Made by a program: the position numbers and the translations under genes | Notes under the pieces: generated by a model | What the model was told of the DNA's origin: nothing | Database searches by the model: none | The model's input: only the letters and a program-made list of their open reading frames with translations | Shown: positions 1 to 64,000 of the stretch, in pieces | How the letters are laid out: every line of letters starts with the position of its first letter | How positions within the stretch are numbered: position 1 is the first letter of the stretch | Assembly: GCF_003633755.1 (NCBI RefSeq) | Contig: NZ_RBIL01000002.1 | Location: forward strand, 186,001-250,000 | Length of the DNA: 64,000 nucleotides | Origin: Solirubrobacter pauli | Lineage (GTDB): Bacteria; Actinomycetota; Thermoleophilia; Solirubrobacterales; Solirubrobacteraceae | Reading direction: 5' to 3'

Positions 1-155
1 ACCTGGAGCTGATCGCCGACTTCGTGTTCGTGCGCTCGGGCCGCGGCGTGTCGATCCAGAGCTACGTCGACGTGCTCCAGCCGTTCGGCGACGAGTTGCG
101 CGATCGGCTCGCGCGCGCGACGGCGGAGCGCCTCGAGGCGGAGCTGCGCGTCTGA
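1..155 (+). CDS. C-terminal fragment of an unidentified protein
   Basis: The window opens inside a reading frame (codons in phase from base 3) that runs to TGA at 153-155. About 50 residues remain, ending in a charged Arg/Glu/Ala-rich helix (RDRLARATAERLEAELRV). Codon third positions are strongly G/C as in the neighbouring genes, which supports real coding. The fragment carries no motif that I can assign to a family. The next gene starts 36 bp downstream on the same strand, so co-transcription is possible. Confidence 0.6.
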   Translation, partial: LELIADFVFVRSGRGVSIQSYVDVLQPFGDELRDRLARATAERLEAELRV

Positions 156-190
156 TGTGATCCCGCGGTGGGACGACACCCGCACCGAAC

Positions 191-1114
191 GTGATGGACC
201 CGATCCGCGCCGCCCTGCTCGCCGCCGACGTCGTCGTCCCCCACACCGACGCCGACGGGCTCGCGGCGGGCGCGATCGCGCTGCGCGCCCGCGGAGAGCC
301 GGCTGCGGCCGCCGTGCTGTTCGGGCGCGGTGAGAACCCGTGGCGCACACCGCCGCCCGGCGTGCCCGCGCTGCTCGACTGGGGGCTGCGCGCGTCCGAC
401 CTGCCCGTCGTGGTCGTGGACCACCACGTGCCCGAGGCGTCGCCCGGGCCCGACCAGCACGTGTTGTCCGGGGCGGGCGAGGACCCGGAGACGTCGACCG
501 CGCCGTTGCTGCGAAGGCTGTTCCCGGAGCAGCCGGCGTGGCTGGCGGCGGTCGGTGCGGTCGGGGACCTGGGGGACCGTGGGTTCGCCCTGCCCGAGTG
601 CGCCGGCGCGCCGAAGACCGCCGTGCGCAAGCTCGTCCCGCTGATCAACGCGCCGCGCCGCGGACCGGAGCTGGACGGCGTGCGGGTCGCGCTCGAGCTG
701 CTCGTCGAGCACGAGGACCCGAAGGCCGCGCTCGCCGACCCTCGCATCACCGTGCTCGCAGCCGCCCGTGACGCTTGGCGCTCCGAGTGGGAGCGCGTCC
801 GCCGCACCGCGCCGCAGGTCGGCGAGCGCGTGGCCGTGATCCGCTTCAGCTCGGCCTTCCAGGTCCACCCGCTGATCGCCCAGATGTGGGCCAAGCGCCT
901 CGCTCCACGCCCCGTGCTCGCCGCCAACGACGGCTACCTGCCCGGCCGCGTCGCCTTCTCGATCCGCGGCACCGCCGGCGACCTGCGCGCGCTGCTGCGC
1001 GAGGCCCTCCCGGACGTGGGCGGCGAGTTCGCACACGGCCACCCGCGCGCGACGGGCGGCACGCTCACGCCCGAGGACTTCGAGCGGCTGCTCGTGGGGC
1101 TGGCCCGGCCGTAG
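191..1114 (+). CDS. DHH-family phosphoesterase
   Basis: Predicted metal-dependent phosphoesterase of the DHH/DHHA1 superfamily, which includes RecJ-like exonucleases and oligoribonuclease/pAp phosphatases. The N-terminal motif HTDADGLAAG (about residue 18) and the DHH motif in VVVVDHHVP (about residue 75) would bind catalytic metals. The C-terminal GGEFAHGHPRATGG stretch resembles the glycine-rich DHHA1 substrate-binding signature. Length is about 307 aa, compact for the family. The GTG at 191 and ATG at 194 are both plausible starts. The substrate (nanoRNA, cyclic dinucleotide product or single-stranded DNA) cannot be told from sequence; no recJ partner is nearby. Confidence 0.85.
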   Translation: MMDPIRAALLAADVVVPHTDADGLAAGAIALRARGEPAAAAVLFGRGENPWRTPPPGVPALLDWGLRASDLPVVVVDHHVPEASPGPDQHVLSGAGEDPETSTAPLLRRLFPEQPAWLAAVGAVGDLGDRGFALPECAGAPKTAVRKLVPLINAPRRGPELDGVRVALELLVEHEDPKAALADPRITVLAAARDAWRSEWERVRRTAPQVGERVAVIRFSSAFQVHPLIAQMWAKRLAPRPVLAANDGYLPGRVAFSIRGTAGDLRALLREALPDVGGEFAHGHPRATGGTLTPEDFERLLVGLARP

Positions 1115-1167
1115 CGAGGCGGGCGGCGCCGAGCGGGCGCGCGCCGTGAGTTGCGCCGCGGGGACGC

Positions 1168-1911
1168 GTGCGTCCGTATCCGTGCGTGAGCTTCGTGGTC
1201 CTGGTGGCGGCAGCGGTCTCGTGCGCGGCGGTCCAGCGGGCGATCGGCGTCGGGTACTCGCTCGTGCTGCTGCCCGCCGCGATCGCCGTCCTGCCCGACG
1301 GCCAGGCCGTGCCGTGCGTGTTGGCGGTCGGCATCGTCCTGTCGGTCGGGCTGCTGCTCGCCGGCCGACGGGCGCCGGACGCGGACGACGTCACGCGCGG
1401 CCTGCTCACGTTCGCGCCCGCCGGGCAGCTCGTGGCGCTGCTCGCGCTCGGCGCGCTGCGCGGGCCCGAGCTGCGGGTGGCCGCGGCGGCGGTCCTGCTC
1501 ACGGGATGCGCCGCGGCGCTCGTGCAGCGGCGGGCACCACGCCGCGCCCCCGGACGCGCGACCGGGGCCGCGGCCGGCGTCGTGATCGGCGCCGTCGGCG
1601 CGCTCACCGCCGTCATCGGGCCGTTCGTCGCGTTGCTGCTGACGCTGCGCGCCGACGCCGGGGGCGACGAGCTCCGGCGGCGCCTGTGGCTGTGCACGAC
1701 GGTGCTCAGCACCACCGCGCTGGCGCTCGCCGCGCTGCTGGGGACGAGCGATCTGCGCGGCGCGCTGGTCGCGCTCGCATTGGCACCGGCCCTGGCGGTC
1801 GGGGCGCTCGTGGGCGCGCCGCTCGTCGGCCGGTTGCACCCGGCCGCCCACCGGCTGACCGTGCTGCTGATCGCCGCGGCCGGCGCGGCGACGCTGCTCG
1901 CCGGCGCGTGA
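1168..1911 (+). CDS. TauE/SafE-type membrane permease
   Basis: Integral membrane protein of 247 aa made almost entirely of hydrophobic segments (seven to eight predicted helices), ending LLIAAAGAATLLAGA. The helix-loop pattern and the repeated Gly-rich motifs (VIGAVGALTAVIGPFVALLL near residue 140) fit the TauE/SafE sulfite/organosulfonate exporter family. The start is the GTG at 1168, with no clear Shine-Dalgarno. It lies 53 bp after the phosphoesterase on the same strand. The substrate is unknown; the family assignment rests on topology and glycine pattern only. Confidence 0.7.
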   Translation: MRPYPCVSFVVLVAAAVSCAAVQRAIGVGYSLVLLPAAIAVLPDGQAVPCVLAVGIVLSVGLLLAGRRAPDADDVTRGLLTFAPAGQLVALLALGALRGPELRVAAAAVLLTGCAAALVQRRAPRRAPGRATGAAAGVVIGAVGALTAVIGPFVALLLTLRADAGGDELRRRLWLCTTVLSTTALALAALLGTSDLRGALVALALAPALAVGALVGAPLVGRLHPAAHRLTVLLIAAAGAATLLAGA

Positions 1912-2103
1912 AGCGGCCGGCGGCCGCGGCGGTGTCGGCCGGGCGCGTGACCCGCCGCGGGGGGTGTGGCGGCCGCCGCGGTGTCCGCCGGGCACGGGAT
2001 GCGCCGCGGCGGCCGCGGCGTGCCCGCCGGCACCTGACCTGCTGGCGCGGCTCGCACGCGCGCGCCTGCGCATCGTCCCGACGTGCCGCCGGCCGGCGCG
2101 GGA
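1912..2103. repeat. GC-rich intergenic stretch with degenerate direct repeats
   Basis: The non-coding gap between the permease and the convergent nucleotidyltransferase holds two to three imperfect copies of a roughly 40-bp GC-rich unit. One copy is near 1930-1970, one near 1975-2015, and a decayed third follows. Each has the pattern GTGTCSGCCGGGC...CGCCGCGG. They are rich in overlapping GCGGCCGC-type inversions and could fold into hairpins acting as a bidirectional terminator. No open frame in it looks coding. Confidence 0.35.
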
Positions 2104-2805
2104 TCAGCGCAACCGCGCGTGCACGCGGGCGACGAACGCCGCGATCTCGTCCGGCGTCGGGGCGGGGGCGGCGGGGTCGGTGCGCGTGGCCAGCGCCGCG
2201 TCGGCGACCGGATCGCCGGCGGCACGCGCGGCCTCGCCCTTGGAGAGCCAGCGGCCCGTCTCGGCCCAGGCGAGCGCCCGGCAGGCGGCGAGCACGGCCT
2301 GCGGGCCGCCGTACGCGCCCCACCAGGCGAGCGAGTCGCGCAACCGCTCGACCACCAGCGGGCGCGGCAGCTCAGGCAGCACCGCGCGCGGGTGCGGACC
2401 GGCGAGCGGCACGGCGTCCTGGCGCGCGATGGCGACGTCGAGCGTGAACCAGAAGCGCGGCTCGGCGTCCGGGTGGTAGCCCTCGTGGTGGTCCATGCCG
2501 GGGCCCGTGTTGAGGTTGAGGCTGAAAGCGGGGCCGAGCGGATCCGCCAGCTCGTCCTGGGCGTAGAGCACGAACTCGAGCCCACGCACCGGGCACGGCA
2601 CGGCGCTCAGGTCACCCGCGAGCGCGCGCAGCTCGTCCGGGGCCAGGCGCTCGCTCGACACCGCCTGCACGTCGATGTCGCTACGGCTCGGGTCGAAGTC
2701 GCCGAGCGCGGTCGAGCCGATCACCCAGGCCGCCACCAGGCGATCCCCCAGCCGTGCGCGCAGCCGCCGCAGCAGCTCGTCCAGATAGCCCTGCACCCGG
2801 CCCAC
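2104..2805 (-). CDS. DUF4111/aminoglycoside-adenylyltransferase-like nucleotidyltransferase
   Basis: Predicted nucleotidyltransferase of about 233 aa. Near the N-terminus it carries the polymerase-beta fold signature GS-x(8-10)-D-x-D (VIGSTALGDFDPSRSDIDVQ), which binds the metal-nucleotide. A helical C-terminal domain of the DUF4111 type, as in ANT(9)/AadA-like resistance enzymes, follows. Substrate cannot be read from sequence and resistance is not implied. The start is taken as GTG at 2805; upstream in-frame codons would overlap the divergent J-domain gene. Only about 15 bp separates the two start codons, so promoters must overlap the coding starts. Confidence 0.75.
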   Translation of the reverse strand: MGRVQGYLDELLRRLRARLGDRLVAAWVIGSTALGDFDPSRSDIDVQAVSSERLAPDELRALAGDLSAVPCPVRGLEFVLYAQDELADPLGPAFSLNLNTGPGMDHHEGYHPDAEPRFWFTLDVAIARQDAVPLAGPHPRAVLPELPRPLVVERLRDSLAWWGAYGGPQAVLAACRALAWAETGRWLSKGEAARAAGDPVADAALATRTDPAAPAPTPDEIAAFVARVHARLR

Positions 2806-2820
2806 GATACGTTTGTGCGC

Positions 2821-3156
2821 GTGGCGAAGGACCCATACCGCGTGCTCGGCATCCCGCACGGCGCGTCGGCGGCCGTGGTCGTCGACGCCTACCGCCGGCT
2901 GGCCAAGGAGCACCACCCCGACCGCAACGGCAACTCGGCCGACTCGACGCAGCGCTTCCAGGAGATCCAGCTCGCGTTCGAGGACCTCCGCTCGCGGCCC
3001 GCGCCCGAGGGCACGATCGAGGAGCGGCTCGCCAGGCTCCAGGCCGAGCTCGAGCCCCAAGGCCCGCACGAGCGCGGCGAGGACCCGTCGGTCACCCGCG
3101 TGAACAGCCTGATCGACGGACTCGACGACCTGGCGTCGAGCCTCGACCGGCTCTAA
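2821..3156 (+). CDS. Short J-domain (DnaJ-like) protein
   Basis: Protein of about 111 aa beginning VAKDPYRVLGIPHGAS, a classic J-domain. The HPD tripeptide is at residues 32-34 (KEHHPDRNG), needed to stimulate DnaK ATPase. The rest is a charged helix and a C-terminal tail (RVNSLIDGLDDLASSLDRL). There is no Gly/Phe region, zinc fingers or substrate-binding domain, so it is a type III co-chaperone rather than DnaJ itself. The start could be GTG 2815 or 2821. It diverges from the nucleotidyltransferase with almost no intergenic space, consistent with a leaderless mRNA. Confidence 0.85.
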   Translation: MAKDPYRVLGIPHGASAAVVVDAYRRLAKEHHPDRNGNSADSTQRFQEIQLAFEDLRSRPAPEGTIEERLARLQAELEPQGPHERGEDPSVTRVNSLIDGLDDLASSLDRL

Positions 3157-3201
3157 TCAGGCACGGATGATCGGGGTGGGGCGGAAGGGGTGCCCCGGCC
3201 T

Positions 3202-3495
3202 TCAGTTGATCATCACCATCGGGTAGCCGGCGACGATCACGCCGCCGTGCGCGGTCTGGTCGCCCATGCGGGCCGCGGGCCGGCCGCCGAACATGACCTT
3301 GGTCGAGCCCATGACGATCGAGTCGGGCGGGCCGACGCACGTGCACATCGAGCCGACGGTCGCCGCGGGCATGCCGCCGATCAGCACGGTGGGCGCGCCG
3401 GGCGGCAGGATCGGGCCGCCGACGTGCGGCTTCGGGCCGTCGGACATCGGGCAGGTGTGCATGTCGCCTACGCGTGCGGCTGGGGGCATCGGCAC
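3202..3495 (-). CDS. PAAR-domain spike-tip protein
   Basis: A 97-residue protein consisting of a PAAR domain alone. It has repeated Pro-Ala/Gly-rich turns (GGPILPPGAPTVLIGGMPAATVG, FGGRPAARMGDQTAHGG) plus the His/Cys residues (H13, C15, C51, C53, H83 by position) that coordinate the zinc at the tip of the cone. PAAR proteins cap VgrG or gp5-like spikes in type VI secretion, phage tails and extracellular contractile injection systems. No VgrG, sheath or baseplate gene lies in this window, so it is an orphan here. It converges with the J-domain gene. Confidence 0.85.
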   Translation of the reverse strand: MPMPPAARVGDMHTCPMSDGPKPHVGGPILPPGAPTVLIGGMPAATVGSMCTCVGPPDSIVMGSTKVMFGGRPAARMGDQTAHGGVIVAGYPMVMIN

Positions 3496-3583
3496 CCATT
3501 GTCGCGACTCGCGCGCCGTCGTGCAACGTCTCGTCGTGCTGACACGCGATTGCTTTGGCGCGCACGGGGGGTATGGGCGACGT

Positions 3584-4681
3584 GTGACTCAGATTGCCCG
3601 AGGCGGTCTCACCCGGGTCGGCAGCGTCGCGTGGTCGGTGCTGGGCATCGTGCTGCTGGTGCTGCTCGCGGGCTGGGCGGTCGGGCGGCTGATGTCGGTC
3701 GTGCTGCCGATCGCCGTCGCCGTGCTGCTCGCGACGCTCCTGAAGCCGATCGCCTACCGGCTCGAGTGCCGGGGCATGCGGCCGGCGGCCGCGGCGTCGA
3801 TCGCCGTGCTGATCGCGGTGCTGGCGCTGTGCGCGCTGATCGCGCTGATCCTGCCGCCGTTCATCGCCCGGCTCGCCGACCTCGGCACGAGCGTCCAGGA
3901 AGGCGTGCAGCGCGTCGCCTACTCGCTCGGCGAGAGCGTCGCGGGGATGAGCCGCGCGGAGGTCGACAAGCAGCTCGACAGCGCCGCCAACCACGCGCAG
4001 GAGCGGCTCGGCGGCACCGCGATGGCCGCCTCCACGTCCCTCGCGGGCGCGCTCGCGAGCATCGTCCTGATCGTGTTTCTGAGCTTCTTCATCGTCAAGG
4101 ACGGGCGCCGCATGTGGGTGTGGATGCTCGAGTTGCTGCCGAGCGCCCGCCGGGGCACGGTGGACGAGGTCGGCTTCCGCATGTGGCGCAACCTCACCGC
4201 GTACACGCGGGGCGTCGTGTTCGTCGCGACGGTCGACGCCGTGCTCATCGGAGTGGTTCTGCTGATTCTGGGTATTCCGCTCGCGTTGCCGCTGATCGTG
4301 CTGACCTGGCTCGCCGCGTTCTTCCCGATCATCGGGGCGATCGCCGCGGGTGCGGCGGCCGTACTGGTGGCGATGGTGACGGGCGGGACCACCGACGCGC
4401 TGATCGTCCTCGCGACGATCATCGTCGTGCAGCAGGTCGAGGGCAACGTGCTCTACCCGGTCGTGGTCGGTCCACGGCTGAAGCTGCATCCGGTCGCGGT
4501 GCTCGTGTCGGTGGCCGCGGGCGGCACGCTCGCGGGCATCGCGGGCGCCTTCCTCGCCGTGCCGGTCGCGACCGCCGCCAGCGCGGTGGTCGGGCACCTG
4601 CGCGAGCAGCGCGCGCTGCAGGAGCAGCTGATCGCGCCCGCACCCCGCCGTGGCGTCATGGTGGGGAACGGCACTACGTGA
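3584..4681 (+). CDS. AI-2E family transporter (first copy)
   Basis: Membrane protein of 365 aa in the AI-2 exporter/PerM family (PF01594). It has two N-terminal helices (VLGIVLLVLLAGWAVGRLMSV), a soluble amphipathic segment, then a block of helices. The block includes the family signature near the C-terminus: QQVEGNVLYPVVVG followed by LHPVAVLVSVAAGGTLAGIAGAFLAVP. Members export autoinducers or act as Na+/H+ antiporters; the cargo is not predictable here. The start is GTG 3584, since longer frames upstream overlap the antisense PAAR gene. Its TGA overlaps the GTG of the next transporter by 4 nt. Confidence 0.88.
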   Translation: MTQIARGGLTRVGSVAWSVLGIVLLVLLAGWAVGRLMSVVLPIAVAVLLATLLKPIAYRLECRGMRPAAAASIAVLIAVLALCALIALILPPFIARLADLGTSVQEGVQRVAYSLGESVAGMSRAEVDKQLDSAANHAQERLGGTAMAASTSLAGALASIVLIVFLSFFIVKDGRRMWVWMLELLPSARRGTVDEVGFRMWRNLTAYTRGVVFVATVDAVLIGVVLLILGIPLALPLIVLTWLAAFFPIIGAIAAGAAAVLVAMVTGGTTDALIVLATIIVVQQVEGNVLYPVVVGPRLKLHPVAVLVSVAAGGTLAGIAGAFLAVPVATAASAVVGHLREQRALQEQLIAPAPRRGVMVGNGTT

Positions 4682-5877
4682 CAGCCGACACCGGCGCGCG
4701 TGCGCTGCGCGCCCCCGAGAAGCGTGCCGTCGCGCTGCTCGGCATCCCCACGCTCGCGCTCGCGCTGACCTCGACGGTCGTCACGACCTACACGCCGGTC
4801 GTCGCGCGCGAGTTCGTCGAGTCCAGCGCGGTGATCGGCATGATCATCGGCCTCGAAGGGCTGGTGGCGCTGTGGCTGCCGCTGGTCGTCGGCGCGTGGT
4901 CGGACCGGCTGGACACCAAGCTCGGCGGGCGCCTGCCGTTCCTGCTCGCGGCCACCCCGATGGTCATCGGCGGACTCGTGGCGATGGCGATCATGGGCTC
5001 GGTCGCCGTACTCGCGGTCGCGGCGTTCGTGTTCTTCGCCGGCTACTTCATCGCCTATGAGCCGTACCGCGCGCTGTACCCGGACGCGGTGGGGGAGGAG
5101 GTCGCCGGCCGCGCGCAGGCGACCCAGGCCGTCTGGCGCGGCGCCGGCACCGGCATCGCGCTGATGGGCGGTGGCCTGCTGCTGGCCTGGGGACAGGCGG
5201 CGCCGTTCGTGGCCGCCGCGATCGTCTACGCGCTCTGCATCGGGCTGTTCTCGTTCGTGCTGATCCGCCGCGGCGTGCCGCGGCGCCCGCGCAACGAGCA
5301 GCACGCCGGCGCGCGCGCCGTGTTCGACCTCGTCCGGGGCGACACGCAGCTGAAGGCCTTCCTGGTCGCGAACGCGCTGTGGGAGCTGTCGCTCGCCGCG
5401 CTGAAGACGTTCGTCGTGCTCTACGTCACCCAGGAGATGGGCTTCTCGCAGACCGAGTCGTCGCTGATCATCGGCGGCGTCGCGATCATCGTCCTGTTCG
5501 CCGCGCTCGCGAGCGGCCCGCTGGCCGACCGCTACGGCTCGAGCACCGTGCTCCGCTGGGCGTTGCCGATCCACGGCATCGGCTTCCTCGTCCCGCTGCT
5601 GTTCGAGCCGGCCTGGGTCGTCACGCTCGCCGTGCCGTTCATCGCGCTCGGCGGCGGCGTGATCATGGCGCTGCCCTACGCCGTCCTGATCCCGCTGATG
5701 CCCGACAACGAGCGCGGCGCCCTGACCGGCTACTACTCGGTCTCGCGCGGCATGGGCATCTGGCTCGGCCCGCTGCTGGCCGGCATCGCGGTCAGCGTCG
5801 CCGGCTCCTACCAGGCCGTCTGGGGCGTGTGTGCCGCCGCGACGCTGCTGAGCCTGTGGCCGCTGCGGCGTTTGTGA
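4678..5877 (+). CDS. Major facilitator superfamily transporter
   Basis: A 399-residue, 12-helix MFS carrier. The loop between helices 2 and 3 reads GAWSDRLDTKLGGRLPF, matching the MFS 'G...D..GRR' signature. The second half repeats the pattern as GPLADRYGSS. The YEPYRALYPDA segment after helix 4 resembles sugar/SLC45-like members, so a sugar or glycoside substrate is possible but unproven. The GTG start at 4678 overlaps the AI-2E stop, implying translational coupling. The two membrane proteins form a two-gene operon. Confidence 0.85.
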   Translation: MTADTGARALRAPEKRAVALLGIPTLALALTSTVVTTYTPVVAREFVESSAVIGMIIGLEGLVALWLPLVVGAWSDRLDTKLGGRLPFLLAATPMVIGGLVAMAIMGSVAVLAVAAFVFFAGYFIAYEPYRALYPDAVGEEVAGRAQATQAVWRGAGTGIALMGGGLLLAWGQAAPFVAAAIVYALCIGLFSFVLIRRGVPRRPRNEQHAGARAVFDLVRGDTQLKAFLVANALWELSLAALKTFVVLYVTQEMGFSQTESSLIIGGVAIIVLFAALASGPLADRYGSSTVLRWALPIHGIGFLVPLLFEPAWVVTLAVPFIALGGGVIMALPYAVLIPLMPDNERGALTGYYSVSRGMGIWLGPLLAGIAVSVAGSYQAVWGVCAAATLLSLWPLRRL

Positions 5878-5885
5878 CCCGCCCT

Positions 5886-5891
5886 GGGTAG
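5886..5891 (+). promoter_or_regulatory. GGGTAG -10-like box, stress-sigma type
   Basis: GGGTAG ends exactly 9 nt before the ATG at 5901. A GTTTGT at 5870-5875, 10 nt further upstream, resembles the -35 of sigma-B/SigF promoters (consensus GTTT...GGGTA), although the spacer is slightly short. The same GGGTAG-N9-start arrangement recurs before 27020, 42998 and 51221. Confidence 0.4.
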
Positions 5892-5900
5892 CCCCACGTC

Positions 5901-6176
5901 ATGCCTGACATCACGGTGCAGCGCCACGGCGACCGCTGGGCGATCCTGGAGCCCGGCGCGGAGTCGCCCACGAAGGAGTTCGAGACCCGCGACGCGGCGG
6001 AGCAGGCGGCACGGGCGATGGCCGCGGACGGCGAGGTCCACGTCCGCGAGGACGACCCGACCGGCCTCGCTGACGCCCAGGACCACGGGGCCGGCGCGCC
6101 CGAAGGCACGCCCGCCGGCGGTCCGACCGGCGTCAGCGGCCGCGAGCGCGCCCGCATCAACCAGGCCGGCCTCTAG
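5901..6176 (+). CDS. DUF2188-family small protein
   Basis: A 91-residue soluble protein opening PDITVQRHGDRWAILEPGAESPTKEFETRDAAEQAARAMA. This is the beta-beta-alpha pattern of DUF2188 proteins (about 60 aa, function unknown, often stress linked in actinobacteria). A Gly/Ala/Pro-rich disordered tail ends in SGRERARINQAGL. The start codon lies 9 nt after a GGGTAG box, so the mRNA is probably leaderless or nearly so. A second DUF2188 protein lies at 49472. It converges on tatA with a 4-nt overlap. Confidence 0.75.
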   Translation: MPDITVQRHGDRWAILEPGAESPTKEFETRDAAEQAARAMAADGEVHVREDDPTGLADAQDHGAGAPEGTPAGGPTGVSGRERARINQAGL

Positions 6177-6376
6177 GAACGCGAGGCCGTTGCGGCCTCC
6201 ACGCGGCGCTCGATCTCGGCGTCGTCCGCCTCGTCCTTGGACGACAGCGCGCCCTTGAACTCGCGCAGGCCGCGGCCGAGCGAGCGGCCTGCGTCGGGCA
6301 GGCGCTTGGGGCCGAGCACGAGCAGCGCGATGATCGCAACGATGACGATCTCCATCGGTCCGATGCCCATGGGCAT
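6173..6376 (-). CDS. tatA: TatA/TatE twin-arginine translocase subunit
   Basis: A 67-residue protein with one N-terminal membrane helix (EIVIVAIIALLVLGPKRLPD, residues about 9-28) containing the TatA hinge LGPKRLPD. An amphipathic helix (GRSLGRGLREFKGAL) and an acidic tail follow. It forms the pore of the Tat pathway for folded proteins. The start at 6376 is fixed by a strong AGGAGG Shine-Dalgarno 6-7 nt upstream (6382-6388 on the complement). tatC is not in the window. Confidence 0.9.
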   Translation of the reverse strand: MPMGIGPMEIVIVAIIALLVLGPKRLPDAGRSLGRGLREFKGALSSKDEADDAEIERRVEAATASRS

Positions 6377-6500
6377 GGCGTTACCTCCTTGAGCCGTGTT
6401 GAAGAGTGCTGCGCCGCGGAGCGGCGGATGGATCACTGCGACAGCACGATGGCGGTTGTGCTCGGCGCGGATGCATCCATTCCGTTGCCGGACAGCGCGC

Positions 6501-6755
6501 TCAAACGGCGCCGTTGCCGTCCAGCAAGTTCGTGCTGCGCAGCTGCAAGCGCTCCGCGTCGGCCATCAGCCGGCGCGTCTGCGACTGGGTCTGCTGTGCC
6601 TCGGCACGGACGGCGGTCGCCGACTCGAGGAGCGTGACGCGACCGCGCAGGTCCGCGATGTCGCTGGTCACCTCGTCCAGGAGGGTGACGATCTCGCGCT
6701 GGGTGTCGACCAGCGCGCGCAGCAACGTGTTGAGATCCTCGTGTCCTTCGGGCAC
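6501..6755 (-). CDS. Small coiled-coil protein of unknown function
   Basis: About 84 residues with GTG start at 6755. From residue 8 onward the sequence is a continuous heptad pattern (LNTLLRALVDTQREIVTLLD, then DIADLRGRVTLLESATAVRA), so a single coiled coil is predicted with no membrane segment. Codon bias is normal for this genome. It lies upstream of tatA on the same strand (about 124 bp gap) and diverges from the cyclodeaminase-like gene at 6817. No family was recognised. Confidence 0.55.
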   Translation of the reverse strand: MPEGHEDLNTLLRALVDTQREIVTLLDEVTSDIADLRGRVTLLESATAVRAEAQQTQSQTRRLMADAERLQLRSTNLLDGNGAV

Positions 6756-6816
6756 TTGCGTAACCGTACGGGGCCCCGTGGCTCTCCGGTTCACGGGTGT
6801 GTCAACGTCACAGGAC

Positions 6817-7650
6817 GTGACCCTCCGCCTCCTTTCGGCCGCCGACGTCGAGCGGCTGCTGCCCCCGGTCGACGCCGTCGACGCCCTTGAAGCGGCGCTG
6901 CGAGGGGGGCTGGATCCCGAGCGCGACCCACCGCGCCGGTTCGTGCCGCTCTCCGGCGGCGAGCTGATCATGATGCCGAGCGAGGTCGGACCGAACGTGG
7001 CGGTCAAGCTGGTGACGGTCGGCGGCGACCCGCGCATCCAGGGCGTCGTCGTGGTCTTCGACGCGCAGACGCTCGCGCCGACCGCGCTCGCGGACGGCAT
7101 CGCGGTCACCAACGTCCGCACCGCCGCGGTCTCCGCGCTCGCCGTGCGCCACCTCGCCGCCGAGGACGCCCGCCGTCTGCTGATCTTCGGGCGCGGTCCG
7201 CAGGGTCGCGCGCACGCGGAAGCGATCCGCGCGATCCGGCCGATCGAGCACGTCGACCTCGTCGGCCGCGACCACGGCGACGTCGACGACCTGGTCCGGA
7301 CGGCGGACGTCATCTGCTGCTGCACGACGGCGGCGGCCCCGCTGTTCGACGGCGCGCTGGTCAAGGACACGGCCACGGTCGTCGCGATCGGCAGCCACGA
7401 CCCCGACCGGCGCGAGACCGACGACGCCCTCGCCGCCCGCGCGACGGTGGTGGTCGAGTCGCGCACGTCGGCGCTGCGCGAGGCCGGCGACGTGATCGGT
7501 CCGATCCGCTCCCGGGTGCTGGAGGAGCGCTCGCTCGTGACGCTCGCCGAGCTCGTGAACGGCGCCTCCGTCGATCCGGCCCGCCCGCGTCTGTTCAAGA
7601 GCTCCGGGATGTCCTGGGAGGACGCGGTGATCGCGGGCGCGCTCGCGTGA
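6817..7650 (+). CDS. Ornithine cyclodeaminase/mu-crystallin family protein
   Basis: Predicted NAD(P)-dependent enzyme of about 277 aa. It begins VTLRLLSAADVERLLP and contains the Rossmann segment RRLLIFGRGPQGRAHAEAIRAI (GxGxxG-like) and the family motif TNVRTAAVSALAVRHLA. Members are ornithine cyclodeaminase, alanine dehydrogenase (archaeal), ketimine reductase or 2,3-diaminopropionate synthase partners; specificity is not evident. It is somewhat short relative to the usual 310-340 aa. GTG 6817 is preferred over GTG 6799. It overlaps the following gene by 4 nt (GTGA). Confidence 0.8.
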   Translation: MTLRLLSAADVERLLPPVDAVDALEAALRGGLDPERDPPRRFVPLSGGELIMMPSEVGPNVAVKLVTVGGDPRIQGVVVVFDAQTLAPTALADGIAVTNVRTAAVSALAVRHLAAEDARRLLIFGRGPQGRAHAEAIRAIRPIEHVDLVGRDHGDVDDLVRTADVICCCTTAAAPLFDGALVKDTATVVAIGSHDPDRRETDDALAARATVVVESRTSALREAGDVIGPIRSRVLEERSLVTLAELVNGASVDPARPRLFKSSGMSWEDAVIAGALA

Positions 7651-8012
7651 TCGAGCGCTACGTCGTCCCGCGCGAGGCGGACGACGCGTTCCTGGCCGAC
7701 TACGCGGCCGACGCGCCCGCCGGCCACGCGCTCTACCGGGCGCTGCGCGACGACGCGCCGTGCCGGTACGTCAGCGTCCCCGGACCGCCGCGCGACGGCG
7801 CGCTGGTGGTCGCCGACGCCGACGATGCGACCTGGCGCACCGCGACCGCCGCCTTCGCCGGACGGCAGGGCTACCTGGGCGCTGAGCGCCACGGACCGGT
7901 CGGGATCGCGCACTGGTCCAGCCCGCTCATGTACGCCCGCGCGGTCGACGCACTGGGTGATCTGCTCTCCGGCGCCAGGACCGTTGTGTATGCGCGTGTA
8001 ATTCCGCTCTAG
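7647..8012 (+). CDS. Hypothetical protein coupled to the cyclodeaminase-like gene
   Basis: A 121-residue soluble protein starting IERYVVPREADDAFLADYAAD, with a second half WRTATAAFAGRQGYLGAERHGPVGI. Its length and alternation loosely recall dimeric alpha/beta-barrel (antibiotic-monooxygenase-like) proteins. The similarity is weak and I do not assign a function. The GTG at 7647 overlaps the preceding TGA, so it is translationally coupled to the cyclodeaminase-like gene and may act on the same metabolite. Confidence 0.65.
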   Translation: MIERYVVPREADDAFLADYAADAPAGHALYRALRDDAPCRYVSVPGPPRDGALVVADADDATWRTATAAFAGRQGYLGAERHGPVGIAHWSSPLMYARAVDALGDLLSGARTVVYARVIPL

Positions 8013-8020
8013 CGGGGTAT
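7996..8020 (+). promoter_or_regulatory. Sigma-B/SigF-like promoter of the STAS-kinase operon
   Basis: GTGTAA (7996-8001), a 13-nt spacer, and GGGTAT (8015-8020) match the general-stress consensus GTTTAA-N12-14-GGGTAT at 11 of 12 positions. The predicted transcription start falls at or just before GTG 8031. That makes the message leaderless and excludes the ATG at 8019, which lies inside the -10 box. Confidence 0.6.
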
Positions 8021-8030
8021 GTTGCGCGCG

Positions 8031-8375
8031 GTGTCGGTTAATCCACTCTTCCAGGTACGTCACGAACGGCGCGACGACGGGGTCGTCGTGATCGCGGGCG
8101 GCGAGATCGATCTCGCCACCTCACCGAAGCTGCGCGAGGCGCTGCTGAACCCGGAGGCGCGGGCCGCCTCGGTGGTCCTCGACCTGCGCGAGGTCACGTT
8201 CATCGACTCGAGCGGGCTCGGCGTGATCGTCGGCCAGCAGAAGCGCGCGCAAGAGCATGACGAGCGGTTCTCCGTGGCCGTCGGCGGGGCGTCGGCGGTG
8301 CAGCGGATCCTGGAGCTGTCGGGGTTGGCGAAGGTGCTCGACATCGTCGCCGAGCCCGCCGAGCGCCTCGCTTAG
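8031..8375 (+). CDS. STAS-domain anti-sigma factor antagonist
   Basis: A 114-residue single STAS domain. The segment VTFIDSSGLGVIVGQQKRA contains the phosphorylatable serine (about S60) of the SpoIIAA/RsbV family. In its unphosphorylated state such a protein binds the anti-sigma kinase and frees the sigma factor. GTG 8031 is chosen because of the promoter geometry. It is 6 bp upstream of a large hybrid protein that ends with an anti-sigma-type kinase domain and has a PP2C phosphatase. The pair therefore looks like a complete partner-switch input; the target sigma factor is not in view. Confidence 0.9.
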   Translation: MSVNPLFQVRHERRDDGVVVIAGGEIDLATSPKLREALLNPEARAASVVLDLREVTFIDSSGLGVIVGQQKRAQEHDERFSVAVGGASAVQRILELSGLAKVLDIVAEPAERLA

Positions 8376-8381
8376 CCGGCG

Positions 8382-12092
<3,711 letters not shown>

Positions 12093-12129
12093 GCGGACCG
12101 AAGCGACCGTTTACTCATGTAACTTCCCC

Positions 12130-12158
12130 TTGACTCTCATCCAAGTTCTGAGAGGATT
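12130..12158 (+). promoter_or_regulatory. Candidate housekeeping promoter of the ThuA/dehydrogenase gene
   Basis: TTGACT (12130-12135), a 17-nt spacer and AGGATT (12153-12158) lie in the comparatively AT-rich 194-bp gap before the gene at 12287. The resulting 5' leader would be about 120 nt and ends in a strong Shine-Dalgarno (AGGAGG, about 12280). The -10 match is moderate. Confidence 0.35.
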
Positions 12159-12286
12159 CGGCCCGAAGGGCACCTACTTCTGTGTAAGTACCGGCAGATG
12201 ATGGGTGTCCGAGCGTCATCCGCGCGTCCATGCCTCGGGAGGGCGGGCACGCGCGGTGAAGGGTCGCCCACATAACAGGAGGAGAA

Positions 12287-15200
12287 ATGGGGAGAAGAAG
12301 TTGGGGCCTCGCTCTGGCGAGCTTGGCCTTGGCCGTTCCCGCGACCGCGTCTGCCAAGGAGCAGGCGGTCGAGCCGTACAAGGTGCTGGTCGTGACCAGC
12401 ACGTCGGACGCCACGAGCGCGGCCGGCATCAGCGCGATCACCAGCGCCGTCGGCGCTGACGGGGTCGTCGAGGCGCCCGCTCCGGCCGAGGTCGGCGCGA
12501 AGTTCACGCCCGCCGGCCTGGACGCCTACCGCACGGTCGTGTTCCTGAACACGGGCCAGGCGAGCCCGCTCAACGACGCCCAGCGCGGCGCGTTCGAGGC
12601 GTACTACAAGAAGGGCGGCGGCTTCGTCGGCGTCGGCTCCGCGATCGAGACCGACTCGTCCTGGCAGTTCATGACCGACCTGCTCGGCACGCGGTCCTCG
12701 GGCAGCGCGCCGGCGCAGAGCGCCACGGTCAAGGTCATCGACCGCGTCCACGACGCGAGCAAGACCCTGCCGCAGTACTGGGATCGCGCCGAGGGTGGTT
12801 GGTACAACTTCGCCGCCAACGTGCGCGGCAAGTCGCACGTCCTGGCCTCCGTGGTGGAGGACCCGTTCGGCAAGCAGCCGCAGGGCAAGGTGCTCGACGG
12901 GATCTCCGGCGGCACCATGGGCGCCGACCACCCGATCTCGTGGTGCAAGGACTTCAGCTCCGGCCGCTCGTTCTACACGGGCCTCGGCACGAACGCCGCG
13001 GCGTTCGACGCCGACCTGACCAAGCACCTCAAGGGCGCCATCGCCTGGGCCGCCGGGCAGAGCGACCCGACCTACAGCGACTGCGGCGCCACGGTGCTGT
13101 CGAACTACCAGCAGACCAAGATCGCCGCGCCGCCGAACGTCGGTGAGCCGATCGGCTTCGTCCGCCTCAAGGACGGCCGGATCATCCAGACGCTTCGTTC
13201 GGGTCAGGTCCGGATCCACGATCCGGCCAAGGGCACGACCAAGGTCGTCGCCGACTTCCAGGCCGCGTCGACCCCGTCGAAGTTCCGCCTGTACTCGGTG
13301 TCCGAGGACGGCCTCTATGGCCCGGGCATCGACAACGACTACGACCAGAACAAGTGGCTGTACCTGTACTACTCGCCGCTGACGGTCACCGACGTCAAGC
13401 TCTCGACCGGCCAGGTCGTGACGCAGACGACGCCGATCGCCAACGCCCCGACGACGCCGCAGGCGTCGCTAACGGCCTGGGACCCGTGGGTCGGCTACTT
13501 CCAGCTGTCGCGCTTCAAGCTCGTCGAGGACGCCAACGGCGACCTGACGATGGACTTCGACTCCGAGCAGCAGATCATGCGCGTCGCGCAGAACCGCGGC
13601 TCCTGCTGCCACGTCGGCGGCGACATCGTCTTCGACAAGGACAACAACCTCATCACCGGCACCGGTGACGACAACGAGGCCGGCGGCGTCAACGGCGGCG
13701 GCTTCGGTCCGTTCAACGACCAGATGTCCGACGAGCAGCAGGTCGTGCGCGTCAACGGCGCGACCGGCGGCACGTTCACGCTGACGTTCGACGGCCAGAC
13801 GACCGCGCCGATCCCGTACGACGCGGCCGGCCCGGCCATCGACGCCGCGCTCGAGGCGCTGTCGAACATCGAGGCGGACGAGATCCAGGTCAGCCCGCTG
13901 CCGACGCAGACCGCCCCGAACACGGTCAACACGACCAACATCAACGTGTTCTTCCGCCGCGCCCGCGCGCAGAAGAACCAGCCGCAGCTGACGGTCAACA
14001 ACGCCGGCCTGCAGGGCGGGGGCACCGCGACCGTGACGACGCAGGTCGAGGGCGGCTACTTCCTGCCGCCGATCGGTGACGCGCGCCGTTCCGCGGCCAA
14101 CACGAACGACCTCCGCGGCAAGCTCCTGCGGATCAAGCCGAAGTCCGGCGCCATCGCCGCGTCCGACTTCAACAAGGCGGACTACGGCTCGGGCTCGGGC
14201 GCGTACACGATCCCGGCCGGCAACCTGTTCCCGCTCGTCGCGGGCGCGCCGCAGGCCAAGACCCGCCCGGAGATCCACTCGATGGGCTTCCGCAACCCGT
14301 TCCGCGTCGACGTCGACTCGGACGGCGTGATCTACACGAGCGACTACTCGCCGGACTCCAACACGCCTTCGCGTGGCCGTGGTCCCGCGGGCGTCGGCCG
14401 CTACGAGATCGTCCGCAAGCCGTCCAACTACGGCTGGCCGACGTGCTACTCGAGCAAGCTCGGCTACTGGGAGTGGGAGTTCAGCGAGTTCGCCGCCGGC
14501 ACCACGACCGCCGGCCGCATCCCGGTGACGGGCGCCAAGGCGATCGAGTGCGGTGGCGCGACGCAGAAGAACACGTCGCGCTGGGTGCGCGACGGCGGTC
14601 CGTCCGTCGAGCCGGGTCTGCAGGACCTGCCCCCGGTCACCGACCCGGACATCTGGTACTCGTACCAGGACAACCCGAACGCCACGCGTCCGGTCGGCAT
14701 CGGCACGCCGTGCCAGGAGTACACGAACCCGACCGTCGGCACGCCGGCGCCGGGCTCGAGCAGCGAGTGCCCGCGGCTGTTCCCGGAGCTCTTCGACGGC
14801 GGCGTCGCGCCGCACGGCATGAGCAAGTACGAGTTCGACGCGAGCAACCCGAGCACGGTGAAGTTCCCGCCGTACTACGACGACTCGGTCATCGTGGGCG
14901 AGTTCGGCCGCAACACCATGCGCGAGATCAAGCTCGACGGTGACAACCACATCCAGAAGGTCAACAACTTCCTGGACTGCGGTCAGGTCAACCCGCTCAA
15001 CCCGCCGATGTTCGAGTGCGACGCGCCGATGGACATGGCGTGGGGCTCGGACGGCGCGTTCTACCTGCTGACGTACGGCAACGGCTTCTTCACGGCCAAC
15101 TTCGACGCCGGCATGTACAAGTGGGAGTACGTCAAGGGCGCTCGCGCGCCCAAGGCCGTGCTCTCCGCCGACAAGACCGACGGTGGCGTGCCGCTGACGG

Positions 15201-16543
15201 TCAACTTCTCGAGCGCCGGCTCGCTCGACCAGGATCCGGGCGACTCGATCCGCTACGAGTGGGACTTCGGCGACGGCTCGCCGATCTCCGAGGAGGCCAA
15301 CCCGGCGCACACGTTCACCAAGGCCGGCGCCTACACCGTCGTGCTGTCCGTGATCGACTCGACGGGCAAGAAGACCTCGACCTCCACGCTCATCACCGCC
15401 GGCAACACCGCTCCGGTGATCAACATCGTGACCCCGGTCGAGGGCGGCACGTTCCAGTTCGGCGACAAGATCCCGTACTCGGTGGAGATCACCGACGCCG
15501 AGGACAAGGTCATCGACTGCAAGGACGTCGAGGTCGAGTTCATCCTCGGCCATGACGAGCACGGCCACGGCGAGGAGGAGAAGCTCGGCTGCAACGGCTT
15601 CCTCCAGACCCTCGAGGAGGACGTGTTCCACGGCGGCAACGTGTTCGGCGTGATCAGCGCGGTCTACACCGACAAGGGCAACGGTGCCGCCCCCGGCATC
15701 ACCGTGACCAAGCAGGTCAAGATCCGCCAGCGCAAGCAGGAGGTCGAGCACGCGACGTTCACCAACGGCGTGCTGGCCACGTCCACGAACGACGTGGGCG
15801 GCGGTCTGCACATGTTCAGCCTGGGCAACGCGGACTTCATCCGCCTGAACGGGCCGTTCAACCTCAAGAACGTCAACGGCATCACGTTCCGCTACGCGGA
15901 CGCGACCGCCGGCCGTGCCCCGGGCTCCGCGCTCGGCAACGTCGTGCTGCGCACGGGTTCCCAGACGGGCCCGGTCGTCGGCACGTTCGCGCTGACGGCG
16001 ACGGGCACCACGGTCGCCACCGAGCCGATCTGGAAGAGCATGACGTTCCCGCTCTCGCTCGAGGGCCAGAACGAGCTGTTCCTGACGTTCAGCGCCAACA
16101 ACGTGATGCTCCTCAACTGGGTGCAGTTCGAGGGCGAGGGCATCACGGTCGTCAAGTCGCCGCCCGCCACCGGCACCGTCGGCGGCTCGGTCCCCGCGAC
16201 CCTGGCCCTCTCGCTGGGCGCGCCGGCCTCGTTCGGCACGTTCAAGCCGGGCGTGCCCGCCGAGTACACGGCGACCACCGACGCCACGGTCATCTCGACC
16301 GCGGGTGACGCGACGCTCACCGTCGCCGACCCGAGCCCGACGAACACGGGCAAGCTGGTCAACGGCGCCTTCGCGCTGGCTCAGCCGCTCCAGGGGCTGG
16401 GCGTCGTGAAGACGTGGACCGCACCGACCTCCAACGAGAAGGTGCCGGTCACGTTCAAGCAGGCCATCGGCGCCAACGACCCGCTGCGCACGGGCTCGTA
16501 CAGCAAGACGCTCACCTTCACGCTGTCGACCACGACGCCGTAA
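12287..16543 (+). CDS. Secreted multidomain protein: ThuA, PQQ glucose/sorbosone dehydrogenase-like propeller, PKD, carbohydrate-binding-like and C-terminal 'TLST' module
   Basis: A 1418-residue exported protein. Signal peptide about 1-24 (cleavage after ATASA). ThuA-like domain about 30-265. Six-bladed quinoprotein-dehydrogenase-like propeller about 280-945 (LYGPGIDNDYDQNKWLYLYY, MGFRNPFRVDVD). A ~100-residue beta-rich insert lies at 490-591 (GGTFTLTFDGQTTAPIPYDA). PKD domain 954-1040 (YEWDFGDGSP). A His/Glu-rich segment (GHDEHGHGEEE) and a CBM6-like region about 1150-1290 follow. The last ~120 residues end TFTLSTTTP. AGGAGG sits 6-7 nt before the ATG. It likely binds or oxidises extracellular carbohydrate; the actual substrate and cofactor use are unproven. 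Confidence 0.9.
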   Translation: MGRRSWGLALASLALAVPATASAKEQAVEPYKVLVVTSTSDATSAAGISAITSAVGADGVVEAPAPAEVGAKFTPAGLDAYRTVVFLNTGQASPLNDAQRGAFEAYYKKGGGFVGVGSAIETDSSWQFMTDLLGTRSSGSAPAQSATVKVIDRVHDASKTLPQYWDRAEGGWYNFAANVRGKSHVLASVVEDPFGKQPQGKVLDGISGGTMGADHPISWCKDFSSGRSFYTGLGTNAAAFDADLTKHLKGAIAWAAGQSDPTYSDCGATVLSNYQQTKIAAPPNVGEPIGFVRLKDGRIIQTLRSGQVRIHDPAKGTTKVVADFQAASTPSKFRLYSVSEDGLYGPGIDNDYDQNKWLYLYYSPLTVTDVKLSTGQVVTQTTPIANAPTTPQASLTAWDPWVGYFQLSRFKLVEDANGDLTMDFDSEQQIMRVAQNRGSCCHVGGDIVFDKDNNLITGTGDDNEAGGVNGGGFGPFNDQMSDEQQVVRVNGATGGTFTLTFDGQTTAPIPYDAAGPAIDAALEALSNIEADEIQVSPLPTQTAPNTVNTTNINVFFRRARAQKNQPQLTVNNAGLQGGGTATVTTQVEGGYFLPPIGDARRSAANTNDLRGKLLRIKPKSGAIAASDFNKADYGSGSGAYTIPAGNLFPLVAGAPQAKTRPEIHSMGFRNPFRVDVDSDGVIYTSDYSPDSNTPSRGRGPAGVGRYEIVRKPSNYGWPTCYSSKLGYWEWEFSEFAAGTTTAGRIPVTGAKAIECGGATQKNTSRWVRDGGPSVEPGLQDLPPVTDPDIWYSYQDNPNATRPVGIGTPCQEYTNPTVGTPAPGSSSECPRLFPELFDGGVAPHGMSKYEFDASNPSTVKFPPYYDDSVIVGEFGRNTMREIKLDGDNHIQKVNNFLDCGQVNPLNPPMFECDAPMDMAWGSDGAFYLLTYGNGFFTANFDAGMYKWEYVKGARAPKAVLSADKTDGGVPLTVNFSSAGSLDQDPGDSIRYEWDFGDGSPISEEANPAHTFTKAGAYTVVLSVIDSTGKKTSTSTLITAGNTAPVINIVTPVEGGTFQFGDKIPYSVEITDAEDKVIDCKDVEVEFILGHDEHGHGEEEKLGCNGFLQTLEEDVFHGGNVFGVISAVYTDKGNGAAPGITVTKQVKIRQRKQEVEHATFTNGVLATSTNDVGGGLHMFSLGNADFIRLNGPFNLKNVNGITFRYADATAGRAPGSALGNVVLRTGSQTGPVVGTFALTATGTTVATEPIWKSMTFPLSLEGQNELFLTFSANNVMLLNWVQFEGEGITVVKSPPATGTVGGSVPATLALSLGAPASFGTFKPGVPAEYTATTDATVISTAGDATLTVADPSPTNTGKLVNGAFALAQPLQGLGVVKTWTAPTSNEKVPVTFKQAIGANDPLRTGSYSKTLTFTLSTTTP

Positions 16544-16557
16544 GGAACCGCGTTCTC

Positions 16558-16595
16558 GAAGCCGCCGTGGTGCTTTCGGGCACCGCGGCGGCTTC
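16558..16595 (+). terminator. Strong stem-loop terminator
   Basis: A 16-bp inverted repeat (GAAGCCGCCGTGGTGC / GCACCGCGGCGGCTTC) with one G-T wobble and a 6-nt TTTCGG loop begins 14 bp after the stop at 16543. It lies between two convergent genes, so it may serve both. There is no long T-run, as is usual in high-GC actinobacteria. Confidence 0.8.
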
Positions 16596-16600
16596 GCCGT

Positions 16601-17323
16601 TCAACCCCGCTCGTAGACCTCCGCGGCCGCCGCGTGGAAGCCGGGCGGCCAGCCCGTCGCCTCGAACGTCGTCGCGATCTCGCGCATCTCGCCCGCCCAC
16701 CGCCAGCCCTTGGCCTCGGCGGCGGCCTGGGCGCGTTCGAGCCGGCCCGACAGCTCGGGTTGGGAGTCGTCCCACTCGGCGTGGAGGTCGTTGTCCACGC
16801 CCAGCTCGGTCGCCGCGCCTTCGATGGCGAGGAGCAGCGCCGCGCTGCCCTTGGTCCAGGCGGCGTAGAGCATCTTCAGCGCGGAGGCGGAGCAGGGGCC
16901 GCCTTCGAGGACGCGGGCGTCGACGGTCGTGCCGGCGAACAGCGCGGCCACCTCCGCCGCGCGGGTGCCACTGAGGAACAGGCGTGGGGCGGAGGGCGAG
17001 CCGATGATGCCGCCGTCGACGTAGTGGGGCACGGCGATCCGCGCCGCGGTGCCCGGGGCGATGGCGTTGGCGTCGACGTATAGGCCGGCGAAGTCCGCGG
17101 CGGCCGCGGCCACCTCCAGCGCGCGGTCGGGTGGGCAGATCGAGAGGACGACCTCGGCGCGCGTGAGCAGGTCGGCGCCCGCGTCGGTGAAGCGGGCGGC
17201 GCGCGCGGCGGTGTCCTGCGAGCGGCCGCGGCCGTCCCAGAGGACCTCGTGGCCGGCGCTGAGCAGCGCGGTGCCGATGGCGGCGCCCATCGCGCCGGGG
17301 TGCAGGATGCCGACGCGCTTCAT
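16601..17323 (-). CDS. NAD(P)-binding reductase with DUF1932 C-terminal domain
   Basis: A 240-residue oxidoreductase of the 6-phosphogluconate/3-hydroxyisobutyrate dehydrogenase superfamily. The N-terminal Rossmann motif VGILHPGAMGAAIGTALLSAGHEV (GxxGAxxG-like) binds NAD(P)H. The helical C-terminal domain (KMLYAAWTKGSAALLLAIEGAATELG) is of the DUF1932 type seen in imine reductase-like proteins. The ATG at 17323 overlaps the TGA of the upstream SDR gene (ATGA), so the two reductases are co-translated. They share control by the divergent TetR regulator. Substrate unknown. Confidence 0.82.
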   Translation of the reverse strand: MKRVGILHPGAMGAAIGTALLSAGHEVLWDGRGRSQDTAARAARFTDAGADLLTRAEVVLSICPPDRALEVAAAAADFAGLYVDANAIAPGTAARIAVPHYVDGGIIGSPSAPRLFLSGTRAAEVAALFAGTTVDARVLEGGPCSASALKMLYAAWTKGSAALLLAIEGAATELGVDNDLHAEWDDSQPELSGRLERAQAAAEAKGWRWAGEMREIATTFEATGWPPGFHAAAAEVYERG

Positions 17324-18099
17324 GGGGCCGGACGATACGCCGTGTCCAGGCCGAGAGGGCGCACCGCCGACAAGGCGTTCACACGCTCGGCGAAGTACTC
17401 GCGGATCCAGTCGAAGGCCTCGGGCCCGAGGGGGAGGTGCAGCGGCGGCTCGTCCCGCGTGACCGCGGCGAGGATCGCGGCGGCACCCCGGGCGGGATCG
17501 TTGGGCTGGCGGCCGTGGCCGGCCTCGAGCGCCGCGCGTGGCGGCCCGATGACCTCGGCGTAGTCGGGCAGCGGCGTGCTCCAGCGCAACCCCGCTCCGC
17601 CGAACGCGGTCCGGAACGGGCCCGGCTGGACGATCGTCACGCGGATGCCGAGATGCCGCACCTCCCCGGCGAGGGCGACGGACGCCGCCTCCAGCGCTGC
17701 CTTCGGGCCCGCGTAGGCCGCGCCGCCCGGGCCGGAGGTCACGCCCACCACCGACGACAGCTGCACGATCCGCCCGAACCGGCGGGAGCGCATCCCGGGA
17801 AGCAGCGCGCGGGTCAGGGTGAGCGGCCCGAGCAGGTTGACCTCGAAGGCGTCGCGCAGCTCCGCGTCGGTGAGCTCCTCGAACGCCCCGAGCAGCCCGA
17901 AGCCCGCGTTGTTGACGAGGACGTCAACGTCGCCGGCGGCCGCCGCGGCCGCGCGGATCGACTCGGGGTCACGGAGGTCCAGGTGCAGGTCACCGCCTCC
18001 GGCGCGCGTCGTCGCCACCACCTCGTGCCCCGCCGCGCGCGCCACCGTCGCCAGCGCCGCGCCGAAGCCGCTGCTCGTGCCCGTGATCATCCATCGCAT
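17320..18099 (-). CDS. Short-chain dehydrogenase/reductase
   Basis: Classical SDR of about 259 aa. It has cofactor motif TGTSSGFG (residues 6-13), structural NNAG (LVNNAGFGLLGAFEEL), catalytic Ser in QLSSVVGVTSGPGGAAYAGPKAALE, and a YxxxK-type element (Y-A-G-P-K). The short Rossmann start favours NADP(H) but is not decisive. ATG 18099 is preferred to the upstream TTG 18105. It is the first gene of the two-gene operon with the DUF1932 reductase. The TACCATGATGGTA palindrome lies 11 bp upstream of its start. Confidence 0.9.
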   Translation of the reverse strand: MRWMITGTSSGFGAALATVARAAGHEVVATTRAGGGDLHLDLRDPESIRAAAAAAGDVDVLVNNAGFGLLGAFEELTDAELRDAFEVNLLGPLTLTRALLPGMRSRRFGRIVQLSSVVGVTSGPGGAAYAGPKAALEAASVALAGEVRHLGIRVTIVQPGPFRTAFGGAGLRWSTPLPDYAEVIGPPRAALEAGHGRQPNDPARGAAAILAAVTRDEPPLHLPLGPEAFDWIREYFAERVNALSAVRPLGLDTAYRPAP

Positions 18100-18110
18100 C
18101 CGCAAATTTC

Positions 18111-18123
18111 TACCATGATGGTA
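18111..18123. promoter_or_regulatory. Probable TetR operator, perfect 6-1-6 palindrome
   Basis: TACCAT-G-ATGGTA sits in the 35-bp gap between the divergent SDR and TetR genes. Each arm, read toward its gene, is ATGGTA ending exactly 11 nt before that gene's start codon. The operator therefore probably overlaps both -10 regions and would shut both promoters when bound. Confidence 0.65.
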
Positions 18124-18134
18124 ACTTTACGTTC

Positions 18135-18698
18135 GTGGAATCTCTGCGCGAGCGCAAGAAGGCCGCGACCCGGCAGGCCATCTCGGACGTGGCCACACGT
18201 CTGTTCGAGCGGCACGGGTTCGAGGCCGTCACGCTCGCGCAGGTCGCCGCGGCGGCGAACGTGGCGCCGAAGACGATCTGGAACTACTTCGGCAGCAAGG
18301 AGGAGCTGTTCTTCGACGCGGAGCCGGCCGTGCTCGAACGTCTCGTCGCCGCGGTCGCGGCGGGGGAGTCGCTGCGCCCCCTGCTCGACCGTCCGGTGCT
18401 CGCCGGCCCGTGCACGTGGGCGGACCTCGACGGCCCGCTGCTCGAAGGCATCCGCGGGTTCCTGGCGTGCGAGCGCGCGTCCCCGACGCTGCGGGCACGG
18501 CGCACAACGCTCACCCACGGGTGGGGCAAGCCGCTCGGCGCAGCCGCCGGCGGGCAGGTCCGCGGCGCGCTGCTGGCCGCCGTGATCCTGCTCCGCCACG
18601 AGACCGTGGCCGAGGCGGTTCTGGAGGAGCTCCCGGCCGAAGCGGTGCGCCGGCGCGTCTCAGCAGTCCTCGACGACGCGCTCGACGTGATTGGATGA
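18135..18698 (+). CDS. TetR/AcrR family transcriptional regulator
   Basis: A 187-residue regulator. The N-terminal TetR helix-turn-helix spans about 10-55 (AISDVATRLFERHGFEAVTL, then VAPKTIWNYFGSKEELFF), with the diagnostic TIWNYFGSKEELF recognition helix. The divergent C-terminal domain binds an unknown ligand. The GTG 18135 start gives a leaderless or very short leader. By position it represses itself and the divergent SDR/reductase operon through the palindrome at 18111-18123. Its stop overlaps the ATG of the HAD gene (ATGA). Confidence 0.9.
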   Translation: MESLRERKKAATRQAISDVATRLFERHGFEAVTLAQVAAAANVAPKTIWNYFGSKEELFFDAEPAVLERLVAAVAAGESLRPLLDRPVLAGPCTWADLDGPLLEGIRGFLACERASPTLRARRTTLTHGWGKPLGAAAGGQVRGALLAAVILLRHETVAEAVLEELPAEAVRRRVSAVLDDALDVIG

Positions 18699-19405
18699 GG
18701 CCCGTGGCCGACCTCGACTTCCGTGCGTTCGACGCACTCACCTTCGACTGCTACGGGACGATGATCGACTGGGAGAGCGGCATCCTCGCCGCGCTCCGGC
18801 CGGTCCTGGAGGCGCACGGCGCGAGCCGTGACGACGAGGAGCTCCTGGAGCGGTTCGCGCACCACGAGGCGGCGCTGGAAGCCGGCCCGTACCTGCGCTA
18901 CCGGCAGGTGCTCGCGGGCGCGCTGCGGGGCATCGGGACCGACCTCGGGTTCGAGCCGACCGCGGCCGAGCAGGAGGCGTTCGGCGGCTCGGTCGTCGAC
19001 TGGCCGGCGTTCGCGGACAGCCCGGCGGCGCTCGCCGCGCTCGAGGAGCGCTTCAAGCTGGGCGTGATCACCAACTGCGACGACGACCTGTTCGCGGCCT
19101 CGAACGCGAAGCTCGGGGTCGACTTCGACCACGTGATCACCGCGCAGCAGGCCGAGGGCTACAAGCCGCGGATCGAGAACTTCGAGTTCGCGTTCGCGCG
19201 CATCGACGTGCCGCGCGAGCGGATCCTGCACGTCGCGCAGAGCCTGTTCCACGACCACGTGCCCGCGAAGGCGCTCGGCCTGACGACCGTGTGGATCGAC
19301 CGCCGGGCGGGGCGCGCGGGCGGCGGGGCGACGCCGCCCGCCGCGGCCGTGCCGGACGCGACGTTTCCTGACCTCGCGCGTTTCGCGCAGGCCGCCACCG
19401 CGTAG
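18695..19405 (+). CDS. HAD-family hydrolase, haloacid dehalogenase-like
   Basis: A 236-residue HAD protein. Motif I is FDALTFDCYGTMIDW with nucleophile Asp; motif II is LGVITNCDDD; the motif III Lys lies in EGYKPRIENFEFAF; motif IV is HVAQSLFHDHVPAKALGL. The FDCYGT(L/M)IDW signature is typical of the (S)-2-haloacid dehalogenase subfamily, but many members are phosphatases. The start ATG 18695 overlaps the TetR stop, so it belongs to the rightward transcript with tetR, followed directly by nadE. Confidence 0.88.
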   Translation: MRPVADLDFRAFDALTFDCYGTMIDWESGILAALRPVLEAHGASRDDEELLERFAHHEAALEAGPYLRYRQVLAGALRGIGTDLGFEPTAAEQEAFGGSVVDWPAFADSPAALAALEERFKLGVITNCDDDLFAASNAKLGVDFDHVITAQQAEGYKPRIENFEFAFARIDVPRERILHVAQSLFHDHVPAKALGLTTVWIDRRAGRAGGGATPPAAAVPDATFPDLARFAQAATA

Positions 19406-21454
19406 ATGACGCCTGTGGCCTACGAGTCCCTCTACACCCACGGGTTCGCGCGCGTGGCCGCGGCGGTCCCGCACGTCAAGCCCGCCGACCCGGCGTTCAA
19501 CGTCGAGCGCACGCTCGAGCTGTACCGCCGCGCCGCCGCCGAGCGCGCGTCGCTCGCCGTCTTCCCCGAGCTCGGGCTCTCCGCCTACGCGATCGACGAC
19601 CTCTTGCACCAGGCCGCGCTCAACGACGCGGTCGAGCGCGCGCTGGAGCAGGTCGTCGAGGCGAGCCGGGAGCTGCTGCCGGTCGTCATCGTCGGCGGCC
19701 CGCTGCGCGCCCAGGGCGGGCTGTTCAACTGCGGCTTCGTCATCCACCGCGGCCGCATCCTCGGCGTCGTCCCCAAGAGCTACCTGCCGGAGTACCGCGA
19801 GTACTACGAGGAGCGCCAGTTCCGCGCCGCCCGCGAGTTCATCGGCTACGAGGTCGAGGTGCTCGGGCAGAAGGTGCCGTTCGGCAACGACCTGATCTTC
19901 GACGCGCGTGACGTGCGCGGGCTCTCGATCAACGTCGAGATCTGCGAGGACCTGTGGACGCCGCTGCCGCCGTCCACGTACGGCGCGATGGCCGGCGCGA
20001 CGATCCTGGCGAACCTGTCGGCCTCCAACATCACGGTCGGCAAGTCCGACTTCCGCCACACGCTCGTCGGCGGCCAGTCCGCCCGCTGCATCGCCGCCTA
20101 CATCTACACGGCGGCCGGCCGTGGCGAGTCCACGACCGACCTCGCCTGGGACGGCCAGGCGATGATCTACGAGAACGGGGACCTGGTCGCCGAGGCCGAG
20201 CGCTTCGCCGACGACGAGCAGCTGCTCATCACCGACGTGGACCTGGACCGCATGCTGTCGGACCGCTCGAGCACGAACTCGTTCGGCGACACGATGCACG
20301 ACCACAAGGACCGGATCGAGTCCTTCCGCCACGTCGAGTTCGAGCTCGGCGCGGGGGAGGAGCGCACGCCGCTCAAGCGCCGGATCGAGCGCTTCCCGTA
20401 CGTGCCCGCCGAGCCCGCCACGCGGGACCTGCGCTGCTACGAGGTCTACAACATCCAGGTCCGCGGGATCGAGACCCGGATGCGCGCCACCGGCATCGAG
20501 AAGGCCGTGATCGGCGTCTCCGGCGGCCTGGACTCCACGCACGCGCTGATCGTGCTCGCCCGCGCGATGGACCGGCTCGGCCTCCCGCGCGAGAACATCC
20601 TGGCCTACACGCTGCCCGGCTTCGCCACGAGCGACCACACCAAGGGCAACGCGTGGAAGCTGATGGAGGCCCTCGGCGTCACCGCCAAGGAGATCGACAT
20701 CACGCCGTCCTCCGAGCAGATGCTCAAGGACCTCGAGCACCCGTACAGCCGCGGCGAGAAGGTCTACGACATCACGTTCGAGAACGTGCAGGCCGGCGAG
20801 CGCACGTCGCACCTGTTCCGGCTCGCGAACTACCTCGGCGGCCTCGTGATCGGCACGGGCGACCTGTCGGAGCTCGCACTCGGCTGGGCGACCTACGGCG
20901 TCGGCGACCAGATGTCCCACTACGCCGTCAACGCGTCCGTTCCGAAGACGCTGATCAGCTTCATGCTGCGCTGGGTGATCGACACCGAGCAGTTCGAGCC
21001 TGAGGTCAACGAGGTCCTGCAGTCGGTGCTGGACACGGAGATCTCGCCGGAGCTGATCCCGGGCGAGGGCGACAAGCCGACGTCGGACACCGAGAGCAAG
21101 GTCGGCCCGTACGAGCTGCAGGACTTCTTCCTGTTCTACATCCTGCGCTTCGGCTACCGGCCGAGCAAGGTCGCGTTCATGGCCGAGCACGCCTGGGGCG
21201 ACCGGGACCGCGGCCCGTGGCTGGACCTGATCCCCGACGCCAAGCGCAACGAGTACGCGCGCGAGGACGTCAAGCAGTGGCTCGAGGTCTTCCTCGACCG
21301 CTTCTTCCGCATCAGCCAGTTCAAGCGCACCGCGATCCCGAACTCGCCCAAGGTGGGCTCCGGCGGATCGCTCTCCCCGCGCGGCGACTGGCGCGCGCCG
21401 AGCGACTCCACGGGCGCCGCCTGGCTCGACGAGCTGCGCCGTAACGTGCCGTGA
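19406..21454 (+). CDS. nadE: Glutamine-dependent NAD+ synthetase
   Basis: A 682-residue two-domain enzyme that amidates nicotinic acid adenine dinucleotide to NAD+ in the cytoplasm. The N-terminal nitrilase-type glutaminase carries the Glu (about E55, FPELGLSAY), Lys ([10 protein letters not shown]) and nucleophile Cys180 (NVEICEDLW) triad. The C-terminal ATP-pyrophosphatase carries the P-loop [14 protein letters not shown] near residue 370. Length matches the long actinobacterial form. It starts immediately after the HAD stop (TAGATG), and its own stop overlaps the next GTG. Confidence 0.97.
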
Positions 21455-22611
21455 GCACCAACTGGGCCGGCAACGTGACCTACCGGGCGGCGCGGCTGCA
21501 CGAGCCGCGCACGCTCGACGAGCTGCGCGCCGTGGTGGCCGCCGCGCCGTCCATCCGCGCGCTCGGCTCACGGCACACGTTCAACGCGATCGCGGACGCC
21601 GACGAGCAGGTGTCCGTCCGCGGGCTGCCGGCGGACGTCGTCCTCGACGAGGACGCGGTCACCTTCAACGCCGGGCTGACGTACGGCGAGCTCGCCCAGC
21701 AGCTGGACGGCCGGGCGCTGCACAACCTCGGCTCGTTGCCGCACATCACCGTCGCCGGCGCGATCGCCACGGCGACGCACGGCTCCGGCACCGGCAACCT
21801 CGCCACGGCGGTGCGCGCGCTGGAGCTGGTGACGAGCACGGGGGAGCTGGTGACGGCGCGCCGCGGCGACCCGGACTTCGACGGCATGGTCGTGCACCTC
21901 GGCCGGCTCGGCGTGCTCACGCGGCTGACGCTCGACACGGAGCCGTTCTACGAGGTCGGCCAGCGCGTCTTCGAAGGGCTGAGCTGGGATGCGCTCCTCG
22001 AGCACTTCGACGCGATCCTGTCCGCCACCTACAGCGTCAGCGTGTTCACGCGCTGGGACGCGGTCGACATGGTCTGGTTGAAGGCGCGCGGCACGCCGCC
22101 CGAGACGCTCTACGACGCGCGGCCCGCGACGGTCGACCGCCACCCGATCATCGAGCTGGACCCGGTCAACTGCACCGCGCAGCTCGGCCGGCCCGGGCCG
22201 TGGTGGGACCGGCTGCCGCACTTCCGGATGGGGTTCACGCCCAGCCACGGCGCCGAGATCCAGGCCGAGTACGTCCTGCCCCGCGAGCACGCCGTGCACG
22301 CGATCCAGGCACTGCGCGCGCTGACCGTGCCCCATCTGCTCGTCAGCGAGATCCGCACCATCTCCGCCGACGCGCTGTGGATGAGCACGGCCTACGAGCG
22401 CGACTCGGTCGCCTTCCACTTCACGTTCGAGCGCGTGCCGATCGAGGGCGTGCTGCGCGACGTCGAGGCGGCGCTCGCGCCGTTCGAACCGCGCCCGCAC
22501 CCGGGCAAGGCCCACCTGCAGCCCGGCACCTACCCACGCGCGGACGACTTCGCGCGGCTCGCCGAGCGGCTGGACCCGCGCGGTGCCTTTCGTGTCACAG
22601 AACCGAGGTGA
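21451..22611 (+). CDS. FAD-linked alditol/aldonolactone oxidase-like protein
   Basis: A 386-residue flavoenzyme of the VAO/FAD_binding_4 family with a D-arabinono-lactone oxidase-type C-terminus. [16 protein letters not shown] near residue 35-50 contains the histidine that carries covalent FAD in alditol (xylitol) oxidases. The Gly-rich [18 protein letters not shown] segment is the second FAD-binding signature. The closing region HPGKAHL resembles AldO. It would oxidise a polyol or sugar lactone with O2, producing H2O2. The GTG 21451 start overlaps the nadE stop. Confidence 0.88.
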
Positions 22612-22629
22612 GCGCGTTAGGTAGGGCAG

Positions 22630-23160
22630 ATGGCCCGTACCGACGAGCAGCTCATGGCCGCCACCCGGCGCGGCGACGCCGACGCCTTCGGTGAGCTGTT
22701 CGCGCGCCACCGCGCGCTCGTGCTCGCGTACCTGGTGCGACGGGCGACGCGCGAGGACTCGGCGGACCTGCTGGCCGAGACGTTCGCGGCGGCGCTGATC
22801 GCCGTGCACGACGGCCGCTGGCCGCGCGGGACGACCGCCGCGCCGTGGCTCCTGACGATCGCGCGGCACAAGCTCGTCGACGCGCACCGCCGCGGCCGGG
22901 TGGAGGACGGTGCTCGCCGGCGGCTCGCGCTCGAGCGGGTCGAGCCCGACTATGAGGAGGTCGAGGCCGTCGGCCTGGACGTCGAAGCCGCGCTGGCCAC
23001 CCTGCCGCCCGCCGACCGCGCGGCCCTGCGCGCCCGCGTGGTCGACGAGCGGCCGTACGAGGACATCGCGAGCGAGCTGCAGTCCACCGAGCCGGCCGTG
23101 CGCCAGCGCGTCTCGCGCGCCCTGCGCCGGCTCCGCACCGACCTGGAGAGGCAACGATGA
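22630..23160 (+). CDS. ECF-type RNA polymerase sigma factor
   Basis: A 176-residue sigma-70 family protein with region 2 (DADAFGELFARHRALVLAYLVRRATREDSADLLAETFAAA) and region 4 (ALATLPPADRAALRARVVDERPYEDIASEL, then VRQRVSRALRRLRTDL). AGGTAGGG upstream of the ATG could act as ribosome-binding site. Its stop overlaps the ATG of a membrane protein (ATGA). That layout is the usual sigma/anti-sigma one and suggests the partner controls it. Confidence 0.92.
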   Translation: MARTDEQLMAATRRGDADAFGELFARHRALVLAYLVRRATREDSADLLAETFAAALIAVHDGRWPRGTTAAPWLLTIARHKLVDAHRRGRVEDGARRRLALERVEPDYEEVEAVGLDVEAALATLPPADRAALRARVVDERPYEDIASELQSTEPAVRQRVSRALRRLRTDLERQR

Positions 23161-24338
23161 GCCGTCGCGACGACGATCAGGGTCCGGCGACCTCGCGCGC
23201 CGGTGACGAGCACGCGGGCGGCGGCGCACCGCGCGGCTCCCTCGACGCCCTCCAGGCGCGGCTGGTCGCCGCCAGCCGTGAGCTCACGCGCGCCCGCCGC
23301 CGCCGGGCGCGCCGCCGGGGCGCCGTGTGCGCGGCGCTCATCGTCCTCGTCACGCCGCCCGCGCTGGCCGCGACCGGTGTGTGGCGCCCGACGCTCGGCG
23401 ACGGCGAAGGGCCGGCGCCCGCGATCTCCGCCGACGCGCCGCCGCCGGACCAGCTCGCGACTCTCGGCGTGCTGCGCCGCGCGCAGACCGAGGCCGATCG
23501 CGGCGTCGCCACGCGCTACGCCCTGAAGTTCGTCGACAGCCCGTCGCTGAAGGGCGTGCGGACGGACAGCATCCGGCTGCTCGCGCAGTCCGACCAGGAC
23601 CGCGGCGTCGTGCTCGTGCCGGTCGAGCGCTACGAGCGCCGGCTGCCGGGCGACATCCCGGAGGAGCTGCGGCGACGGGTCGAGCGGACGATCCACGACG
23701 CGCTGTGCGTCTACCAGCTCGACTCGGTCGACGGGGCCGGCGCCGCCTGCTACTCGACCGCGGACGTCAAGGAGGGGCGCGCGTGGGGGATGCTCGGACA
23801 CCGCGCGCTGTGGATCGTCCCCGACGGCGTGACCACCGTGCGCACCGAGTACGCCCGTCGCGACCCGATCGTCGCGCCCGTGCGTGACAACGCCGCGATC
23901 TTCACCGCGCCGGAGGGCCCTGCCGAGGAACGCCGCACGACGTGGCTGGACGCGGACGGCAAGGCCGTGCGCGTGATCGAGCGAGCCCTCGGCGGCGCCA
24001 CCGGGGCACCGCCGCTCGCCCCGCGCGCCGCGGGCGCCACGCATACCGGGGTCGTCACGCGGGTCGGCCGCATCGGCCAAGGGCTGGACGCGGGCTACGA
24101 GCTGGTGCTGCGCATGCGGCGGCCCGGGTTCTACGTGGTGCTGGAACGGCCCGCGTGCGCCGGCAAGACCCGCGTGCGCGGCTTCGCCGGGACGACCTCG
24201 CGCGAGATGCGGATGCCGATCACGCCGTCGTTCGGCGACTTCGGGAACGAGCGGTGGTGCCCCGGCGTCTACCGCGGGATCGTCCGCGTCCCGCGGGCGC
24301 GCAAGCCCGCCGGGACGTTCAGCTTCCGCGTGCGCTGA
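23157..24338 (+). CDS. Single-pass membrane protein, candidate anti-sigma or sensor partner
   Basis: A 393-residue protein. It has a charged cytoplasmic N-terminus rich in Arg (about 1-55), one membrane helix (about 56-78, GAVCAALIVLVTPPALAATG), and a large extracytoplasmic region with conserved-looking paired Cys (DALCVYQLDS, AACYSTADV). It has no ZAS zinc motif, so anti-sigma function is inferred only from its 4-nt overlap with the ECF sigma gene. It could instead be a sigma-dependent exported sensor. It converges on the AI-2E gene at 24339 with no gap. Confidence 0.7.
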   Translation: MSRRDDDQGPATSRAGDEHAGGGAPRGSLDALQARLVAASRELTRARRRRARRRGAVCAALIVLVTPPALAATGVWRPTLGDGEGPAPAISADAPPPDQLATLGVLRRAQTEADRGVATRYALKFVDSPSLKGVRTDSIRLLAQSDQDRGVVLVPVERYERRLPGDIPEELRRRVERTIHDALCVYQLDSVDGAGAACYSTADVKEGRAWGMLGHRALWIVPDGVTTVRTEYARRDPIVAPVRDNAAIFTAPEGPAEERRTTWLDADGKAVRVIERALGGATGAPPLAPRAAGATHTGVVTRVGRIGQGLDAGYELVLRMRRPGFYVVLERPACAGKTRVRGFAGTTSREMRMPITPSFGDFGNERWCPGVYRGIVRVPRARKPAGTFSFRVR

Positions 24339-25433
24339 TCAGGCGGGCTGTGGCTCGGGCTCGTCGACCACCGGCGACTCCGGTGGCGGCTCGTCCTTGA
24401 CGTAGTCGAGCACGACGGACACGACGCCCGCCAGCGGGACGGCGAGGAACACGCCGACGATCCCGCCGAGGATGCCGCCGGCGGCGAGCGCGATGACGAT
24501 CACGGCGGGGTGCAGGTGCACCGTGCGGCCCATCAGGATCGGGTACAGCAGGTGGCCCTCGACCTGCTGGACGATGATGATCGCCCCGAGGACGAGCGCG
24601 GCGTCGAGCAGGCCGCCGGAGACGAGCGCGATCAGGACGGCCACCAGGCCGGCCAGGAACGCGCCGATCAGCGGCACGAACGCCGCGAAGAACGTGATCA
24701 CCATGATCGGGACCACGAGCGGGACGCCGATGATCAGCAGCGCGAGGCCGATCAGGATCGCGTCGACGAGGCCGACGAGCGCGATCCCGCGCACGTAGCC
24801 GGCGAGCGCGGCGTACACGCGGGTGCCGAGCTCGTTGGCGTGCTCGCGGCTGCGCCTGCCGGTGAAGCTCAGGGTCCAGCCCCACATGCGGGGGCCGTCC
24901 TTGAGGAAGAAGAACGTGAGCAGCACGGTCACGATCAAGCCGGTGAGGACCTCACCGAGGACCACGGCTCCGCTCGACAGCCCGCGCGCCAGCGGGCCGC
25001 TGTTCTCGCGCAGGCGCGCGATGCCCTCGTCGACGGTGTCGCGGATCTCGCGCTCGCTGAGGTTGAACGGCGGGTCGGCGAGGTAGTCGGTCGCCTGGCG
25101 CAGGCCGTCCTCGGCACGCGGACGCAACTCGGTGAACTGGTCGCCGATCGACGGTGCGATCGCCGTGCCGATGGCGATCAGCAGGAGGAAGGCGCCGACC
25201 AGGGCGGCGGCGGCCGCGAGCGCGTCAGGCGCGCCGCGGGCTTTCAAGAAGCGCACCACCGGCAGCAGCAGCGTGCTGATCAGCAGTGCGAGGATGATCG
25301 GCAGGACGACGACGCGCAGATGCACGAGCGCGTACACGAGCACCGTCGCCGCGGCGACGATGACGAGGAAGCGCCAGCTCGCCGCTGCCGCAGTGCGGTA
25401 CCACTGCGGCAGCTGCTCGCCGTCCTGCCGCAC
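24339..25433 (-). CDS. AI-2E family transporter (second copy)
   Basis: A 364-residue PF01594 membrane protein with N-terminal helix pair, soluble middle (LSEREIRDTVDEGIARLREN) and a C-terminal helical block. That block includes IIIVQQVEGHLLYPILMGRTVHLHPAV and ALAAGGILGGIVGVFLAVPLAG, and a short proline/glutamate tail follows. It is a paralogue of the protein at 3584 but clearly diverged. The GTG start at 25433 lies 3 bp after the stop of the GlsB-like gene, so the two form an operon. Cargo unknown. Confidence 0.88.
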   Translation of the reverse strand: MRQDGEQLPQWYRTAAAASWRFLVIVAAATVLVYALVHLRVVVLPIILALLISTLLLPVVRFLKARGAPDALAAAAALVGAFLLLIAIGTAIAPSIGDQFTELRPRAEDGLRQATDYLADPPFNLSEREIRDTVDEGIARLRENSGPLARGLSSGAVVLGEVLTGLIVTVLLTFFFLKDGPRMWGWTLSFTGRRSREHANELGTRVYAALAGYVRGIALVGLVDAILIGLALLIIGVPLVVPIMVITFFAAFVPLIGAFLAGLVAVLIALVSGGLLDAALVLGAIIIVQQVEGHLLYPILMGRTVHLHPAVIVIALAAGGILGGIVGVFLAVPLAGVVSVVLDYVKDEPPPESPVVDEPEPQPA

Positions 25434-25436
25434 GCG

Positions 25437-25727
25437 TTAGTGGTGCGCGGTCCGGCTGGGGTGGTTGCTCGAGCCGCGGACCATCCGCAGGACGAGCAGC
25501 ACGAGCATGGTGCCAACCACAGCACCGATGATCCCGCCCAGGTCGAACTTGTCGTCGTCGCCGATGCCGAGAGCGTACGTGAACAGCGCCCAGCCCACCA
25601 GTGCACCCACGATGCCGACGATCACGGTGCCGACGAAGCCCATTGAATCCTTGCCCGGCAGCAGTGCCCGGCCGATGTACCCCGCGATGATGCCGATCAC
25701 GATGGCCGCGATCAGTTCTCCGATCAT
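25437..25727 (-). CDS. GlsB/YeaQ/YmgE family stress-associated membrane protein
   Basis: A 96-residue protein with three hydrophobic helices and the family repeats IGIIAGYIGRALLPGKDSMGFVGTVIVGIVGALVGW. A short linker and a third helix (GAVVGTMLVLLVLRMV) with His-rich end complete it. Members are induced by osmotic or envelope stress; mechanism unknown. An AGGAAGGG Shine-Dalgarno precedes ATG 25727. A GGGTAG on the same strand (complement of 25764-25769) lies in the upstream region, hinting at stress-sigma transcription with a leader of about 30 nt. Confidence 0.88.
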   Translation of the reverse strand: MIGELIAAIVIGIIAGYIGRALLPGKDSMGFVGTVIVGIVGALVGWALFTYALGIGDDDKFDLGGIIGAVVGTMLVLLVLRMVRGSSNHPSRTAHH

Positions 25728-25793
25728 GGTGTCCCTTCCTGGGTGACGTTGACGAAAGCCCTGCTACCCACGGCAATGACGCGGCGGTGCCAA

Positions 25794-25813
25794 ACCGTCA
25801 TCCGGATGACGGT
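25794..25813. promoter_or_regulatory. Perfect 20-bp palindrome between divergent stress-type genes
   Basis: ACCGTCATCC followed directly by its exact complement GGATGACGGT, with no spacer. It lies in the 146-bp gap between the GlsB-like gene (leftward) and the carboxylate-amine ligase operon (rightward), about 40 bp upstream of the ligase's GGGTAG box. The position suits a dimeric regulator acting on one or both genes. Confidence 0.55.
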
Positions 25814-25873
25814 GCAGTCAGCCGGATGCGACGCGGACTGAAATCCGCGGGACGGGGTAGAGCACGGGCGCCA

Positions 25874-27010
25874 ATGCCGAAGACCTCGCTCTCCACTTCA
25901 CCGCTGTCCTTCCGGGGATCGGCCCGCTACAGCCTCGGTGTCGAGGAGGAGCTGATCGCCGTGGACCCGCGCACGCTGATGCCGTGCGGCGGGACCGAGC
26001 GCCTGCTGGCACGCGCCGGGCTCGCCCCCGAGCACGTCACCGGTGAGGTGACCGACGGGGTGCTCGAGCTGCGCACGCCGGTGTGCGACGAGGCGGGCGA
26101 GGCGGTCGGCATCCTCGCCGGGCTGCGCGGCGAGCTCGCGGAGATCACGCCGCTCGTGGGCGCGGGTGTGCACCCGCTCGCGCGCTTCTCCGACGTCGCG
26201 CTGCGCGGTGGTGAGCGCTACGAGCTGATCGGCAGCACGCTGCGCTCGCTGATGCGGCAGACCGCGCACTGCGGCGTGCACGTGCACGTCGGCATGCCCG
26301 ACGGCGAGACCGCGGTCCGCGCCGCCAACGGCATGCGCGGATGGATCCCGCTGCTGCAGGCGCTCGGCGCGAACTCGCCCTACTGGTACGGGCAGGACTC
26401 CGGGCTGGCCAGCGCGCGGTCGGTCATCTGCAACTCGCTCCCGCGGTCCGGCATCCCGCGCGCGTTCGCCGACTACGCCGACTACGCCGCCACCGTCGAG
26501 GAGCTGCGCGCGCTCGGCGAGTGCCCGGACGACTCGTACCTGTGGTGGGACCTGCGCCCGCACCCGCGGCTGGGCACGCTCGAGATCCGCGCGCTCGACG
26601 CGCAGTCCTCGGTCGAGGACCTGGTCGCGCTGGTCGCGCTCATCCACTGCCTGGCGGTCCATGAGGCGAGCAGCCCCGCCCGCCGCGTGCCCGGGCCGGA
26701 GGCGCTGCGCGAGCTGAGCTTCCGCGCGACGCGCGACGGGCTGGACGCGCGGCTGCTGCTCAACGGCTCGCTGCGACCGGTGCGCGAGGTCGCTCATCAT
26801 GCGGTCGGGATCGCCGGCGCCTACGCCGCCGACCTCGGCTGCTGGGACGAGCTGATGCTGGTGCACCGGCTGCTCGAGCGTGGCAACGGGGCGGCGCGGC
26901 AGCGACGCAACGCCGCGCTCGGCGGCCCCGCGGAGATGCTGCGCGAGCTCGTCCAGGAGACCGTCAGCACCGTGACGGAGCCCATGGAGGTCGCCGCGGC
27001 CGCTGGGTAG
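25874..27010 (+). CDS. Carboxylate-amine ligase, glutamate-cysteine ligase 2 family (first copy)
   Basis: A 378-residue ATP-grasp-like GCS2 enzyme (YbdK type). Key segments are SLGVEEELIAVDPRTL at the N-terminus, TAHCGVHVHVGMPDGETAVRAAN in the middle, and LWWDLRPHPRLGTLEIRALDAQ (the RPHxxxGTLExR signature). YbdK has weak glutamate-cysteine ligase activity; true substrates of many homologues are unknown. ATG 25874 follows a GGGTAG box by 13 nt. It heads a dense operon with an SRPBCC-like protein, Zn-alcohol dehydrogenase, metallo-hydrolase and Ogt. A diverged paralogue is at 43990. Confidence 0.9.
   Translation: MPKTSLSTSPLSFRGSARYSLGVEEELIAVDPRTLMPCGGTERLLARAGLAPEHVTGEVTDGVLELRTPVCDEAGEAVGILAGLRGELAEITPLVGAGVHPLARFSDVALRGGERYELIGSTLRSLMRQTAHCGVHVHVGMPDGETAVRAANGMRGWIPLLQALGANSPYWYGQDSGLASARSVICNSLPRSGIPRAFADYADYAATVEELRALGECPDDSYLWWDLRPHPRLGTLEIRALDAQSSVEDLVALVALIHCLAVHEASSPARRVPGPEALRELSFRATRDGLDARLLLNGSLRPVREVAHHAVGIAGAYAADLGCWDELMLVHRLLERGNGAARQRRNAALGGPAEMLRELVQETVSTVTEPMEVAAAAG
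27005..27010 (+). promoter_or_regulatory. GGGTAG box overlapping the ligase stop codon
   Basis: GGGTAG spans the last glycine codon and the TAG stop of the ligase gene. It ends 9 nt before the ATG at 27020, the same spacing seen at 5901, 42998 and 51221. No convincing -35 is visible. It may be an internal stress promoter. Confidence 0.25.
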
Positions 27011-27019
27011 CGCCGCGGG

Positions 27020-27373
27020 ATGAGTGTTGCCGACAAGGCGAAAGACGCGCTGAGCAAGGTCCGGCCGGGCTCCCTCGAAGCCAGCCGGACGCTGCCGATC
27101 CGCGGTGAGAAGGACGAGATCGAGCGGATCTGGACCAGCCGCACCGCGGTGATCATGGACGAGATCCCGTACGAGTCAGCCACGACGCAGTACGGCCAGG
27201 ACGTCGGCGACTGGGGGCGGGCGGTGACCGTCCACCTCAAGTTGCGGGAGGCCGTGCCCGACATGGCGGCCAACACGCTCGCCGGCAAGGCGGTGCGGCG
27301 CCTGAAGGCGCTGGTGGAGACCGGCGAGGCGCCCACGACCGCGCACAACCCGTCCGCGCGGGAGTCGGCATGA
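27020..27373 (+). CDS. SRPBCC-like small protein
   Basis: A 117-residue soluble protein. Its middle (IRGEKDEIERIWTSRTAVIM) and end (AVTVHLKLREAVPDMAANTLAGKAVRRLKALVETGEAPTT) fit the helix-grip pattern of SRPBCC/polyketide-cyclase-like proteins, ending in the long C-terminal helix followed by a Pro-Thr tail. A hydrophobic ligand pocket is implied but not identified. It overlaps the alcohol dehydrogenase ATG by 4 nt, so it may assist or regulate that enzyme. Confidence 0.6.
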   Translation: MSVADKAKDALSKVRPGSLEASRTLPIRGEKDEIERIWTSRTAVIMDEIPYESATTQYGQDVGDWGRAVTVHLKLREAVPDMAANTLAGKAVRRLKALVETGEAPTTAHNPSARESA

Positions 27374-28536
27374 GAGCGCTGTGCTGGATGGGCGTCAACG
27401 ACCTCCAGGTCAACACCGTCCCGGACCCGGCGATCGTCAACCCGCACGACGTGATCCTCAAGGTCGGGCTGACCACCACCTGCGGCTCGGACCTGCACCT
27501 GCTGGGCGGCTACGTCCCGACCATGCGCGAAGGCGACGTGATCGGCCACGAATACATGGGCGAGGTCGTCGAGATCGGCTCCGACGTCCGGCGGCTGAAG
27601 GCCGGCGACCGCGTGGTCGTGCCGTCGTTCCTGGGCTGTGGCAAGTGCTGGTACTGCGACCACGACGAGTGGTCGTTGTGTGACAACACGCACCCCAAGC
27701 CCGAGCTGGCGGAACCCGAGCTGGGCTACCCGACGGGCGGGATCCCCGGCTACTCACACGCGTTCGGCGGCTACGCGGGCTCGCACGCGGAGTACATCCG
27801 CGTGCCGTTCGGCGACGTCAACGCGTTCACCGTGCCGGACGGCATCACCGACGAGCAGGCGCTGTTCCTGTCCGACGCCGTGCCCACCGGGTACATGGGC
27901 GCGGACTTCGCGGCCATCAAGCCCGGCGACACGGTCGCGGTGTGGGGGTGCGGCGGCGTCGGCCTGATGGCGCAGAAGAGCGCGATGATCATGGGCGCCG
28001 AGCGCGTGATCGCGATCGACCGGCTGCCCGAGCGCCTCGCGATGGCCAAGTCCCTCGGCTCCGAGACGATCAACTACGAGGAGAGCGACAGCGTCCTCGA
28101 GGAGCTGCGCGAGTTCACGTTCGGCAAGGGCCCGGACGCGTGCATCGAGGCGGTCGGGATGGAGGCGCACGGCACCGGTCCGCAGTACGCGTACGACCGC
28201 GTCAAGCAGGCGCTGCACCTGGAGACCGACCGCGGCAGCGCGCTGCGCGAGGCGATCATGGCGGTCCGCAAGGGCGGCACGCTGTCGATCGTCGGCGTCT
28301 ACGGGCTGATGGACAAGTTCCCGCTCGGGATCCTCATGAACAAGGGCGTCACGATCCGCACCTCGCAGCAGCCGGGGCAGCGCTACATGCCGGCGATGCT
28401 CGAGCACGTCCAGAAGGGTGAGCTGGACCCGTCGATCCTGGTCTCCCACCGCATGTCCCTCGAGGAGTCGCCGAAGGGCTACCAGCTCTTCAAGGACAAG
28501 GAGGACAACTGCATGCGGGCGGTGTTCAAGCCGTGA
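27370..28536 (+). CDS. Zinc-dependent alcohol/formaldehyde dehydrogenase
   Basis: A 388-residue medium-chain dehydrogenase. Catalytic zinc ligands lie in TTCGSDLHLLGG and GHEYMGEVV. The structural zinc is bound by the four-Cys cluster GCGKCWYCDHDEWSLCDN. NAD-binding VWGCGGVGLMAQKSA is near residue 195. The overall layout, including SHAEYIRVPFGDVNAF and the late DACIEAVGMEAHG segment, matches the glutathione-independent formaldehyde dehydrogenase-like group. The substrate could be formaldehyde or another short aldehyde/alcohol. It overlaps both neighbours by 4 nt. Confidence 0.92.
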   Translation: MRALCWMGVNDLQVNTVPDPAIVNPHDVILKVGLTTTCGSDLHLLGGYVPTMREGDVIGHEYMGEVVEIGSDVRRLKAGDRVVVPSFLGCGKCWYCDHDEWSLCDNTHPKPELAEPELGYPTGGIPGYSHAFGGYAGSHAEYIRVPFGDVNAFTVPDGITDEQALFLSDAVPTGYMGADFAAIKPGDTVAVWGCGGVGLMAQKSAMIMGAERVIAIDRLPERLAMAKSLGSETINYEESDSVLEELREFTFGKGPDACIEAVGMEAHGTGPQYAYDRVKQALHLETDRGSALREAIMAVRKGGTLSIVGVYGLMDKFPLGILMNKGVTIRTSQQPGQRYMPAMLEHVQKGELDPSILVSHRMSLEESPKGYQLFKDKEDNCMRAVFKP

Positions 28537-29279
28537 GCTTCACCGCGGACGTCGCGCCGGGCGTGCACCGGGTCGAGGACGCGTACACGAACTGGTACCT
28601 CGTCGAGGACGGCGATGCGCTCACCGTGGTCGACGCGGGCGTCCCGACCTCGTGGGACTCGCTGCTGGACGCGCTGAAGCGGCTCGGCCGCTCGGTCGAC
28701 GACATCCGCGCGCTCGTGCTCACGCACGCGCACTTCGACCACGTCGGGTTCGCCGAGAAGGCCCGCCAGCGGCTGGACATCCCCGTGTACGCGCACACGC
28801 GCGAGGTGGCGCTGACCCGGCACCCATCGCGCTACGACCACGAGCAGCCGCGCTCGAAGTACTTCGCCACGCAGGTCAAGGCGTTCCCGATCGTCGCGTC
28901 GCTGGTCAAGAACCGTGCGTTCTTCCCCAGCCCGGTGGGGGACGTCGTGACCTACGAGGACGGCGAGGTGCTGGACGTGCCGGGCACGCCACGCGTCGTG
29001 TTCTCGCCCGGGCACACGTACGGGCACTGCGCGTTGCACCTGCCCGACCGCGACGCGCTGCTCGTCGGCGACGCGTTCGTGATGCTGGACCCGTACACCG
29101 CGCGCACCGGGCCGCGCGTGGTGGCGCGGGCGGCGACCGCCGACAGCGAGCGCGCGAAGGCGAGCCTGGACGCGCTGGCGGCGACGGGCGCGCAGGTCGC
29201 GCTGACGGGGCACGGCGAGCCGTGGAAGCACGGGATCGAGGCGGCCGTGCGCTCGGCGAAGGCGACGCCGGTGGCGTAA
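28533..29279 (+). CDS. Metallo-beta-lactamase-fold hydrolase
   Basis: A 248-residue MBL-fold protein with metal motif LTHAHFDHVGFAE (HxHxDH), a later His in FSPGHTYGHCALHL, and the metal-bridging Asp in LLVGDAFVM. The family includes glyoxalase II-type thioesterases and lactonases. In actinobacteria an MBL hydrolase next to a Zn-dehydrogenase is the standard pair for thiol-dependent formaldehyde oxidation; here the dehydrogenase is of the thiol-independent type, so the parallel is suggestive only. The GTG 28533 start overlaps the dehydrogenase stop. Confidence 0.88.
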   Translation: MSFTADVAPGVHRVEDAYTNWYLVEDGDALTVVDAGVPTSWDSLLDALKRLGRSVDDIRALVLTHAHFDHVGFAEKARQRLDIPVYAHTREVALTRHPSRYDHEQPRSKYFATQVKAFPIVASLVKNRAFFPSPVGDVVTYEDGEVLDVPGTPRVVFSPGHTYGHCALHLPDRDALLVGDAFVMLDPYTARTGPRVVARAATADSERAKASLDALAATGAQVALTGHGEPWKHGIEAAVRSAKATPVA

Positions 29280-29293
29280 GTAGCCTTCGATGG

Positions 29294-29779
29294 ATGCTGC
29301 GGTTCGAGACGGCGATCGGCGAATGCGGGATCAGCTGGAGCCCGTCAGGCGTCACCGGCGTCTCGATCCTCGGCGGCGTGCACACGGGGGTCGAGCCGCC
29401 GACGTTCGTGCGGGAGGCCGTCGCGGGCATCGCGGCGCTGCTCGACGGTGAGCCGCGGGACCTGCGGGAAGTCCCGCTGGACTTCAGCGGCCTGCCCGAG
29501 TTCCACGCGCGGGTGTACGAGGCGCTGCGGCGCGTGAACCCGGGCGAGCTGTGCACGTACGGGGACCTGGCGCGCGCAGTGGACGCGCCAAACGGCGCCC
29601 AGGCGATCGGCCGCGCGATGGGTTCGAACCCGGTGCCGATCATCGTGCCGTGCCACCGCGTGCTGTCATCGACGGGCGCGCTGCACGGCTTCTCGGCACC
29701 CGGCGGGATCGTGACGAAGCGGCGGATGCTGGAGATCGAGCGCGCGCCCGGCTTCACCCAGCAGTCCCTGTTCGCTTGA
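29294..29779 (+). CDS. ogt: Methylated-DNA-protein-cysteine methyltransferase
   Basis: A 161-residue suicide DNA-repair protein that removes O6-alkyl groups from guanine. The acceptor is the Cys in PIIVPCHRVLSSTGALHGFSA (PCHRV motif). The upstream RAMGSNPVPI and the helix-turn-helix FHARVYEALRRVNPGELCTYGDLA complete the DNA-binding domain. ATG 29294 is the in-frame start; another ATG four bases earlier is out of frame. The position at the end of an aldehyde-metabolism operon fits alkyl/aldehyde damage defence. TTGA overlap with the next gene. Confidence 0.95.
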   Translation: MLRFETAIGECGISWSPSGVTGVSILGGVHTGVEPPTFVREAVAGIAALLDGEPRDLREVPLDFSGLPEFHARVYEALRRVNPGELCTYGDLARAVDAPNGAQAIGRAMGSNPVPIIVPCHRVLSSTGALHGFSAPGGIVTKRRMLEIERAPGFTQQSLFA

Positions 29780-30279
29780 CCATCGACTTCCACAGAGAAC
29801 CCCGCGGCCGCTACCACTCGACGTTCACCCGTCCGGACGGCGCGATCCTCAAGCTCCAGGGCGGCTCCTACAACAAGCTCGGCGGCGGCGTGCGCGTCCC
29901 GCACGACATCGCGCACCTGGTCGTGGAGCAGACGCTCGGGCTGCGCGGCGGGTTATGGGGGACGATCGCGGCGGGCGGGCTCGTGATGAACCTGGAGTAC
30001 GTCGGCGGCAAGCGGCCGCCGCACGCCGAGCAGCGCTCCTGGGCGATCACCGAGCGGGCGGGGGAGACGCTGCGTCAGGCCGAGGTGGTCGTGCGCGCCG
30101 TCGCCGACGCGGCCGCCGGGACGGTGCACGGCACGCTCGCCGGCCACATGGGCGAGCGCTGGGCGGTGCCGATCTCCGACGAGGCGCTGGGGTTGATGAC
30201 GGCGCAGCTGCGCAACTCGGCCGCGCGCTGGAACGCCGTGCCCGAGGGCGGGACGCTGGCGATGACCTGGCGCCTGTAG
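29776..30279 (+). CDS. Conserved-looking hypothetical protein downstream of ogt
   Basis: A 167-residue soluble protein starting from TTG 29776, which overlaps the ogt stop (TTGA). The first part, FHREPRGRYHSTFTRPDGAILKLQGGSYNKLGGG, then VPHDIAHLVVEQTLGLRGGLWGTIAAGG, has a conserved flavour (paired His, Gly-rich loop). No family was recognised. The helical second half could be an oligomerisation domain. Co-translation with ogt suggests a linked role. Confidence 0.7.
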   Translation: MTIDFHREPRGRYHSTFTRPDGAILKLQGGSYNKLGGGVRVPHDIAHLVVEQTLGLRGGLWGTIAAGGLVMNLEYVGGKRPPHAEQRSWAITERAGETLRQAEVVVRAVADAAAGTVHGTLAGHMGERWAVPISDEALGLMTAQLRNSAARWNAVPEGGTLAMTWRL

Positions 30280-30293
30280 GGGTTCCGCTTCCG

Positions 30294-30322
30294 GCCTCTC
30301 GGACGGCGTCCGTCCTAGAGGC
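30294..30322 (+). promoter_or_regulatory. 13-bp inverted repeat abutting a start codon
   Basis: GCCTCTCGGACGG, 3-nt loop CGT, then CCGTCCTAGAGGC with a single mismatch. The right arm ends at 30322, immediately before the ATG at 30323, and no Shine-Dalgarno exists outside the stem. It may terminate the ogt operon, bind a regulator at the promoter, or cover the translation start of the next gene. Confidence 0.5.
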
Positions 30323-30742
30323 ATGATCAGACATCTCCTCAAGCACCCGATCGCGTGGTTGGCGCTGTTCGTGTCGCTCGGCGGCACGTCGTACGCGGCG
30401 AACACGGTGATCGCGCCCGCGCCGTCCACGGGCCCGACGACCGCCTACGCGTCGATCTGGTTCGTGAACCACAACCAGCGGGAGCGCCACCTGGAGGGCG
30501 ACAAGTCGTCCGGCATCACGGAGGCCAACCTCTCGTACGGGGCGGACAACACGATCTGCCTCGACGGCCTTCCGAAGCCGCCGCGCAACCTCCAGGTGAC
30601 GTCGCAGGACCTGAAGTTCGTCACCGCGCAGCTCGCCCCGCCGAATGGCGCGTGCGCGGGCAAGCAAGCACGGATCTCGTTCTACTACGCGAACGGCACG
30701 CCGACGATCTACGGCACGTTCTTCCTGACGGTGATCGCGTGA
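30323..30742 (+). CDS. Small exported protein with GGTSYAA-type signal peptide
   Basis: A 139-residue secreted protein. The N-terminus HPIAWLALFVSLGGTSYAANTV is a signal sequence of the style common in Solirubrobacterales exported proteins, with cleavage likely after SYA-A. The mature part is a small beta-rich domain containing two Cys (TICLDGLPKPPRN, NGACAGKQARI) that could form a disulfide. No family was recognised. Its TGA overlaps the GTG of the next exported protein, so they are co-expressed. Confidence 0.75.
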   Translation: MIRHLLKHPIAWLALFVSLGGTSYAANTVIAPAPSTGPTTAYASIWFVNHNQRERHLEGDKSSGITEANLSYGADNTICLDGLPKPPRNLQVTSQDLKFVTAQLAPPNGACAGKQARISFYYANGTPTIYGTFFLTVIA

Positions 30743-32568
30743 GGCGCGTCGCGATGATCGCGGCGGCGGGCGGGCTGCTCGTCGCCGCCGCGCCGGCGCA
30801 CGCCGACTGGGCGCCGAGCGTGGCCGACCTGCAGACCGTCAACGCGATGGAGTCCGCGCACGACGTCGCCGTCGACGACGCGGGCAACGGGCTCGCCGCG
30901 TGGGAGGCCGACCTGGGCACGCGCACCGCGATCCGCGTCCGCCGCTACGACGCCGCGGCCGGCGTGTGGGAGTCACCGATCCGCGAGCTCTCGCTCGCCA
31001 CGTCCGACAACCGCAAGCCGCTGGTCGCGATGGACCGGGCGGGCAACGCCTTCGCGCTCTGGCAGCGCGTGGCGGGCGACGGCTACGTGCTGCAGGCGCG
31101 GCGGTATGACCGGGCCGCCGGTGGCTGGGAGTCCGCGAGCGCGACGCTGTCGGTCGGCGCCGAACGCGTCGTGTACCACACGCTGGCGTTCGAGGACGAC
31201 GGCGACGCCCTCGCCGCCTGGACCGGCGACGGCGTCGTCCGCGTGCGCCGCTACGACGCCGCGGCGGGTGCGTGGGAGTCCACCAGCACACCGCTCTCCT
31301 CGGACGCGGGCGACGCGATCGAGCCGAACGTGGCGATCGACGCCAAGGGCACCGCGACGGTCGCCTGGCAGGCCGACGGCACGATCGAGGCGAAGCGCTA
31401 CGACGCGCTCGAGGAGCGCTGGCCGGCGACGCCGACCCGGCTCTCGCCCGCGGGCGAGTCGGCGAGCTGGGTGCGCCTGGGCACCGACGCGGCGGGCCGC
31501 GTCCAAGCCGTCTGGAGCGCGTCCGAGCCCGGCGGCTCCTTCATCGAGAGCCGCCGCTTCGACGGCGTCTGGGGCCCGCCCACGCCCCTGACGCCGAAGA
31601 CGGGCATCGCCTACTCGCCGCAGCTCGCGACCACGCCGGGCGGCACCGCCACCGTCGTGTGGTTCGCGCTGTCCGACGGCAAGTACGTCGTCCGGGCCCG
31701 CCGCTGGGACGGCACGCGCTGGGACGTCGGCGCGACCCTCTCGGGCACGTCGACCCACGCCTGGTCACCCCAGCTGGCCACGGACGCCGCCGGACGCGCG
31801 ATCGTCGTCTGGCGCAGGCCGGGCGCGCCCTCGACGATCGAGAGCCGCCGCTTCGACGGCACCACCTGGGAGGCCGGCCCGCTCGCCCTGTCCGGCACGA
31901 CCAACGCCGAGGACCCGGACCTCGCCGTCGGTCCGACCGGCCACGCGATCGCCCTCTGGCTCCGACCGTCCAACGGCACGGTGACCCTGCAGGCCCGTCG
32001 CTACGTGGCGCCCCCGTCCGCGGGGCCGGTCGAAGACACGCCGGGGGAGGAGCCGACGACGCCGGGCGGGGCCGAGGTGCCGGGTGGGTCCGACGCGCCG
32101 GGCGGTGCCGGTGAGTCCGGCGGCGCGGGCGCGCCGACCACGCCGCCCGTCATCTCCGGTGGCGTCGACGAGCCCAAGACGGCGCCCGTCGTGACCGGCG
32201 GCGGCTCCGGCGCGCCCGCGGGCGCTCCGTCCGCGCCGGTCGGTGGCGGCGCGCCGTCCCTTGCGCCCGTCCAGCCGCGTGCGTCCGTGCCCGACGCGCC
32301 CGAGATCACCCGGCTGCGCGTCGGCTCGCGCATCGACTTGCGGCTCTCTGCGCCCGCCCGGCTGCGCGTCTCGTTCGAGCGCCGCACGGCCGCCGGCTGG
32401 CGCGTCGCGCCCGGCACGCTGGAGCTGCCGGCCGTGCAGCGCGGGGCCGTGCGGATCGCGTACGGCAAGCTCGCCCTCGCGGCGGGGCGCTACCGCGTCA
32501 CCGTGCGGGCGACCGACGCGCGCGGGCAGCGCTCGGTGCCCGCGCGCACGACGTTCCGGGTGCGGTAA
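30739..32568 (+). CDS. Secreted repeat (propeller-like) protein with Pro/Gly linker and C-terminal beta domain
   Basis: A 609-residue exported protein. Signal peptide about 1-22 (LLVAAAPAHA). Residues about 35-420 contain at least seven to eight ~48-residue repeats of the type A.D..G.A.A.W......I..RR.D...W, which suggests a beta-propeller. An approximately 90-residue linker (about 425-515) is rich in Gly, Pro, Thr and Ala. The C-terminal ~90 residues (RLRVGSRIDLRLSAPARLRV... to RTTFRVR) are an all-beta module seen on many secreted proteins of this order. Ligand unknown; adhesion or sugar binding is possible. Confidence 0.8.
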   Translation: MRRVAMIAAAGGLLVAAAPAHADWAPSVADLQTVNAMESAHDVAVDDAGNGLAAWEADLGTRTAIRVRRYDAAAGVWESPIRELSLATSDNRKPLVAMDRAGNAFALWQRVAGDGYVLQARRYDRAAGGWESASATLSVGAERVVYHTLAFEDDGDALAAWTGDGVVRVRRYDAAAGAWESTSTPLSSDAGDAIEPNVAIDAKGTATVAWQADGTIEAKRYDALEERWPATPTRLSPAGESASWVRLGTDAAGRVQAVWSASEPGGSFIESRRFDGVWGPPTPLTPKTGIAYSPQLATTPGGTATVVWFALSDGKYVVRARRWDGTRWDVGATLSGTSTHAWSPQLATDAAGRAIVVWRRPGAPSTIESRRFDGTTWEAGPLALSGTTNAEDPDLAVGPTGHAIALWLRPSNGTVTLQARRYVAPPSAGPVEDTPGEEPTTPGGAEVPGGSDAPGGAGESGGAGAPTTPPVISGGVDEPKTAPVVTGGGSGAPAGAPSAPVGGGAPSLAPVQPRASVPDAPEITRLRVGSRIDLRLSAPARLRVSFERRTAAGWRVAPGTLELPAVQRGAVRIAYGKLALAAGRYRVTVRATDARGQRSVPARTTFRVR

Positions 32569-32628
32569 GGGGCGGGATCAGGGTCCTCCCTGAAGACCGT
32601 GGGGAGCGTGTGCTGGAAGGTGGCTGAC

Positions 32629-33252
32629 ATGCCTCCCCAGCATCGCTCCCCGCTCATCCGCCTCGCGCTGGACCGCGCGCGCTACGAGCAGCTCGTGGTC
32701 GCGCGGTTCGGCGGCGCGCTGTCCCGCGAGGACGCCGAGGACGTCGTGTCCGAGGCGCTGCTCGCCGTGGCCGGCCGCGTGCCCGACGACGCGCCGCCGG
32801 CCTGGTTCGCGCGCGTCGTGCTCAACCGCGCGGAGGACTTCCGCCGCGCGCGCGACGGCCGGCGCACGCCGCGGCACTTCGTCGCCCTCGACGACGCGCA
32901 CCCCGCTCCGACGCCCGACGACGGCCGCTTCGAGCGCGAGCTCGCCCGCGGCACCGTGCACCGGGCGCTCCGGCGACTGCCCCACGAGCACCGCGCGCTG
33001 CTGCGCCGCCGGCACCTGGCCGGGCAGGGCCGGCGCGAGATCGCGAGCGCGCTCGGCCTCAGCGTCAGCCAGTACGAGAAGCGCCACGCCGTCGCCTGGA
33101 GCGCGCTCGTCCACGTCGTCGCGGCCGACGAGCCGACACCCCGGTGCCGGCCCGTCCGCCGCTCACGCGCGCACGCCGAGGCTCACCTCGTCGAGTGCCT
33201 CAACTGCCGGCTCGCGCTGTCGGACGTCATGGCTGCGTCGTGCTCAGCGTGA
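32629..33252 (+). CDS. ECF-like sigma factor with C-terminal HxxxCxxC zinc motif
   Basis: A 207-residue protein. Region 2-like helices (YEQLVVARFGGALSREDAEDVVSEALLAVA) and a region 4-like helix-turn-helix (LPHEHRALLRRRHLAGQGRREIASALGLSVSQYEKRHAVAW) mark a sigma-70 family member. The extra C-terminus has an H-x3-C-x2-C element, HLVECLNCRLALSDV, which is the zinc signature of ZAS anti-sigma factors. ATG 32629 is chosen for the GGAAGGTGG Shine-Dalgarno just upstream. Its 3' end overlaps the convergent M1 peptidase gene by 26 bp. Confidence 0.8.
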   Translation: MPPQHRSPLIRLALDRARYEQLVVARFGGALSREDAEDVVSEALLAVAGRVPDDAPPAWFARVVLNRAEDFRRARDGRRTPRHFVALDDAHPAPTPDDGRFERELARGTVHRALRRLPHEHRALLRRRHLAGQGRREIASALGLSVSQYEKRHAVAWSALVHVVAADEPTPRCRPVRRSRAHAEAHLVECLNCRLALSDVMAASCSA

Positions 33253-35083
33253 ATGTCACCGTCTTCGCGTAGCTGCCGGTCCGCAGCGGGTCCGTGCGCT
33301 TGACCAGCTGCCTGGCGGTGACGGTCACCTCGTCGTTGGACACCGGTCCGGGCCAGCTCGTCTTCGACAGCTCGATCCGCAGCGGCTCCGGCAGCGAGAA
33401 CGGGCCGTTGACCAGGTTGCCGGGCGGGCTCACGGTCAGCGTCGCGTCGGCGGCGCTCGACGTGACGGTCGCCTTGGTCGTCGCCGTGTAGTCCTGCTCG
33501 ACGCCCGGCACGAACGGCGGGAACGTCGCCGGGCCGTCCAGCGACAGGGCGAGCGTCGCCGGCACGGTCCCGCTGACGCCGCCGGAGCCGTTCGTCGGCC
33601 CGACGCAGGAGCAATAGCTCTCGCTCGGCTTGCCCGGGGTGTAGAGCCACGCCTTGAAGAAGTCGCGCAGGTCCTGGCCGGACTCGCGCTGGGCGATCGC
33701 GACGAAGTCCTGCGTCTCGGCCACCGAGCCCTTGAACGTCGAGTGGTAGGCGCGAAGCGTGTTGAAGAAGGCCTCGTCGCCGATCTTCATCCGCAGCGCC
33801 TGCAGGGTCTGGGCGCCGCGCTGATAGACCGTCGAGCTCTGGTACTGGTTGACGACGCCCGGGTCGTGGACCGTGTTGTTCCAGAACGTGCCGGTGCGGT
33901 TGTAGCTGTTGAGGAACGCCTGCCGCGCGGTGATGCCGCCCGTGTGCTCGGTCCACAGCCACGCGGCGAACGTCGCGAAGCCTTCGCTGAGCCACACGTC
34001 CCGCGCGCGGCGCCAGGCGACGCTGTCGCCGAACCACTGGTGCGCGAGCTCGTGGGCGAGCGCGGACAGCCCGTTCGCGCTGGTGAAGATCGGCCGCGTC
34101 TGCTGCTCCATCTGGTAGCCCGCGTTGACGAGGTCGACGATCGCGCCGGAGGCCACGAACGGGTACGGGCCGAAGCGCTCGCCGAAGAAGTCGAGGATCG
34201 CGGGGATCGTGTCCAGCCGCTGCTGCGCCTGCGCGGTCAGCTGGTCCGGCCGGATGCCGTTGATGATCGGCAGGCCGGCCGGCGTGGTGTACCGCTGGAT
34301 CGTGTACTTGCCGATCTGCAGCGTGGCCAGGTAGGTCGCCATCGGGTCCGGCGCGTCCCACACCCAGGTGGACGTGCCCGCCGCCTCGTCGACGGTGTTG
34401 CTCACGAGGATGCCGTTCGACATCACCTGGCGGTCGGCCGGGACGGTCACCGTGAACGTGAACGCGGCCTTGTCGTTGGTGGTGTTGTTGTTGGGGAACC
34501 AGGTGTCCGAGCCCTGCGGCGGGGTGGACGTGTAGGCGCCGTACTCGGTGTAGTTCCAGCCGTCGAGGAAGCCGTCCGGGTCGCGCGGGGCCGGGCCCGG
34601 CTCGCCGGCGTAGAGCACCTCGACCTCGAAGCCGGTGGACGGCAGCAGCGGCGTGGCCGGGGTGATGATCAGCTCGCGGCCGTCACGCACGTACTGCGCG
34701 CTGACGCCATCGACCTTCACCGACGAGACCGTCAGGCCGCGCAGGTCGAGGTTGAAGCGGCACAGGTGCGCGGTCGCCGCGGCGGTGATCGTCGCTTTGC
34801 CGTCGAGCCACTTGGTCGCGGGGTCGTACTTGAGGTTGAGGTCGTAGTGGCTGACGTCGTAGCCGCTGTTGCCGATGCCCGGGTAGTAGGTGTCGCCCAG
34901 ATCGCCGGCGCCCTGCAGGCAGGGTCCGGGCGGAGCCGAGGCCACCGCCGCGACCTTCGCCGGCGGCGGCGCACCTTCGGCGCCGTAGCCCGCCATCCAC
35001 ATGCCGCCGACCGCGGCGAGCGACGCCGCCGCCACGACCCAACCGCTCTGGCGCCTCGCCAGCGCCACCAGCCCCCGACGCAT
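33227..35083 (-). CDS. Secreted M1-family zinc aminopeptidase with C-terminal 'TLST' module
   Basis: A 618-residue exported metallopeptidase. Signal segment about 1-45. M1 N-terminal beta domain follows (DVSHYDLNLKYDPATKWLDG). Active site HELAH with H344, E345 and H348, and the third ligand Glu about 20 residues on in DVWLSEGFATFAAW. A helical cap comes next. The last ~115 residues form the same module that ends the protein at 12287, with shared pieces VPATLALSL, YTATT and DPLRTGSYAKTVTFTLSTT. ATG 35083 has a GGAGG at good distance. It probably trims extracellular peptides. Confidence 0.93.
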   Translation of the reverse strand: MRRGLVALARRQSGWVVAAASLAAVGGMWMAGYGAEGAPPPAKVAAVASAPPGPCLQGAGDLGDTYYPGIGNSGYDVSHYDLNLKYDPATKWLDGKATITAAATAHLCRFNLDLRGLTVSSVKVDGVSAQYVRDGRELIITPATPLLPSTGFEVEVLYAGEPGPAPRDPDGFLDGWNYTEYGAYTSTPPQGSDTWFPNNNTTNDKAAFTFTVTVPADRQVMSNGILVSNTVDEAAGTSTWVWDAPDPMATYLATLQIGKYTIQRYTTPAGLPIINGIRPDQLTAQAQQRLDTIPAILDFFGERFGPYPFVASGAIVDLVNAGYQMEQQTRPIFTSANGLSALAHELAHQWFGDSVAWRRARDVWLSEGFATFAAWLWTEHTGGITARQAFLNSYNRTGTFWNNTVHDPGVVNQYQSSTVYQRGAQTLQALRMKIGDEAFFNTLRAYHSTFKGSVAETQDFVAIAQRESGQDLRDFFKAWLYTPGKPSESYCSCVGPTNGSGGVSGTVPATLALSLDGPATFPPFVPGVEQDYTATTKATVTSSAADATLTVSPPGNLVNGPFSLPEPLRIELSKTSWPGPVSNDEVTVTARQLVKRTDPLRTGSYAKTVTFTLSTTQP

Positions 35084-35150
35084 CCCAACCCCCTCCAGGT
35101 GTGGACTCGATGAGGCGAGCATGTCACGCGCGTCAAGACAGCGATCTAAT

Positions 35151-35168
35151 GTGATAGCTTCCTAGCAC
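35151..35168. promoter_or_regulatory. Probable GntR (YtrA-type) operator
   Basis: GTGATAG-CTTC-CTAGCAC is a 7-4-7 inverted repeat with one mismatch, ending 1 nt before the ATG of the GntR gene. TAGCTT inside it (35155-35160) lies 9 nt before the start and could be the -10 box. A bound regulator would therefore block transcription and a leaderless start. Confidence 0.6.
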
Positions 35169-35169
35169 A

Positions 35170-35559
35170 ATGATTGAGTTCCACCTCGACGGCGGCTCAG
35201 GACTCTCGCCGTACCAGCAGATCGTCCGGCAGGTCCGGCACGCGTTGCGCCTGGGCCTGCTGACCGAGGGGGACCAGCTCCCGACGGTCAAGGACGTCGT
35301 GGCCGCGCTGGCGATCAACCCCAACACCGTGCTCAAGGCCTACCGGGAGCTCGAGCACGAAGGCCTCGTCGCCGCTCGGCCGGGCGTCGGCACGTTCGTC
35401 ACGCGGACGCTGGCCGACACGTCGCTGGCCGCGCACGGGCCGCTCCGTGCCGACCTGCGGCGCTGGCTCGGCAAGGCACGCGGCGCCGGCCTCGACGACG
35501 AGAGCATCGAGGCGCTCTTCCTGGACACCTTTCGTGGCGAGATGAGGTCGGTGGCATGA
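35170..35559 (+). CDS. GntR family regulator, YtrA type
   Basis: A 129-residue protein with an N-terminal winged helix (LSPYQQIVRQVRHALRLGLL, then LPTVKDVVAALAINPNTVLKAYRELEHEGLV) and only a short C-terminal dimerisation helix. This is the layout of YtrA regulators that control ABC exporters. Its stop overlaps the ABC ATPase ATG, and the operator at 35151 indicates autoregulation of the whole three-gene operon. The usual inducers in this family are envelope-acting compounds; the one here is unknown. Confidence 0.92.
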   Translation: MIEFHLDGGSGLSPYQQIVRQVRHALRLGLLTEGDQLPTVKDVVAALAINPNTVLKAYRELEHEGLVAARPGVGTFVTRTLADTSLAAHGPLRADLRRWLGKARGAGLDDESIEALFLDTFRGEMRSVA

Positions 35560-36431
35560 ACGCGGTTCTGCGGGCGGAAGGGCTGGGGAAGCGCTACGGG
35601 CGCCGGTTCGCGCTCGAGGACTGCACGCTGGAAGTGCCCGGCGGGCACGTGGTCGGCCTCGTCGGACCCAACGGGGCGGGCAAGAGCACGCTGCTCAACC
35701 TGGCGGTGGGGATGCTGGAGCCGACGGTCGGCACGATCGAGGTGCTCGGCGGCGCGCCGGCGTCCTCACCCGCGCAGCTGGCGAAGGTCGGGTACGTCGC
35801 CCAGGACACGCCGACGTACCCGCACCTGAGCGTCGGCGACCACCTGGAGCTCGGCGCGCGGCTGAACCCCGCGTGGGACGCCGACCTGGCGCGGCGGCGG
35901 ATCGAGCGCCTGGGGCTGCCGCTCGACCAGCGCGCCCGCAAGCTGTCGGGCGGCCAGCGGGCGCAGCTCGCGCTCACGCTCGGGATCGCCAAGCGGCCCG
36001 AGCTGCTGATCCTGGACGAGCCGGTGGCGTCGCTGGACCCGCTCGCCCGCCGCGAGTTCCTGCAGGACCTGATGGAGGCGGTCGCCGAGCACGAGCTGAG
36101 CGTGATCCTCTCCTCGCACCTCGTGTCCGACCTGGAGCGCACGTGCGACTACCTGGTCGTGCTCGTGGACTCCCGCGTGCGGCTCGCGGGGGAGATGGAC
36201 GACATCGTCGGGACGCACGTGCGGCTGTCCGGTCCGCGCGACGCCGGCCATCCCGGCGAGCTCGTGACCGCCCGCCACACCGACGTGCAGTCGACCTACG
36301 TGGTCCGCTACCGCGGGCCGATCGCCGACCCGAGCTGGACCGTCGGGCAGCTGAGCCTGGAGGACATCGTGCTGGCCTACATGGAGCGCCGACCCGAGCC
36401 CGCCCGACGCGCCCTGGAGGCGGTCCGATGA
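35556..36431 (+). CDS. ABC transporter ATP-binding protein
   Basis: A 291-residue cytoplasmic ATPase with Walker A GPNGAGKST (about residue 36-44), Q-loop VAQDTPTYPHLS, signature KLSGGQRAQLALTLG, Walker B LLILDEPVASLDP and switch His in SVILSSHLVSDL. The C-terminal extension (residues about 220-291) is typical of ABC-2-type exporters. It pairs with the permease that overlaps it by 4 nt. Together with the YtrA regulator it suggests drug or envelope-stress efflux. Confidence 0.95.
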   Translation: MNAVLRAEGLGKRYGRRFALEDCTLEVPGGHVVGLVGPNGAGKSTLLNLAVGMLEPTVGTIEVLGGAPASSPAQLAKVGYVAQDTPTYPHLSVGDHLELGARLNPAWDADLARRRIERLGLPLDQRARKLSGGQRAQLALTLGIAKRPELLILDEPVASLDPLARREFLQDLMEAVAEHELSVILSSHLVSDLERTCDYLVVLVDSRVRLAGEMDDIVGTHVRLSGPRDAGHPGELVTARHTDVQSTYVVRYRGPIADPSWTVGQLSLEDIVLAYMERRPEPARRALEAVR

Positions 36432-37450
36432 TCTGGCTCGCCTGGCGCCAGTTCCGCTTCCCGGCGGCGACGATCCTCGCCGCCGTCGCCGTCCTGGCGC
36501 TGCTGCTGCTCGCGGTCGGCGCGCCGTCGGCCGGCGAGCAGGCCGTGCAGCTGCTGATGGCCGACCGCACGCGCGTCGACGTCTACCAGTTCGTGTCGAT
36601 CGCGATGCTCCTGCTGCCCGCGGTCGTCGGCATGTTCTGGGGCGCGCCGCTCGTCGCGCGCGAGCTGGAGGCCGGCACCCACCGGCTCGTCTGGAACCAG
36701 AGCGTGACCCGCACCCGCTGGCTGCTGACCAAGGTGCTGGTGATCGGCCTGTCGGCGATGGTCGTGACCGCGGCGCTCGGCCTCCTGCTCAGCTGGTGGA
36801 CGCACGTGATCGACGACGCGCTCGCAGCCGGCGCCGACGGCAACGGCATCGCGGGGCAGCCGCGGATGACGCCGGTGCTGTTCGCCGCCCGTGGCCTCGC
36901 GCCCGCGGGCTACGCGGCGTTCGCCTTCGCGCTCGGCGTGCTGCTCGGCACCGTCCTGCGCCGGACCGTCCCGGCGATGGCGCTCACCGCCGCGATCTTC
37001 GCTGCCGTCCAGCTCACCGTGCCGGCCTTCGTCCGCGCGCATCTGGACCCCGTGACGCAGACCGTCGTCGTCAGCCCCCAGAACCTCGGCGGCTTCCTGC
37101 TCGACGGCCCGCCGGAGGCCGGCGGCGTGGTCAAGGAGGTGCGGGTGCAAAGCGTCCAGCCGGGCGCGTGGATGATCGCCAACGAGACGGTCGACTCGAT
37201 CGGCGACTCGATCGGCGACTACCCGTCGTGGCTCGCCACCTGCGTGAAGCCGGACCCGGAGAAGATGGCCCCGCTCGGCGACCCGGCGTGCTTCCAGCGC
37301 TTCGCGGACGCGGGCTACCGCCAGCGGGTGGTGTTCCAGCCGGCGTCCCGCTACTGGACGTTCCAGGTCGTGGAGACGGTCGGGTTCGTCGTCCTCGCGG
37401 GCGCGCTCGTAGGGCTGACGTTCTTCTGGGTGCGGCGCCGCGTGAGCTAG
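36428..37450 (+). CDS. ABC-2-type exporter permease
   Basis: A 340-residue membrane protein starting IWLAWRQFRFPAATILAAVAVLALLLL, with about six helices. A large extracytoplasmic loop of some 100 residues (about 210-315) contains two Cys (LATCVKPD, DPACFQRF) that may bond. The loop contains an in-frame duplicated 12-bp unit giving DSIGDSIGD. It overlaps the ATPase start and ends on a shared CTAG with the convergent gene. Substrate unknown. Confidence 0.88.
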   Translation: MIWLAWRQFRFPAATILAAVAVLALLLLAVGAPSAGEQAVQLLMADRTRVDVYQFVSIAMLLLPAVVGMFWGAPLVARELEAGTHRLVWNQSVTRTRWLLTKVLVIGLSAMVVTAALGLLLSWWTHVIDDALAAGADGNGIAGQPRMTPVLFAARGLAPAGYAAFAFALGVLLGTVLRRTVPAMALTAAIFAAVQLTVPAFVRAHLDPVTQTVVVSPQNLGGFLLDGPPEAGGVVKEVRVQSVQPGAWMIANETVDSIGDSIGDYPSWLATCVKPDPEKMAPLGDPACFQRFADAGYRQRVVFQPASRYWTFQVVETVGFVVLAGALVGLTFFWVRRRVS

Positions 37451-38010
37451 ACCGGCGCCCGGACCGCGATGCCCGGGTAGTCGAGCACGAGCCCGAACTC
37501 GTCGTACACGAGCTCGCACGCGAGGTCCGGCGACCAGTAGTCGAACCGCGATCGTCCCTGCGGGTCGTCGGGCAGCCGCGTGTAGCGCTGCTCGAGCCGC
37601 TGCACGGCGAGCGTGTCGCGGCGCACCCATGCCGCCGGCGCGTCCGCCGACTCGCCGACGGCCAGCGCGAGCCGGTGGACCGGGAACGCGTTGGTGAACG
37701 CCGACGACTCCAGGTCGACGTCGAAGACGCCGTCCAGCGCCGGGTCCGGGACGCCGTCGACGTGCCAGTGGCCGTCGCCGTCGGCGAGCAGGTGCACCTC
37801 GCGCCCGAACGAGGCGACCCGGGCGCCGCGCGTGACCCAGTCCGGCGTGAGGTCGATCGCGTACTGGACGGCGAACGCGGCGCGCTCCTCGACCGCGGTG
37901 GTGGCGCCCTCGATCGTCCAGCGGGGCTCCGTGAACACGACCTCGAAGCCCTCGCGGAGGCCCTGATGGCGCCAGGCCAGCTGGCGTGGTGGGTCGACGA
38001 ACGTCGACAT
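37447..38010 (-). CDS. Putative glycolipid-binding family protein
   Basis: A 187-residue soluble protein that resembles the putative glycolipid-binding family PF06475, with WRHQGLREGFEVVFTEP at the start and repeated aromatic beta strands. The strands include LDLTPDWVTR-like and HWHVDGVPDPALDG, the latter followed by FDVDLESSAFTNAFPVHRL. The role in cells is poorly defined. ATG 38010 is preferred; an in-frame ATG at 38022 would add four residues. It converges with the ABC permease, sharing CTAG at the stops. Confidence 0.78.
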   Translation of the reverse strand: MSTFVDPPRQLAWRHQGLREGFEVVFTEPRWTIEGATTAVEERAAFAVQYAIDLTPDWVTRGARVASFGREVHLLADGDGHWHVDGVPDPALDGVFDVDLESSAFTNAFPVHRLALAVGESADAPAAWVRRDTLAVQRLEQRYTRLPDDPQGRSRFDYWSPDLACELVYDEFGLVLDYPGIAVRAPV

Positions 38011-38062
38011 CTCGCCCTGCATGCTTCCATGAACGGTCGATGCAGCGGACTGCGACCAGCGC

Positions 38063-38623
38063 TTGACGCGACCCGGCGGCCACCGGCCACCGCGGAAGAG
38101 CGCGCGTGAGCTCGCTCGCGCCGTCGAGAGCGGGCGGTCCGTGGGGGAGGCGCTCAGGCACCTGGACAACTACGGGTCCAGCCCGGAGGCACCCGTGCTG
38201 GCGGAGGCGCTCGCACGGTTCCTGGTCGCCCGCTGCGAATCCCACCATGCGGGTTGGAGGGTCGTCCGGCAGGTGGTCGTCGACTCCGCGGCGGACGCGC
38301 CCTGGGAGAAGTGCGCACGGCGCGCGGTCCCGCTCGTGGCGGCCGACCTGCTGAGCCTGTCGGAGACCGAGGGACGCACGCCGCTGCACCGCGCGCAGCA
38401 CGTGGCGGCCCGGCGGCGGGCGGAGGAGATCGCGCCGCACGTCGACCAGGCGCGGGTGCTGAAGGACCTGGGGCTCGAGCCGGCCGCCGACGTGGACGAG
38501 GACCGGTGGCGCGAGGCGATCGCCGGCGCGGTCAAGGCGCGGTCCCGCGAGCAGGTCGCGCGAGCGCTCGAGGACTCGCTGGACGTCGGCCGGGCTTCGG
38601 CCGCGTCAGGTCAAGATGACTGA
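38063..38623 (+). CDS. Hypothetical alpha-helical protein
   Basis: About 186 residues from TTG 38063; the exact start is uncertain because no ATG/GTG lies near. Codon usage is typical. The sequence is helical and charged (LARAVESGRSVGEALRHLDNYG, HRAQHVAARRRAEEIAPHVDQA, EAIAGAVKARSREQVARALED), with no membrane span or recognised motif. It diverges from the glycolipid-binding-like gene with about 50 bp between starts. No function is suggested. Confidence 0.55.
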   Translation: MTRPGGHRPPRKSARELARAVESGRSVGEALRHLDNYGSSPEAPVLAEALARFLVARCESHHAGWRVVRQVVVDSAADAPWEKCARRAVPLVAADLLSLSETEGRTPLHRAQHVAARRRAEEIAPHVDQARVLKDLGLEPAADVDEDRWREAIAGAVKARSREQVARALEDSLDVGRASAASGQDD

Positions 38624-38740
38624 TCTCACACGTCGGGCCTACCGGCCGGTGCGCCGCCCAAATCGGCGGCCCGATGCGGACGCTGGCGTCCGACAAACGG
38701 CTTTTGGACGATCGTCGTACCCAAGCCGACCAACTTTCGC

Positions 38741-38769
38741 TTGACCGACGTCGAGAGTGCGGCTAGGTT
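38741..38769 (+). promoter_or_regulatory. Sigma-70-type promoter for a small peptide gene
   Basis: TTGACC (38741-38746), exactly 17 nt, then TAGGTT (38764-38769), followed by ATG at 38779. This is the best housekeeping promoter in the gap 38624-38941. It places the transcription start within 1-3 nt of the small reading frame's ATG, i.e. a leaderless message. Confidence 0.6.
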
Positions 38770-38778
38770 CGCCGCAAC

Positions 38779-38934
38779 ATGAACGCAGGGCTGTCCACCT
38801 CGCCTCATCAGTACACCGTCCCGCAGGTGCGCGAAGTCGCATCGCCGGCCAAGCCGGAAGACGAGCAGCGTCGTCCGCTCACGCAGCGTGAGCTGGTCGC
38901 GATGTCGCTCCTCGCCTGCCCCGGTCGCGGCTGA
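38779..38934 (+). CDS. Small protein with HQYxxPQVxE motif (family member 1)
   Basis: A 51-codon frame with its own well-spaced promoter and a start directly at the predicted transcript 5' end. It opens MNAGLSTSPHQYTVPQVREV and continues with a Pro/Glu/Arg-rich middle and a short tail ending SLLACPGRG. HQYTVPQVREV aligns with HQYKLPQVKEI in the small frame at 52472, which argues that both are genuine. There is no signal peptide. The Y-x-x-P spacing recalls leader motifs of some modified peptides, but no maturation enzyme is adjacent. Function unknown. Confidence 0.55.
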   Translation: MNAGLSTSPHQYTVPQVREVASPAKPEDEQRRPLTQRELVAMSLLACPGRG

Positions 38935-38941
38935 CGGTCGA

Positions 38942-39418
38942 TCACACCGCGACGGCGGCCTGAAGGGCGCGCCGGACGTCGTCGACCTCGATCGGCCGAT
39001 CGAGCTCGCGCAGGATCGCGCGGAGCCGCGGACCGATCTGCGTCGGCCCGGTGCCCGCGGGCGACGGGTGCGCTCGGCCGACGAGCACCCGCACGACGTG
39101 CTCGACCTCGACGACGTCCGCGTCCAGCCGTGCGGCCTCGCCTCGCGCCAGCTGCAGCACCCGCAGCGTCTGCGGCGTGAAGGTCGGCGCCGCGGCCAGC
39201 CCGCGGTAGCGACGGTGCGCCGCCTGGCGCGAGATGCCGACCTCGCGCGCGATCGCCGCGAAGCTCTCGCCTTGCGCGAGCGCGCGGCGGACCTGCTCGT
39301 GCTCGTAGGTGTCGAGCGCGGCGCGCAGCTGCGTGAGCGCCGCCAACGCGTCGAGCGGCTCGCTCGCGGTCAGCGCGCGTTGGAGCTCGGTGAGGATGCG
39401 GCCGGCGGCGGGGGACAT
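38942..39418 (-). CDS. Helix-turn-helix protein with Clp-N-like domain
   Basis: About 158 residues. An N-terminal helical part leads into a homeodomain-like helix-turn-helix ([20 protein letters not shown], then REVGISRQAAHRRYRGL). A segment resembling a ClpA/ClpC N-terminal repeat follows (FTPQTLRVLQLARGEAARLD, then VEVEHVVRVLVG). It may be a regulator that senses protein damage or binds Clp adaptors; that is inference. ATG 39418 is used, with ATG 39442 an equally possible start. Confidence 0.72.
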   Translation of the reverse strand: MSPAAGRILTELQRALTASEPLDALAALTQLRAALDTYEHEQVRRALAQGESFAAIAREVGISRQAAHRRYRGLAAAPTFTPQTLRVLQLARGEAARLDADVVEVEHVVRVLVGRAHPSPAGTGPTQIGPRLRAILRELDRPIEVDDVRRALQAAVAV

Positions 39419-39547
39419 GGGGCACGCAGCCTCGCGACGCATCCGTCCACCGTCCACTCGCGCCGTCGGCGCCGCGACGTCCGCGCGCGGACGTCAGCGC
39501 GGCTCACGCGAGGGGCCTCGAGCGGCCTTCCACGTACGCTGCCCCAC

Positions 39548-40573
39548 ATGGAGCACCGCACCCTGGGACGCAGCGGCTGCGCGGTCTCGAGCCTGACGTT
39601 GGGGACGATGACGTTCGGGCACGAGACCGACGAGGCCGGTGCGCACGCGCAGCTCGACGCCTTCCTCGCCGCCGGCGGCACGCTGATCGACACCGCCGAC
39701 GTCTACACCCGCGGCGCGTCGGAGACGATCATCGGCCGGTGGCTCGCGCGGCAGCCCGCCGAGGTCCGGGACCGGGTCGTGCTCGCCACGAAGGGCCGCT
39801 TCCCGATGGGTGACGCCCCGAACGACGTCGGCCTGTCGCGCCGACACCTGAGCGCGGCGCTCGACGCCTCGCTGCGCCGCCTGCAGGTCGACCACGTCGA
39901 CCTTTACCAGGTGCACGCCTGGGACCCGCTCACCCCGCTCGAGGAGACGTGGGCGTTCCTCGACGACGCGGTCCGCGCCGGCAAGGTGCACTACCTCGGC
40001 CTCTCGAACTACGCCGGCTGGCAGGTCCAGAAGGTCGCCGACCTGGCCGCCCACCGCGGGCTCGCGCGGCCCGTCACGCTGCAGCCGCAGTACAACCTGC
40101 TCGTCCGCGAGATCGAGTGGGAGATCGTGCCGGCGTGCGCGGAGAACGGCCTCGGCCTCCTGCCGTGGTCGCCGCTCGGGGGCGGCTGGCTGACCGGCAA
40201 GTACAAGCGCGACCAGCGGCCCGAGGGCGCGACGCGGCTGGGGGAGGACCCGGAGCGCGGCGTCGAGGCCTACGACCGCCGCTCCACCGCGCAGCGCACG
40301 TGGGACGTGATCGACGCCGTGGAGAGCGTCGCGACCGACCGCGGCGTGTCGATGGCCCAGGTCGCCCTGGCCTGGCTGCACGACCGCCCGCAGGTCACGT
40401 CCGTGATCCTCGGAGCGCGCACGCTCGAGCAGCTCGAGGACAACCTCGGCGCGGCGGGCCTGCACCTGACGGCCGACGAGACCGCGGCGCTGGACGCGGC
40501 CAGCGACCCGGCGCCCGCGGACTACCCGTACGGCGGCCCGGGCGTCGAGCAGCGGACCCGGCTGCTGCCCTGA
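39548..40573 (+). CDS. Aldo/keto reductase
   Basis: A 341-residue TIM-barrel oxidoreductase. N-terminal RTLGRSGCAVSSLTLGTMTFG, catalytic Asp/Tyr in LIDTADVYTRGASE, catalytic Lys in VLATKGRFPMG, and His in LYQVHAWDP complete the tetrad. The NADPH site GARTLEQLEDNLGA is near the C-terminus. Typical size for the AKR subgroup acting on small aldehydes and ketones. Its TGA shares an A with the ATG of the NADAR gene (TGATG), so the two are coupled. Confidence 0.95.
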   Translation: MEHRTLGRSGCAVSSLTLGTMTFGHETDEAGAHAQLDAFLAAGGTLIDTADVYTRGASETIIGRWLARQPAEVRDRVVLATKGRFPMGDAPNDVGLSRRHLSAALDASLRRLQVDHVDLYQVHAWDPLTPLEETWAFLDDAVRAGKVHYLGLSNYAGWQVQKVADLAAHRGLARPVTLQPQYNLLVREIEWEIVPACAENGLGLLPWSPLGGGWLTGKYKRDQRPEGATRLGEDPERGVEAYDRRSTAQRTWDVIDAVESVATDRGVSMAQVALAWLHDRPQVTSVILGARTLEQLEDNLGAAGLHLTADETAALDAASDPAPADYPYGGPGVEQRTRLLP

Positions 40574-41160
40574 TGGCGGCGCCCGAGCTGGACTTCGAGC
40601 CGTTCGACGCTCCGCCGGCCGTCGTGCTCGACGCGCTGCCGGCGGACGCCGTCGTCTTCTACGGCCGCCGCAGCGCCCGCGAGTGGGCGTGGCTGAGCAA
40701 CTTCGAGGGCGGCCCGGTCGAGATGCCCGACCCGCACACGGGCCGCACGACGACCTACCCGTCGAAGGAGCACGCGCTGATGGCGCACAAGACGGTCACG
40801 CACGCCGAGCACGAGTCGATCCGCACCGCGAAGGACCCGAAGACCGCCAAGGCCCGTGGCCGGCGCGTCGCCCTCCGCCCGGACTGGGACGACGCCAAGC
40901 TCGGCGTGATGGTGGAGATCCTCCGCCATTGGTACGCGGCCAACCCGGAGCGGGCCGCGCAGCTCGTGGCGACCGGCGACGCGCTGATCCTCGAGGACTC
41001 ACCCACCGACGCGATCTGGGGCATCCGCACCCGCGACGGCCGCCTCGCCGGCACCAACCTCCTCGGCCGGGCCCACATGGCCGTCCGCGTCGAGCTGCGT
41101 CGCCAGCCCGGCGCACACGACGACCCAGGCGGCGACGAAGACGACGTACTCGTCCGGTGA
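40573..41160 (+). CDS. NADAR-family (YbiA-like) protein
   Basis: A 195-residue protein with the NADAR fold: FYGRRSAREWAWLSNFEGGPVEM, TYPSKEHALMAHK, KARGRRVALRPDWDDAKLGVM and IWGIRTRDGRLAGTNLLGRAHMAVR. YbiA-like enzymes hydrolyse N-glycosidic bonds in riboflavin intermediates, and other members remove ADP-ribose from guanine in DNA. The last ~160 bp overlap the antisense ltrA-like gene at 40999. Conserved NADAR residues end near 41100, so the overlap includes conserved sequence. Confidence 0.88.
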   Translation: MAAPELDFEPFDAPPAVVLDALPADAVVFYGRRSAREWAWLSNFEGGPVEMPDPHTGRTTTYPSKEHALMAHKTVTHAEHESIRTAKDPKTAKARGRRVALRPDWDDAKLGVMVEILRHWYAANPERAAQLVATGDALILEDSPTDAIWGIRTRDGRLAGTNLLGRAHMAVRVELRRQPGAHDDPGGDEDDVLVR

Positions 41161-42186
41161 GAGCACCTCGTGCAGCCGCCCGAGGTTGAAGGTGGCGATC
41201 ACGACCAGCAGGCGCAGGGCGAACGGACCGCGGCGGGCGCGCAGGAACGCGCGTGTTCCGAGCATGTACAGCCCGATGCCGGTGGACACCAGGACGTACC
41301 CGAAGCGTGCGTCCTCCTGCTCGAGGAGCAGGCCCACGCCGGCGGCGATCCCGATCAGCGCGAACGACGGGATCATGTGCCCGACCGCGAAGATCGTGCG
41401 CGCCATCGTCGGCGAGCCGCCGGAGAGCTCCAGCACGCGCAGGTTGATCTCCGCGGACGAGTCGAAGTACAGCCACCACAGCGCCGCGGCGAGGACCATC
41501 GCGGCACCGATCGCGATCCAGGTCGCGGTGCTCTCCGCCGGCGCCTGGCCGGCCTCCACGAGCACCTCGCCGAGCAGGATGATCAGGAACAGGCCGAAGC
41601 GCTCGGCGAAGTGGTGCGGGTCGAGCGCCTCGCGCGGGTGCTCGGGCACGGGGCGGCGCGCACGGTGGCCGCGACCGGCCGCGTGGTCCGAGCGCAACAG
41701 CACGCTCGACTCCTGGCTGACCGCGACGAACCACAGCACGTAGACCCATGGCTCCGCCACGAGGATCGAGGCCGCGAACAGCGCCACCGACACCAGGTAG
41801 GCGCGAGCGATCCGGCCGCGCAGGAGGTCGGGACCGCCGTCGCCGTGGGCGACCGCGAGGATGAGCCGCGCGACCGCGAGGGCCCCCGCGAACACGGCGG
41901 GGTCGCCTTGGGCGGCGGGCTCGATGGCGACCGCCGCGACCCCGATCGGCACCGACCCGAGCAGGAACAGCAGGTGCTCCGTCCGGTCGTCGTCGCCGTG
42001 GCGGTTGTAGAGGACGGCGAACCCGATCCACGTCCACCAGAGCACGAAGAACAGCCCGAGCGCGACCCACACGCTGTGCATCTCGGGCTCGGCGACGATC
42101 AGGTGCGCAAGCCGCCCGACCGCCAGCACGAACACGAGGTCGAGGTAGAGCTCGACCCAGGAGACCCGCTTGCCACGCTCGTTCAC
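40999..42186 (-). CDS. LtrA (low-temperature requirement A) family membrane protein, first copy
   Basis: A 395-residue, roughly 11-12-helix membrane protein. It has the family start KRVSWVELYLDLVFVLAVGRL, central HHFAERFGLFLIILLGEVLVEAG (the AERFGLxxIIxLGE signature) and LAAALWWLYFD. Function is unknown beyond the cold-growth phenotype that named the family. GTG start at 42186. The C-terminal 54 codons run antisense to the NADAR gene. A paralogue lies at 49970. Confidence 0.9.
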   Translation of the reverse strand: MNERGKRVSWVELYLDLVFVLAVGRLAHLIVAEPEMHSVWVALGLFFVLWWTWIGFAVLYNRHGDDDRTEHLLFLLGSVPIGVAAVAIEPAAQGDPAVFAGALAVARLILAVAHGDGGPDLLRGRIARAYLVSVALFAASILVAEPWVYVLWFVAVSQESSVLLRSDHAAGRGHRARRPVPEHPREALDPHHFAERFGLFLIILLGEVLVEAGQAPAESTATWIAIGAAMVLAAALWWLYFDSSAEINLRVLELSGGSPTMARTIFAVGHMIPSFALIGIAAGVGLLLEQEDARFGYVLVSTGIGLYMLGTRAFLRARRGPFALRLLVVIATFNLGRLHEVLSPDEYVVFVAAWVVVCAGLATQLDADGHVGPAEEVGAGEAAVAGADAPDRVGG

Positions 42187-42255
42187 CGGCGTAGCTTGAC
42201 CGGTTCTTGATCAACCGCCCACCTCGGCTTGACGGAGCGGCCCGATACCTCAGGC

Positions 42256-42387
42256 ATGCCGTTCAAGTCGACAATCCGAATTCCCAGCGAGGTCCTGGAC
42301 GCGATCGTCTCCCTCGCCGAGCACACGGCCGCCGCCGCGCAGTCCGCGACGGCGGCGGAGCGGCCCGCCGGCGCGGTGCGGCCATGA
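42256..42387 (+). CDS. Possible 43-residue protein
   Basis: A short frame beginning MPFKSTIRIPSEVLDAIVSL, then an Ala-rich helix and a Pro/Arg tail, in the gap between the ltrA-like and SIMPL genes. The first half reads like a strand followed by an amphipathic helix, as in small DNA-binding or antitoxin-like proteins, but it is too short to assign. Codon bias is normal. No Shine-Dalgarno is evident. Confidence 0.35.
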   Translation: MPFKSTIRIPSEVLDAIVSLAEHTAAAAQSATAAERPAGAVRP

Positions 42388-42414
42388 GCGGCGTGCGCTG
42401 GGGCGGGTTGCCGC

Positions 42415-42891
42415 TCAGCGGATCGCGAACGTCACCGTGGCGCTGGCGTAGATCCGCGCCGGCACGCGACAGACCCGGTGGGTGCCCTTGACCCGCACCC
42501 GCCGGCGCCGACCGTCCCGCGTCACGGTCTTGAAGTTCGCGACCTGCCCGCAGTAGCGGTCGAGGCCGAACGTGCCGTAACCGTACGGTGAGAGGTAGTT
42601 GGGCTGGCTGGCGGCGTCCGTGATCGACACGAGCGCGCCGAGCGTGACGCCCGCCGCGGTGGCGAGGCTGAGCGCGTTCGCCTTCGCCTTGGTGACCGCC
42701 TTGGGCAGGGCTTGGGCGCGCGCGGCGTCCACGGCCGCGCGGATCGAGGTCTCGCTGTTGCGGTTCTCGGGCTTGACGGACGCTTCGGCGACGCCGGACG
42801 CGCTCAACGTCGCCGGCGTCTGTGCCTGTGCTGCCGGTGCGCCAAGCGACAACGCGACGGCCACGGCTATGAACGGCAGGATCCTGGGCAT
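42415..42891 (-). CDS. Exported SIMPL (DUF541) domain protein
   Basis: A 158-residue protein with a clear signal peptide (about 1-23, FIAVAVALSLGAPAAQA) and a short SIMPL-like domain: TLSASGVAEASVKPENRNSE, then a helix rich in Ala/Lys (ALPKAVTKAKANALSLATAAGVTLGALVSI). C-terminal strands contain two Cys. Shorter than typical SIMPL proteins (about 230 aa). Periplasmic/extracytoplasmic, function unknown. ATG 42891 has GAGGAG at 6-7 nt. Confidence 0.8.
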   Translation of the reverse strand: MPRILPFIAVAVALSLGAPAAQAQTPATLSASGVAEASVKPENRNSETSIRAAVDAARAQALPKAVTKAKANALSLATAAGVTLGALVSITDAASQPNYLSPYGYGTFGLDRYCGQVANFKTVTRDGRRRRVRVKGTHRVCRVPARIYASATVTFAIR

Positions 42892-42982
42892 GATTGCTCC
42901 TCGGTGGCTGGTACCTGACCATTGGTGCCGCGAGGGGCGTGGTTTGTGACCGATCGGTGACGTGCGCAAAGCGGCGCCCAAT

Positions 42983-42988
42983 GGGTAG
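42983..42988 (+). promoter_or_regulatory. GGGTAG box before the di-iron oxidase-like gene
   Basis: GGGTAG ends 9 nt before ATG 42998, matching the spacing at 5901, 27020 and 51221. The -35 region (GCGCAA at 42964-42969, 13-nt spacer) agrees with GTTTAA at only three positions. Confidence 0.35.
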
Positions 42989-42997
42989 GGCTCGCCC

Positions 42998-43993
42998 ATG
43001 GCGATCCTTCCCCAGCCGCGCGGTCCCGTGAGCGAGGCGCTCCTGACTGCGCTCCAGCAGCCGCCGGAGCCCGTCGAGCTGCCGACGGAGCCGATCGACT
43101 TCGAGGACCTCCAACTCGCGCTGTACTGCTGCTACGAGCTGCACTACCGCGGGTTCGAGGGTGTTGACGATGCGTGGGAATGGGACCCCGGGCTCCTCGC
43201 GTTCCGTGCGGTGCTCGAGGCGGCCTTCGAGGCCGATGTCCACGAGTTGGCGGGCACGCCGGGCGAGCCGCCCGAGCCGGGACGGATCGACGTCGAGATC
43301 CGCGAGATCATGCAGGCCGACGACGCGCCGTCGGTGTCGACCTACATCGAGCGCGAGGCCACGCGCGAGCAGGTGCTCGAGTTCCTGATCCACCGCTCGG
43401 CCTACCAGCTCAAGGAAGCCGATCCGCATTCATGGGCGATCCCCCGCCTGCACGGGGTGCCCAAGGCCGCGCTGGTGGAGATCCAGGCCGACGAGTACGG
43501 CGAGGGCCGCCCGGAGCAGGTGCACGCGCAGCTGTTCGCGCGCACGATGGACGCGGTCGGGCTGGACTCGGCGTACGGCGCGTACCTGGACCGGATCCCC
43601 GGCGTGACGCTCGCGACCGTGAACCTGATGTCGTGGATGGGCCTGCACCGGCGTCGCCGCGGCGGCATCGTCGGGCACCTGGCGCTGTTCGAGATGACCT
43701 CTGCGATCCCCAACCGGCGCTACGGCAGCGGCCTGCGCCGGCTCGGCTGGGAGAGCGAGGACGCGGTCGCGTTCTTCGACGTGCACGTGGTCGCCGACGC
43801 CGTGCACGAGAGCATCGCCGCGGTCGACCTCGCGGGCGGGCTCGCCAAGCAGGACCCCAAGCTCGGCGCCGACGTGCTCTGGGGCGCTCGGGCGCTGACC
43901 GCGATCGACGGCCGCTGGTCCCGGCACATGATGGAACGCTGGGAAGCCGGCGGCTCGTCGCTGCACGACGGCGGCGTGTTGTCGCACTCGTGA
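42998..43993 (+). CDS. Iron-containing redox enzyme family protein (heme-oxygenase-like di-iron oxidase)
   Basis: A 331-residue helical protein with the Glu/His pattern of heme-oxygenase-like di-iron oxidases. Candidate ligands lie in YCCYELHYRGFEGVDDAWEW, ALVEIQADEYGEGRPEQVHAQ and the later HLALFEMTSA...VVADAVHESIA. Members catalyse O2-dependent oxidations such as oxidative decarboxylation or C-C/N cleavage in small-molecule pathways. ATG 42998 lies 9 nt after GGGTAG. Its TGA overlaps the GTG of a carboxylate-amine ligase, and a CDGSH protein and methyltransferase follow on the other strand. Substrate unknown. Confidence 0.82.
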   Translation: MAILPQPRGPVSEALLTALQQPPEPVELPTEPIDFEDLQLALYCCYELHYRGFEGVDDAWEWDPGLLAFRAVLEAAFEADVHELAGTPGEPPEPGRIDVEIREIMQADDAPSVSTYIEREATREQVLEFLIHRSAYQLKEADPHSWAIPRLHGVPKAALVEIQADEYGEGRPEQVHAQLFARTMDAVGLDSAYGAYLDRIPGVTLATVNLMSWMGLHRRRRGGIVGHLALFEMTSAIPNRRYGSGLRRLGWESEDAVAFFDVHVVADAVHESIAAVDLAGGLAKQDPKLGADVLWGARALTAIDGRWSRHMMERWEAGGSSLHDGGVLSHS

Positions 43994-45066
43994 ACCTCCG
44001 GGCGATATTCGAGGCGCCCGAGCCGCTGACGGTCGGGCTCGAGGAGGAGGTGATGCTCCTCGACCCGGTGACGCTCGACCTGGCGCCCGTCGGCACCCGC
44101 ATTCCGGGCGCCAAGCTCGAGCTGCCCGCCGCGCAGGTGGAGCTCGACACGCCGCCCGCGCGGACCGTGGGCGAGGCGATCGACGCGCTTGCCGAAGGGC
44201 GCCGGGAGCTGGCCGCGGCGTGCGGCGACCTCGCGCGCCCCGCGGTTGCCCCGGTGCACCCGTTCGCCGCGCCGCTCGGCGAGCTCAACCGCGGCGAGCG
44301 CTACGACGCGATCCTCGCCCAGTACGGCGACGTCGCCCGCGCGCAGCTCGTGGGCGCGCTGCAGGTGCACGTCGCCGTCGGCTCCGCGGACCGCTCGCTC
44401 GCGGTCTACAACGCGCTGCGGGGGTTCCTGCCCGAGCTGGCCGCGCTCGCCGCCAACGCGCCGTTCGTCGCCGGTCGGGACACGGGCTTCGCGTCCGTGC
44501 GGCCGCTCATCGGCGGCCTGCTGCCGCGGCAGGACGTCCCGCCGGCGTTCGCCTCCTGGGGCGACTACGAGGAGGCGCTGCGCTGGGTCAAGGACCCGGG
44601 CTCGTGGTGGTGGGAGCTGCGCCCGCACACCAAGTTCGGCACGCTCGAGATCCGCGTGTGCGACGCGCAGACCACGCTCGAGGAGGCCGCCGCCGTCGCC
44701 GCGTACGCGCACTGCCTCGTGGCCTGGCTCGCCGAGCAGGACGACGTCGAGCCGGTCGCCTCGTGGAAGATCGGCGAGAACCGCTGGGCCGCGTTGCGGC
44801 ACGGGGTCGAGGCGATGTTCAAGGACCTGCGGACCGGCGACGAGCGGCCGGCCCGCTACGTGCTCCTCGAGCGCGTCGAGGCGCTGACGCCCCTCGCCGA
44901 GCGGCTCGGCTGCGCGGACGAGCTCGCGCTCGTGCCGCGCATGGTCATCCGCAACGGCGCGATCCGCCAGCGCGAGGTGGGGGTGGAAGGCGCGGCGAGC
45001 TACCTCGCCGAGCGCTTCCTCACTCCCGCCCGTCTTCCAGCGCGCCCGGCGCTCGGAACCGGATGA
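43990..45066 (+). CDS. Carboxylate-amine ligase, glutamate-cysteine ligase 2 family (second copy)
   Basis: A 358-residue GCS2-type enzyme: LTVGLEEEVMLLDPVTLDLAP, ARAQLVGALQVHVAVGSADR, and SWWWELRPHTKFGTLEIRVCDAQT (RPHxxxGTLExR). It keeps the same ATP/metal motifs as the copy at 25874 but differs strongly elsewhere. A different acid/amine pair is therefore likely. It is translationally coupled to the di-iron oxidase-like protein (GTGA), implying consecutive steps. Its last 47 bp overlap the convergent CDGSH gene. Confidence 0.88.
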   Translation: MNLRAIFEAPEPLTVGLEEEVMLLDPVTLDLAPVGTRIPGAKLELPAAQVELDTPPARTVGEAIDALAEGRRELAAACGDLARPAVAPVHPFAAPLGELNRGERYDAILAQYGDVARAQLVGALQVHVAVGSADRSLAVYNALRGFLPELAALAANAPFVAGRDTGFASVRPLIGGLLPRQDVPPAFASWGDYEEALRWVKDPGSWWWELRPHTKFGTLEIRVCDAQTTLEEAAAVAAYAHCLVAWLAEQDDVEPVASWKIGENRWAALRHGVEAMFKDLRTGDERPARYVLLERVEALTPLAERLGCADELALVPRMVIRNGAIRQREVGVEGAASYLAERFLTPARLPARPALGTG

Positions 45067-45238
45067 CGTTGTGCGTGCCGTCGCAGAACGGCCGCATCCG
45101 GGACTTGCCGCAGCGGCAGAGCGCGACCGCCCGCTCGTGGTTGGGCTCGATCACGTTGCCGTCCTGATCGACGATCTGGACGTCGCCGCGGAGCATCAGC
45201 GGGCCGTCGCGGTAGACGGTGATGGACGGCTCGGTCAC
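45020..45238 (-). CDS. CDGSH iron-sulfur domain protein (mitoNEET-like)
   Basis: A 72-residue protein with one CDGSH motif, CRCGKSRMRPFCDGTH, giving the 3-Cys/1-His ligation of a redox-active [2Fe-2S] cluster. The preceding strands DGPLMLRGDVQIVDQDGN form the small beta cap. It is soluble, without a membrane anchor. It could donate electrons to the nearby di-iron oxidase. GTG 45238 overlaps the methyltransferase stop. The 3' end overlaps the ligase gene by 47 bp. Confidence 0.9.
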   Translation of the reverse strand: MTEPSITVYRDGPLMLRGDVQIVDQDGNVIEPNHERAVALCRCGKSRMRPFCDGTHNVIRFRAPGALEDGRE

Positions 45239-45885
45239 GGCTGGGGCACCTTTCCTCGGGCGACGACGACTTCTTCGTGGTCCTGCCCGCTGGAGCCGAC
45301 CACGGCACGCATCAATGGGCCGACCGGGCCGGTCTCGCTCGCGGCGACGTCGGCCTGAAGGCCACGCGCCGCGTAGGCGCGCAGGGTCGTCGGCGTCCCG
45401 CAGAACTCCGAGTGCACGAGCAGCAGCGTGCCGCCCGGCGCGAGGTGGCGCGGGGCCTCGGCGATGATCCGGTCGAGCACGACGCGGCCGTCCGCGCCCG
45501 CTTCCCACGCGCGCGAGGCGCCGCGGCGTGGCGGGTCGCCGCCCGGGACGTACGGCGGGTTGGCGATGATCAGGTCGAAGCGCTCGCCGGCGACGGCGCT
45601 GAGCAGGTCGCCGCGCCGCGCGACGATCGGGACGTGGTTGATCGCCGCGTTGATGCGGGCGTTGATGACCGCGCGGCGCATCACGTCGACGGTGACGAGC
45701 TCGCCGTCGTGCGCGCGGGCCGCCACGATGCCCGCGAACGCCGGGCCGGCGCACAGCTCGAGGATCCGCGCCCCGCGTGGAGCGGGCTCGCGGGCCGCGG
45801 TGCGTGCCAGCAACCAGGTGTCCGAGCGCGGCCGGAACACGCCCGGGAGCACCACGCCGCGGGCAGGGGAGTTCCTGATGAGCAT
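45235..45885 (-). CDS. HemK2/MTQ2-like class I methyltransferase
   Basis: A 216-residue SAM-dependent methyltransferase. It starts with a substrate loop (GVVLPGVFRPRSDTWLLA), then SAM motif I ILELCAGPAFAGIVAA. The catalytic FDLIIANPPYVPGGD (NPPY) motif is typical of amide/glutamine N-methyltransferases and N6-adenine enzymes. It lacks the PrmC N-terminal domain, so is of the short HemK2/MTQ2-like kind. Neighbour context (CDGSH, ligase, oxidase) suggests a small-molecule or peptide-modifying role rather than release-factor methylation. Confidence 0.87.
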   Translation of the reverse strand: MLIRNSPARGVVLPGVFRPRSDTWLLARTAAREPAPRGARILELCAGPAFAGIVAARAHDGELVTVDVMRRAVINARINAAINHVPIVARRGDLLSAVAGERFDLIIANPPYVPGGDPPRRGASRAWEAGADGRVVLDRIIAEAPRHLAPGGTLLLVHSEFCGTPTTLRAYAARGLQADVAASETGPVGPLMRAVVGSSGQDHEEVVVARGKVPQP

Positions 45886-45986
45886 CAGGAGCGGTCCTAA
45901 CCGCGCCGGTTGCGCGCGAATGACGGGCGGTCATTCGTCGAACGGCGAGGCGTGCGCCGGGCGCCGGGCGGGAAGGAAGCGCTCGC

Positions 45987-46838
45987 ATGCGTTTTCGTCC
46001 AGGGGCAAAGCTCGACAGCGGGCAGGTGCAGGATCGGCGTGGTGGCGGCGGGCGCGGCGTGGCCGTCGGCGGTGGCGTCGGCACCGTGCTGGTGGTCGTC
46101 GTCCTGGCGCTGCTCGGCGTGGACGTCGGACCGGTCGGCGGTGGCGGCGCGGACGTCAACCTGAGCGACAACCAGCAGCTGTCCTCCAGCTGCCGCACCG
46201 GCGCCGACGCCAACCAGAGCGAGGACTGCCGGATCGTCGGCGTCGTCAACTCGGTGCAGGCGTACTGGAGCGACTCGCTCGAGGGCTACCGCGAGGCGCC
46301 GACCAACTTCTTCAGCGGGTCGACGCAGACCGGCTGCGGCGGCGCGACGTCGGCGGTCGGGCCGTTCTACTGCCCCGCCGACCAGCAGGTCTACATCGAC
46401 CTGAGCTTCTACGACGACCTGCGGTCGCGGTTCGGCGCGAACGGCGGCCCGTTCGCCGAGGCGTACGTGATCGCGCACGAGTACGGCCATCACGTCCAGC
46501 ACCTGACGGGCACGGACCGCAAGGTCGGCAACGACCGCGAGGGGGAGACGTCCGGCTCCGTCCGGCTCGAGCTCCAGGCGGACTGCTACGCGGGCGTGTG
46601 GGCGGCCAACGCGGTCGAGACCGGCTTCATCGAGGAGCTGACCGACCAGGACATCGCGGACGGGCTGGACGCCGCCGCCGCGGTCGGTGACGACCGCATC
46701 CAGCAGCGCTCGACCGGCCGCGTGGACCGTGAGAGCTGGACGCACGGTTCGGCCGCCTCGCGCCAGAAGTGGTTCAACACGGGCTTCCGCGGTGGCGACC
46801 CGCGACGCTGCGACACGTTCGCCACGAATGCCCTCTGA
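45987..46838 (+). CDS. Neutral zinc metallopeptidase (YpfJ family)
   Basis: A 283-residue membrane-anchored protein. N-terminal [21 protein letters not shown], one hydrophobic helix (about 30-48), then an external catalytic domain with [12 protein letters not shown] (HExxH) and the downstream Glu in [14 protein letters not shown]. Cysteine pairs (SCRTG/DCRIV, TGCGG/FYCPAD) may form disulfides. This matches the PF04228 predicted neutral zinc metallopeptidases; substrates unknown. ATG 45987 has GGAAGGAAG upstream. Confidence 0.92.
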
Positions 46839-47646
46839 GCCGCGCGTCACGGTCGTGGTCGTCACGCGTGACCGCCACGAGGCGCTGGCGGAGACGCTGC
46901 CGCGGCACGAGGCGCCTGCGATCGTGGTCGACAACGCGTCCCGCACACCCGTGCCCGGTGCGATCCGGCTGGACCGCAACCGCGGCGGCGCGGGGCGCAA
47001 CGTCGGCGTCGAGGCGGCGACGACGCCCTACGTGGCGCTGACCGACGACGACGCGTGGTGGGCGCCCGGGGCGCTGGCGCAGGCGGTCGCGCTGCTCGAC
47101 GCGCACCCACGGCTCGCGCTCGTGCAGCCGCGCGTGCTGGTCGGACCGGACGAGCGGCCGGACCCGACGTGCGAGGCCATGGCCGGCTCACCGCTGCCCG
47201 CCGGGGCCGGGCAGCCGGGCCATCCGCTGCTCGGGTTCATCGCGTGCGCGGCGGTCGTCCGGCGGGACGCGTTCCTGGCGGTCGGTGGCTTCTCCGAGCG
47301 GCTCGCGGTCGGCGGGGAGGAGGCGCTGCTGGCGGGCGACCTGGTCGCCGCCGGCTGGCAGCTCTCCTACGTGCCGGAGATCGTCGCCCACCACGATCCC
47401 CCGCCGTCCTCGCGTGACCGGCCGGAGCGCCGCGCCGCGATCCTGCGCAACGCGCTCTGGCACACCTGGCTGCGCCGCCCGGCGGGCACGGCCGTGCGCC
47501 GGACGGCCGGCACGCTGGTGCACGCCCCGCTGGAGCCCGCCACCGCCCGCGGCGTCGGCGGCGCGGTGGCCGGGCTGCCGTGGGTGCTGCGCGCGCGGCG
47601 GGTGGACCCGCCGCGCGTCGAGGCGATGCGACGCCTCCTCGACTGA
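46828..47646 (+). CDS. Family 2 glycosyltransferase
   Basis: A 272-residue GT-A glycosyltransferase. [19 protein letters not shown] opens the nucleotide-sugar domain, with [12 protein letters not shown] and the acidic metal site [15 protein letters not shown]. The region [24 protein letters not shown] and [16 protein letters not shown] supplies the catalytic acid end. Acceptor unknown; a cell-surface polysaccharide is likely. ATG 46828 lies inside the preceding peptidase gene (11-bp overlap). Confidence 0.9.
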
Positions 47647-47690
47647 CCGCCGACCCCCGAGCCCCCGAGGCCCTTTAGTTGTCGCGTCAA

Positions 47691-47709
47691 TAAACGTCCA
47701 GGACGTTTA
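47691..47709. promoter_or_regulatory. Perfect 9-1-9 palindrome TAAACGTCC-A-GGACGTTTA
   Basis: A 19-bp exact inverted repeat with a single central base in an AT-rich patch between convergent genes. It includes the stop codon of the dioxygenase gene (complement of 47707-47709). A 1-nt loop is too tight for an efficient intrinsic terminator, so a protein-binding site is more likely. Confidence 0.55.
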
Positions 47710-48558
47710 ACTTTGCGCGACGAAGGCCACCGCGGTGCCCCACGGGTCGCGGACGAGGAAGCCGCCCGGGTGGTCCTCGGTGGTCTCCACGCGGGCGCGC
47801 ACGGCGTCCACGTCGTCGGCGGTGGGGAGCTGGACCGTCCAGTGGCGCAGGCCGACGGTGTGCTCGGGCGCCGGGCCGACGCCGCGGCCGCGCCAGACGT
47901 TGAAGCCGAGGTGATGGTGGTAGCCGCCGGCGCTGACGAACGCGGCCGTGCCGAGGTTGGCCTGCTCCTCGAAGCCGAGCACGTCGCGGTAGAACGCGAG
48001 GCCTTGGTCGATGTCGCCGACGTGCAGATGCAGGTGGCCCATCTTCAGGCCCTCGCCGAGCTGGGCGGTGGGCGCCTCACCGTCGATCGTGCCCAGCAGC
48101 GCCTGGAAGTCGAGCGGGGCGGGGCCGCGGCTGTAGCCGAGATCGGTCGGCCAGGCGGTCTTCTCGCGGTCGGCGGCGAGCTCGATGCCGTTGCCGTCCG
48201 GGTCCGGCAAGTAGATCGCCTCGTGGGTGCGGTGGTCTGAAGCGCCCTCGATCGGCGTGTCGGTGACGCTCAGACGCACGGCGGCGCGGGCGAGCTCCTC
48301 ACGCGAGGGGTACAGCAGCGCGTAGTGGTACAGGCCGGCGTGGCGCCCGGCGGGGCGTGCGGCCGGATCCTCGAAGAGCTCGAGCGTGACGGTCGTGCCG
48401 TCGCCGAGCGTGGCGTGGGTCCCGTCGTGGCTGTGCACGCGGAAGCCGAGCGAGCGCTGGTACCAGGCGACGGAGCGATCGAGGTCGGACACGGTCAGGT
48501 GGACCGCGCCGAGCGTGAGCGTGGCGGGGAGCGTCGGGGTCTGGGGAGTCGCGGTCAT
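47707..48558 (-). CDS. VOC-family ring-cleavage dioxygenase (catechol 2,3-dioxygenase-like)
   Basis: A 283-residue protein with two pairs of vicinal-oxygen-chelate modules. Module one: LGAVHLTVSDLDRSVAWYQRSLGFRV. Module two: MGHLHLHVGDIDQGLAFYRDVLGFEE, with metal ligands His (GHLHLHV), His (YHHHLGFNVW) and Glu. Resembles the CatE/BphC-like extradiol dioxygenases of actinobacteria and bacilli. Fe(II)-dependent cleavage of an unknown catechol is inferred. It diverges from an AraC regulator 34 bp away, which probably controls it. Confidence 0.88.
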   Translation of the reverse strand: MTATPQTPTLPATLTLGAVHLTVSDLDRSVAWYQRSLGFRVHSHDGTHATLGDGTTVTLELFEDPAARPAGRHAGLYHYALLYPSREELARAAVRLSVTDTPIEGASDHRTHEAIYLPDPDGNGIELAADREKTAWPTDLGYSRGPAPLDFQALLGTIDGEAPTAQLGEGLKMGHLHLHVGDIDQGLAFYRDVLGFEEQANLGTAAFVSAGGYHHHLGFNVWRGRGVGPAPEHTVGLRHWTVQLPTADDVDAVRARVETTEDHPGGFLVRDPWGTAVAFVAQS

Positions 48559-48592
48559 GTGGTTAGGATCGCGCGGCGCAGGCTGCATTCAC

Positions 48593-49456
48593 ATGGCAAC
48601 CCCTCGCGGACACATGGACTTTCCCGTCGACCACCTGCCGGGCTCGCTGCAGGTCGTCCAGCTGCAGGACTTCGTCGCGGGGGCGGCGGCGGAGCGGGGC
48701 GCGCGGTCGCCGCACCGTCACGACTACCACGAGCTGCTGTGGACGCGCGCGGGCGCCGGCCGGCACTCGGTCGACGGTGAGCCGTTCGAGATCGAGCCGG
48801 GCACGATCACCGTGATCGGCCGCGGGCGGGTGCACGTGCTCGAGCGTGCGGTCGGCTTCACCGGGGCGGTCGTGCGCTTCGAGAGCGAGCTGGTGCTGGA
48901 CGCGCCCGCGTGGCTCGTCGGCGGGCACGGCGCGCTGACGGTCGAGGTGCCGCCCTCGTCGGCGCCGTCGCTGGAGACGACGATCGGCATCCTCGGCGCG
49001 GAGGCCGCCCGTCCGGCCGACTCCCAGAGCGCCGACTTGCTCCGCCACTTCCTCAGCGCGCTGCTGCTGTGGATCGAGCGCTGGTACGACGGCGCCCACG
49101 CCGAGCGCGGCGACGACGCGGACGTGGCGCTGTACCGGCGCTTCGTCGCGCTGCTCGAGCGCAGCTTCGCCGAGCACCACGACGCCGGCTGGTACGCGGA
49201 CGCGCTCGCGGTGCCCGCAGCCGCGCTGTCACGTGCTTTGTCGACCGTCACGGGGCAGCCGACGAAGCAGCTCGTGACCGACCGGGTGATGCTCGAAGCG
49301 GCACGGCTGCTGCGCTTCACGGACCGGACCGTGGGTGAGATCGCCTATCGCACCGGATTCGAGGACCAACTTTATTTCTCCCGTGCGTTCAAACGGCGCT
49401 ACGGTGTTGCGCCGCGGTCGTATCGCGATCTTCACCGTCATCCCTCGAACGCCTGA
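48593..49456 (+). CDS. AraC family transcriptional regulator
   Basis: A 287-residue regulator with N-terminal cupin sensor (RSPHRHDYHELLWTRAGAGRH, then GEPFEIEPGTITVIGRGRVH). The C-terminal double helix-turn-helix runs WYADALAVPAAALSRALSTV to TVGEIAYRTGFEDQLYFSRAFKRRYGVAPRSYR, the canonical AraC signature. ATG 48593 has a TAGGAT -10-like box 23 nt upstream. It is divergent from the ring-cleavage dioxygenase and most likely activates it in response to an aromatic compound. Confidence 0.92.
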   Translation: MATPRGHMDFPVDHLPGSLQVVQLQDFVAGAAAERGARSPHRHDYHELLWTRAGAGRHSVDGEPFEIEPGTITVIGRGRVHVLERAVGFTGAVVRFESELVLDAPAWLVGGHGALTVEVPPSSAPSLETTIGILGAEAARPADSQSADLLRHFLSALLLWIERWYDGAHAERGDDADVALYRRFVALLERSFAEHHDAGWYADALAVPAAALSRALSTVTGQPTKQLVTDRVMLEAARLLRFTDRTVGEIAYRTGFEDQLYFSRAFKRRYGVAPRSYRDLHRHPSNA

Positions 49457-49471
49457 GAAGGTGGACTTCCC

Positions 49472-49702
49472 GTGTCCACCGGAGAATTCGCCCAGATGAG
49501 CACCAGCACCATTCACGTCGAGCCCGATCAGCGCGGATCGTGGCTCGTCCGACGCGACGCCGAGCGCGTCTCGGAGCATCACACGGCCACGGACGCCGAG
49601 CGTGCCGCCCGCGTCGCCGCCCGCCGCTTCTCCTGCAGCAGCGTCGTGCTTCACGACCGCTACCGCCGTACCCGCGAGATCGCGGTCTCCGACCGCCTGT
49701 AG
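49472..49702 (+). CDS. DUF2188-family small protein (second copy)
   Basis: A 76-residue soluble protein. TIHVEPDQRGSWLVRRDAER then HTATDAERAARVAARRFSC shows the DUF2188 pattern: a strand, a Gly-Trp turn, an Ala/Arg-rich helix, then closing strands. GTG 49472 has AAGGTGG at about 7 nt; ATG 49496 is the alternative. It follows the AraC gene by 15 bp. Function unknown; a paralogue at 5901 lies after a stress-type promoter box. Confidence 0.65.
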   Translation: MSTGEFAQMSTSTIHVEPDQRGSWLVRRDAERVSEHHTATDAERAARVAARRFSCSSVVLHDRYRRTREIAVSDRL

Positions 49703-49705
49703 CCG

Positions 49706-49858
49706 CTAGGGCAGCGTCATGAAGATCGCCGTCGCCGCGACGGCGGCGATCGCGACCGGCACCAGCACGAGGAGCGAGACCCGGCGACGGCGCCGTGTGG
49801 CCTGGCGCCCCGGCTGCAGCACGCTCAGGCGGGGCGGTGGGGTACGGCGTTCGAACAA
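49706..49858 (-). CDS. Predicted 50-residue single-pass membrane protein
   Basis: A small frame read leftward from TTG 49858 to the stop at 49706-49708. The cytoplasmic half is basic (FERRTPPPRLSVLQPGRQ, then a run of five Arg), followed by one membrane helix (VSLLVLVPVAIAAVAATAIF) and a short end MTLP. The positive-inside pattern is textbook, and a promoter with -35 TTTGAA-type and -10 TAGGAT elements lies just upstream with a start near the TTG. Function unknown. Confidence 0.5.
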   Translation of the reverse strand: MFERRTPPPRLSVLQPGRQATRRRRRVSLLVLVPVAIAAVAATAIFMTLP

Positions 49859-49868
49859 GACTGGGACG

Positions 49869-49897
49869 ATCCTAGGCGGGGGTGAGGACGGTTTGAA
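49869..49897 (-). promoter_or_regulatory. Promoter for the small membrane protein
   Basis: On the complement, TTCAAA (49892-49897), a 17-nt spacer and TAGGAT (49869-49874) precede the TTG at 49858 by 10 nt, so a leaderless or near-leaderless mRNA is predicted. Confidence 0.45.
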
Positions 49898-49969
49898 CTG
49901 GCCGACCGCCCAGTCATGCCCACCTCGCGTCCGCGTTATGCGGGATCGCGCTCGCCTGTCAAGTTCGCG

Positions 49970-51154
49970 TTACCGGCCGACACGTGCGGCGCGTATGCGC
50001 GCGCGGGCCTCGGCGTAGCGGACCACCTCGAACGCCGTCAGCGCCGCGAAGACCGCGAGCAGGAGGCCGAGCGTGACGACGCCCGCCGCGCTCGTCGCGA
50101 CCGGGATCAGCGCGAGGCAGGCCGCCGCGGTGACGATCCGCGGGACGTTGACCGAGCCGACGTTGCGCAGCCGGAAGGCGACGTGCGCGAGCAGGTAGAG
50201 CGCCAGCCCACCGCACAGGGCGACCGCCGGCATGTCCTTCAGCGGGTCCTCGGTGTGCCCGATGACCTTCTTCACGCCGAGCGCGAACAGGACGATGCCC
50301 GCGATCATCGGCAGGTGCAACAGCGCGTACGAGTCACGCGCGATCTTCAGCTGCGCCAGCCCGGTCGCCTCGACGAAGCGGTGCTCGGCCACCACCGCCA
50401 CGACGTCGAAGTACAGCCACCACAGCACGCAGGCGATGCCGACCGCGAGCACGCCCGCCAGGATCACCTGCCCGCTGAGCTCGATGCCCTCCGCGCCGAC
50501 CCCGATCGCGACGATCGACTCGCCGAGGGCGATGATCAGCACGAGCCCGAACCGCTCCGCGAAGTGCGCGGCGTGCACGTGCCAGCCGCCGACGCCGCGG
50601 CCGAGCACGATCCCGTAGTCGAGCACGAGCGCGGCGATCCACAGCAGGTCCCGCGCGCTGCCCTCGTCGACGACCGTGCTGGCGACGATGATCAGCCCGG
50701 CGCCCGGGATGAGCGAGCCGACCAGGCTCAGCACGGCCTTGCTCAGCGCCACGTCGCCGCGCGCGGCCAGCGCGAACAGCGCCGCGTGCAGCAGCCGCAC
50801 CGCCAAGTACCCGAGCCCCCAGACCACGCCGTCGCCGGTGAACGCGCCGGGCGTCGCGAGCGTCATCACGAGCATCGCCGCCATCGCCCCGAACATCACC
50901 AGCCGCGGCAGCAGCAACTCGGGGTCGACCGTGCTCGTCAGCCACGCGTAGCCCGACCACGCCCACCAGATGATCGCCAGGATCACGAGCCCGCGCCCGA
51001 GCTGCGCGAACGTCGGGTCCTCCGCGAGGAACGCCGTCACCTGCGTGAGCGCGAACACGAACACGAGGTCGAAGAACAGCTCCAGCGGCGACACCGTCGC
51101 CTCGCGCGGGTCGGCGCGGACGATCCGGTGGCGAGGCTCCTGAGTGGCGGTCAC
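49970..51154 (-). CDS. LtrA family membrane protein, second copy
   Basis: A ~394-residue polytopic protein. SPLELFFDLVFVFALTQVTAFL matches the family N-terminus; WWAWSGYAWLTS, HFAERFGLVLIIALGESIVAIGVG and VLWWLYFDVVAVVAEH are the other signatures. It retains the LtrA block order of the first copy at 40999 but is clearly diverged. GTG 51154 is used; ATG 51193 would add a basic 13-residue extension. It is divergent from the GlgC-like gene, with 66 bp between starts. Confidence 0.9.
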   Translation of the reverse strand: MTATQEPRHRIVRADPREATVSPLELFFDLVFVFALTQVTAFLAEDPTFAQLGRGLVILAIIWWAWSGYAWLTSTVDPELLLPRLVMFGAMAAMLVMTLATPGAFTGDGVVWGLGYLAVRLLHAALFALAARGDVALSKAVLSLVGSLIPGAGLIIVASTVVDEGSARDLLWIAALVLDYGIVLGRGVGGWHVHAAHFAERFGLVLIIALGESIVAIGVGAEGIELSGQVILAGVLAVGIACVLWWLYFDVVAVVAEHRFVEATGLAQLKIARDSYALLHLPMIAGIVLFALGVKKVIGHTEDPLKDMPAVALCGGLALYLLAHVAFRLRNVGSVNVPRIVTAAACLALIPVATSAAGVVTLGLLLAVFAALTAFEVVRYAEARARIRAARVGR

Positions 51155-51205
51155 GCGCGGGACACTAAGCCAACGGCGCACTCGCGCTCTCATCTTCGCT
51201 TCACG

Positions 51206-51211
51206 GGGTAG
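51206..51211 (+). promoter_or_regulatory. GGGTAG box before the glgC-like gene
   Basis: GGGTAG ends 9 nt before GTG 51221, the same geometry as at 5901, 27020 and 42998. No good -35 is visible. The intervening AGAGGGG could alternatively serve as Shine-Dalgarno. Confidence 0.3.
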
Positions 51212-51220
51212 AGAGGGGCC

Positions 51221-52396
51221 GTGCCCCGACTCAAGACCCTCGTCCTGATCCTCGCCGGCGGTGCCGGCGGTCGCCTGGAGCTGCTCACGCACTCGCGCGC
51301 GAAGCCCGCCGTGCCGTTCGCCGGCACGCACCGGCTGATCGACTTCCCGCTCAGCAACTGCTTCAACGCGCAGATCGACGACGTCTGGATCTCGCAGCAG
51401 TTCAACCCGGTGTCGCTGAGCGACCACTTGGCGAACGGGCGGCCGTGGGACCTCGACCGCACGGCCGGCGGGCTGCTCGTGCTGCACCCGCGGCAGGGCA
51501 ACGAGGCGGGCACCGGGTTCCAGGAGGGCACGGGCGAGGCGCTCTGGAGCCAGGCCGAGCTGATCCGTGAGTTCGATCCCGACGCGCTCGTCGTCGTGAG
51601 CGCCGACGCGGTCTACAAGCTCGACTACGCCGCGCTCGCCGAGGAGCACCGCGAGGCGGGCAAGGCGGTGACGATGGTCACGACCGAGGTCGACCCCGAC
51701 GACGCGGATCGCTACGGCGTCGTGCAGGTCGACGGCGAGCGGGTGACCGAGTACGTCTACAAGCCCGACGAGCCGAAGGGCAACCTGATCTCCAACGAGG
51801 TCTTCGTCTTCACGCCCGAGCCGGTCCTGCAGGTGCTCGACGAGCTGGTCGAGGAGAAGGGGCAGGACGACCTCGAGGACCTGGGGCACTTCCTGCTGCC
51901 GCGGCTGACCGACGCGGGCGAGGTCCGCGCGCACCGCTTCGACGGGTACTGGCGCGACGTCGGCACGATCCCCGCGTTCCACCAGGCGCACATGGAGCTC
52001 GTCTCCGGCGAGCCGCCGATCGACCTCGACGATCCCGACTGGCCGATCCTCACCCGCGCGATCGCCAACCGCGCGTCCGCCCAACTGCTGGCGGGCGCGC
52101 GGATCGACGCGGCGCTCGTGGCGCCGGGCGCGAAGGTGGCGGGCACGGTGACGCGCAGCGTGCTGGGGCGCGGCGTGATCGTCGAGCCGGGCGCGACGGT
52201 CGAGGACTCGGTGCTGCTGCCGGGCGCGGTCGTCCGCGCCGGCGCGACCGTCCGCAACGCGATCATCGACGACCACGTCGAGGTGCGCGCGAACGTGGGG
52301 GAGGCCCGCGGCGACATCGCGCTCGTGGGCCTGCACGCCACCGTCGAGGACGATCTGCCCAGCGGCGCACGGTTCCCGCAGGTGGAAGACGACTGA
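51221..52396 (+). CDS. Glucose-1-phosphate adenylyltransferase-like protein
   Basis: A 391-residue nucleotidyltransferase with GlgC layout. LVLILAGGAGGRLELLTHSRAKPAVPFAG is the phosphate-binding N-terminus, where GlgC normally has GTRL-x-PLT. Then come RLIDFPLSNCFNA, VVVSADAVYKLDY and HRFDGYWRDVGTIPAFHQAHMELV. A C-terminal left-handed beta-helix follows (APGAKVAGTVTRSVLGRGVIVEPGATVEDSVLLPG). It makes ADP-glucose or another NDP-sugar for glycogen/alpha-glucan. Start GTG 51221. Confidence 0.87.
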   Translation: MPRLKTLVLILAGGAGGRLELLTHSRAKPAVPFAGTHRLIDFPLSNCFNAQIDDVWISQQFNPVSLSDHLANGRPWDLDRTAGGLLVLHPRQGNEAGTGFQEGTGEALWSQAELIREFDPDALVVVSADAVYKLDYAALAEEHREAGKAVTMVTTEVDPDDADRYGVVQVDGERVTEYVYKPDEPKGNLISNEVFVFTPEPVLQVLDELVEEKGQDDLEDLGHFLLPRLTDAGEVRAHRFDGYWRDVGTIPAFHQAHMELVSGEPPIDLDDPDWPILTRAIANRASAQLLAGARIDAALVAPGAKVAGTVTRSVLGRGVIVEPGATVEDSVLLPGAVVRAGATVRNAIIDDHVEVRANVGEARGDIALVGLHATVEDDLPSGARFPQVEDD

Positions 52397-52471
52397 TCGT
52401 CGAAAGAGGGTGGGCGATCTTCATACCGTCGGGTGATGCGTGTGAGCACATCGCCTGGGAAGGTTCTTCAC

Positions 52472-52525
52472 ATGGCCCACCAGTACAAGCTCCCACAGGT
52501 CAAAGAGATCAAGCCGGGCCGCTAG
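52472..52525 (+). CDS. Tiny peptide MAHQYKLPQVKEIKPGR (HQYxxPQVxE family member 2)
   Basis: A 17-codon frame preceded by GGGAAGG with an 8-nt spacer, an excellent ribosome-binding site. Upstream in-frame ATG 52436 would give 29 residues beginning MRVSTSP. HQYKLPQVKEI matches HQYTVPQVREV of the frame at 38779 at 7 of 11 positions, with conservative K/R and I/V changes. The STSP tetrapeptide also occurs upstream in both frames. It lies alone between glgC-like and transglycosylase genes. Signalling peptide, regulatory leader or modified-peptide precursor are all open. Confidence 0.5.
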   Translation: MAHQYKLPQVKEIKPGR

Positions 52526-52598
52526 GGCTCCCGCCCGAGCGCCGCGCATCACCTCGCCCGACGGCGCGGGTGGTCGCCGCGGCTAGCATGCGGCCCGC

Positions 52599-53402
52599 GT
52601 GCGCGGTCTGCTCGCCCTCATCCTCGCGATCGCGACGCCGTCGCAAGCCCCGCCGCTCCCGGCAGCCGACGCGCCGTTGCCGAAGGCGCCCGCGCCGCTC
52701 GCCGAGGCGTTCACCGCCACCACGCGGCAGCTCCGCGCCACCGCCTGGGACGGCACCGGGACGAGCGTCCCGAACGACGTCACGCTCCTGGCGCTGCACC
52801 ATCAGCGCCTCCTGCGCCGCATGGCCGAGGAGCGGCGGCTGGGTGACGCGACACTCGCACGGCTGCCCGGCGACGTCCGCGGCGAGGCGCGCGACACCGT
52901 CCAGGCCCGCCGCCTGCTCGACGCCATCCCGCGCGGCAAGCCGCCGAAGGTCCGCGTCGCGCCCGCGGCGCCCGCCGCCGACCTGCGCGCCCACTACGCC
53001 GACGCCGAGCGCCGCTTCGGCATCCACTGGTCCGTGCTCGCCGCGATCAACCTCGTCGAGTCGGCGTTCGGCCGCGTCCGCAGCGCGAGCGAGGCCGGCG
53101 CCCGCGGCCCGATGCAGTTCCTCCCGTCCACCTGGGCCGCCTACGGCGAGGGCGGCGACATCGACGACCCGCACGACGCGATCCTCGCCGCCGCCCGCTA
53201 CCTGCGCGCGGCGGGCGCGCCGAAGCAGCTCGACCGCGCCCTCTACGCCTACAACCACTCGACGGCCTACGTGCGCGCCGTCCGCCGCTACGCCGCCCGC
53301 ATGCGCACCGACGAGCGCGTGTTCCGCACCTACTACGCGTGGCAGGTCTACGTCCGCACGCCCGCCGGCGGCGCCCGCCGGATCACCGGCCCGGGCGCGT
53401 GA
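52599..53402 (+). CDS. Exported lytic transglycosylase-like protein (SLT domain)
   Basis: A 267-residue protein with an N-terminal signal sequence (about 1-17), a Pro/Ala-rich spacer and a helical stretch. The SLT/lysozyme-like domain starts near residue 130: ERRFGIHWSVLAAINLVESAFG with the catalytic Glu, then GPMQFLPSTWAAYGEGGDI, DAILAAARYLRAAG and LYAYNHSTAYVRAV. It would cleave peptidoglycan glycan strands with anhydro-muramyl formation. GTG 52599 is preceded by TAGCAT at 10 nt, so a leaderless mRNA is plausible. Confidence 0.9.
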   Translation: MRGLLALILAIATPSQAPPLPAADAPLPKAPAPLAEAFTATTRQLRATAWDGTGTSVPNDVTLLALHHQRLLRRMAEERRLGDATLARLPGDVRGEARDTVQARRLLDAIPRGKPPKVRVAPAAPAADLRAHYADAERRFGIHWSVLAAINLVESAFGRVRSASEAGARGPMQFLPSTWAAYGEGGDIDDPHDAILAAARYLRAAGAPKQLDRALYAYNHSTAYVRAVRRYAARMRTDERVFRTYYAWQVYVRTPAGGARRITGPGA

Positions 53403-53517
53403 GAACCTCCCAGAACCTGTTGTCGATCCGCACAGTGACTCGCCGGGTTGACGATCTCCGGCCCTCCGGACCCGGCGTTGGTCTCGGTCCCGTTCACAAC
53501 TCCCTAGGATCACGCCC

Positions 53518-54183
53518 GTGCTGCGGGTGCTGGTGGCGGAGGACGAGGACGGAACCCGGTTGTCGCTCGCGCACGTCCTGCGGACGGAGGGCTACGAGGT
53601 CGAAGAGGCCCGGGACGGCATCGAAGCGGAGCGGCTCGGCACCGAGGGCGACCATGCGCTCGTGCTGCTCGACGTGGAGATGCCCGGGCTGGACGGCGTC
53701 GAGGTCTGCCGTCGGATCCGGGCCGCGCGGCCGAGCGTGCCGATCGTGATGCTCACCGGGCGCAGCACCGAGCTGGACGCGATCCGTGGGCTCGACGCCG
53801 GCGCCGACGACTACGTGGCCAAGCCGTTTCGCCTGCAGGAGCTGCTCGCCCGCGTGCGCGCGCACGTGCGACGGTCGAACCCCGACGTGGTCGCCGCCGG
53901 GGACGTGCGCGTCGACAAGCTCGGCCGGCGCGTCTGGCACGGCGACGAAGAGCTCGCGCTCAGCCCGCGCGAGTTCGACCTGCTGGCGTTCCTCGTCCAC
54001 AACGCGACCCGCACGGTCACGCGCGAGGAGGTCATGAACGCCGTCTGGAACGGCGAGTGGCAGGGCTCGAACAAGACGCTGGACATGAACGTCGTGGCGC
54101 TCCGGCGCAAGCTGGGGGACGACGCGCGGGCCCCGCGGCACGTCATCACCGTGCGCGGTGTGGGCCTGCGCTTCGAGCCTTGA
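53518..54183 (+). CDS. OmpR-family response regulator
   Basis: A 221-residue DNA-binding regulator. Receiver domain: VLVAEDEDGTRLSLAHVL, phospho-acceptor Asp in LVLLDVEMPGLDGVEV, then MLTGRS and DDYVAKPFRL. Winged-helix effector: ELALSPREFDLLAFLVHNAT, TLDMNVVALRRKLGDD and VRGVGLRFEP. GTG 53518 follows a TAGGAT -10-like box by 7 nt. It sits directly upstream of cheA (49 bp), but the output is transcription, so it may be a target of that kinase or of an unlinked one. Confidence 0.94.
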   Translation: MLRVLVAEDEDGTRLSLAHVLRTEGYEVEEARDGIEAERLGTEGDHALVLLDVEMPGLDGVEVCRRIRAARPSVPIVMLTGRSTELDAIRGLDAGADDYVAKPFRLQELLARVRAHVRRSNPDVVAAGDVRVDKLGRRVWHGDEELALSPREFDLLAFLVHNATRTVTREEVMNAVWNGEWQGSNKTLDMNVVALRRKLGDDARAPRHVITVRGVGLRFEP

Positions 54184-54232
54184 CCGAACCTTTGCCTTAA
54201 AGCCGTGGCCCGAGCGGCCGACCACCAAGGTC

Positions 54233-56227
54233 GTGGACGAGACCGCCGAATATCTCCCGATGTTCCTGGCCGAGGGCCGGGAGCACCTGCAGGAGCTCAA
54301 CCTTGCCGTGGTGCGCATCGAGGAGACGCCTGATGATCAGGCGACCGTCGACGAGATCTTCCGGATCGCGCACTCGCTCAAGGGCATGAGCGCGACCATG
54401 GGCTTCGCCGGCATGGCGGCGCTCACGCACGAGATGGAAGACGTGTTCGAGCTCCTGCGCCAGCGCGCGGGTGGGCTCGAGCGCTCCGCCGTCGACGTGC
54501 TCCTCGAGTGCCTGGACGCGCTCGAGGCCGCGACCGACGCGATCGAGACCAGTGGCGCCGAGGAGATCACCCCCGAGCCGCTGATCGCTCGCCTGCGCAC
54601 CCTGGTGCGCGACGATGAGGCCCCCACGGGCCTCACGCCCGCCGACGTCGAGGCCGAGGCTCCCACGAGCCTCGCGACCGTCATCGAGCCGCCGGAGAAC
54701 CTGAGCGAGCTGGCCCAGGGCCGGCGCGTGGTCCAGGTGCTGGCCGAGCTCGTCGAGGACGCCTCGATCCCGTCCGTGCGCGCCTACATGGTGCTGTCGA
54801 CGCTCGCCGAGCTCGGCGAGACGCTCGCCTGCCGCCCCGCGCCGGACGACGTGGAGACCTTCAAGGGCACCGAGATCGTCGCCTGGCTGGTGAGCGACCG
54901 GACCGACGCCGAGCTGGCCGAGGCCGCCGCGTCGATCGCCGAGATCGCCGACGCCACCGCCATCGAGGCCGTCCCCGACGCTGCCGTCGACGCGCCCGAG
55001 GAGGCCCCGGAGACCGCCGCGGCCGCCGTCGCCGCCGCCGAGCCGGCCAAGGCCGCCGCCGCCCCGCGCGGCAACCACGGCTCCTCGACCGTCCGCGTCG
55101 ACGCCGAGCGCCTCGACCAGCTGATGCACGCCATGGGCGAGCTCGTGCTGCACCGGACGCACGTCGAGGGCCTCGCCGCGCACGCCGACATCCCGGGCCT
55201 GCCGCAGGCCCTGCAGGCGCTGACGCGCACCTCGCACGCGCTGCAGGCGATGGTCATGCAGGTCCGCATGATCCCGGTCGAGGCCGTGCTGCTGCGCTTC
55301 CCGCGGCTCGTGCGCGACCTCTCGGTCAAGCTCTCCAAGCAGGTCGAGCTCGAGCTCATCGGCAAGGACACCGAGCTGGATCGCAGCGTCGTCGACTCGC
55401 TCGGCGACCCGCTGGTCCACCTCATCCGCAACTCGCTCGACCACGGCCTCGAAGGCCCGGAGGAGCGCCGCGCGGCCGGCAAGCCGGAGACCGGCAAGCT
55501 GGAGATCTCGGCGCGTCACGCCGGCGGCAACGTGGTCATCTCCGTCAAGGACGACGGCCGCGGCGTCGACCCGGCCCGCGTCGCCCAGAAGGCGTTCGAG
55601 CGTGGCCTGATCACGGCCGAGGCCGTCGACTCGATCGACATGGCCCGCGCGACCGAGCTGCTGTTCCACCCCGGCTTCTCGACGGCCGACGTCACCTCCG
55701 ACATCTCCGGCCGCGGCGTCGGCATGGACGCCGTGCGGGTCGCCATCCGCGGCCTCGGCGGCGAGGTGACGATGACGTCCGTCCTCGGCCAGGGAACGAC
55801 TTCCGAGATCCGCCTGCCGTTGACGCTGGCGATCATGGCCGCCCTGCTCGTGCAGGCCGACGGGCGCGCGTTCGCGATCCCGCTGGACCGCATCGAGCGC
55901 ACCGTGCGGCTCGCCGACCAGACCGTGCGCTCCGTCGCCGGCAGCCGGATGCTCGTCATGAGCGACGGCGTGATGCCGCTCGTCGACGCCTCCGAGCAGT
56001 TCGGCGGCTCGCGCGACAACGACGCGGCGTTCGCCGTGATCGTGCGCGGCAACGGCCAGCGGCTGGCGTTCGCGGTGGCGGCGATGGACGGCCAGCGCGA
56101 GCTGGTCACACGGCCGCTGCCGCCGGAAGTTGCCGACGGCTCGGCCCTCTCGGGCGCTGCCGTCCTGTCGGACGGGCAGATCGCCCTGATCGTCGATTGC
56201 GACGCCGTCGCAGAGGGAGTCGCGTGA
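54233..56227 (+). CDS. cheA: Chemotaxis-type histidine kinase CheA
   Basis: A 664-residue kinase. Hpt domain with phospho-acceptor H47 (IFRIAHSLKGMSATMGF). A long Ala/Glu-rich middle (about 115-285) may replace or contain P2. Dimerisation helices (STVRVDAERLDQLMHAMGELV) come next, then HATPase (LVHLIRNSLDHGLEG, VKDDGRGVD, SGRGVGMDAVR). The C-terminal CheW-like domain (ALLVQADGRAFAIPLDRIERTVRL) couples to receptors. GTG 54233 is the best in-frame start. It is coupled to cheC by GTGA. No MCP, CheW, CheR or CheB lies in the window. Confidence 0.95.
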   Translation: MDETAEYLPMFLAEGREHLQELNLAVVRIEETPDDQATVDEIFRIAHSLKGMSATMGFAGMAALTHEMEDVFELLRQRAGGLERSAVDVLLECLDALEAATDAIETSGAEEITPEPLIARLRTLVRDDEAPTGLTPADVEAEAPTSLATVIEPPENLSELAQGRRVVQVLAELVEDASIPSVRAYMVLSTLAELGETLACRPAPDDVETFKGTEIVAWLVSDRTDAELAEAAASIAEIADATAIEAVPDAAVDAPEEAPETAAAAVAAAEPAKAAAAPRGNHGSSTVRVDAERLDQLMHAMGELVLHRTHVEGLAAHADIPGLPQALQALTRTSHALQAMVMQVRMIPVEAVLLRFPRLVRDLSVKLSKQVELELIGKDTELDRSVVDSLGDPLVHLIRNSLDHGLEGPEERRAAGKPETGKLEISARHAGGNVVISVKDDGRGVDPARVAQKAFERGLITAEAVDSIDMARATELLFHPGFSTADVTSDISGRGVGMDAVRVAIRGLGGEVTMTSVLGQGTTSEIRLPLTLAIMAALLVQADGRAFAIPLDRIERTVRLADQTVRSVAGSRMLVMSDGVMPLVDASEQFGGSRDNDAAFAVIVRGNGQRLAFAVAAMDGQRELVTRPLPPEVADGSALSGAAVLSDGQIALIVDCDAVAEGVA

Positions 56228-56814
56228 GCGCTTCATACAACGAGGTCCAGCTCGACGCATTGCGCGAGCTGGCCAACATCGGGGCCGGCACGGCCTCGAC
56301 CGCCCTGTCCGAGATGCTCGGCCGCTCGATCGACCTTGCCGTACCGGATGTGTTCGTCCTGCCGATGGCCGACGCCATCGACCAGCTCGGCCCGGCCGAG
56401 CAGGACATCACGGGCATCATGCTCGGCGTCGAGGGCGAGCTGCCCGGCACCGTCCTGATGCTGCTGACGCCCGAGAACGCCGAGAAGATCTGCGTCATGC
56501 TCGGCCTGCCGCCCGACTCGGAGCTGGCGCCGTCGGCGCTGGGCGAGATCGGCAACGTCGTCGGCACGTCCTACCTCAACGCGCTGGCCGGCATGACCGG
56601 CATCGCCGTCGAGCCGACCCCGCCCACGACCGTGACGGACATGCTCGGCGCGATCGTCGAGTCGATCCTCGCGGTCCGCGCCATGTCGAGCGATCGCACC
56701 CTGCTGCTGGACTCGAGCCTCATCGTGGAGGGCGAGGACTGCTCGATCGTCTTCCTGCTCGTCCCCGACCACGGTGGGGCCGAGGAGCTGCTCGAGCGCA
56801 TCGGGTTGGCATGA
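56224..56814 (+). CDS. cheC: CheC-family CheY-P phosphatase
   Basis: A 196-residue protein with both phosphatase motifs D/S-x3-E-x2-N intact: LDALRELANIGAGTAS (about residue 11) and PSALGEIGNVVGTSYLNAL (about residue 108). It should dephosphorylate CheY-P and bind CheD, which stimulates it. Overlaps cheA (GTGA) and cheD (ATGA), so the operon is stoichiometrically coupled. Two active motifs separate it from FliY/CheX alternatives. Confidence 0.93.
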   Translation: MSASYNEVQLDALRELANIGAGTASTALSEMLGRSIDLAVPDVFVLPMADAIDQLGPAEQDITGIMLGVEGELPGTVLMLLTPENAEKICVMLGLPPDSELAPSALGEIGNVVGTSYLNALAGMTGIAVEPTPPTTVTDMLGAIVESILAVRAMSSDRTLLLDSSLIVEGEDCSIVFLLVPDHGGAEELLERIGLA

Positions 56815-57338
56815 GCGACCTGATGGCACGCATGGGCGAGCTCTGCGCCTCCGGCACCGTCGGAGACCAGCTCGTCGCGCTCGGCCTCGGCTCCTGCATC
56901 GGCCTCGTGCTGCTGGACCGCCGCAAGGGCGTCGCCGGCCTCGCGCACATCGTGCTGCCGGCGTCCGAGGGCCACAAAGAGCTCAACCCGCTCAAGTTCG
57001 CCGACAAGGCCGTCCCCGAGCTGATCCGTCAAGTGACGGCGCGCGGTGGGCGGAAGCCGATGTTCGAGGCGATCCTCGTCGGTGGCGCGAGCATGTTCGC
57101 CGGCGCGGGCTCGACCCTCGAGGTCGGCGTCCGCAACGCGGCGGCGGTGCGCGAGGCGCTCGCGAAGGAGCGCATCCGCATCCACGCGGAGGACACCGGC
57201 GGCACCAAGGGCCGCACGGTGCGCGTGGACCCTGCCACCGGCATCGTCACGGTCCGCAAGGCGGGCTCCAAGGACGAGCAGCTGTACCCCGCACTTTCCA
57301 AGACTTCCCATACCCGTGTACTCCAGGAGGTGGCCTGA
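56811..57338 (+). CDS. cheD: Chemoreceptor glutamine deamidase CheD
   Basis: A 175-residue enzyme with the catalytic Cys in LGLGSCIGLVLLD and His in GLAHIVLPASEGH, followed by the conserved Thr-containing ISVGGASMF-like segment (AILVGGASMFAG). It deamidates receptor glutamines and is sequestered by CheC. The stop is followed within 1 nt by cheY. The presence of CheD predicts methyl-accepting receptors elsewhere in the genome. Confidence 0.93.
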   Translation: MSDLMARMGELCASGTVGDQLVALGLGSCIGLVLLDRRKGVAGLAHIVLPASEGHKELNPLKFADKAVPELIRQVTARGGRKPMFEAILVGGASMFAGAGSTLEVGVRNAAAVREALAKERIRIHAEDTGGTKGRTVRVDPATGIVTVRKAGSKDEQLYPALSKTSHTRVLQEVA

Positions 57339-57339
57339 G

Positions 57340-57699
57340 ATGGCCCGCGTTCTCGTCGTCGACGACGCCGCGTTCATGCGCAAGATGGTGTCCGACGCCC
57401 TTACCAAGGCCGGCCACGAAGTGATCGCCGAAGCGACGAACGGCCAGGAGGCCGTCGACCAGTTCCAGGCGCTCAAGCCTGATCTGGCCACGCTCGACAT
57501 CACCATGCCCGAGAAGGACGGCCTCGCCGCCCTCGCCGAGATCATGTCGCTCGACCCCACCGCGCGCGTGATCATGTGCTCCGCCCTCGGCCAGGAGTCG
57601 AAGGTCATGGAGTCGATCAAGCTCGGCGCCCGTGACTTCGTGGTCAAGCCGTTCAAGGCCGACCGCGTGCAGGAAGCGGTCGAGAAGGCGCTCGCCTAG
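57340..57699 (+). CDS. cheY: CheY-type single-domain response regulator
   Basis: A 119-residue receiver: VLVVDDAAFMRKMVSDALTKAG with the acidic pair, phospho-acceptor Asp in LATLDITMPEKDG, Ser/Thr in VIMCSALGQ and Lys in DFVVKPFKA. No output domain, so it acts by protein contact. A strong AGGAGGTGG lies before ATG 57340 inside the cheD end. It is the last gene of the operon and shares CTAG at its stop with the convergent Hpt gene. Confidence 0.95.
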   Translation: MARVLVVDDAAFMRKMVSDALTKAGHEVIAEATNGQEAVDQFQALKPDLATLDITMPEKDGLAALAEIMSLDPTARVIMCSALGQESKVMESIKLGARDFVVKPFKADRVQEAVEKALA

Positions 57700-57995
57700 G
57701 CGAGCCGAGCACCGAGCGCGGCGTCCACTGCGGACGCCGCGTGCTCCACGGCGGCCAGCGAGCCGCCGCCGAGCTCGACATCACGCGCCGCGGCGGCCAA
57801 GGCCGCCGCGCCGAAGCTGGCCGCGCCCGAGCGCAGTCCATGCGCGTGGTGTCGGATCGCCTCCGGGTCGGTTGCGGTCCGGAGCTGCGCCAGCCGCGTC
57901 GCGAGGTCCTCGCGGTACGCGACGAGCAGCTCGTGCAGGGTGTCCGCGCCGAGCGTCGTCTCCAGCTCGGCGAGCTGCGCCGGGTCCAGCGTCAA
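57696..57995 (-). CDS. Hpt-domain phosphotransfer protein
   Basis: A ~99-residue helical protein whose core RHHAHGLRSGAASFGAAALA carries the phosphotransfer His of the HxLKGxxxxxG Hpt motif. Start TTG 57995 overlaps the TGA of the response regulator upstream (TTGA), making a co-translated phosphorelay pair. It may shuttle phosphate between the hybrid kinases or CheA and that regulator. An alternative start further upstream cannot be excluded. Confidence 0.82.
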   Translation of the reverse strand: MTLDPAQLAELETTLGADTLHELLVAYREDLATRLAQLRTATDPEAIRHHAHGLRSGAASFGAAALAAAARDVELGGGSLAAVEHAASAVDAALGARLA

Positions 57996-58702
57996 CGCCC
58001 GGGACCCATCCGGAAGCCGATCCCGCGCACGGTCAGGATGAAGTGCGGGTTGCGGCCGTCGTCGCCGAGCTTGCGGCGCAGGTTCGAGATGTGGACGCCG
58101 ACCAGGTGGTCGTCGCCGAACCAGTTCTCGCCCCAGACCCGCTCGAGCAGCTGCGCGCGCGTGAACGCGACGCGCGGTGAGCCGCTGAGCACGTCCAGCA
58201 GGTCGAACTCGCGGCGGGTCAGGCTCAGCGGCGCGCCGTCCAGGCACGCCTCACGCGCGGCCGGGTTGACCACGAGCGCGCCGAACGTGCGCGCTTCCTC
58301 GGCCGGCAGCCCGACGGGCACGGTCTGCAGGCGCCGCGGGCGGCGCAGCAGCGCCTGCACGCGTGCGATGAACTCGGCCGTCGAGAACGGCTTGGTGATG
58401 TAGTCGTCGGCGCCGGCCTCGAAGCCGATCACCTTGTCGAGCTCGGAGTCCTGCGCCGTGAGCATGAGGACGTACGCGTCGCTGAACTCGCGCAGCGAGC
58501 GGCAGGTCGTGAAGCCGTCGCTGCCGGGCAGGCCGACGTCGAGGATGACCAGCTCGGGGTCCGTGGCCCGTGCGGCGTCGATGCCGGCCTCGCCGTCGTC
58601 GGCGGTCTCGACGCAGAACCCCTGCTGGGTGAGGAGGGCGGCGACGAGCATCCGGGCGGAGGGCGTGTCCTCGATGACGAGGGCTCGACGCGGAGGGGGC
58701 AT
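57992..58702 (-). CDS. OmpR-family response regulator
   Basis: A 236-residue regulator: RALVIEDTPSARMLVAALLTQQG (acidic pair), Asp in LVILDVGLPGSDGFTT, LMLTAQDSEL and DDYITKPFST in the receiver. A winged helix follows (LSLTRREFDLLDVLSG, VHISNLRRKLGDD, VRGIGFRMGPGR). It precedes and overlaps the Hpt gene, with no histidine kinase adjacent, so the signal probably arrives by phosphorelay. A short spacer of about 32 bp separates it from cobK. Confidence 0.94.
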   Translation of the reverse strand: MPPPRRALVIEDTPSARMLVAALLTQQGFCVETADDGEAGIDAARATDPELVILDVGLPGSDGFTTCRSLREFSDAYVLMLTAQDSELDKVIGFEAGADDYITKPFSTAEFIARVQALLRRPRRLQTVPVGLPAEEARTFGALVVNPAAREACLDGAPLSLTRREFDLLDVLSGSPRVAFTRAQLLERVWGENWFGDDHLVGVHISNLRRKLGDDGRNPHFILTVRGIGFRMGPGR

Positions 58703-58734
58703 CGCCCCCAGTATCGACGTTTGTCAGAAAACCG

Positions 58735-59382
58735 TTAGTCCGATAGGAGGAGTCGGACTTCACCCGGCGTGGCGGCGCTCTGCTGCACGGCCGGTTTCAG
58801 CGGGCGACGGATGAGGATCACGCGCAGGGCCGTCTTGCGTGCGGCCTCGAGCTTGGCGTCCGGGCCGCCGCTGTCCTTGGTCACGAGGTGGGTAAGCCGG
58901 TGGCGCTCGATCAGCTCCAGCTCGCCCGCCAGGGCGAACGGACCCTTGGCGAGCACCAGCTCGCGGTGCGGCGGGAGCACCGGGGGCGGGGTGAGCGCGC
59001 GCACGAGGAAGAACGCGGGGTGGGCCCGGAGCGTCTCCAGCTCGTGGTGGCCGGTGGTGAGGAAGACGCGCGCGTCGGCGGGCAGGTCGGCGTCCGCGAG
59101 CGTGTCGACGTAGGTCCAGTCGTCGCCGGGCTGCGGTGTGAAGCCCGGGCGCTCGAGGCGGATCACGCGCACACCGGCGTGCTGCGCGTTGGCGCTGATG
59201 CGGGTCGCGAACGGGTGGGTCGCGTCGACGATGGTCGTGATCCCCTGCTCGCGCACGTAGCGGGCGAGCCCGTCGGCGCCGCCGAAGCGCGTGGTGCGGG
59301 CGAGCGCGAGGATCGCGTCGTCGCCGAGCAGCGCCTTCAGCGCTCGGGCCTCCTGCGTCCCGCCTAAGATCAGCACCCGCAT
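58735..59382 (-). CDS. cobK: Precorrin-6A reductase
   Basis: A 215-residue NADPH-dependent enzyme of the aerobic cobalamin pathway (precorrin-6A to dihydro-precorrin). N-terminal MRVLILGGTQEARALKALL is the standard CobK/CbiJ start. Later blocks GITTIVDATHPFATRISANAQ, ARVFLTTGHHEL and LVTKDSGGPDAKLEAARK are diagnostic. Its ATG (59380-59382, complement) overlaps the ATG of the divergent cobF by two bases, so the start is fixed by protein family rather than a Shine-Dalgarno. Confidence 0.94.
   Translation of the reverse strand: MRVLILGGTQEARALKALLGDDAILALARTTRFGGADGLARYVREQGITTIVDATHPFATRISANAQHAGVRVIRLERPGFTPQPGDDWTYVDTLADADLPADARVFLTTGHHELETLRAHPAFFLVRALTPPPVLPPHRELVLAKGPFALAGELELIERHRLTHLVTKDSGGPDAKLEAARKTALRVILIRRPLKPAVQQSAATPGEVRLLLSD
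59365..59370 (+). promoter_or_regulatory. -10-like TAAGAT for cobF inside the cobK 5' end
   Basis: TAAGAT ends 10 nt before the cobF ATG (59381) and would give a leaderless transcript. The box lies within the first six codons of the divergent cobK, so the two genes cannot both be bound and transcribed freely. Confidence 0.4.
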
Positions 59383-60103
59383 GGGGGCCGATGCTGACAC
59401 GCGCCGCGTCTGGGTGATCGGGATCGGGGCGGGAGATCCCGCCTGGATGACGCTCGCCGCGGCGCGGGCGCTGGAGGCCGTGGACGTCGTGTTCGTCTTC
59501 CAGAAGGGCGACGACGACGAGCTGGCCGCGGCCCGGCGCGCGCTGCTGCCGGCCGGCGTGCGCGAGGTCGTGATCGAGGACCCGCCGCGCGGGCGCGGTG
59601 CCGCGGCGGTGGCCGAGTGGCGGGCGCGCCGGGTGGCGCTCGTCCGCGAGGCGGTGGCGGCCGAGGACGGCGAGGGCGCGTTCCTCGCCTGGGGCGATCC
59701 GTCGCTGTACGACGGGCTGATCGACGTGCTGCGCGAGGCCGGCCTCGGCGTGCGCGTCGTGCCAGGGATCTCCGCCGTGTCCGCGCTGGCCGCGCAGTTC
59801 GGGATCGCGATCAACCGCGTCGGCGGCTCGGTGCTGATCACGAGCGGGCGCCGGCTGGCCGCGGACGGCTGGCCCGACGCGGTGGGCGACGTGGTCGTGA
59901 TGCTCGACGCCGACCTCACCTTCCGGGCGTTCCCGGACGCCGAGATCTATTGGGGCGCCTACCTCGGCACGCCGGACGAGCTGCTGCTGTCCGGCGTGGT
60001 CGCCGAGGTGTCAGATGAGATCGCGCGCGTCAGGAGTGCGGCGCGCGAGCGGAAAGGCTGGATGTTCGATACGTACCTGCTGCGGCGGGTCGCACCTGGC
60101 TGA
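59381..60103 (+). CDS. cobF: Precorrin-6A synthase (deacetylating)
   Basis: A 240-residue SAM-dependent C1 methyltransferase of the aerobic cobalamin route. VWVIGIGAGDPAWMTLAAARAL is the tetrapyrrole methylase start, with VFVFQKGDDDEL, FLAWGDPSLYDGLIDVL and VVPGISAVSALAAQFGI characteristic of CobF. Its presence marks the oxygen-dependent pathway. ATG 59381 is used. The 3' end runs 74 bp antisense into cbtA. Confidence 0.94.
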   Translation: MGADADTRRVWVIGIGAGDPAWMTLAAARALEAVDVVFVFQKGDDDELAAARRALLPAGVREVVIEDPPRGRGAAAVAEWRARRVALVREAVAAEDGEGAFLAWGDPSLYDGLIDVLREAGLGVRVVPGISAVSALAAQFGIAINRVGGSVLITSGRRLAADGWPDAVGDVVVMLDADLTFRAFPDAEIYWGAYLGTPDELLLSGVVAEVSDEIARVRSAARERKGWMFDTYLLRRVAPG

Positions 60104-60806
60104 TCCAGCGCTCGGCGAGGGCGCCGAAGCCCAGGCCGAGGGTCGCGTAGAGCACCGCGTGGGTGCCGAGCGTGGCGAGCCGGAAGTCGTAGATCACGCT
60201 GGCGCTGAAGCCGGCGGGCGTCTCGTCCAGGCTCGGCATCAGCAGCTGCGAGATCACCATCAGCGCGATGTAGCTGCCGACCGCGACGAGCGTGCCGTTC
60301 CACGCGCCGAGGCGCTTGACGGCGTCGCGGCCCACGCGGAGCGCGGCGAACGCGGCGACGACCGACAGCAGCAGCATCACGAAGTAGTTCTGCGTGCGCG
60401 AGGCGATCGTCTCGTCCGCGCCGACGGCCGGCGGGTTGCTGGGGTACTTCAGGAACGGCACGAGCACGATCACGGCGAAGGCGACGAGCGCCAGGGTCGC
60501 GGCCGTGACGCGCGGGCGCGCGTGGCCGACGCGGCCGAAGACCGCGGCGAAGACGAGCGCGAACACGCCGCCGACGGCGACCGCGTAGACGATCGTGCCG
60601 GTGAGGAGGCCGAGGCTGGCCTGCATCGTCCGGCTCACGAGCGGCGCCTCGTCCGAGGGCGGGCTCGTGGCCTCCTCGAACGCGATCGCCCGGTCGATCG
60701 ACGGCTCGCCGAAGACCTTCGCGAAGACGAACATCAGCACGCCGGCCGCGAGGCCGGCGAGCATGCCGCGGATCAGTAGGCCGCGGACGACCTTTTGGCT
60801 GTCCAC
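60030..60806 (-). CDS. cbtA: CbtA-type cobalt transporter subunit
   Basis: A 258-residue membrane protein with five to six helices: VVRGLLIRGMLAGLAAGVLMF, SLGLLTGTIVYAVAVGGVF, LALVAFAVIVLVPFLKYPSNPPAVG and later segments. The LKYPSNPP loop is a hallmark of CbtA. With CbtB it imports cobalt for cobalamin synthesis. GTG 60806 is preferred because it lies 1 bp after the cbtB stop. Upstream riboswitch control is expected. The last 74 bp overlap cobF. Confidence 0.9.
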   Translation of the reverse strand: MDSQKVVRGLLIRGMLAGLAAGVLMFVFAKVFGEPSIDRAIAFEEATSPPSDEAPLVSRTMQASLGLLTGTIVYAVAVGGVFALVFAAVFGRVGHARPRVTAATLALVAFAVIVLVPFLKYPSNPPAVGADETIASRTQNYFVMLLLSVVAAFAALRVGRDAVKRLGAWNGTLVAVGSYIALMVISQLLMPSLDETPAGFSASVIYDFRLATLGTHAVLYATLGLGFGALAERWISQVRPAAAGTYRTSSLSARAPHS

Positions 60807-60807
60807 G

Positions 60808-61026
60808 CTAGTGGCAGGGGAAGCCGAGCAGGTGCCGGGCGTCGTGGACCCACTCATGGAGGGTCATGCCCGGGAACACCGACGTCGCGCCTTCCTCAGC
60901 CCCGACGAAGTAGAACAGCATGGTCGCCAGCAGCGCCGTCAGGATGGCGTAGGGGATGAGATCCCCGAGCGGCATCAGCGGGACGTTGGGGGCTTCGACC
61001 TCAGGCGTGTATGTGGTGTCCGTCAA
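60808..61026 (-). CDS. cbtB: CbtB-type cobalt transporter subunit
   Basis: A 72-residue protein with one membrane helix (LIPYAILTALLATMLFYFVG) and a C-terminal cobalt-binding tail HEWVHDARHLLGFPCH, the defining His-rich end of CbtB. The TTG start at 61026 is supported by GGGAGGAAA 7-8 nt upstream. It is the first gene after the cobalamin riboswitch and is followed by cbtA. Confidence 0.93.
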   Translation of the reverse strand: MTDTTYTPEVEAPNVPLMPLGDLIPYAILTALLATMLFYFVGAEEGATSVFPGMTLHEWVHDARHLLGFPCH

Positions 61027-61075
61027 AGTGGTTTCCTCCCTCGGGATCGAGCGTCCCGGGTGCAGAGTGCGGATC

Positions 61076-61163
61076 GCGAAGGTGCAGTTCCTGGCTTCCG
61101 GGGGTTCGCCCGGACACAGTGGCGCGACCGCGCCGGAATCTCACCGGCTTCCTTGCACCTCGC
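61076..61163 (-). ncRNA. Cobalamin riboswitch
   Basis: Read on the complement, GCGAGGTGCA (61154-61163) pairs with TGCACCTTCGC (61076-61086) to close the aptamer. Inside lie the conserved AAGCCGGTGAGATTCCGGC, the GCGCCACTGT segment and a B12-box-like GGAAGCCAGGAACTGC (complement of about 61085-61100). It occupies most of the 162-bp gap between cobS and cbtB. The short GGGA...TCCC hairpin next to the cbtB Shine-Dalgarno (about 61041-61055) is a candidate expression platform. High cobalamin should switch off cbtBA. Confidence 0.92.
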
Positions 61164-61188
61164 GCTGACTGCCGGATCGTAGAGCACG

Positions 61189-61890
61189 TCACCCCCAGAA
61201 TGCGACCAGGGTGATGCAGACGACGATCTCGGTGAGCTTGGCGGTGGCCCCGTAGCCGTCCCCGGTGATGCCGCCGAGGGTGCGCTGGAGCGCCACGGCG
61301 GCGGCCGCGACGGTCGCCGGGGCGGCGATCAGGGCGGGCCAGGCGCCGGCGAGGACGGCGATGGCGGCGGCGATCACGGTGGCCGCGGCGAGCGGCAGCG
61401 CCGTGGGGCGCAGGAGGCTACCCGCGCCGCCCGGCTTGGCCGGCTCGAGGAAGCCCACGGGGAGGATCGCCCAGCGGCTGAGGACGTGCGCGACGATCAG
61501 CGTCTTGACGGCTTCCGTGGTCGGGAGGGCCGCGACGCTGGTGGCGACGAGGGTGATCGCCAGGATCAGCGCGGTCGCCCCGAACGCGCCGACCCGCGGG
61601 TCCTTGAGGATCTCGAGCCTGCGGGCGCGGTCGACGTGCGCGCCGGTGGCGTCGGCGACGTCGGCCAGGCCGTCCTCGTGCAGGGCACCGGTGATGAGCA
61701 CGGCGACGGCGATGGCCAGCAGCGTCGCGGGGAGCGGCGGCAGGGCCTGATCGGCGGCGGCCCTCGTCCCGGCCGCGGCGCCGCCGACGATCAGGCCGAC
61801 GAGCGGGAACGACCAGGCCGCGCGGCTCAGGTCCGGATCCTGGGGCCAGCCGACCGGCAGCCGCGTGAGGAAGGCGAGCGCCGTCCTCAC
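61189..61890 (-). CDS. cobS: Adenosylcobinamide-GDP ribazoletransferase (cobalamin synthase)
   Basis: A 233-residue membrane enzyme joining adenosylcobinamide-GDP to alpha-ribazole. It has [13 protein letters not shown] at the start, the catalytic acidic motif [36 protein letters not shown], and several C-terminal helices. GTG 61890 overlaps the stop of the aminotransferase gene (GTGA). It precedes the riboswitch. Confidence 0.94.
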
Positions 61891-62843
61891 GGGCGGGTGA
61901 GCGCGGCGATCAGGCGGTCGGCGTCCTCGCGGACCGCCACGCGGATGTGCTCGTCGTCGAGGCCGAGGTCCTCGGTCGGGCGGACGGCGATGCCCTCCGC
62001 GCGCAGTCGCTCGGTGGTGCCGGGCGGGACCTTGACCAGGAGGAAGTTCGCGGCTCCGGGATAGACGTGCAGCCCGGCCTGCCGCAGGCGGGCGGCGAGC
62101 GCGGCCCGGTGCGTGGCGGTGCGCTCGATCACGCCGTCGTCCTCGGCGCGCTCGGCCCAGGCGGTCATCGCGGCGAGTGCGAGCGCGTTCACCGGCCATG
62201 CCTGGCGGCGCGCGTCGAGGCGCGCGACGAGGTCGGGCGCGCCGATCAGGTAGCCGGCGCGCAGGCCGGCGATCGAGAACGCCTTGGTGAGGCTGCGCAG
62301 GACGACCGTGTGCTCGCTGCCGGCGACGGACGGCTGCGGGTGGGCGACGAAGTCCATGAAGCTCTCGTCGACCACGAGCGTGCGGTCGGGGCGGGCGAGC
62401 GCGCTCACGGCTTCGGCGCTGTGCAGCGTGCCGGTCGGGTTGCACGGGTTGGTCACGAACAGCAGCGCGACCTCGTCGTCCACCTCGGGCAGCGTGAACG
62501 GCGGCGGGCGGTCGATCAGCGTGGGTGTGCGGCCGTGCGCGCGGAGCGCCGCGCGCGGCTCCCCGAAGGCGGGCATGACGATGCCCGCGGGGCCGTCGAC
62601 GGTCGCCGCGAGCAGCCAGAAGCCCTCCGCAGCGCCGTTGAGCACCAGCACCTGCTCGGGGGCGACGCCGTGACGGGCGGCCAGCGCGGCGCGGGCCTTC
62701 GTCTCGTCCGGGTACGGGCCGATGTTCGCCCAGGCGGCCTGGACGGCGTCCGTGAGCCAGTCGGGCGGCGGGCCGGCGACGACGTTGACGGCGAAGTCCT
62801 CGTCGCCCGGCCGGACCATCTTGTCCCCGTGCGGCGCCTTCAT
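61887..62843 (-). CDS. Cobalamin-pathway PLP aminotransferase/decarboxylase (CobC/CobD)
   Basis: A 318-residue fold-type I PLP enzyme. [39 protein letters not shown] is typical of L-threonine-phosphate decarboxylase-like CobD/CobC proteins. Also present are [21 protein letters not shown] and the PLP-Lys in [20 protein letters not shown]. It would make the (R)-1-amino-2-propanol phosphate linker. In this operon the function is secure, though whether it is called cobC or cobD depends on nomenclature. Overlaps cobU by ATGA. Confidence 0.88.
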
Positions 62844-63367
62844 ACAGGCCCAGGGCCTTTATCGAGGTCGAGGGTTCGGCCGGCGACGACGAGCACGACG
62901 CGGTCGGCGTGCTTGGCGAGCGCCTGGTTGGCGTCGCCCAGCAGGTCCAGCCAGCGGCGCGAGGCCGGGTCGGGCGGCACCGGGCCCAGGCCGGCCTCCT
63001 CGGCCACGACGATCACCGGCTCGGGGTGCGCCTGGAGCGCGGCGACGCCCGCGTGCACGATCGGGTCGACCGCGCTCGAGTCGTTGTCGTCGAACGCGCC
63101 GTGGCGGTACATCACGCCCGCGATCCAGACGCCGAGGCCGTCGAGCAGGACAGGGCCACCGGCCTCCTGGAGCGCGGCGCCGAGGTCGTCCTCGACGTTG
63201 ATCGTGCGCCACTCGGGCCCGCGGCGCGCCTGGTGGACGGCGATCCGCTCGCGCATCTCGTCGTCGTTGGCGGTGGCCGTGGCCAGGTACGTGCCGCCGC
63301 TGAGCAACGACTCCGCGTACGAGCTCTTGCCGCTGCGGCGGCCGCCGAGGACGAGCGTGAGGCTCAT
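62840..63367 (-). CDS. cobU: Adenosylcobinamide kinase/guanylyltransferase
   Basis: A 175-residue bifunctional enzyme: P-loop [18 protein letters not shown], then [30 protein letters not shown] with the guanylated His, [13 protein letters not shown], and [32 protein letters not shown]. It phosphorylates adenosylcobinamide and adds GMP. Family length is normal. Overlapping ATGA junctions at both ends place it in the cob operon. Confidence 0.95.
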
Positions 63368-63945
63368 GCGTCGTAGTAGATGAGCGCGTTGACGGCGGCG
63401 ACGGCGACGGCTGAGCCGCCGCGCTCACCACGGTTGGTCACGAACGGCAGGGCCGATTGCGCGAGCGCCTCCTTGGCCTCGCTCGCACCGACGAAGCCGA
63501 CCGGCAGGCCGACGATCAGCGCGGGGTCGGTCGGCGGGTGCTCGAGCAGCTCGAACAGCGCCGTGGGGGCGTTTCCGATCACCCAGACGGCACCGGCCGG
63601 TGCTTCCCGCGTGGCCAGCCGCATCGCGGTCGCCGAGCGGGTCAGACCGGGCTCGGGCGTCTTCGCGCGCGGGTCGTCGAGCGGCACGATCGGCGTGCGG
63701 CTCGTGATGCCGGCCGCCGCCATCCGGGCGTCGCAGTAGACGGGCGCGCCGTTGAGCAACGCCTCGCGGCCCTTCTGCAGCGCGTCCTCGTCGAGCACGA
63801 GGCTGTCGCCGAAGCTCAGGTCGGCCGCGGCGTGGATGACGCGCTCGGCGACCGCGCGCGACAGCGGCGGCAGATGGCTGAGGTCGATCCGCGACCGCAG
63901 GATGCGGTAGCTCTCGACTTCGATCGGATGGATCACTCTGGGCAT
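63364..63945 (-). CDS. cobH: Precorrin-8X methylmutase
   Basis: A 193-residue enzyme that moves the C11 methyl to C12 to give hydrogenobyrinate. [42 protein letters not shown] contains the catalytic His. [25 protein letters not shown] and [16 protein letters not shown] are the other conserved blocks. Its 5' end overlaps the 3' end of a further upstream gene by 13 bp, so the operon extends beyond the window. Confidence 0.96.
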
Positions 63946-64000
63946 TCGGCCACCGCGCAGGTCGCGTGTTCGGAACGGGTCTTGGGCACGAGCAGCCGCG
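63933..64000 (-). CDS. C-terminal fragment of the next cobalamin-operon gene
   Basis: Read on the complement, the frame enters from beyond the window as [21 protein letters not shown] and stops at 63933-63935, overlapping the cobH start by 13 bp. The overlap and codon bias support real coding. The fragment is too short to name. Operon position would suit another cobalamin biosynthesis protein such as a precorrin-3B synthase-like or cobaltochelatase gene, but nothing in the 22 residues proves it. Confidence 0.5.
   Translation of the reverse strand, partial: RLLVPKTRSEHATCAVAECPE

What the first reader, a model, noticed from the sequence alone, without database searches (positions are those of the whole stretch)
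42983..45885. Di-iron oxidase, carboxylate-amine ligase, CDGSH protein and NPPY methyltransferase cluster
Two forward genes coupled by GTGA (heme-oxygenase-like di-iron oxidase and GCS2 ligase) face two reverse genes also coupled by GTGA (NPPY methyltransferase then CDGSH [2Fe-2S] protein). The 3' ends overlap by 47 bp. Together they supply ATP-dependent amide bond formation, O2-dependent oxidation, an electron carrier and a methyl transfer. That is a plausible minimal pathway for a small amide-containing metabolite or peptide modification. From memory, these families occur near one another in other actinobacteria, but I have not verified this. A GGGTAG box precedes the first gene, suggesting stress induction. 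No product is known to me.
Basis: partly seen in the sequence, partly recalled or inferred. Interest (0 to 1): 0.7.

Follow-up and report, generated by a model that had tools for sequence, protein, structure and literature searches.

The report
Stress-linked di-iron oxidase gene module
Four neighbouring genes in a soil bacterium belong to a set kept together in many actinobacteria and tied to their general stress response; they may make an unknown nitrogen-oxidised protective small molecule.

Summary
The neighbourhood is conserved beyond this strain: 19 loci (window included) hold all four families in 6 orders. The core is oxidase + CDGSH (38 of 60 fetched loci; 0 of 60 control windows hold a CDGSH gene), often with the HemK2-type methyltransferase. 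The ligase is a lineage-specific fourth part; a glycosyltransferase occurs elsewhere. The oxidase model (pLDDT 94) matches the N-oxygenases HrmI, SznF and RohS best, and the metal-ligand positions are kept in 149 or 150 of 150 aligned rows. The GGGTAG box is real: 19 of 27 related oxidase genes have GGGTA 15-18 nt before the start, against 6 of 69 partner genes. The box marks the oxidase, not the partners. In M. smegmatis, genes that look syntenic (MSMEG_1771-1773) fall by 4-6 log2 units in a sigF mutant (PMC4694148, passages). Best reading: a stress module whose sigma-B/F-controlled oxidase N-oxygenates an unknown amino-acid-like substrate. Linkage and oxidase regulation are well supported; substrate, product, step order and co-regulation of the partners in this lineage are inferred. 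No paper on the module was found in the held library.

The parts
42983..42988 (+). GGGTAG box, likely -10 element of a sigma-B/F type promoter with a very short leader
   Evidence: Same box at 15 nt in L027, L028 and L030. GGGTA 13-19 nt before the start (seen at 15-18) in 19 of 27 related oxidase genes, against 6 of 69 partner genes of the same loci by the same start rule and 25 of 252 long ORFs, oxidase ORFs included and starts chosen by a cruder rule. The -35 of the window itself is weak (GTGC-N17, read by eye).
42998..43993 (+). Haem-oxygenase-like di-iron oxidase (HDO), predicted N-oxygenase, 331 aa
   Evidence: PF14518; ligand columns E140 E166 H176 E232 H263 D267 H270; model pLDDT 94.4, pTM 0.92; best fold matches HrmI Z 32.5, SznF 28.5, RohS 26.7.
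43990..45066 (+). YbdK-type GCS2 carboxylate-amine ligase, 358 aa, overlaps the HDO stop by GTGA
   Evidence: PF04107; TIGR02050 over cut-off; solved relatives 1r8g and 1tt4; G16 E18 E20 E44 E51 R71 R211 T218 E220 R222 D225 identical in all aligned rows that reach them, of 40 rows with the window in twice.
45020..45238 (-). CDGSH [2Fe-2S] protein, 72 aa, likely electron carrier; the only CDGSH match in the genome
   Evidence: PF09360; C41 C43 C52 H56 at 1.00 in 117 aligned rows.
45235..45885 (-). HemK2/MTQ2-type NPPY methyltransferase, 216 aa, coupled to CDGSH by GTGA
   Evidence: TIGR00537 over cut-off; PF05175; N109 P110 P111 kept at 0.97, 1.00 and 1.00 in 61 aligned rows.
45020..45066 (.). 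47-bp tail-to-tail overlap of ligase and CDGSH genes
   Evidence: Elsewhere, convergent HDO and CDGSH genes overlap at their 3' ends in 24 of 38 adjacent convergent pairs.

Best explanation
This is one copy of a conserved actinobacterial stress module. A sigma-B/F-type sigma factor, activated by stress such as drying or oxidants, starts transcription at the GGGTAG box and makes the di-iron oxidase and, in this genome, the ligase coupled to it. Methyltransferase and CDGSH genes form the facing operon; its control in this lineage is not known. The HDO binds two irons, activates O2 and, by its closest structural kin, hydroxylates a nitrogen of an amino-acid-like substrate. The CDGSH protein re-reduces the di-iron site. 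The YbdK-type ligase joins a carboxylate (probably glutamate) to an amine, and the NPPY methyltransferase methylates a nitrogen of the product or an intermediate. The result would be a small protectant made in stressed or dormant cells. Shown by computation: gene identities, conserved linkage, ligand conservation, predicted HDO fold, position-fixed box before the oxidase. Taken from published M. smegmatis tables: sigma-F dependence of what look like the same three genes, identified by gene order and promoter resemblance. Inferred: N-oxygenation, the electron-carrier role, substrate, product and step order.
For: Linkage: of 60 loci fetched (59 from 56 of the 62 oxidase genomes of the phylum draw, plus one class-draw genome; window included), CDGSH is within 4 kb in 38 and HemK2 in 23. 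Control windows: CDGSH 0 of 60 against 25 of 33 HDO loci of the same 30 genomes, HemK2 1 of 60 against 17 of 33. Genome co-occurrence: both in 49, HDO only 13, CDGSH only 75, neither 259 of 396; odds ratio 13, not corrected for relatedness. All four in 19 loci in 6 orders, at least 5 rearrangements on a FastTree tree. Enzyme: fold matches led by N-oxygenases; ligands. Oxidase promoter: (relaxed motif in 31 of 141 upstreams against 1.2% of random windows). Setting: SigF and LAT in the same locus L182; STAS, HATPase, SpoIIE and RsbU genes directly before HDO in L176; two SigB/F sigma genes around the trio in a Streptomyces plasmid; stress-signalling genes beside all four in Kitasatospora. Published tables, passages seen: log2 change in the M. 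smegmatis sigF mutant, two values each: MSMEG_1771 -6.17/-5.69, 1772 -5.91/-6.43, 1773 -5.98/-4.09, carboxylate-amine ligase MSMEG_5590 -5.48/-3.09. MSMEG_1771-1774 are raised in multiply spray-dried cells. An Acinetobacter HDO, DtpC, protects dried cells and needs its predicted metal ligands.
Against: In the window's relatives the box is before the oxidase but before 0 of 19 ligase, 4 of 26 CDGSH, 2 of 21 methyltransferase and 0 of 3 glycosyltransferase genes: co-regulation of the partners there is not shown, and in loci where the ligase precedes the oxidase the box lies between them. 14 of 60 fetched HDO loci have no tagged gene within 4 kb and one more has only an ANTAR gene; 13 of 62 HDO genomes lack any CDGSH match. 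The ligase is in 4 of the 60, window included. Stress-signalling genes near HDO are mildly enriched (7 of 33 against 4 of 60, p 0.05; a wider list of signalling tags gave 8 of 33 against 6 of 60, p 0.08). The whole-locus motif excess is confined to one family, f34 (46 motifs in 12 loci against 9 in 22 controls); elsewhere there is none (3 in 21 against 4 in 38, p 0.53). The window's -35 is weak. No substrate is known and a shared fold does not fix the reaction. MSMEG identities are indirect: the MSMEG_1773 promoter matched 0 of 396 genomes of that genus. In the profile alignment HrmI has no glutamate at the E140 column.
Confidence: 0.5

Rival explanations
1. The HDO is itself a peroxide or oxygen scavenger: CDGSH feeds electrons to the di-iron site, which reduces H2O2 or O2 in dried, dormant cells. 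The methyltransferase and ligase are helpers or unrelated.
For: Oxidase + CDGSH is the most conserved pair (38 of 60). In A. baumannii the HDO DtpC or the catalase KatE alone suffices to limit peroxide in dried cells. The stress box is on the oxidase gene and not on the ligase.
Against: The closest folds are biosynthetic N-oxygenases. Several charged or polar non-ligand residues are nearly invariant (R70, D142, R150, K156, N209, R218, R248 at 0.97-1.00), which may be a substrate site. Ligase, methyltransferase or glycosyltransferase genes recur beside it. No sequence of DtpC was compared here.
Confidence: 0.25
2. An ordinary specialised-metabolite mini-cluster, like those in which HrmI, SznF and RohS work, making an antibiotic or signal, with stress control incidental.
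For: Those closest HDOs act in such pathways.
Against: The same core recurs in many actinobacterial families, in some loci inside sigma-B/F settings. I recognised no carrier-protein or peptide-synthetase genes in the 5 records with annotation there; 7 further records fetched carried no annotation at the place.
Confidence: 0.13
3. No joint pathway: the HemK2-CDGSH operon and the HDO are independent genes that co-reside; the methyltransferase modifies a protein such as a release factor.
For: HemK2/MTQ2 enzymes are annotated as protein methyltransferases; some HDO loci lack the partners; the partners mostly lack the box.
Against: The same families stay within 4 kb through repeated changes of order and strand and co-occur across genomes.
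Confidence: 0.12

Closest known systems
HrmI, lysine N-oxygenase (PDB 9n1a, 9nh9; hormaomycin pathway from recall)
   Same: Best fold match: Z 32.5, 305 residues aligned, rmsd 2.4. Six of the seven ligand columns carry the same residue in the profile alignment.
   Different: About 19% identity; no glutamate at the E140 column in that alignment. HrmI turns the side-chain amine of lysine into a nitro group; here there are CDGSH, ligase and methyltransferase partners and a stress box.
SznF (streptozotocin pathway) and RohS (azomycin pathway)
   Same: HDO N-oxygenases, Z 28.5 and 26.7; in the SznF alignment all seven ligand columns carry the same residue.
   Different: SznF has an extra C-terminal cupin domain, absent here; the substrate here is unknown.
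DtpC of Acinetobacter baumannii (PMC13232832; abstract and passages seen)
   Same: HDO-domain protein that protects dried cells from peroxide; its needed E143 and H153 are 10 residues apart, as are E166 and H176 here.
   Different: Co-transcribed with a catalase; 'CDGSH' does not occur in that text; no sequence comparison was made.
Sigma-F-dependent genes MSMEG_1771-1773 of Mycobacterium smegmatis (PMC4694148, PMC5445863; passages seen)
   Same: Likely the same trio, by gene order, spacing and promoter resemblance to L182.
   Different: Ligase gene unlinked (MSMEG_5590); the tables call the genes methylase and conserved hypotheticals; identity not proven here.
YbdK family (PDB 1r8g)
   Same: Sequence match over residues 7-321; subfamily cut-off passed.
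   Different: The equivalog cut-offs listed are all missed, so the substrate pair is open.

Membership tests
HDO (haem-oxygenase-like dimetal oxidase/oxygenase) | Haem-oxygenase-like helical fold | tested here: met
   Predicted model, pLDDT 94.4; HDO structures fill the top ranks.
HDO (haem-oxygenase-like dimetal oxidase/oxygenase) | Three histidine and three (or four) carboxylate metal ligands | tested here: met
   E140 E166 H176 E232 H263 H270 in 149 of 150 aligned rows and D267 in 150 of 150, window in twice; same residues in SznF.
HDO (haem-oxygenase-like dimetal oxidase/oxygenase) | Bound di-iron cofactor and O2 activation | not testable with these tools
   Needs purified protein.
HDO N-oxygenases (HrmI, SznF, RohS) | Closer to this group than to other HDOs in profile and fold | tested here: met
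   Profile E 6e-21, 2e-19 and 2e-17 against 6e-6 for BesC; Z 26-32 against 16-17 for BesC, PolF and UndA, though 3bjd (25.7) and FlcD (25.0) are close.
HDO N-oxygenases (HrmI, SznF, RohS) | Oxidises a nitrogen of its substrate | not testable with these tools
   No substrate known.
YbdK-type carboxylate-amine ligase (TIGR02050) | Family score cut-off | tested here: met
   200.4 bits against 176.4.
EgtA glutamate-cysteine ligase (TIGR03444) | Equivalog cut-off | tested here: not met
   29 bits against 370.8.
CDGSH protein (PF09360) | Three cysteines and one histidine in the CDGSH motif | tested here: met
   69.3 bits against 29.5; C41 C43 C52 H56 at 1.00.
HemK2/MTQ2 methyltransferase (TIGR00537) | Family cut-off and NPPY motif | tested here: met
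   94.5 bits against 87; NPPY in the translation.
PrmC release-factor methyltransferase (TIGR03534) | Equivalog cut-off | tested here: not met
   76.9 bits against 199.1.
Sigma-B/F regulon | -10 GGGTA at fixed distance from the oxidase start, conserved | tested here: met
   19 of 27 against 6 of 69 partner genes.
Sigma-B/F regulon | -35 GTTT-like element | tested here: inconclusive
   Window has only GTGC-N17 by eye; some relatives have GTTC or GTTT.
Sigma-B/F regulon | Same box before the facing methyltransferase-CDGSH operon | tested here: not met
   2 of 21 methyltransferase genes in related loci; none seen in the window upstream of 45885 (by eye).
Sigma-B/F regulon | A SigB/F-type sigma factor in this genome | tested here: met
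   5 TIGR02980 matches over the cut-off.
Sigma-B/F regulon | Induction under stress in this organism | not testable with these tools
   Needs transcript data.

The most novel reading that the evidence does not exclude
Actinobacteria make a previously unseen general-stress metabolite, an N-oxygenated (hydroxylamine, nitro or N-hydroxy-amide) gamma-glutamyl-type compound, under sigma-B/F control. It would be a functional counterpart to glutathione- or ergothioneine-like protectants in dried and dormant cells, and CDGSH proteins would be the redox partner of a class of HDO enzymes.
Probability: 0.2. Interest if true: 0.85.

Novelty: new variant of a known kind. Interest (0 to 1): 0.6.

Why it matters
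The review sections read here say that only about a dozen HDOs of more than 10,000 sequences have been characterised. A widely conserved partner set and a stress promoter on the oxidase turn one orphan clade into a testable pathway. It would link di-iron chemistry to survival of drying and oxidants and suggests a CDGSH protein as electron donor. It also suggests identities for strongly sigma-F-dependent genes that the M. smegmatis tables seen here call conserved hypothetical.

Tried and rejected
Chance neighbourhood: rejected by the control windows. Only 33 of the 60 fetched HDO loci, those on long contigs in 30 genomes, were used there; the 60 windows lay at positions I chose along the contigs, not at random.

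A fixed four-gene operon: rejected. The ligase is in 28 of 80 named loci and 4 of 60 fetched loci; a glycosyltransferase gene is in 18 of 80 and 11 of 60 and is never with the ligase in the 80. The two sets overlap in part: some contigs are in both.

One shared promoter type for all four genes in this lineage: not supported. It also showed that the whole-locus motif excess (49 in 33 against 13 in 60, p 0.009; reversed motif about 1 in 33 against 8 in 60) comes from one family only. I lowered the best-explanation confidence from 0.55 to 0.5 and the novel-case odds from 0.22 to 0.2 for this, and raised the scavenger rival from 0.22 to 0.25 and the no-pathway rival from 0.10 to 0.12.

Other conserved neighbours: clustering of crude gene calls found no further universal partner. 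The gene caller was rough and missed real genes, including the ligase and CDGSH genes of the window. The dimethylargininase of Kitasatospora tagged 1 of 152 loci.

Release-factor methyltransferase and EgtA identities: cut-offs missed.

Direct proof that MSMEG_1771-1773 are these genes: promoter pattern search, 0 of 396 genomes.

Literature: eight searches listed no paper that by title, abstract or the passages I opened describes the module; only open-licence PMC texts are held, and most listed papers were seen as listings only. RohS structure paper PMC13133933 is not held.
Full report
OBSERVATION. The four genes, the two GTGA couplings, the 47-bp tail-to-tail overlap and the GGGTAG box are present at the stated places. 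Family assignments pass curated cut-offs: PF14518 for the oxidase, PF04107 and TIGR02050 for the ligase, PF09360 for the CDGSH protein, TIGR00537 for the methyltransferase. The window lies at 186001-250000 of contig C2 of a 7.1-Mb genome, and the CDGSH gene is the only match in that genome. The nearest named loci are Solirubrobacter (oxidase 88-89% identical).

NEIGHBOURHOOD. In a draw of 199 genomes of the window's class, its own included, 23 have the oxidase at E 1e-10 or better. The named-genome scan kept the best 80 loci of 556 confirmed, with more existing. Tagging by tblastn gave, within 4 kb of the oxidase: CDGSH 69 of 80, ligase 28 of 80, HemK2-type methyltransferase 24 of 80, a longer methyltransferase type 6 of 80, glycosyltransferase 18 of 80. 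In a draw of 396 genomes of the phylum, 62 have the oxidase at E 1e-15 or better. I fetched 60 loci: 59 from 56 of those 62 genomes, the window's included, and one from the class draw. There CDGSH is near in 38, HemK2 in 23, glycosyltransferase in 11, ligase in 4; 14 have no tagged gene and one only an ANTAR gene. The named and drawn sets share some contigs. Nineteen loci, window included and with two near-identical Solirubrobacter records among them, hold all four families, in six orders, with at least five changes of arrangement on a FastTree tree. Two distant oxidases (about 30% identity) also keep partners: L199 has ligase and methyltransferase, L200 the methyltransferase. Across the 396 genomes oxidase and CDGSH occur together in 49, oxidase alone in 13, CDGSH alone in 75, neither in 259 (not corrected for relatedness). 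The glycosyltransferase identity rests on weak but above-cut-off Pfam matches in three examples.

CONTROL. Sixty windows of 20 kb at positions I chose in 30 of the same genomes held CDGSH in 0, HemK2 in 1, ligase in 0, oxidase in 0. The 33 oxidase loci of those genomes held CDGSH in 25, HemK2 in 17 and the ligase in 2.

ENZYME. The oxidase model has mean pLDDT 94.4 and pTM 0.92. Ranked by Z, the solved matches are HrmI 32.5, SznF 28.5, RohS 26.7, then 3bjd 25.7 and FlcD 25.0; CADD is at 19.7, and BesC, PolF and UndA near 16. HrmI and RohS are called N-oxygenases in their titles, and SznF in the review. The profile search agrees. Six ligand positions are kept in 149 of 150 aligned rows and the seventh, D267, in 150 of 150 (the window counts twice). 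SznF carries the same seven residues in the alignment; HrmI carries six, with no glutamate at E140. The review describes the SznF site as 3H/4C with an extra glutamate. E166 here, 10 residues before H176, sits in the matching DEYG stretch, but HrmI, grouped with the 3H/3C structures, also has a glutamate there, so this is supportive, not decisive. Atomic coordinates of the model were not available to me, so ligand geometry was not measured.

STRESS CONTROL. Upstream of 141 distinct oxidase genes a relaxed sigma-F motif occurs in 31 (1.2% of random windows) and the strict motif in 7 (0.2%). In 29 loci of the window's kind, 27 oxidase genes had a usable start, and 19 have GGGTA 15-18 nt before it. 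The first control, 25 of 252 long ORFs, included oxidase ORFs and used cruder starts. The second, by the same start rule, found the box before 0 of 19 ligase, 4 of 26 CDGSH, 2 of 21 methyltransferase and 0 of 3 glycosyltransferase genes, 6 of 69 in all, p 4e-9. So the box is a property of the oxidase gene; in this genome the ligase would be carried along by its coupling, but where the ligase lies upstream the box is between the two. Strict motif counts over whole loci exceed controls only in family f34 (46 in 12 against 9 in 22, p 6e-5) and not elsewhere (3 in 21 against 4 in 38, p 0.53). Signalling genes near the oxidase are mildly enriched (7 of 33 against 4 of 60, p 0.05; wider list 8 of 33 against 6 of 60, p 0.08). 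Single loci are striking: STAS, HATPase, SpoIIE and RsbU-like genes directly before the oxidase in L176; SigF about 9 kb from the trio and lysine 6-transaminase on the other side in L182; two SigB/F sigma genes around the trio in Streptomyces sp. CA-256286; a SpoIIE phosphatase, STAS, ATP-binding and CsbD genes beside the complete set in Kitasatospora sp. NBC_00039. This genome has five sigma factors over the SigB/F/G cut-off.

PUBLISHED EXPRESSION. In the M. smegmatis sigF table of PMC4694148 (passages), MSMEG_1771 methylase and 1772 and 1773 conserved hypotheticals have log2 values between -4.1 and -6.4 in the sigF mutant, and an unlinked carboxylate-amine ligase, MSMEG_5590, is also dependent (-5.48/-3.09). 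The 667-nt difference between the 1771 and 1772 promoter distances fits a methyltransferase gene followed by the next gene, as in L182 (680 nt between starts). The promoter letters printed in PMC5445863 (passages) resemble those of L182 by eye, and MSMEG_1764, lysine aminotransferase, precedes the cluster as its match does in L182. That paper lists MSMEG_1771-1774 as raised in multiply spray-dried cells. The identification remains indirect: the MSMEG_1773 promoter, with up to 2 mismatches, matched 0 of 396 genomes of that genus.

KNOWN STRESS RELATIVE. DtpC of A. baumannii is an HDO-domain protein that, like the catalase KatE, keeps peroxide low in dried cells and needs its predicted ligands (PMC13232832, abstract and passages). 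Its authors discuss scavenging and synthesis of a protective small molecule; the same two options lead my list here.

MECHANISM. Best reading: a stress module in which the HDO N-oxygenates an amino-acid-like substrate with electrons from CDGSH, and the ligase and methyltransferase (or a glycosyltransferase elsewhere) tailor the product. My odds: a real functional module about 0.85; sigma-B/F-type control of the oxidase about 0.8; the same control of all four genes in this lineage about 0.4; N-oxygenation of a small molecule about 0.5; a glutamyl amide product about 0.2.

NOVELTY. Eight literature searches listed nothing that describes the module; the library holds only open-licence papers.

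Noticed in passing
window 45918-45936: Inverted repeat GAATGAC-GGGCG-GTCATTC, operator-like, between the methyltransferase gene and a divergent zinc metallopeptidase gene; of the loci held at that point only those from this genome contain it.
   Followed up: partly
L108:6094-6915: Kitasatospora plasmid has a dimethylargininase-like gene (PF19420) between ligase and oxidase, hinting at an arginine- or guanidine-type substrate.
   Followed up: partly
L071:11008-11994, L078:10990-12117, L089:3065-4057: A glycosyltransferase-like gene (weak Pfam matches) directly follows the oxidase in many loci and is never with the ligase in the 80 named loci: a possible alternative tailoring step.
   Followed up: partly
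L108, L171-L174, L182 and others: Oxidase and CDGSH genes overlap tail to tail in 24 of 38 convergent adjacent pairs, a recurring layout.
   Followed up: partly
L147; L154 and L156 (genome G007): Genomes with two oxidase copies, divergent neighbours in L147.
   Followed up: no
L163, L164, L166: Oxidase loci without CDGSH share other neighbours: a transporter-like protein (by eye) and, in L163 and L166, a small hydrophilic protein.
   Followed up: no
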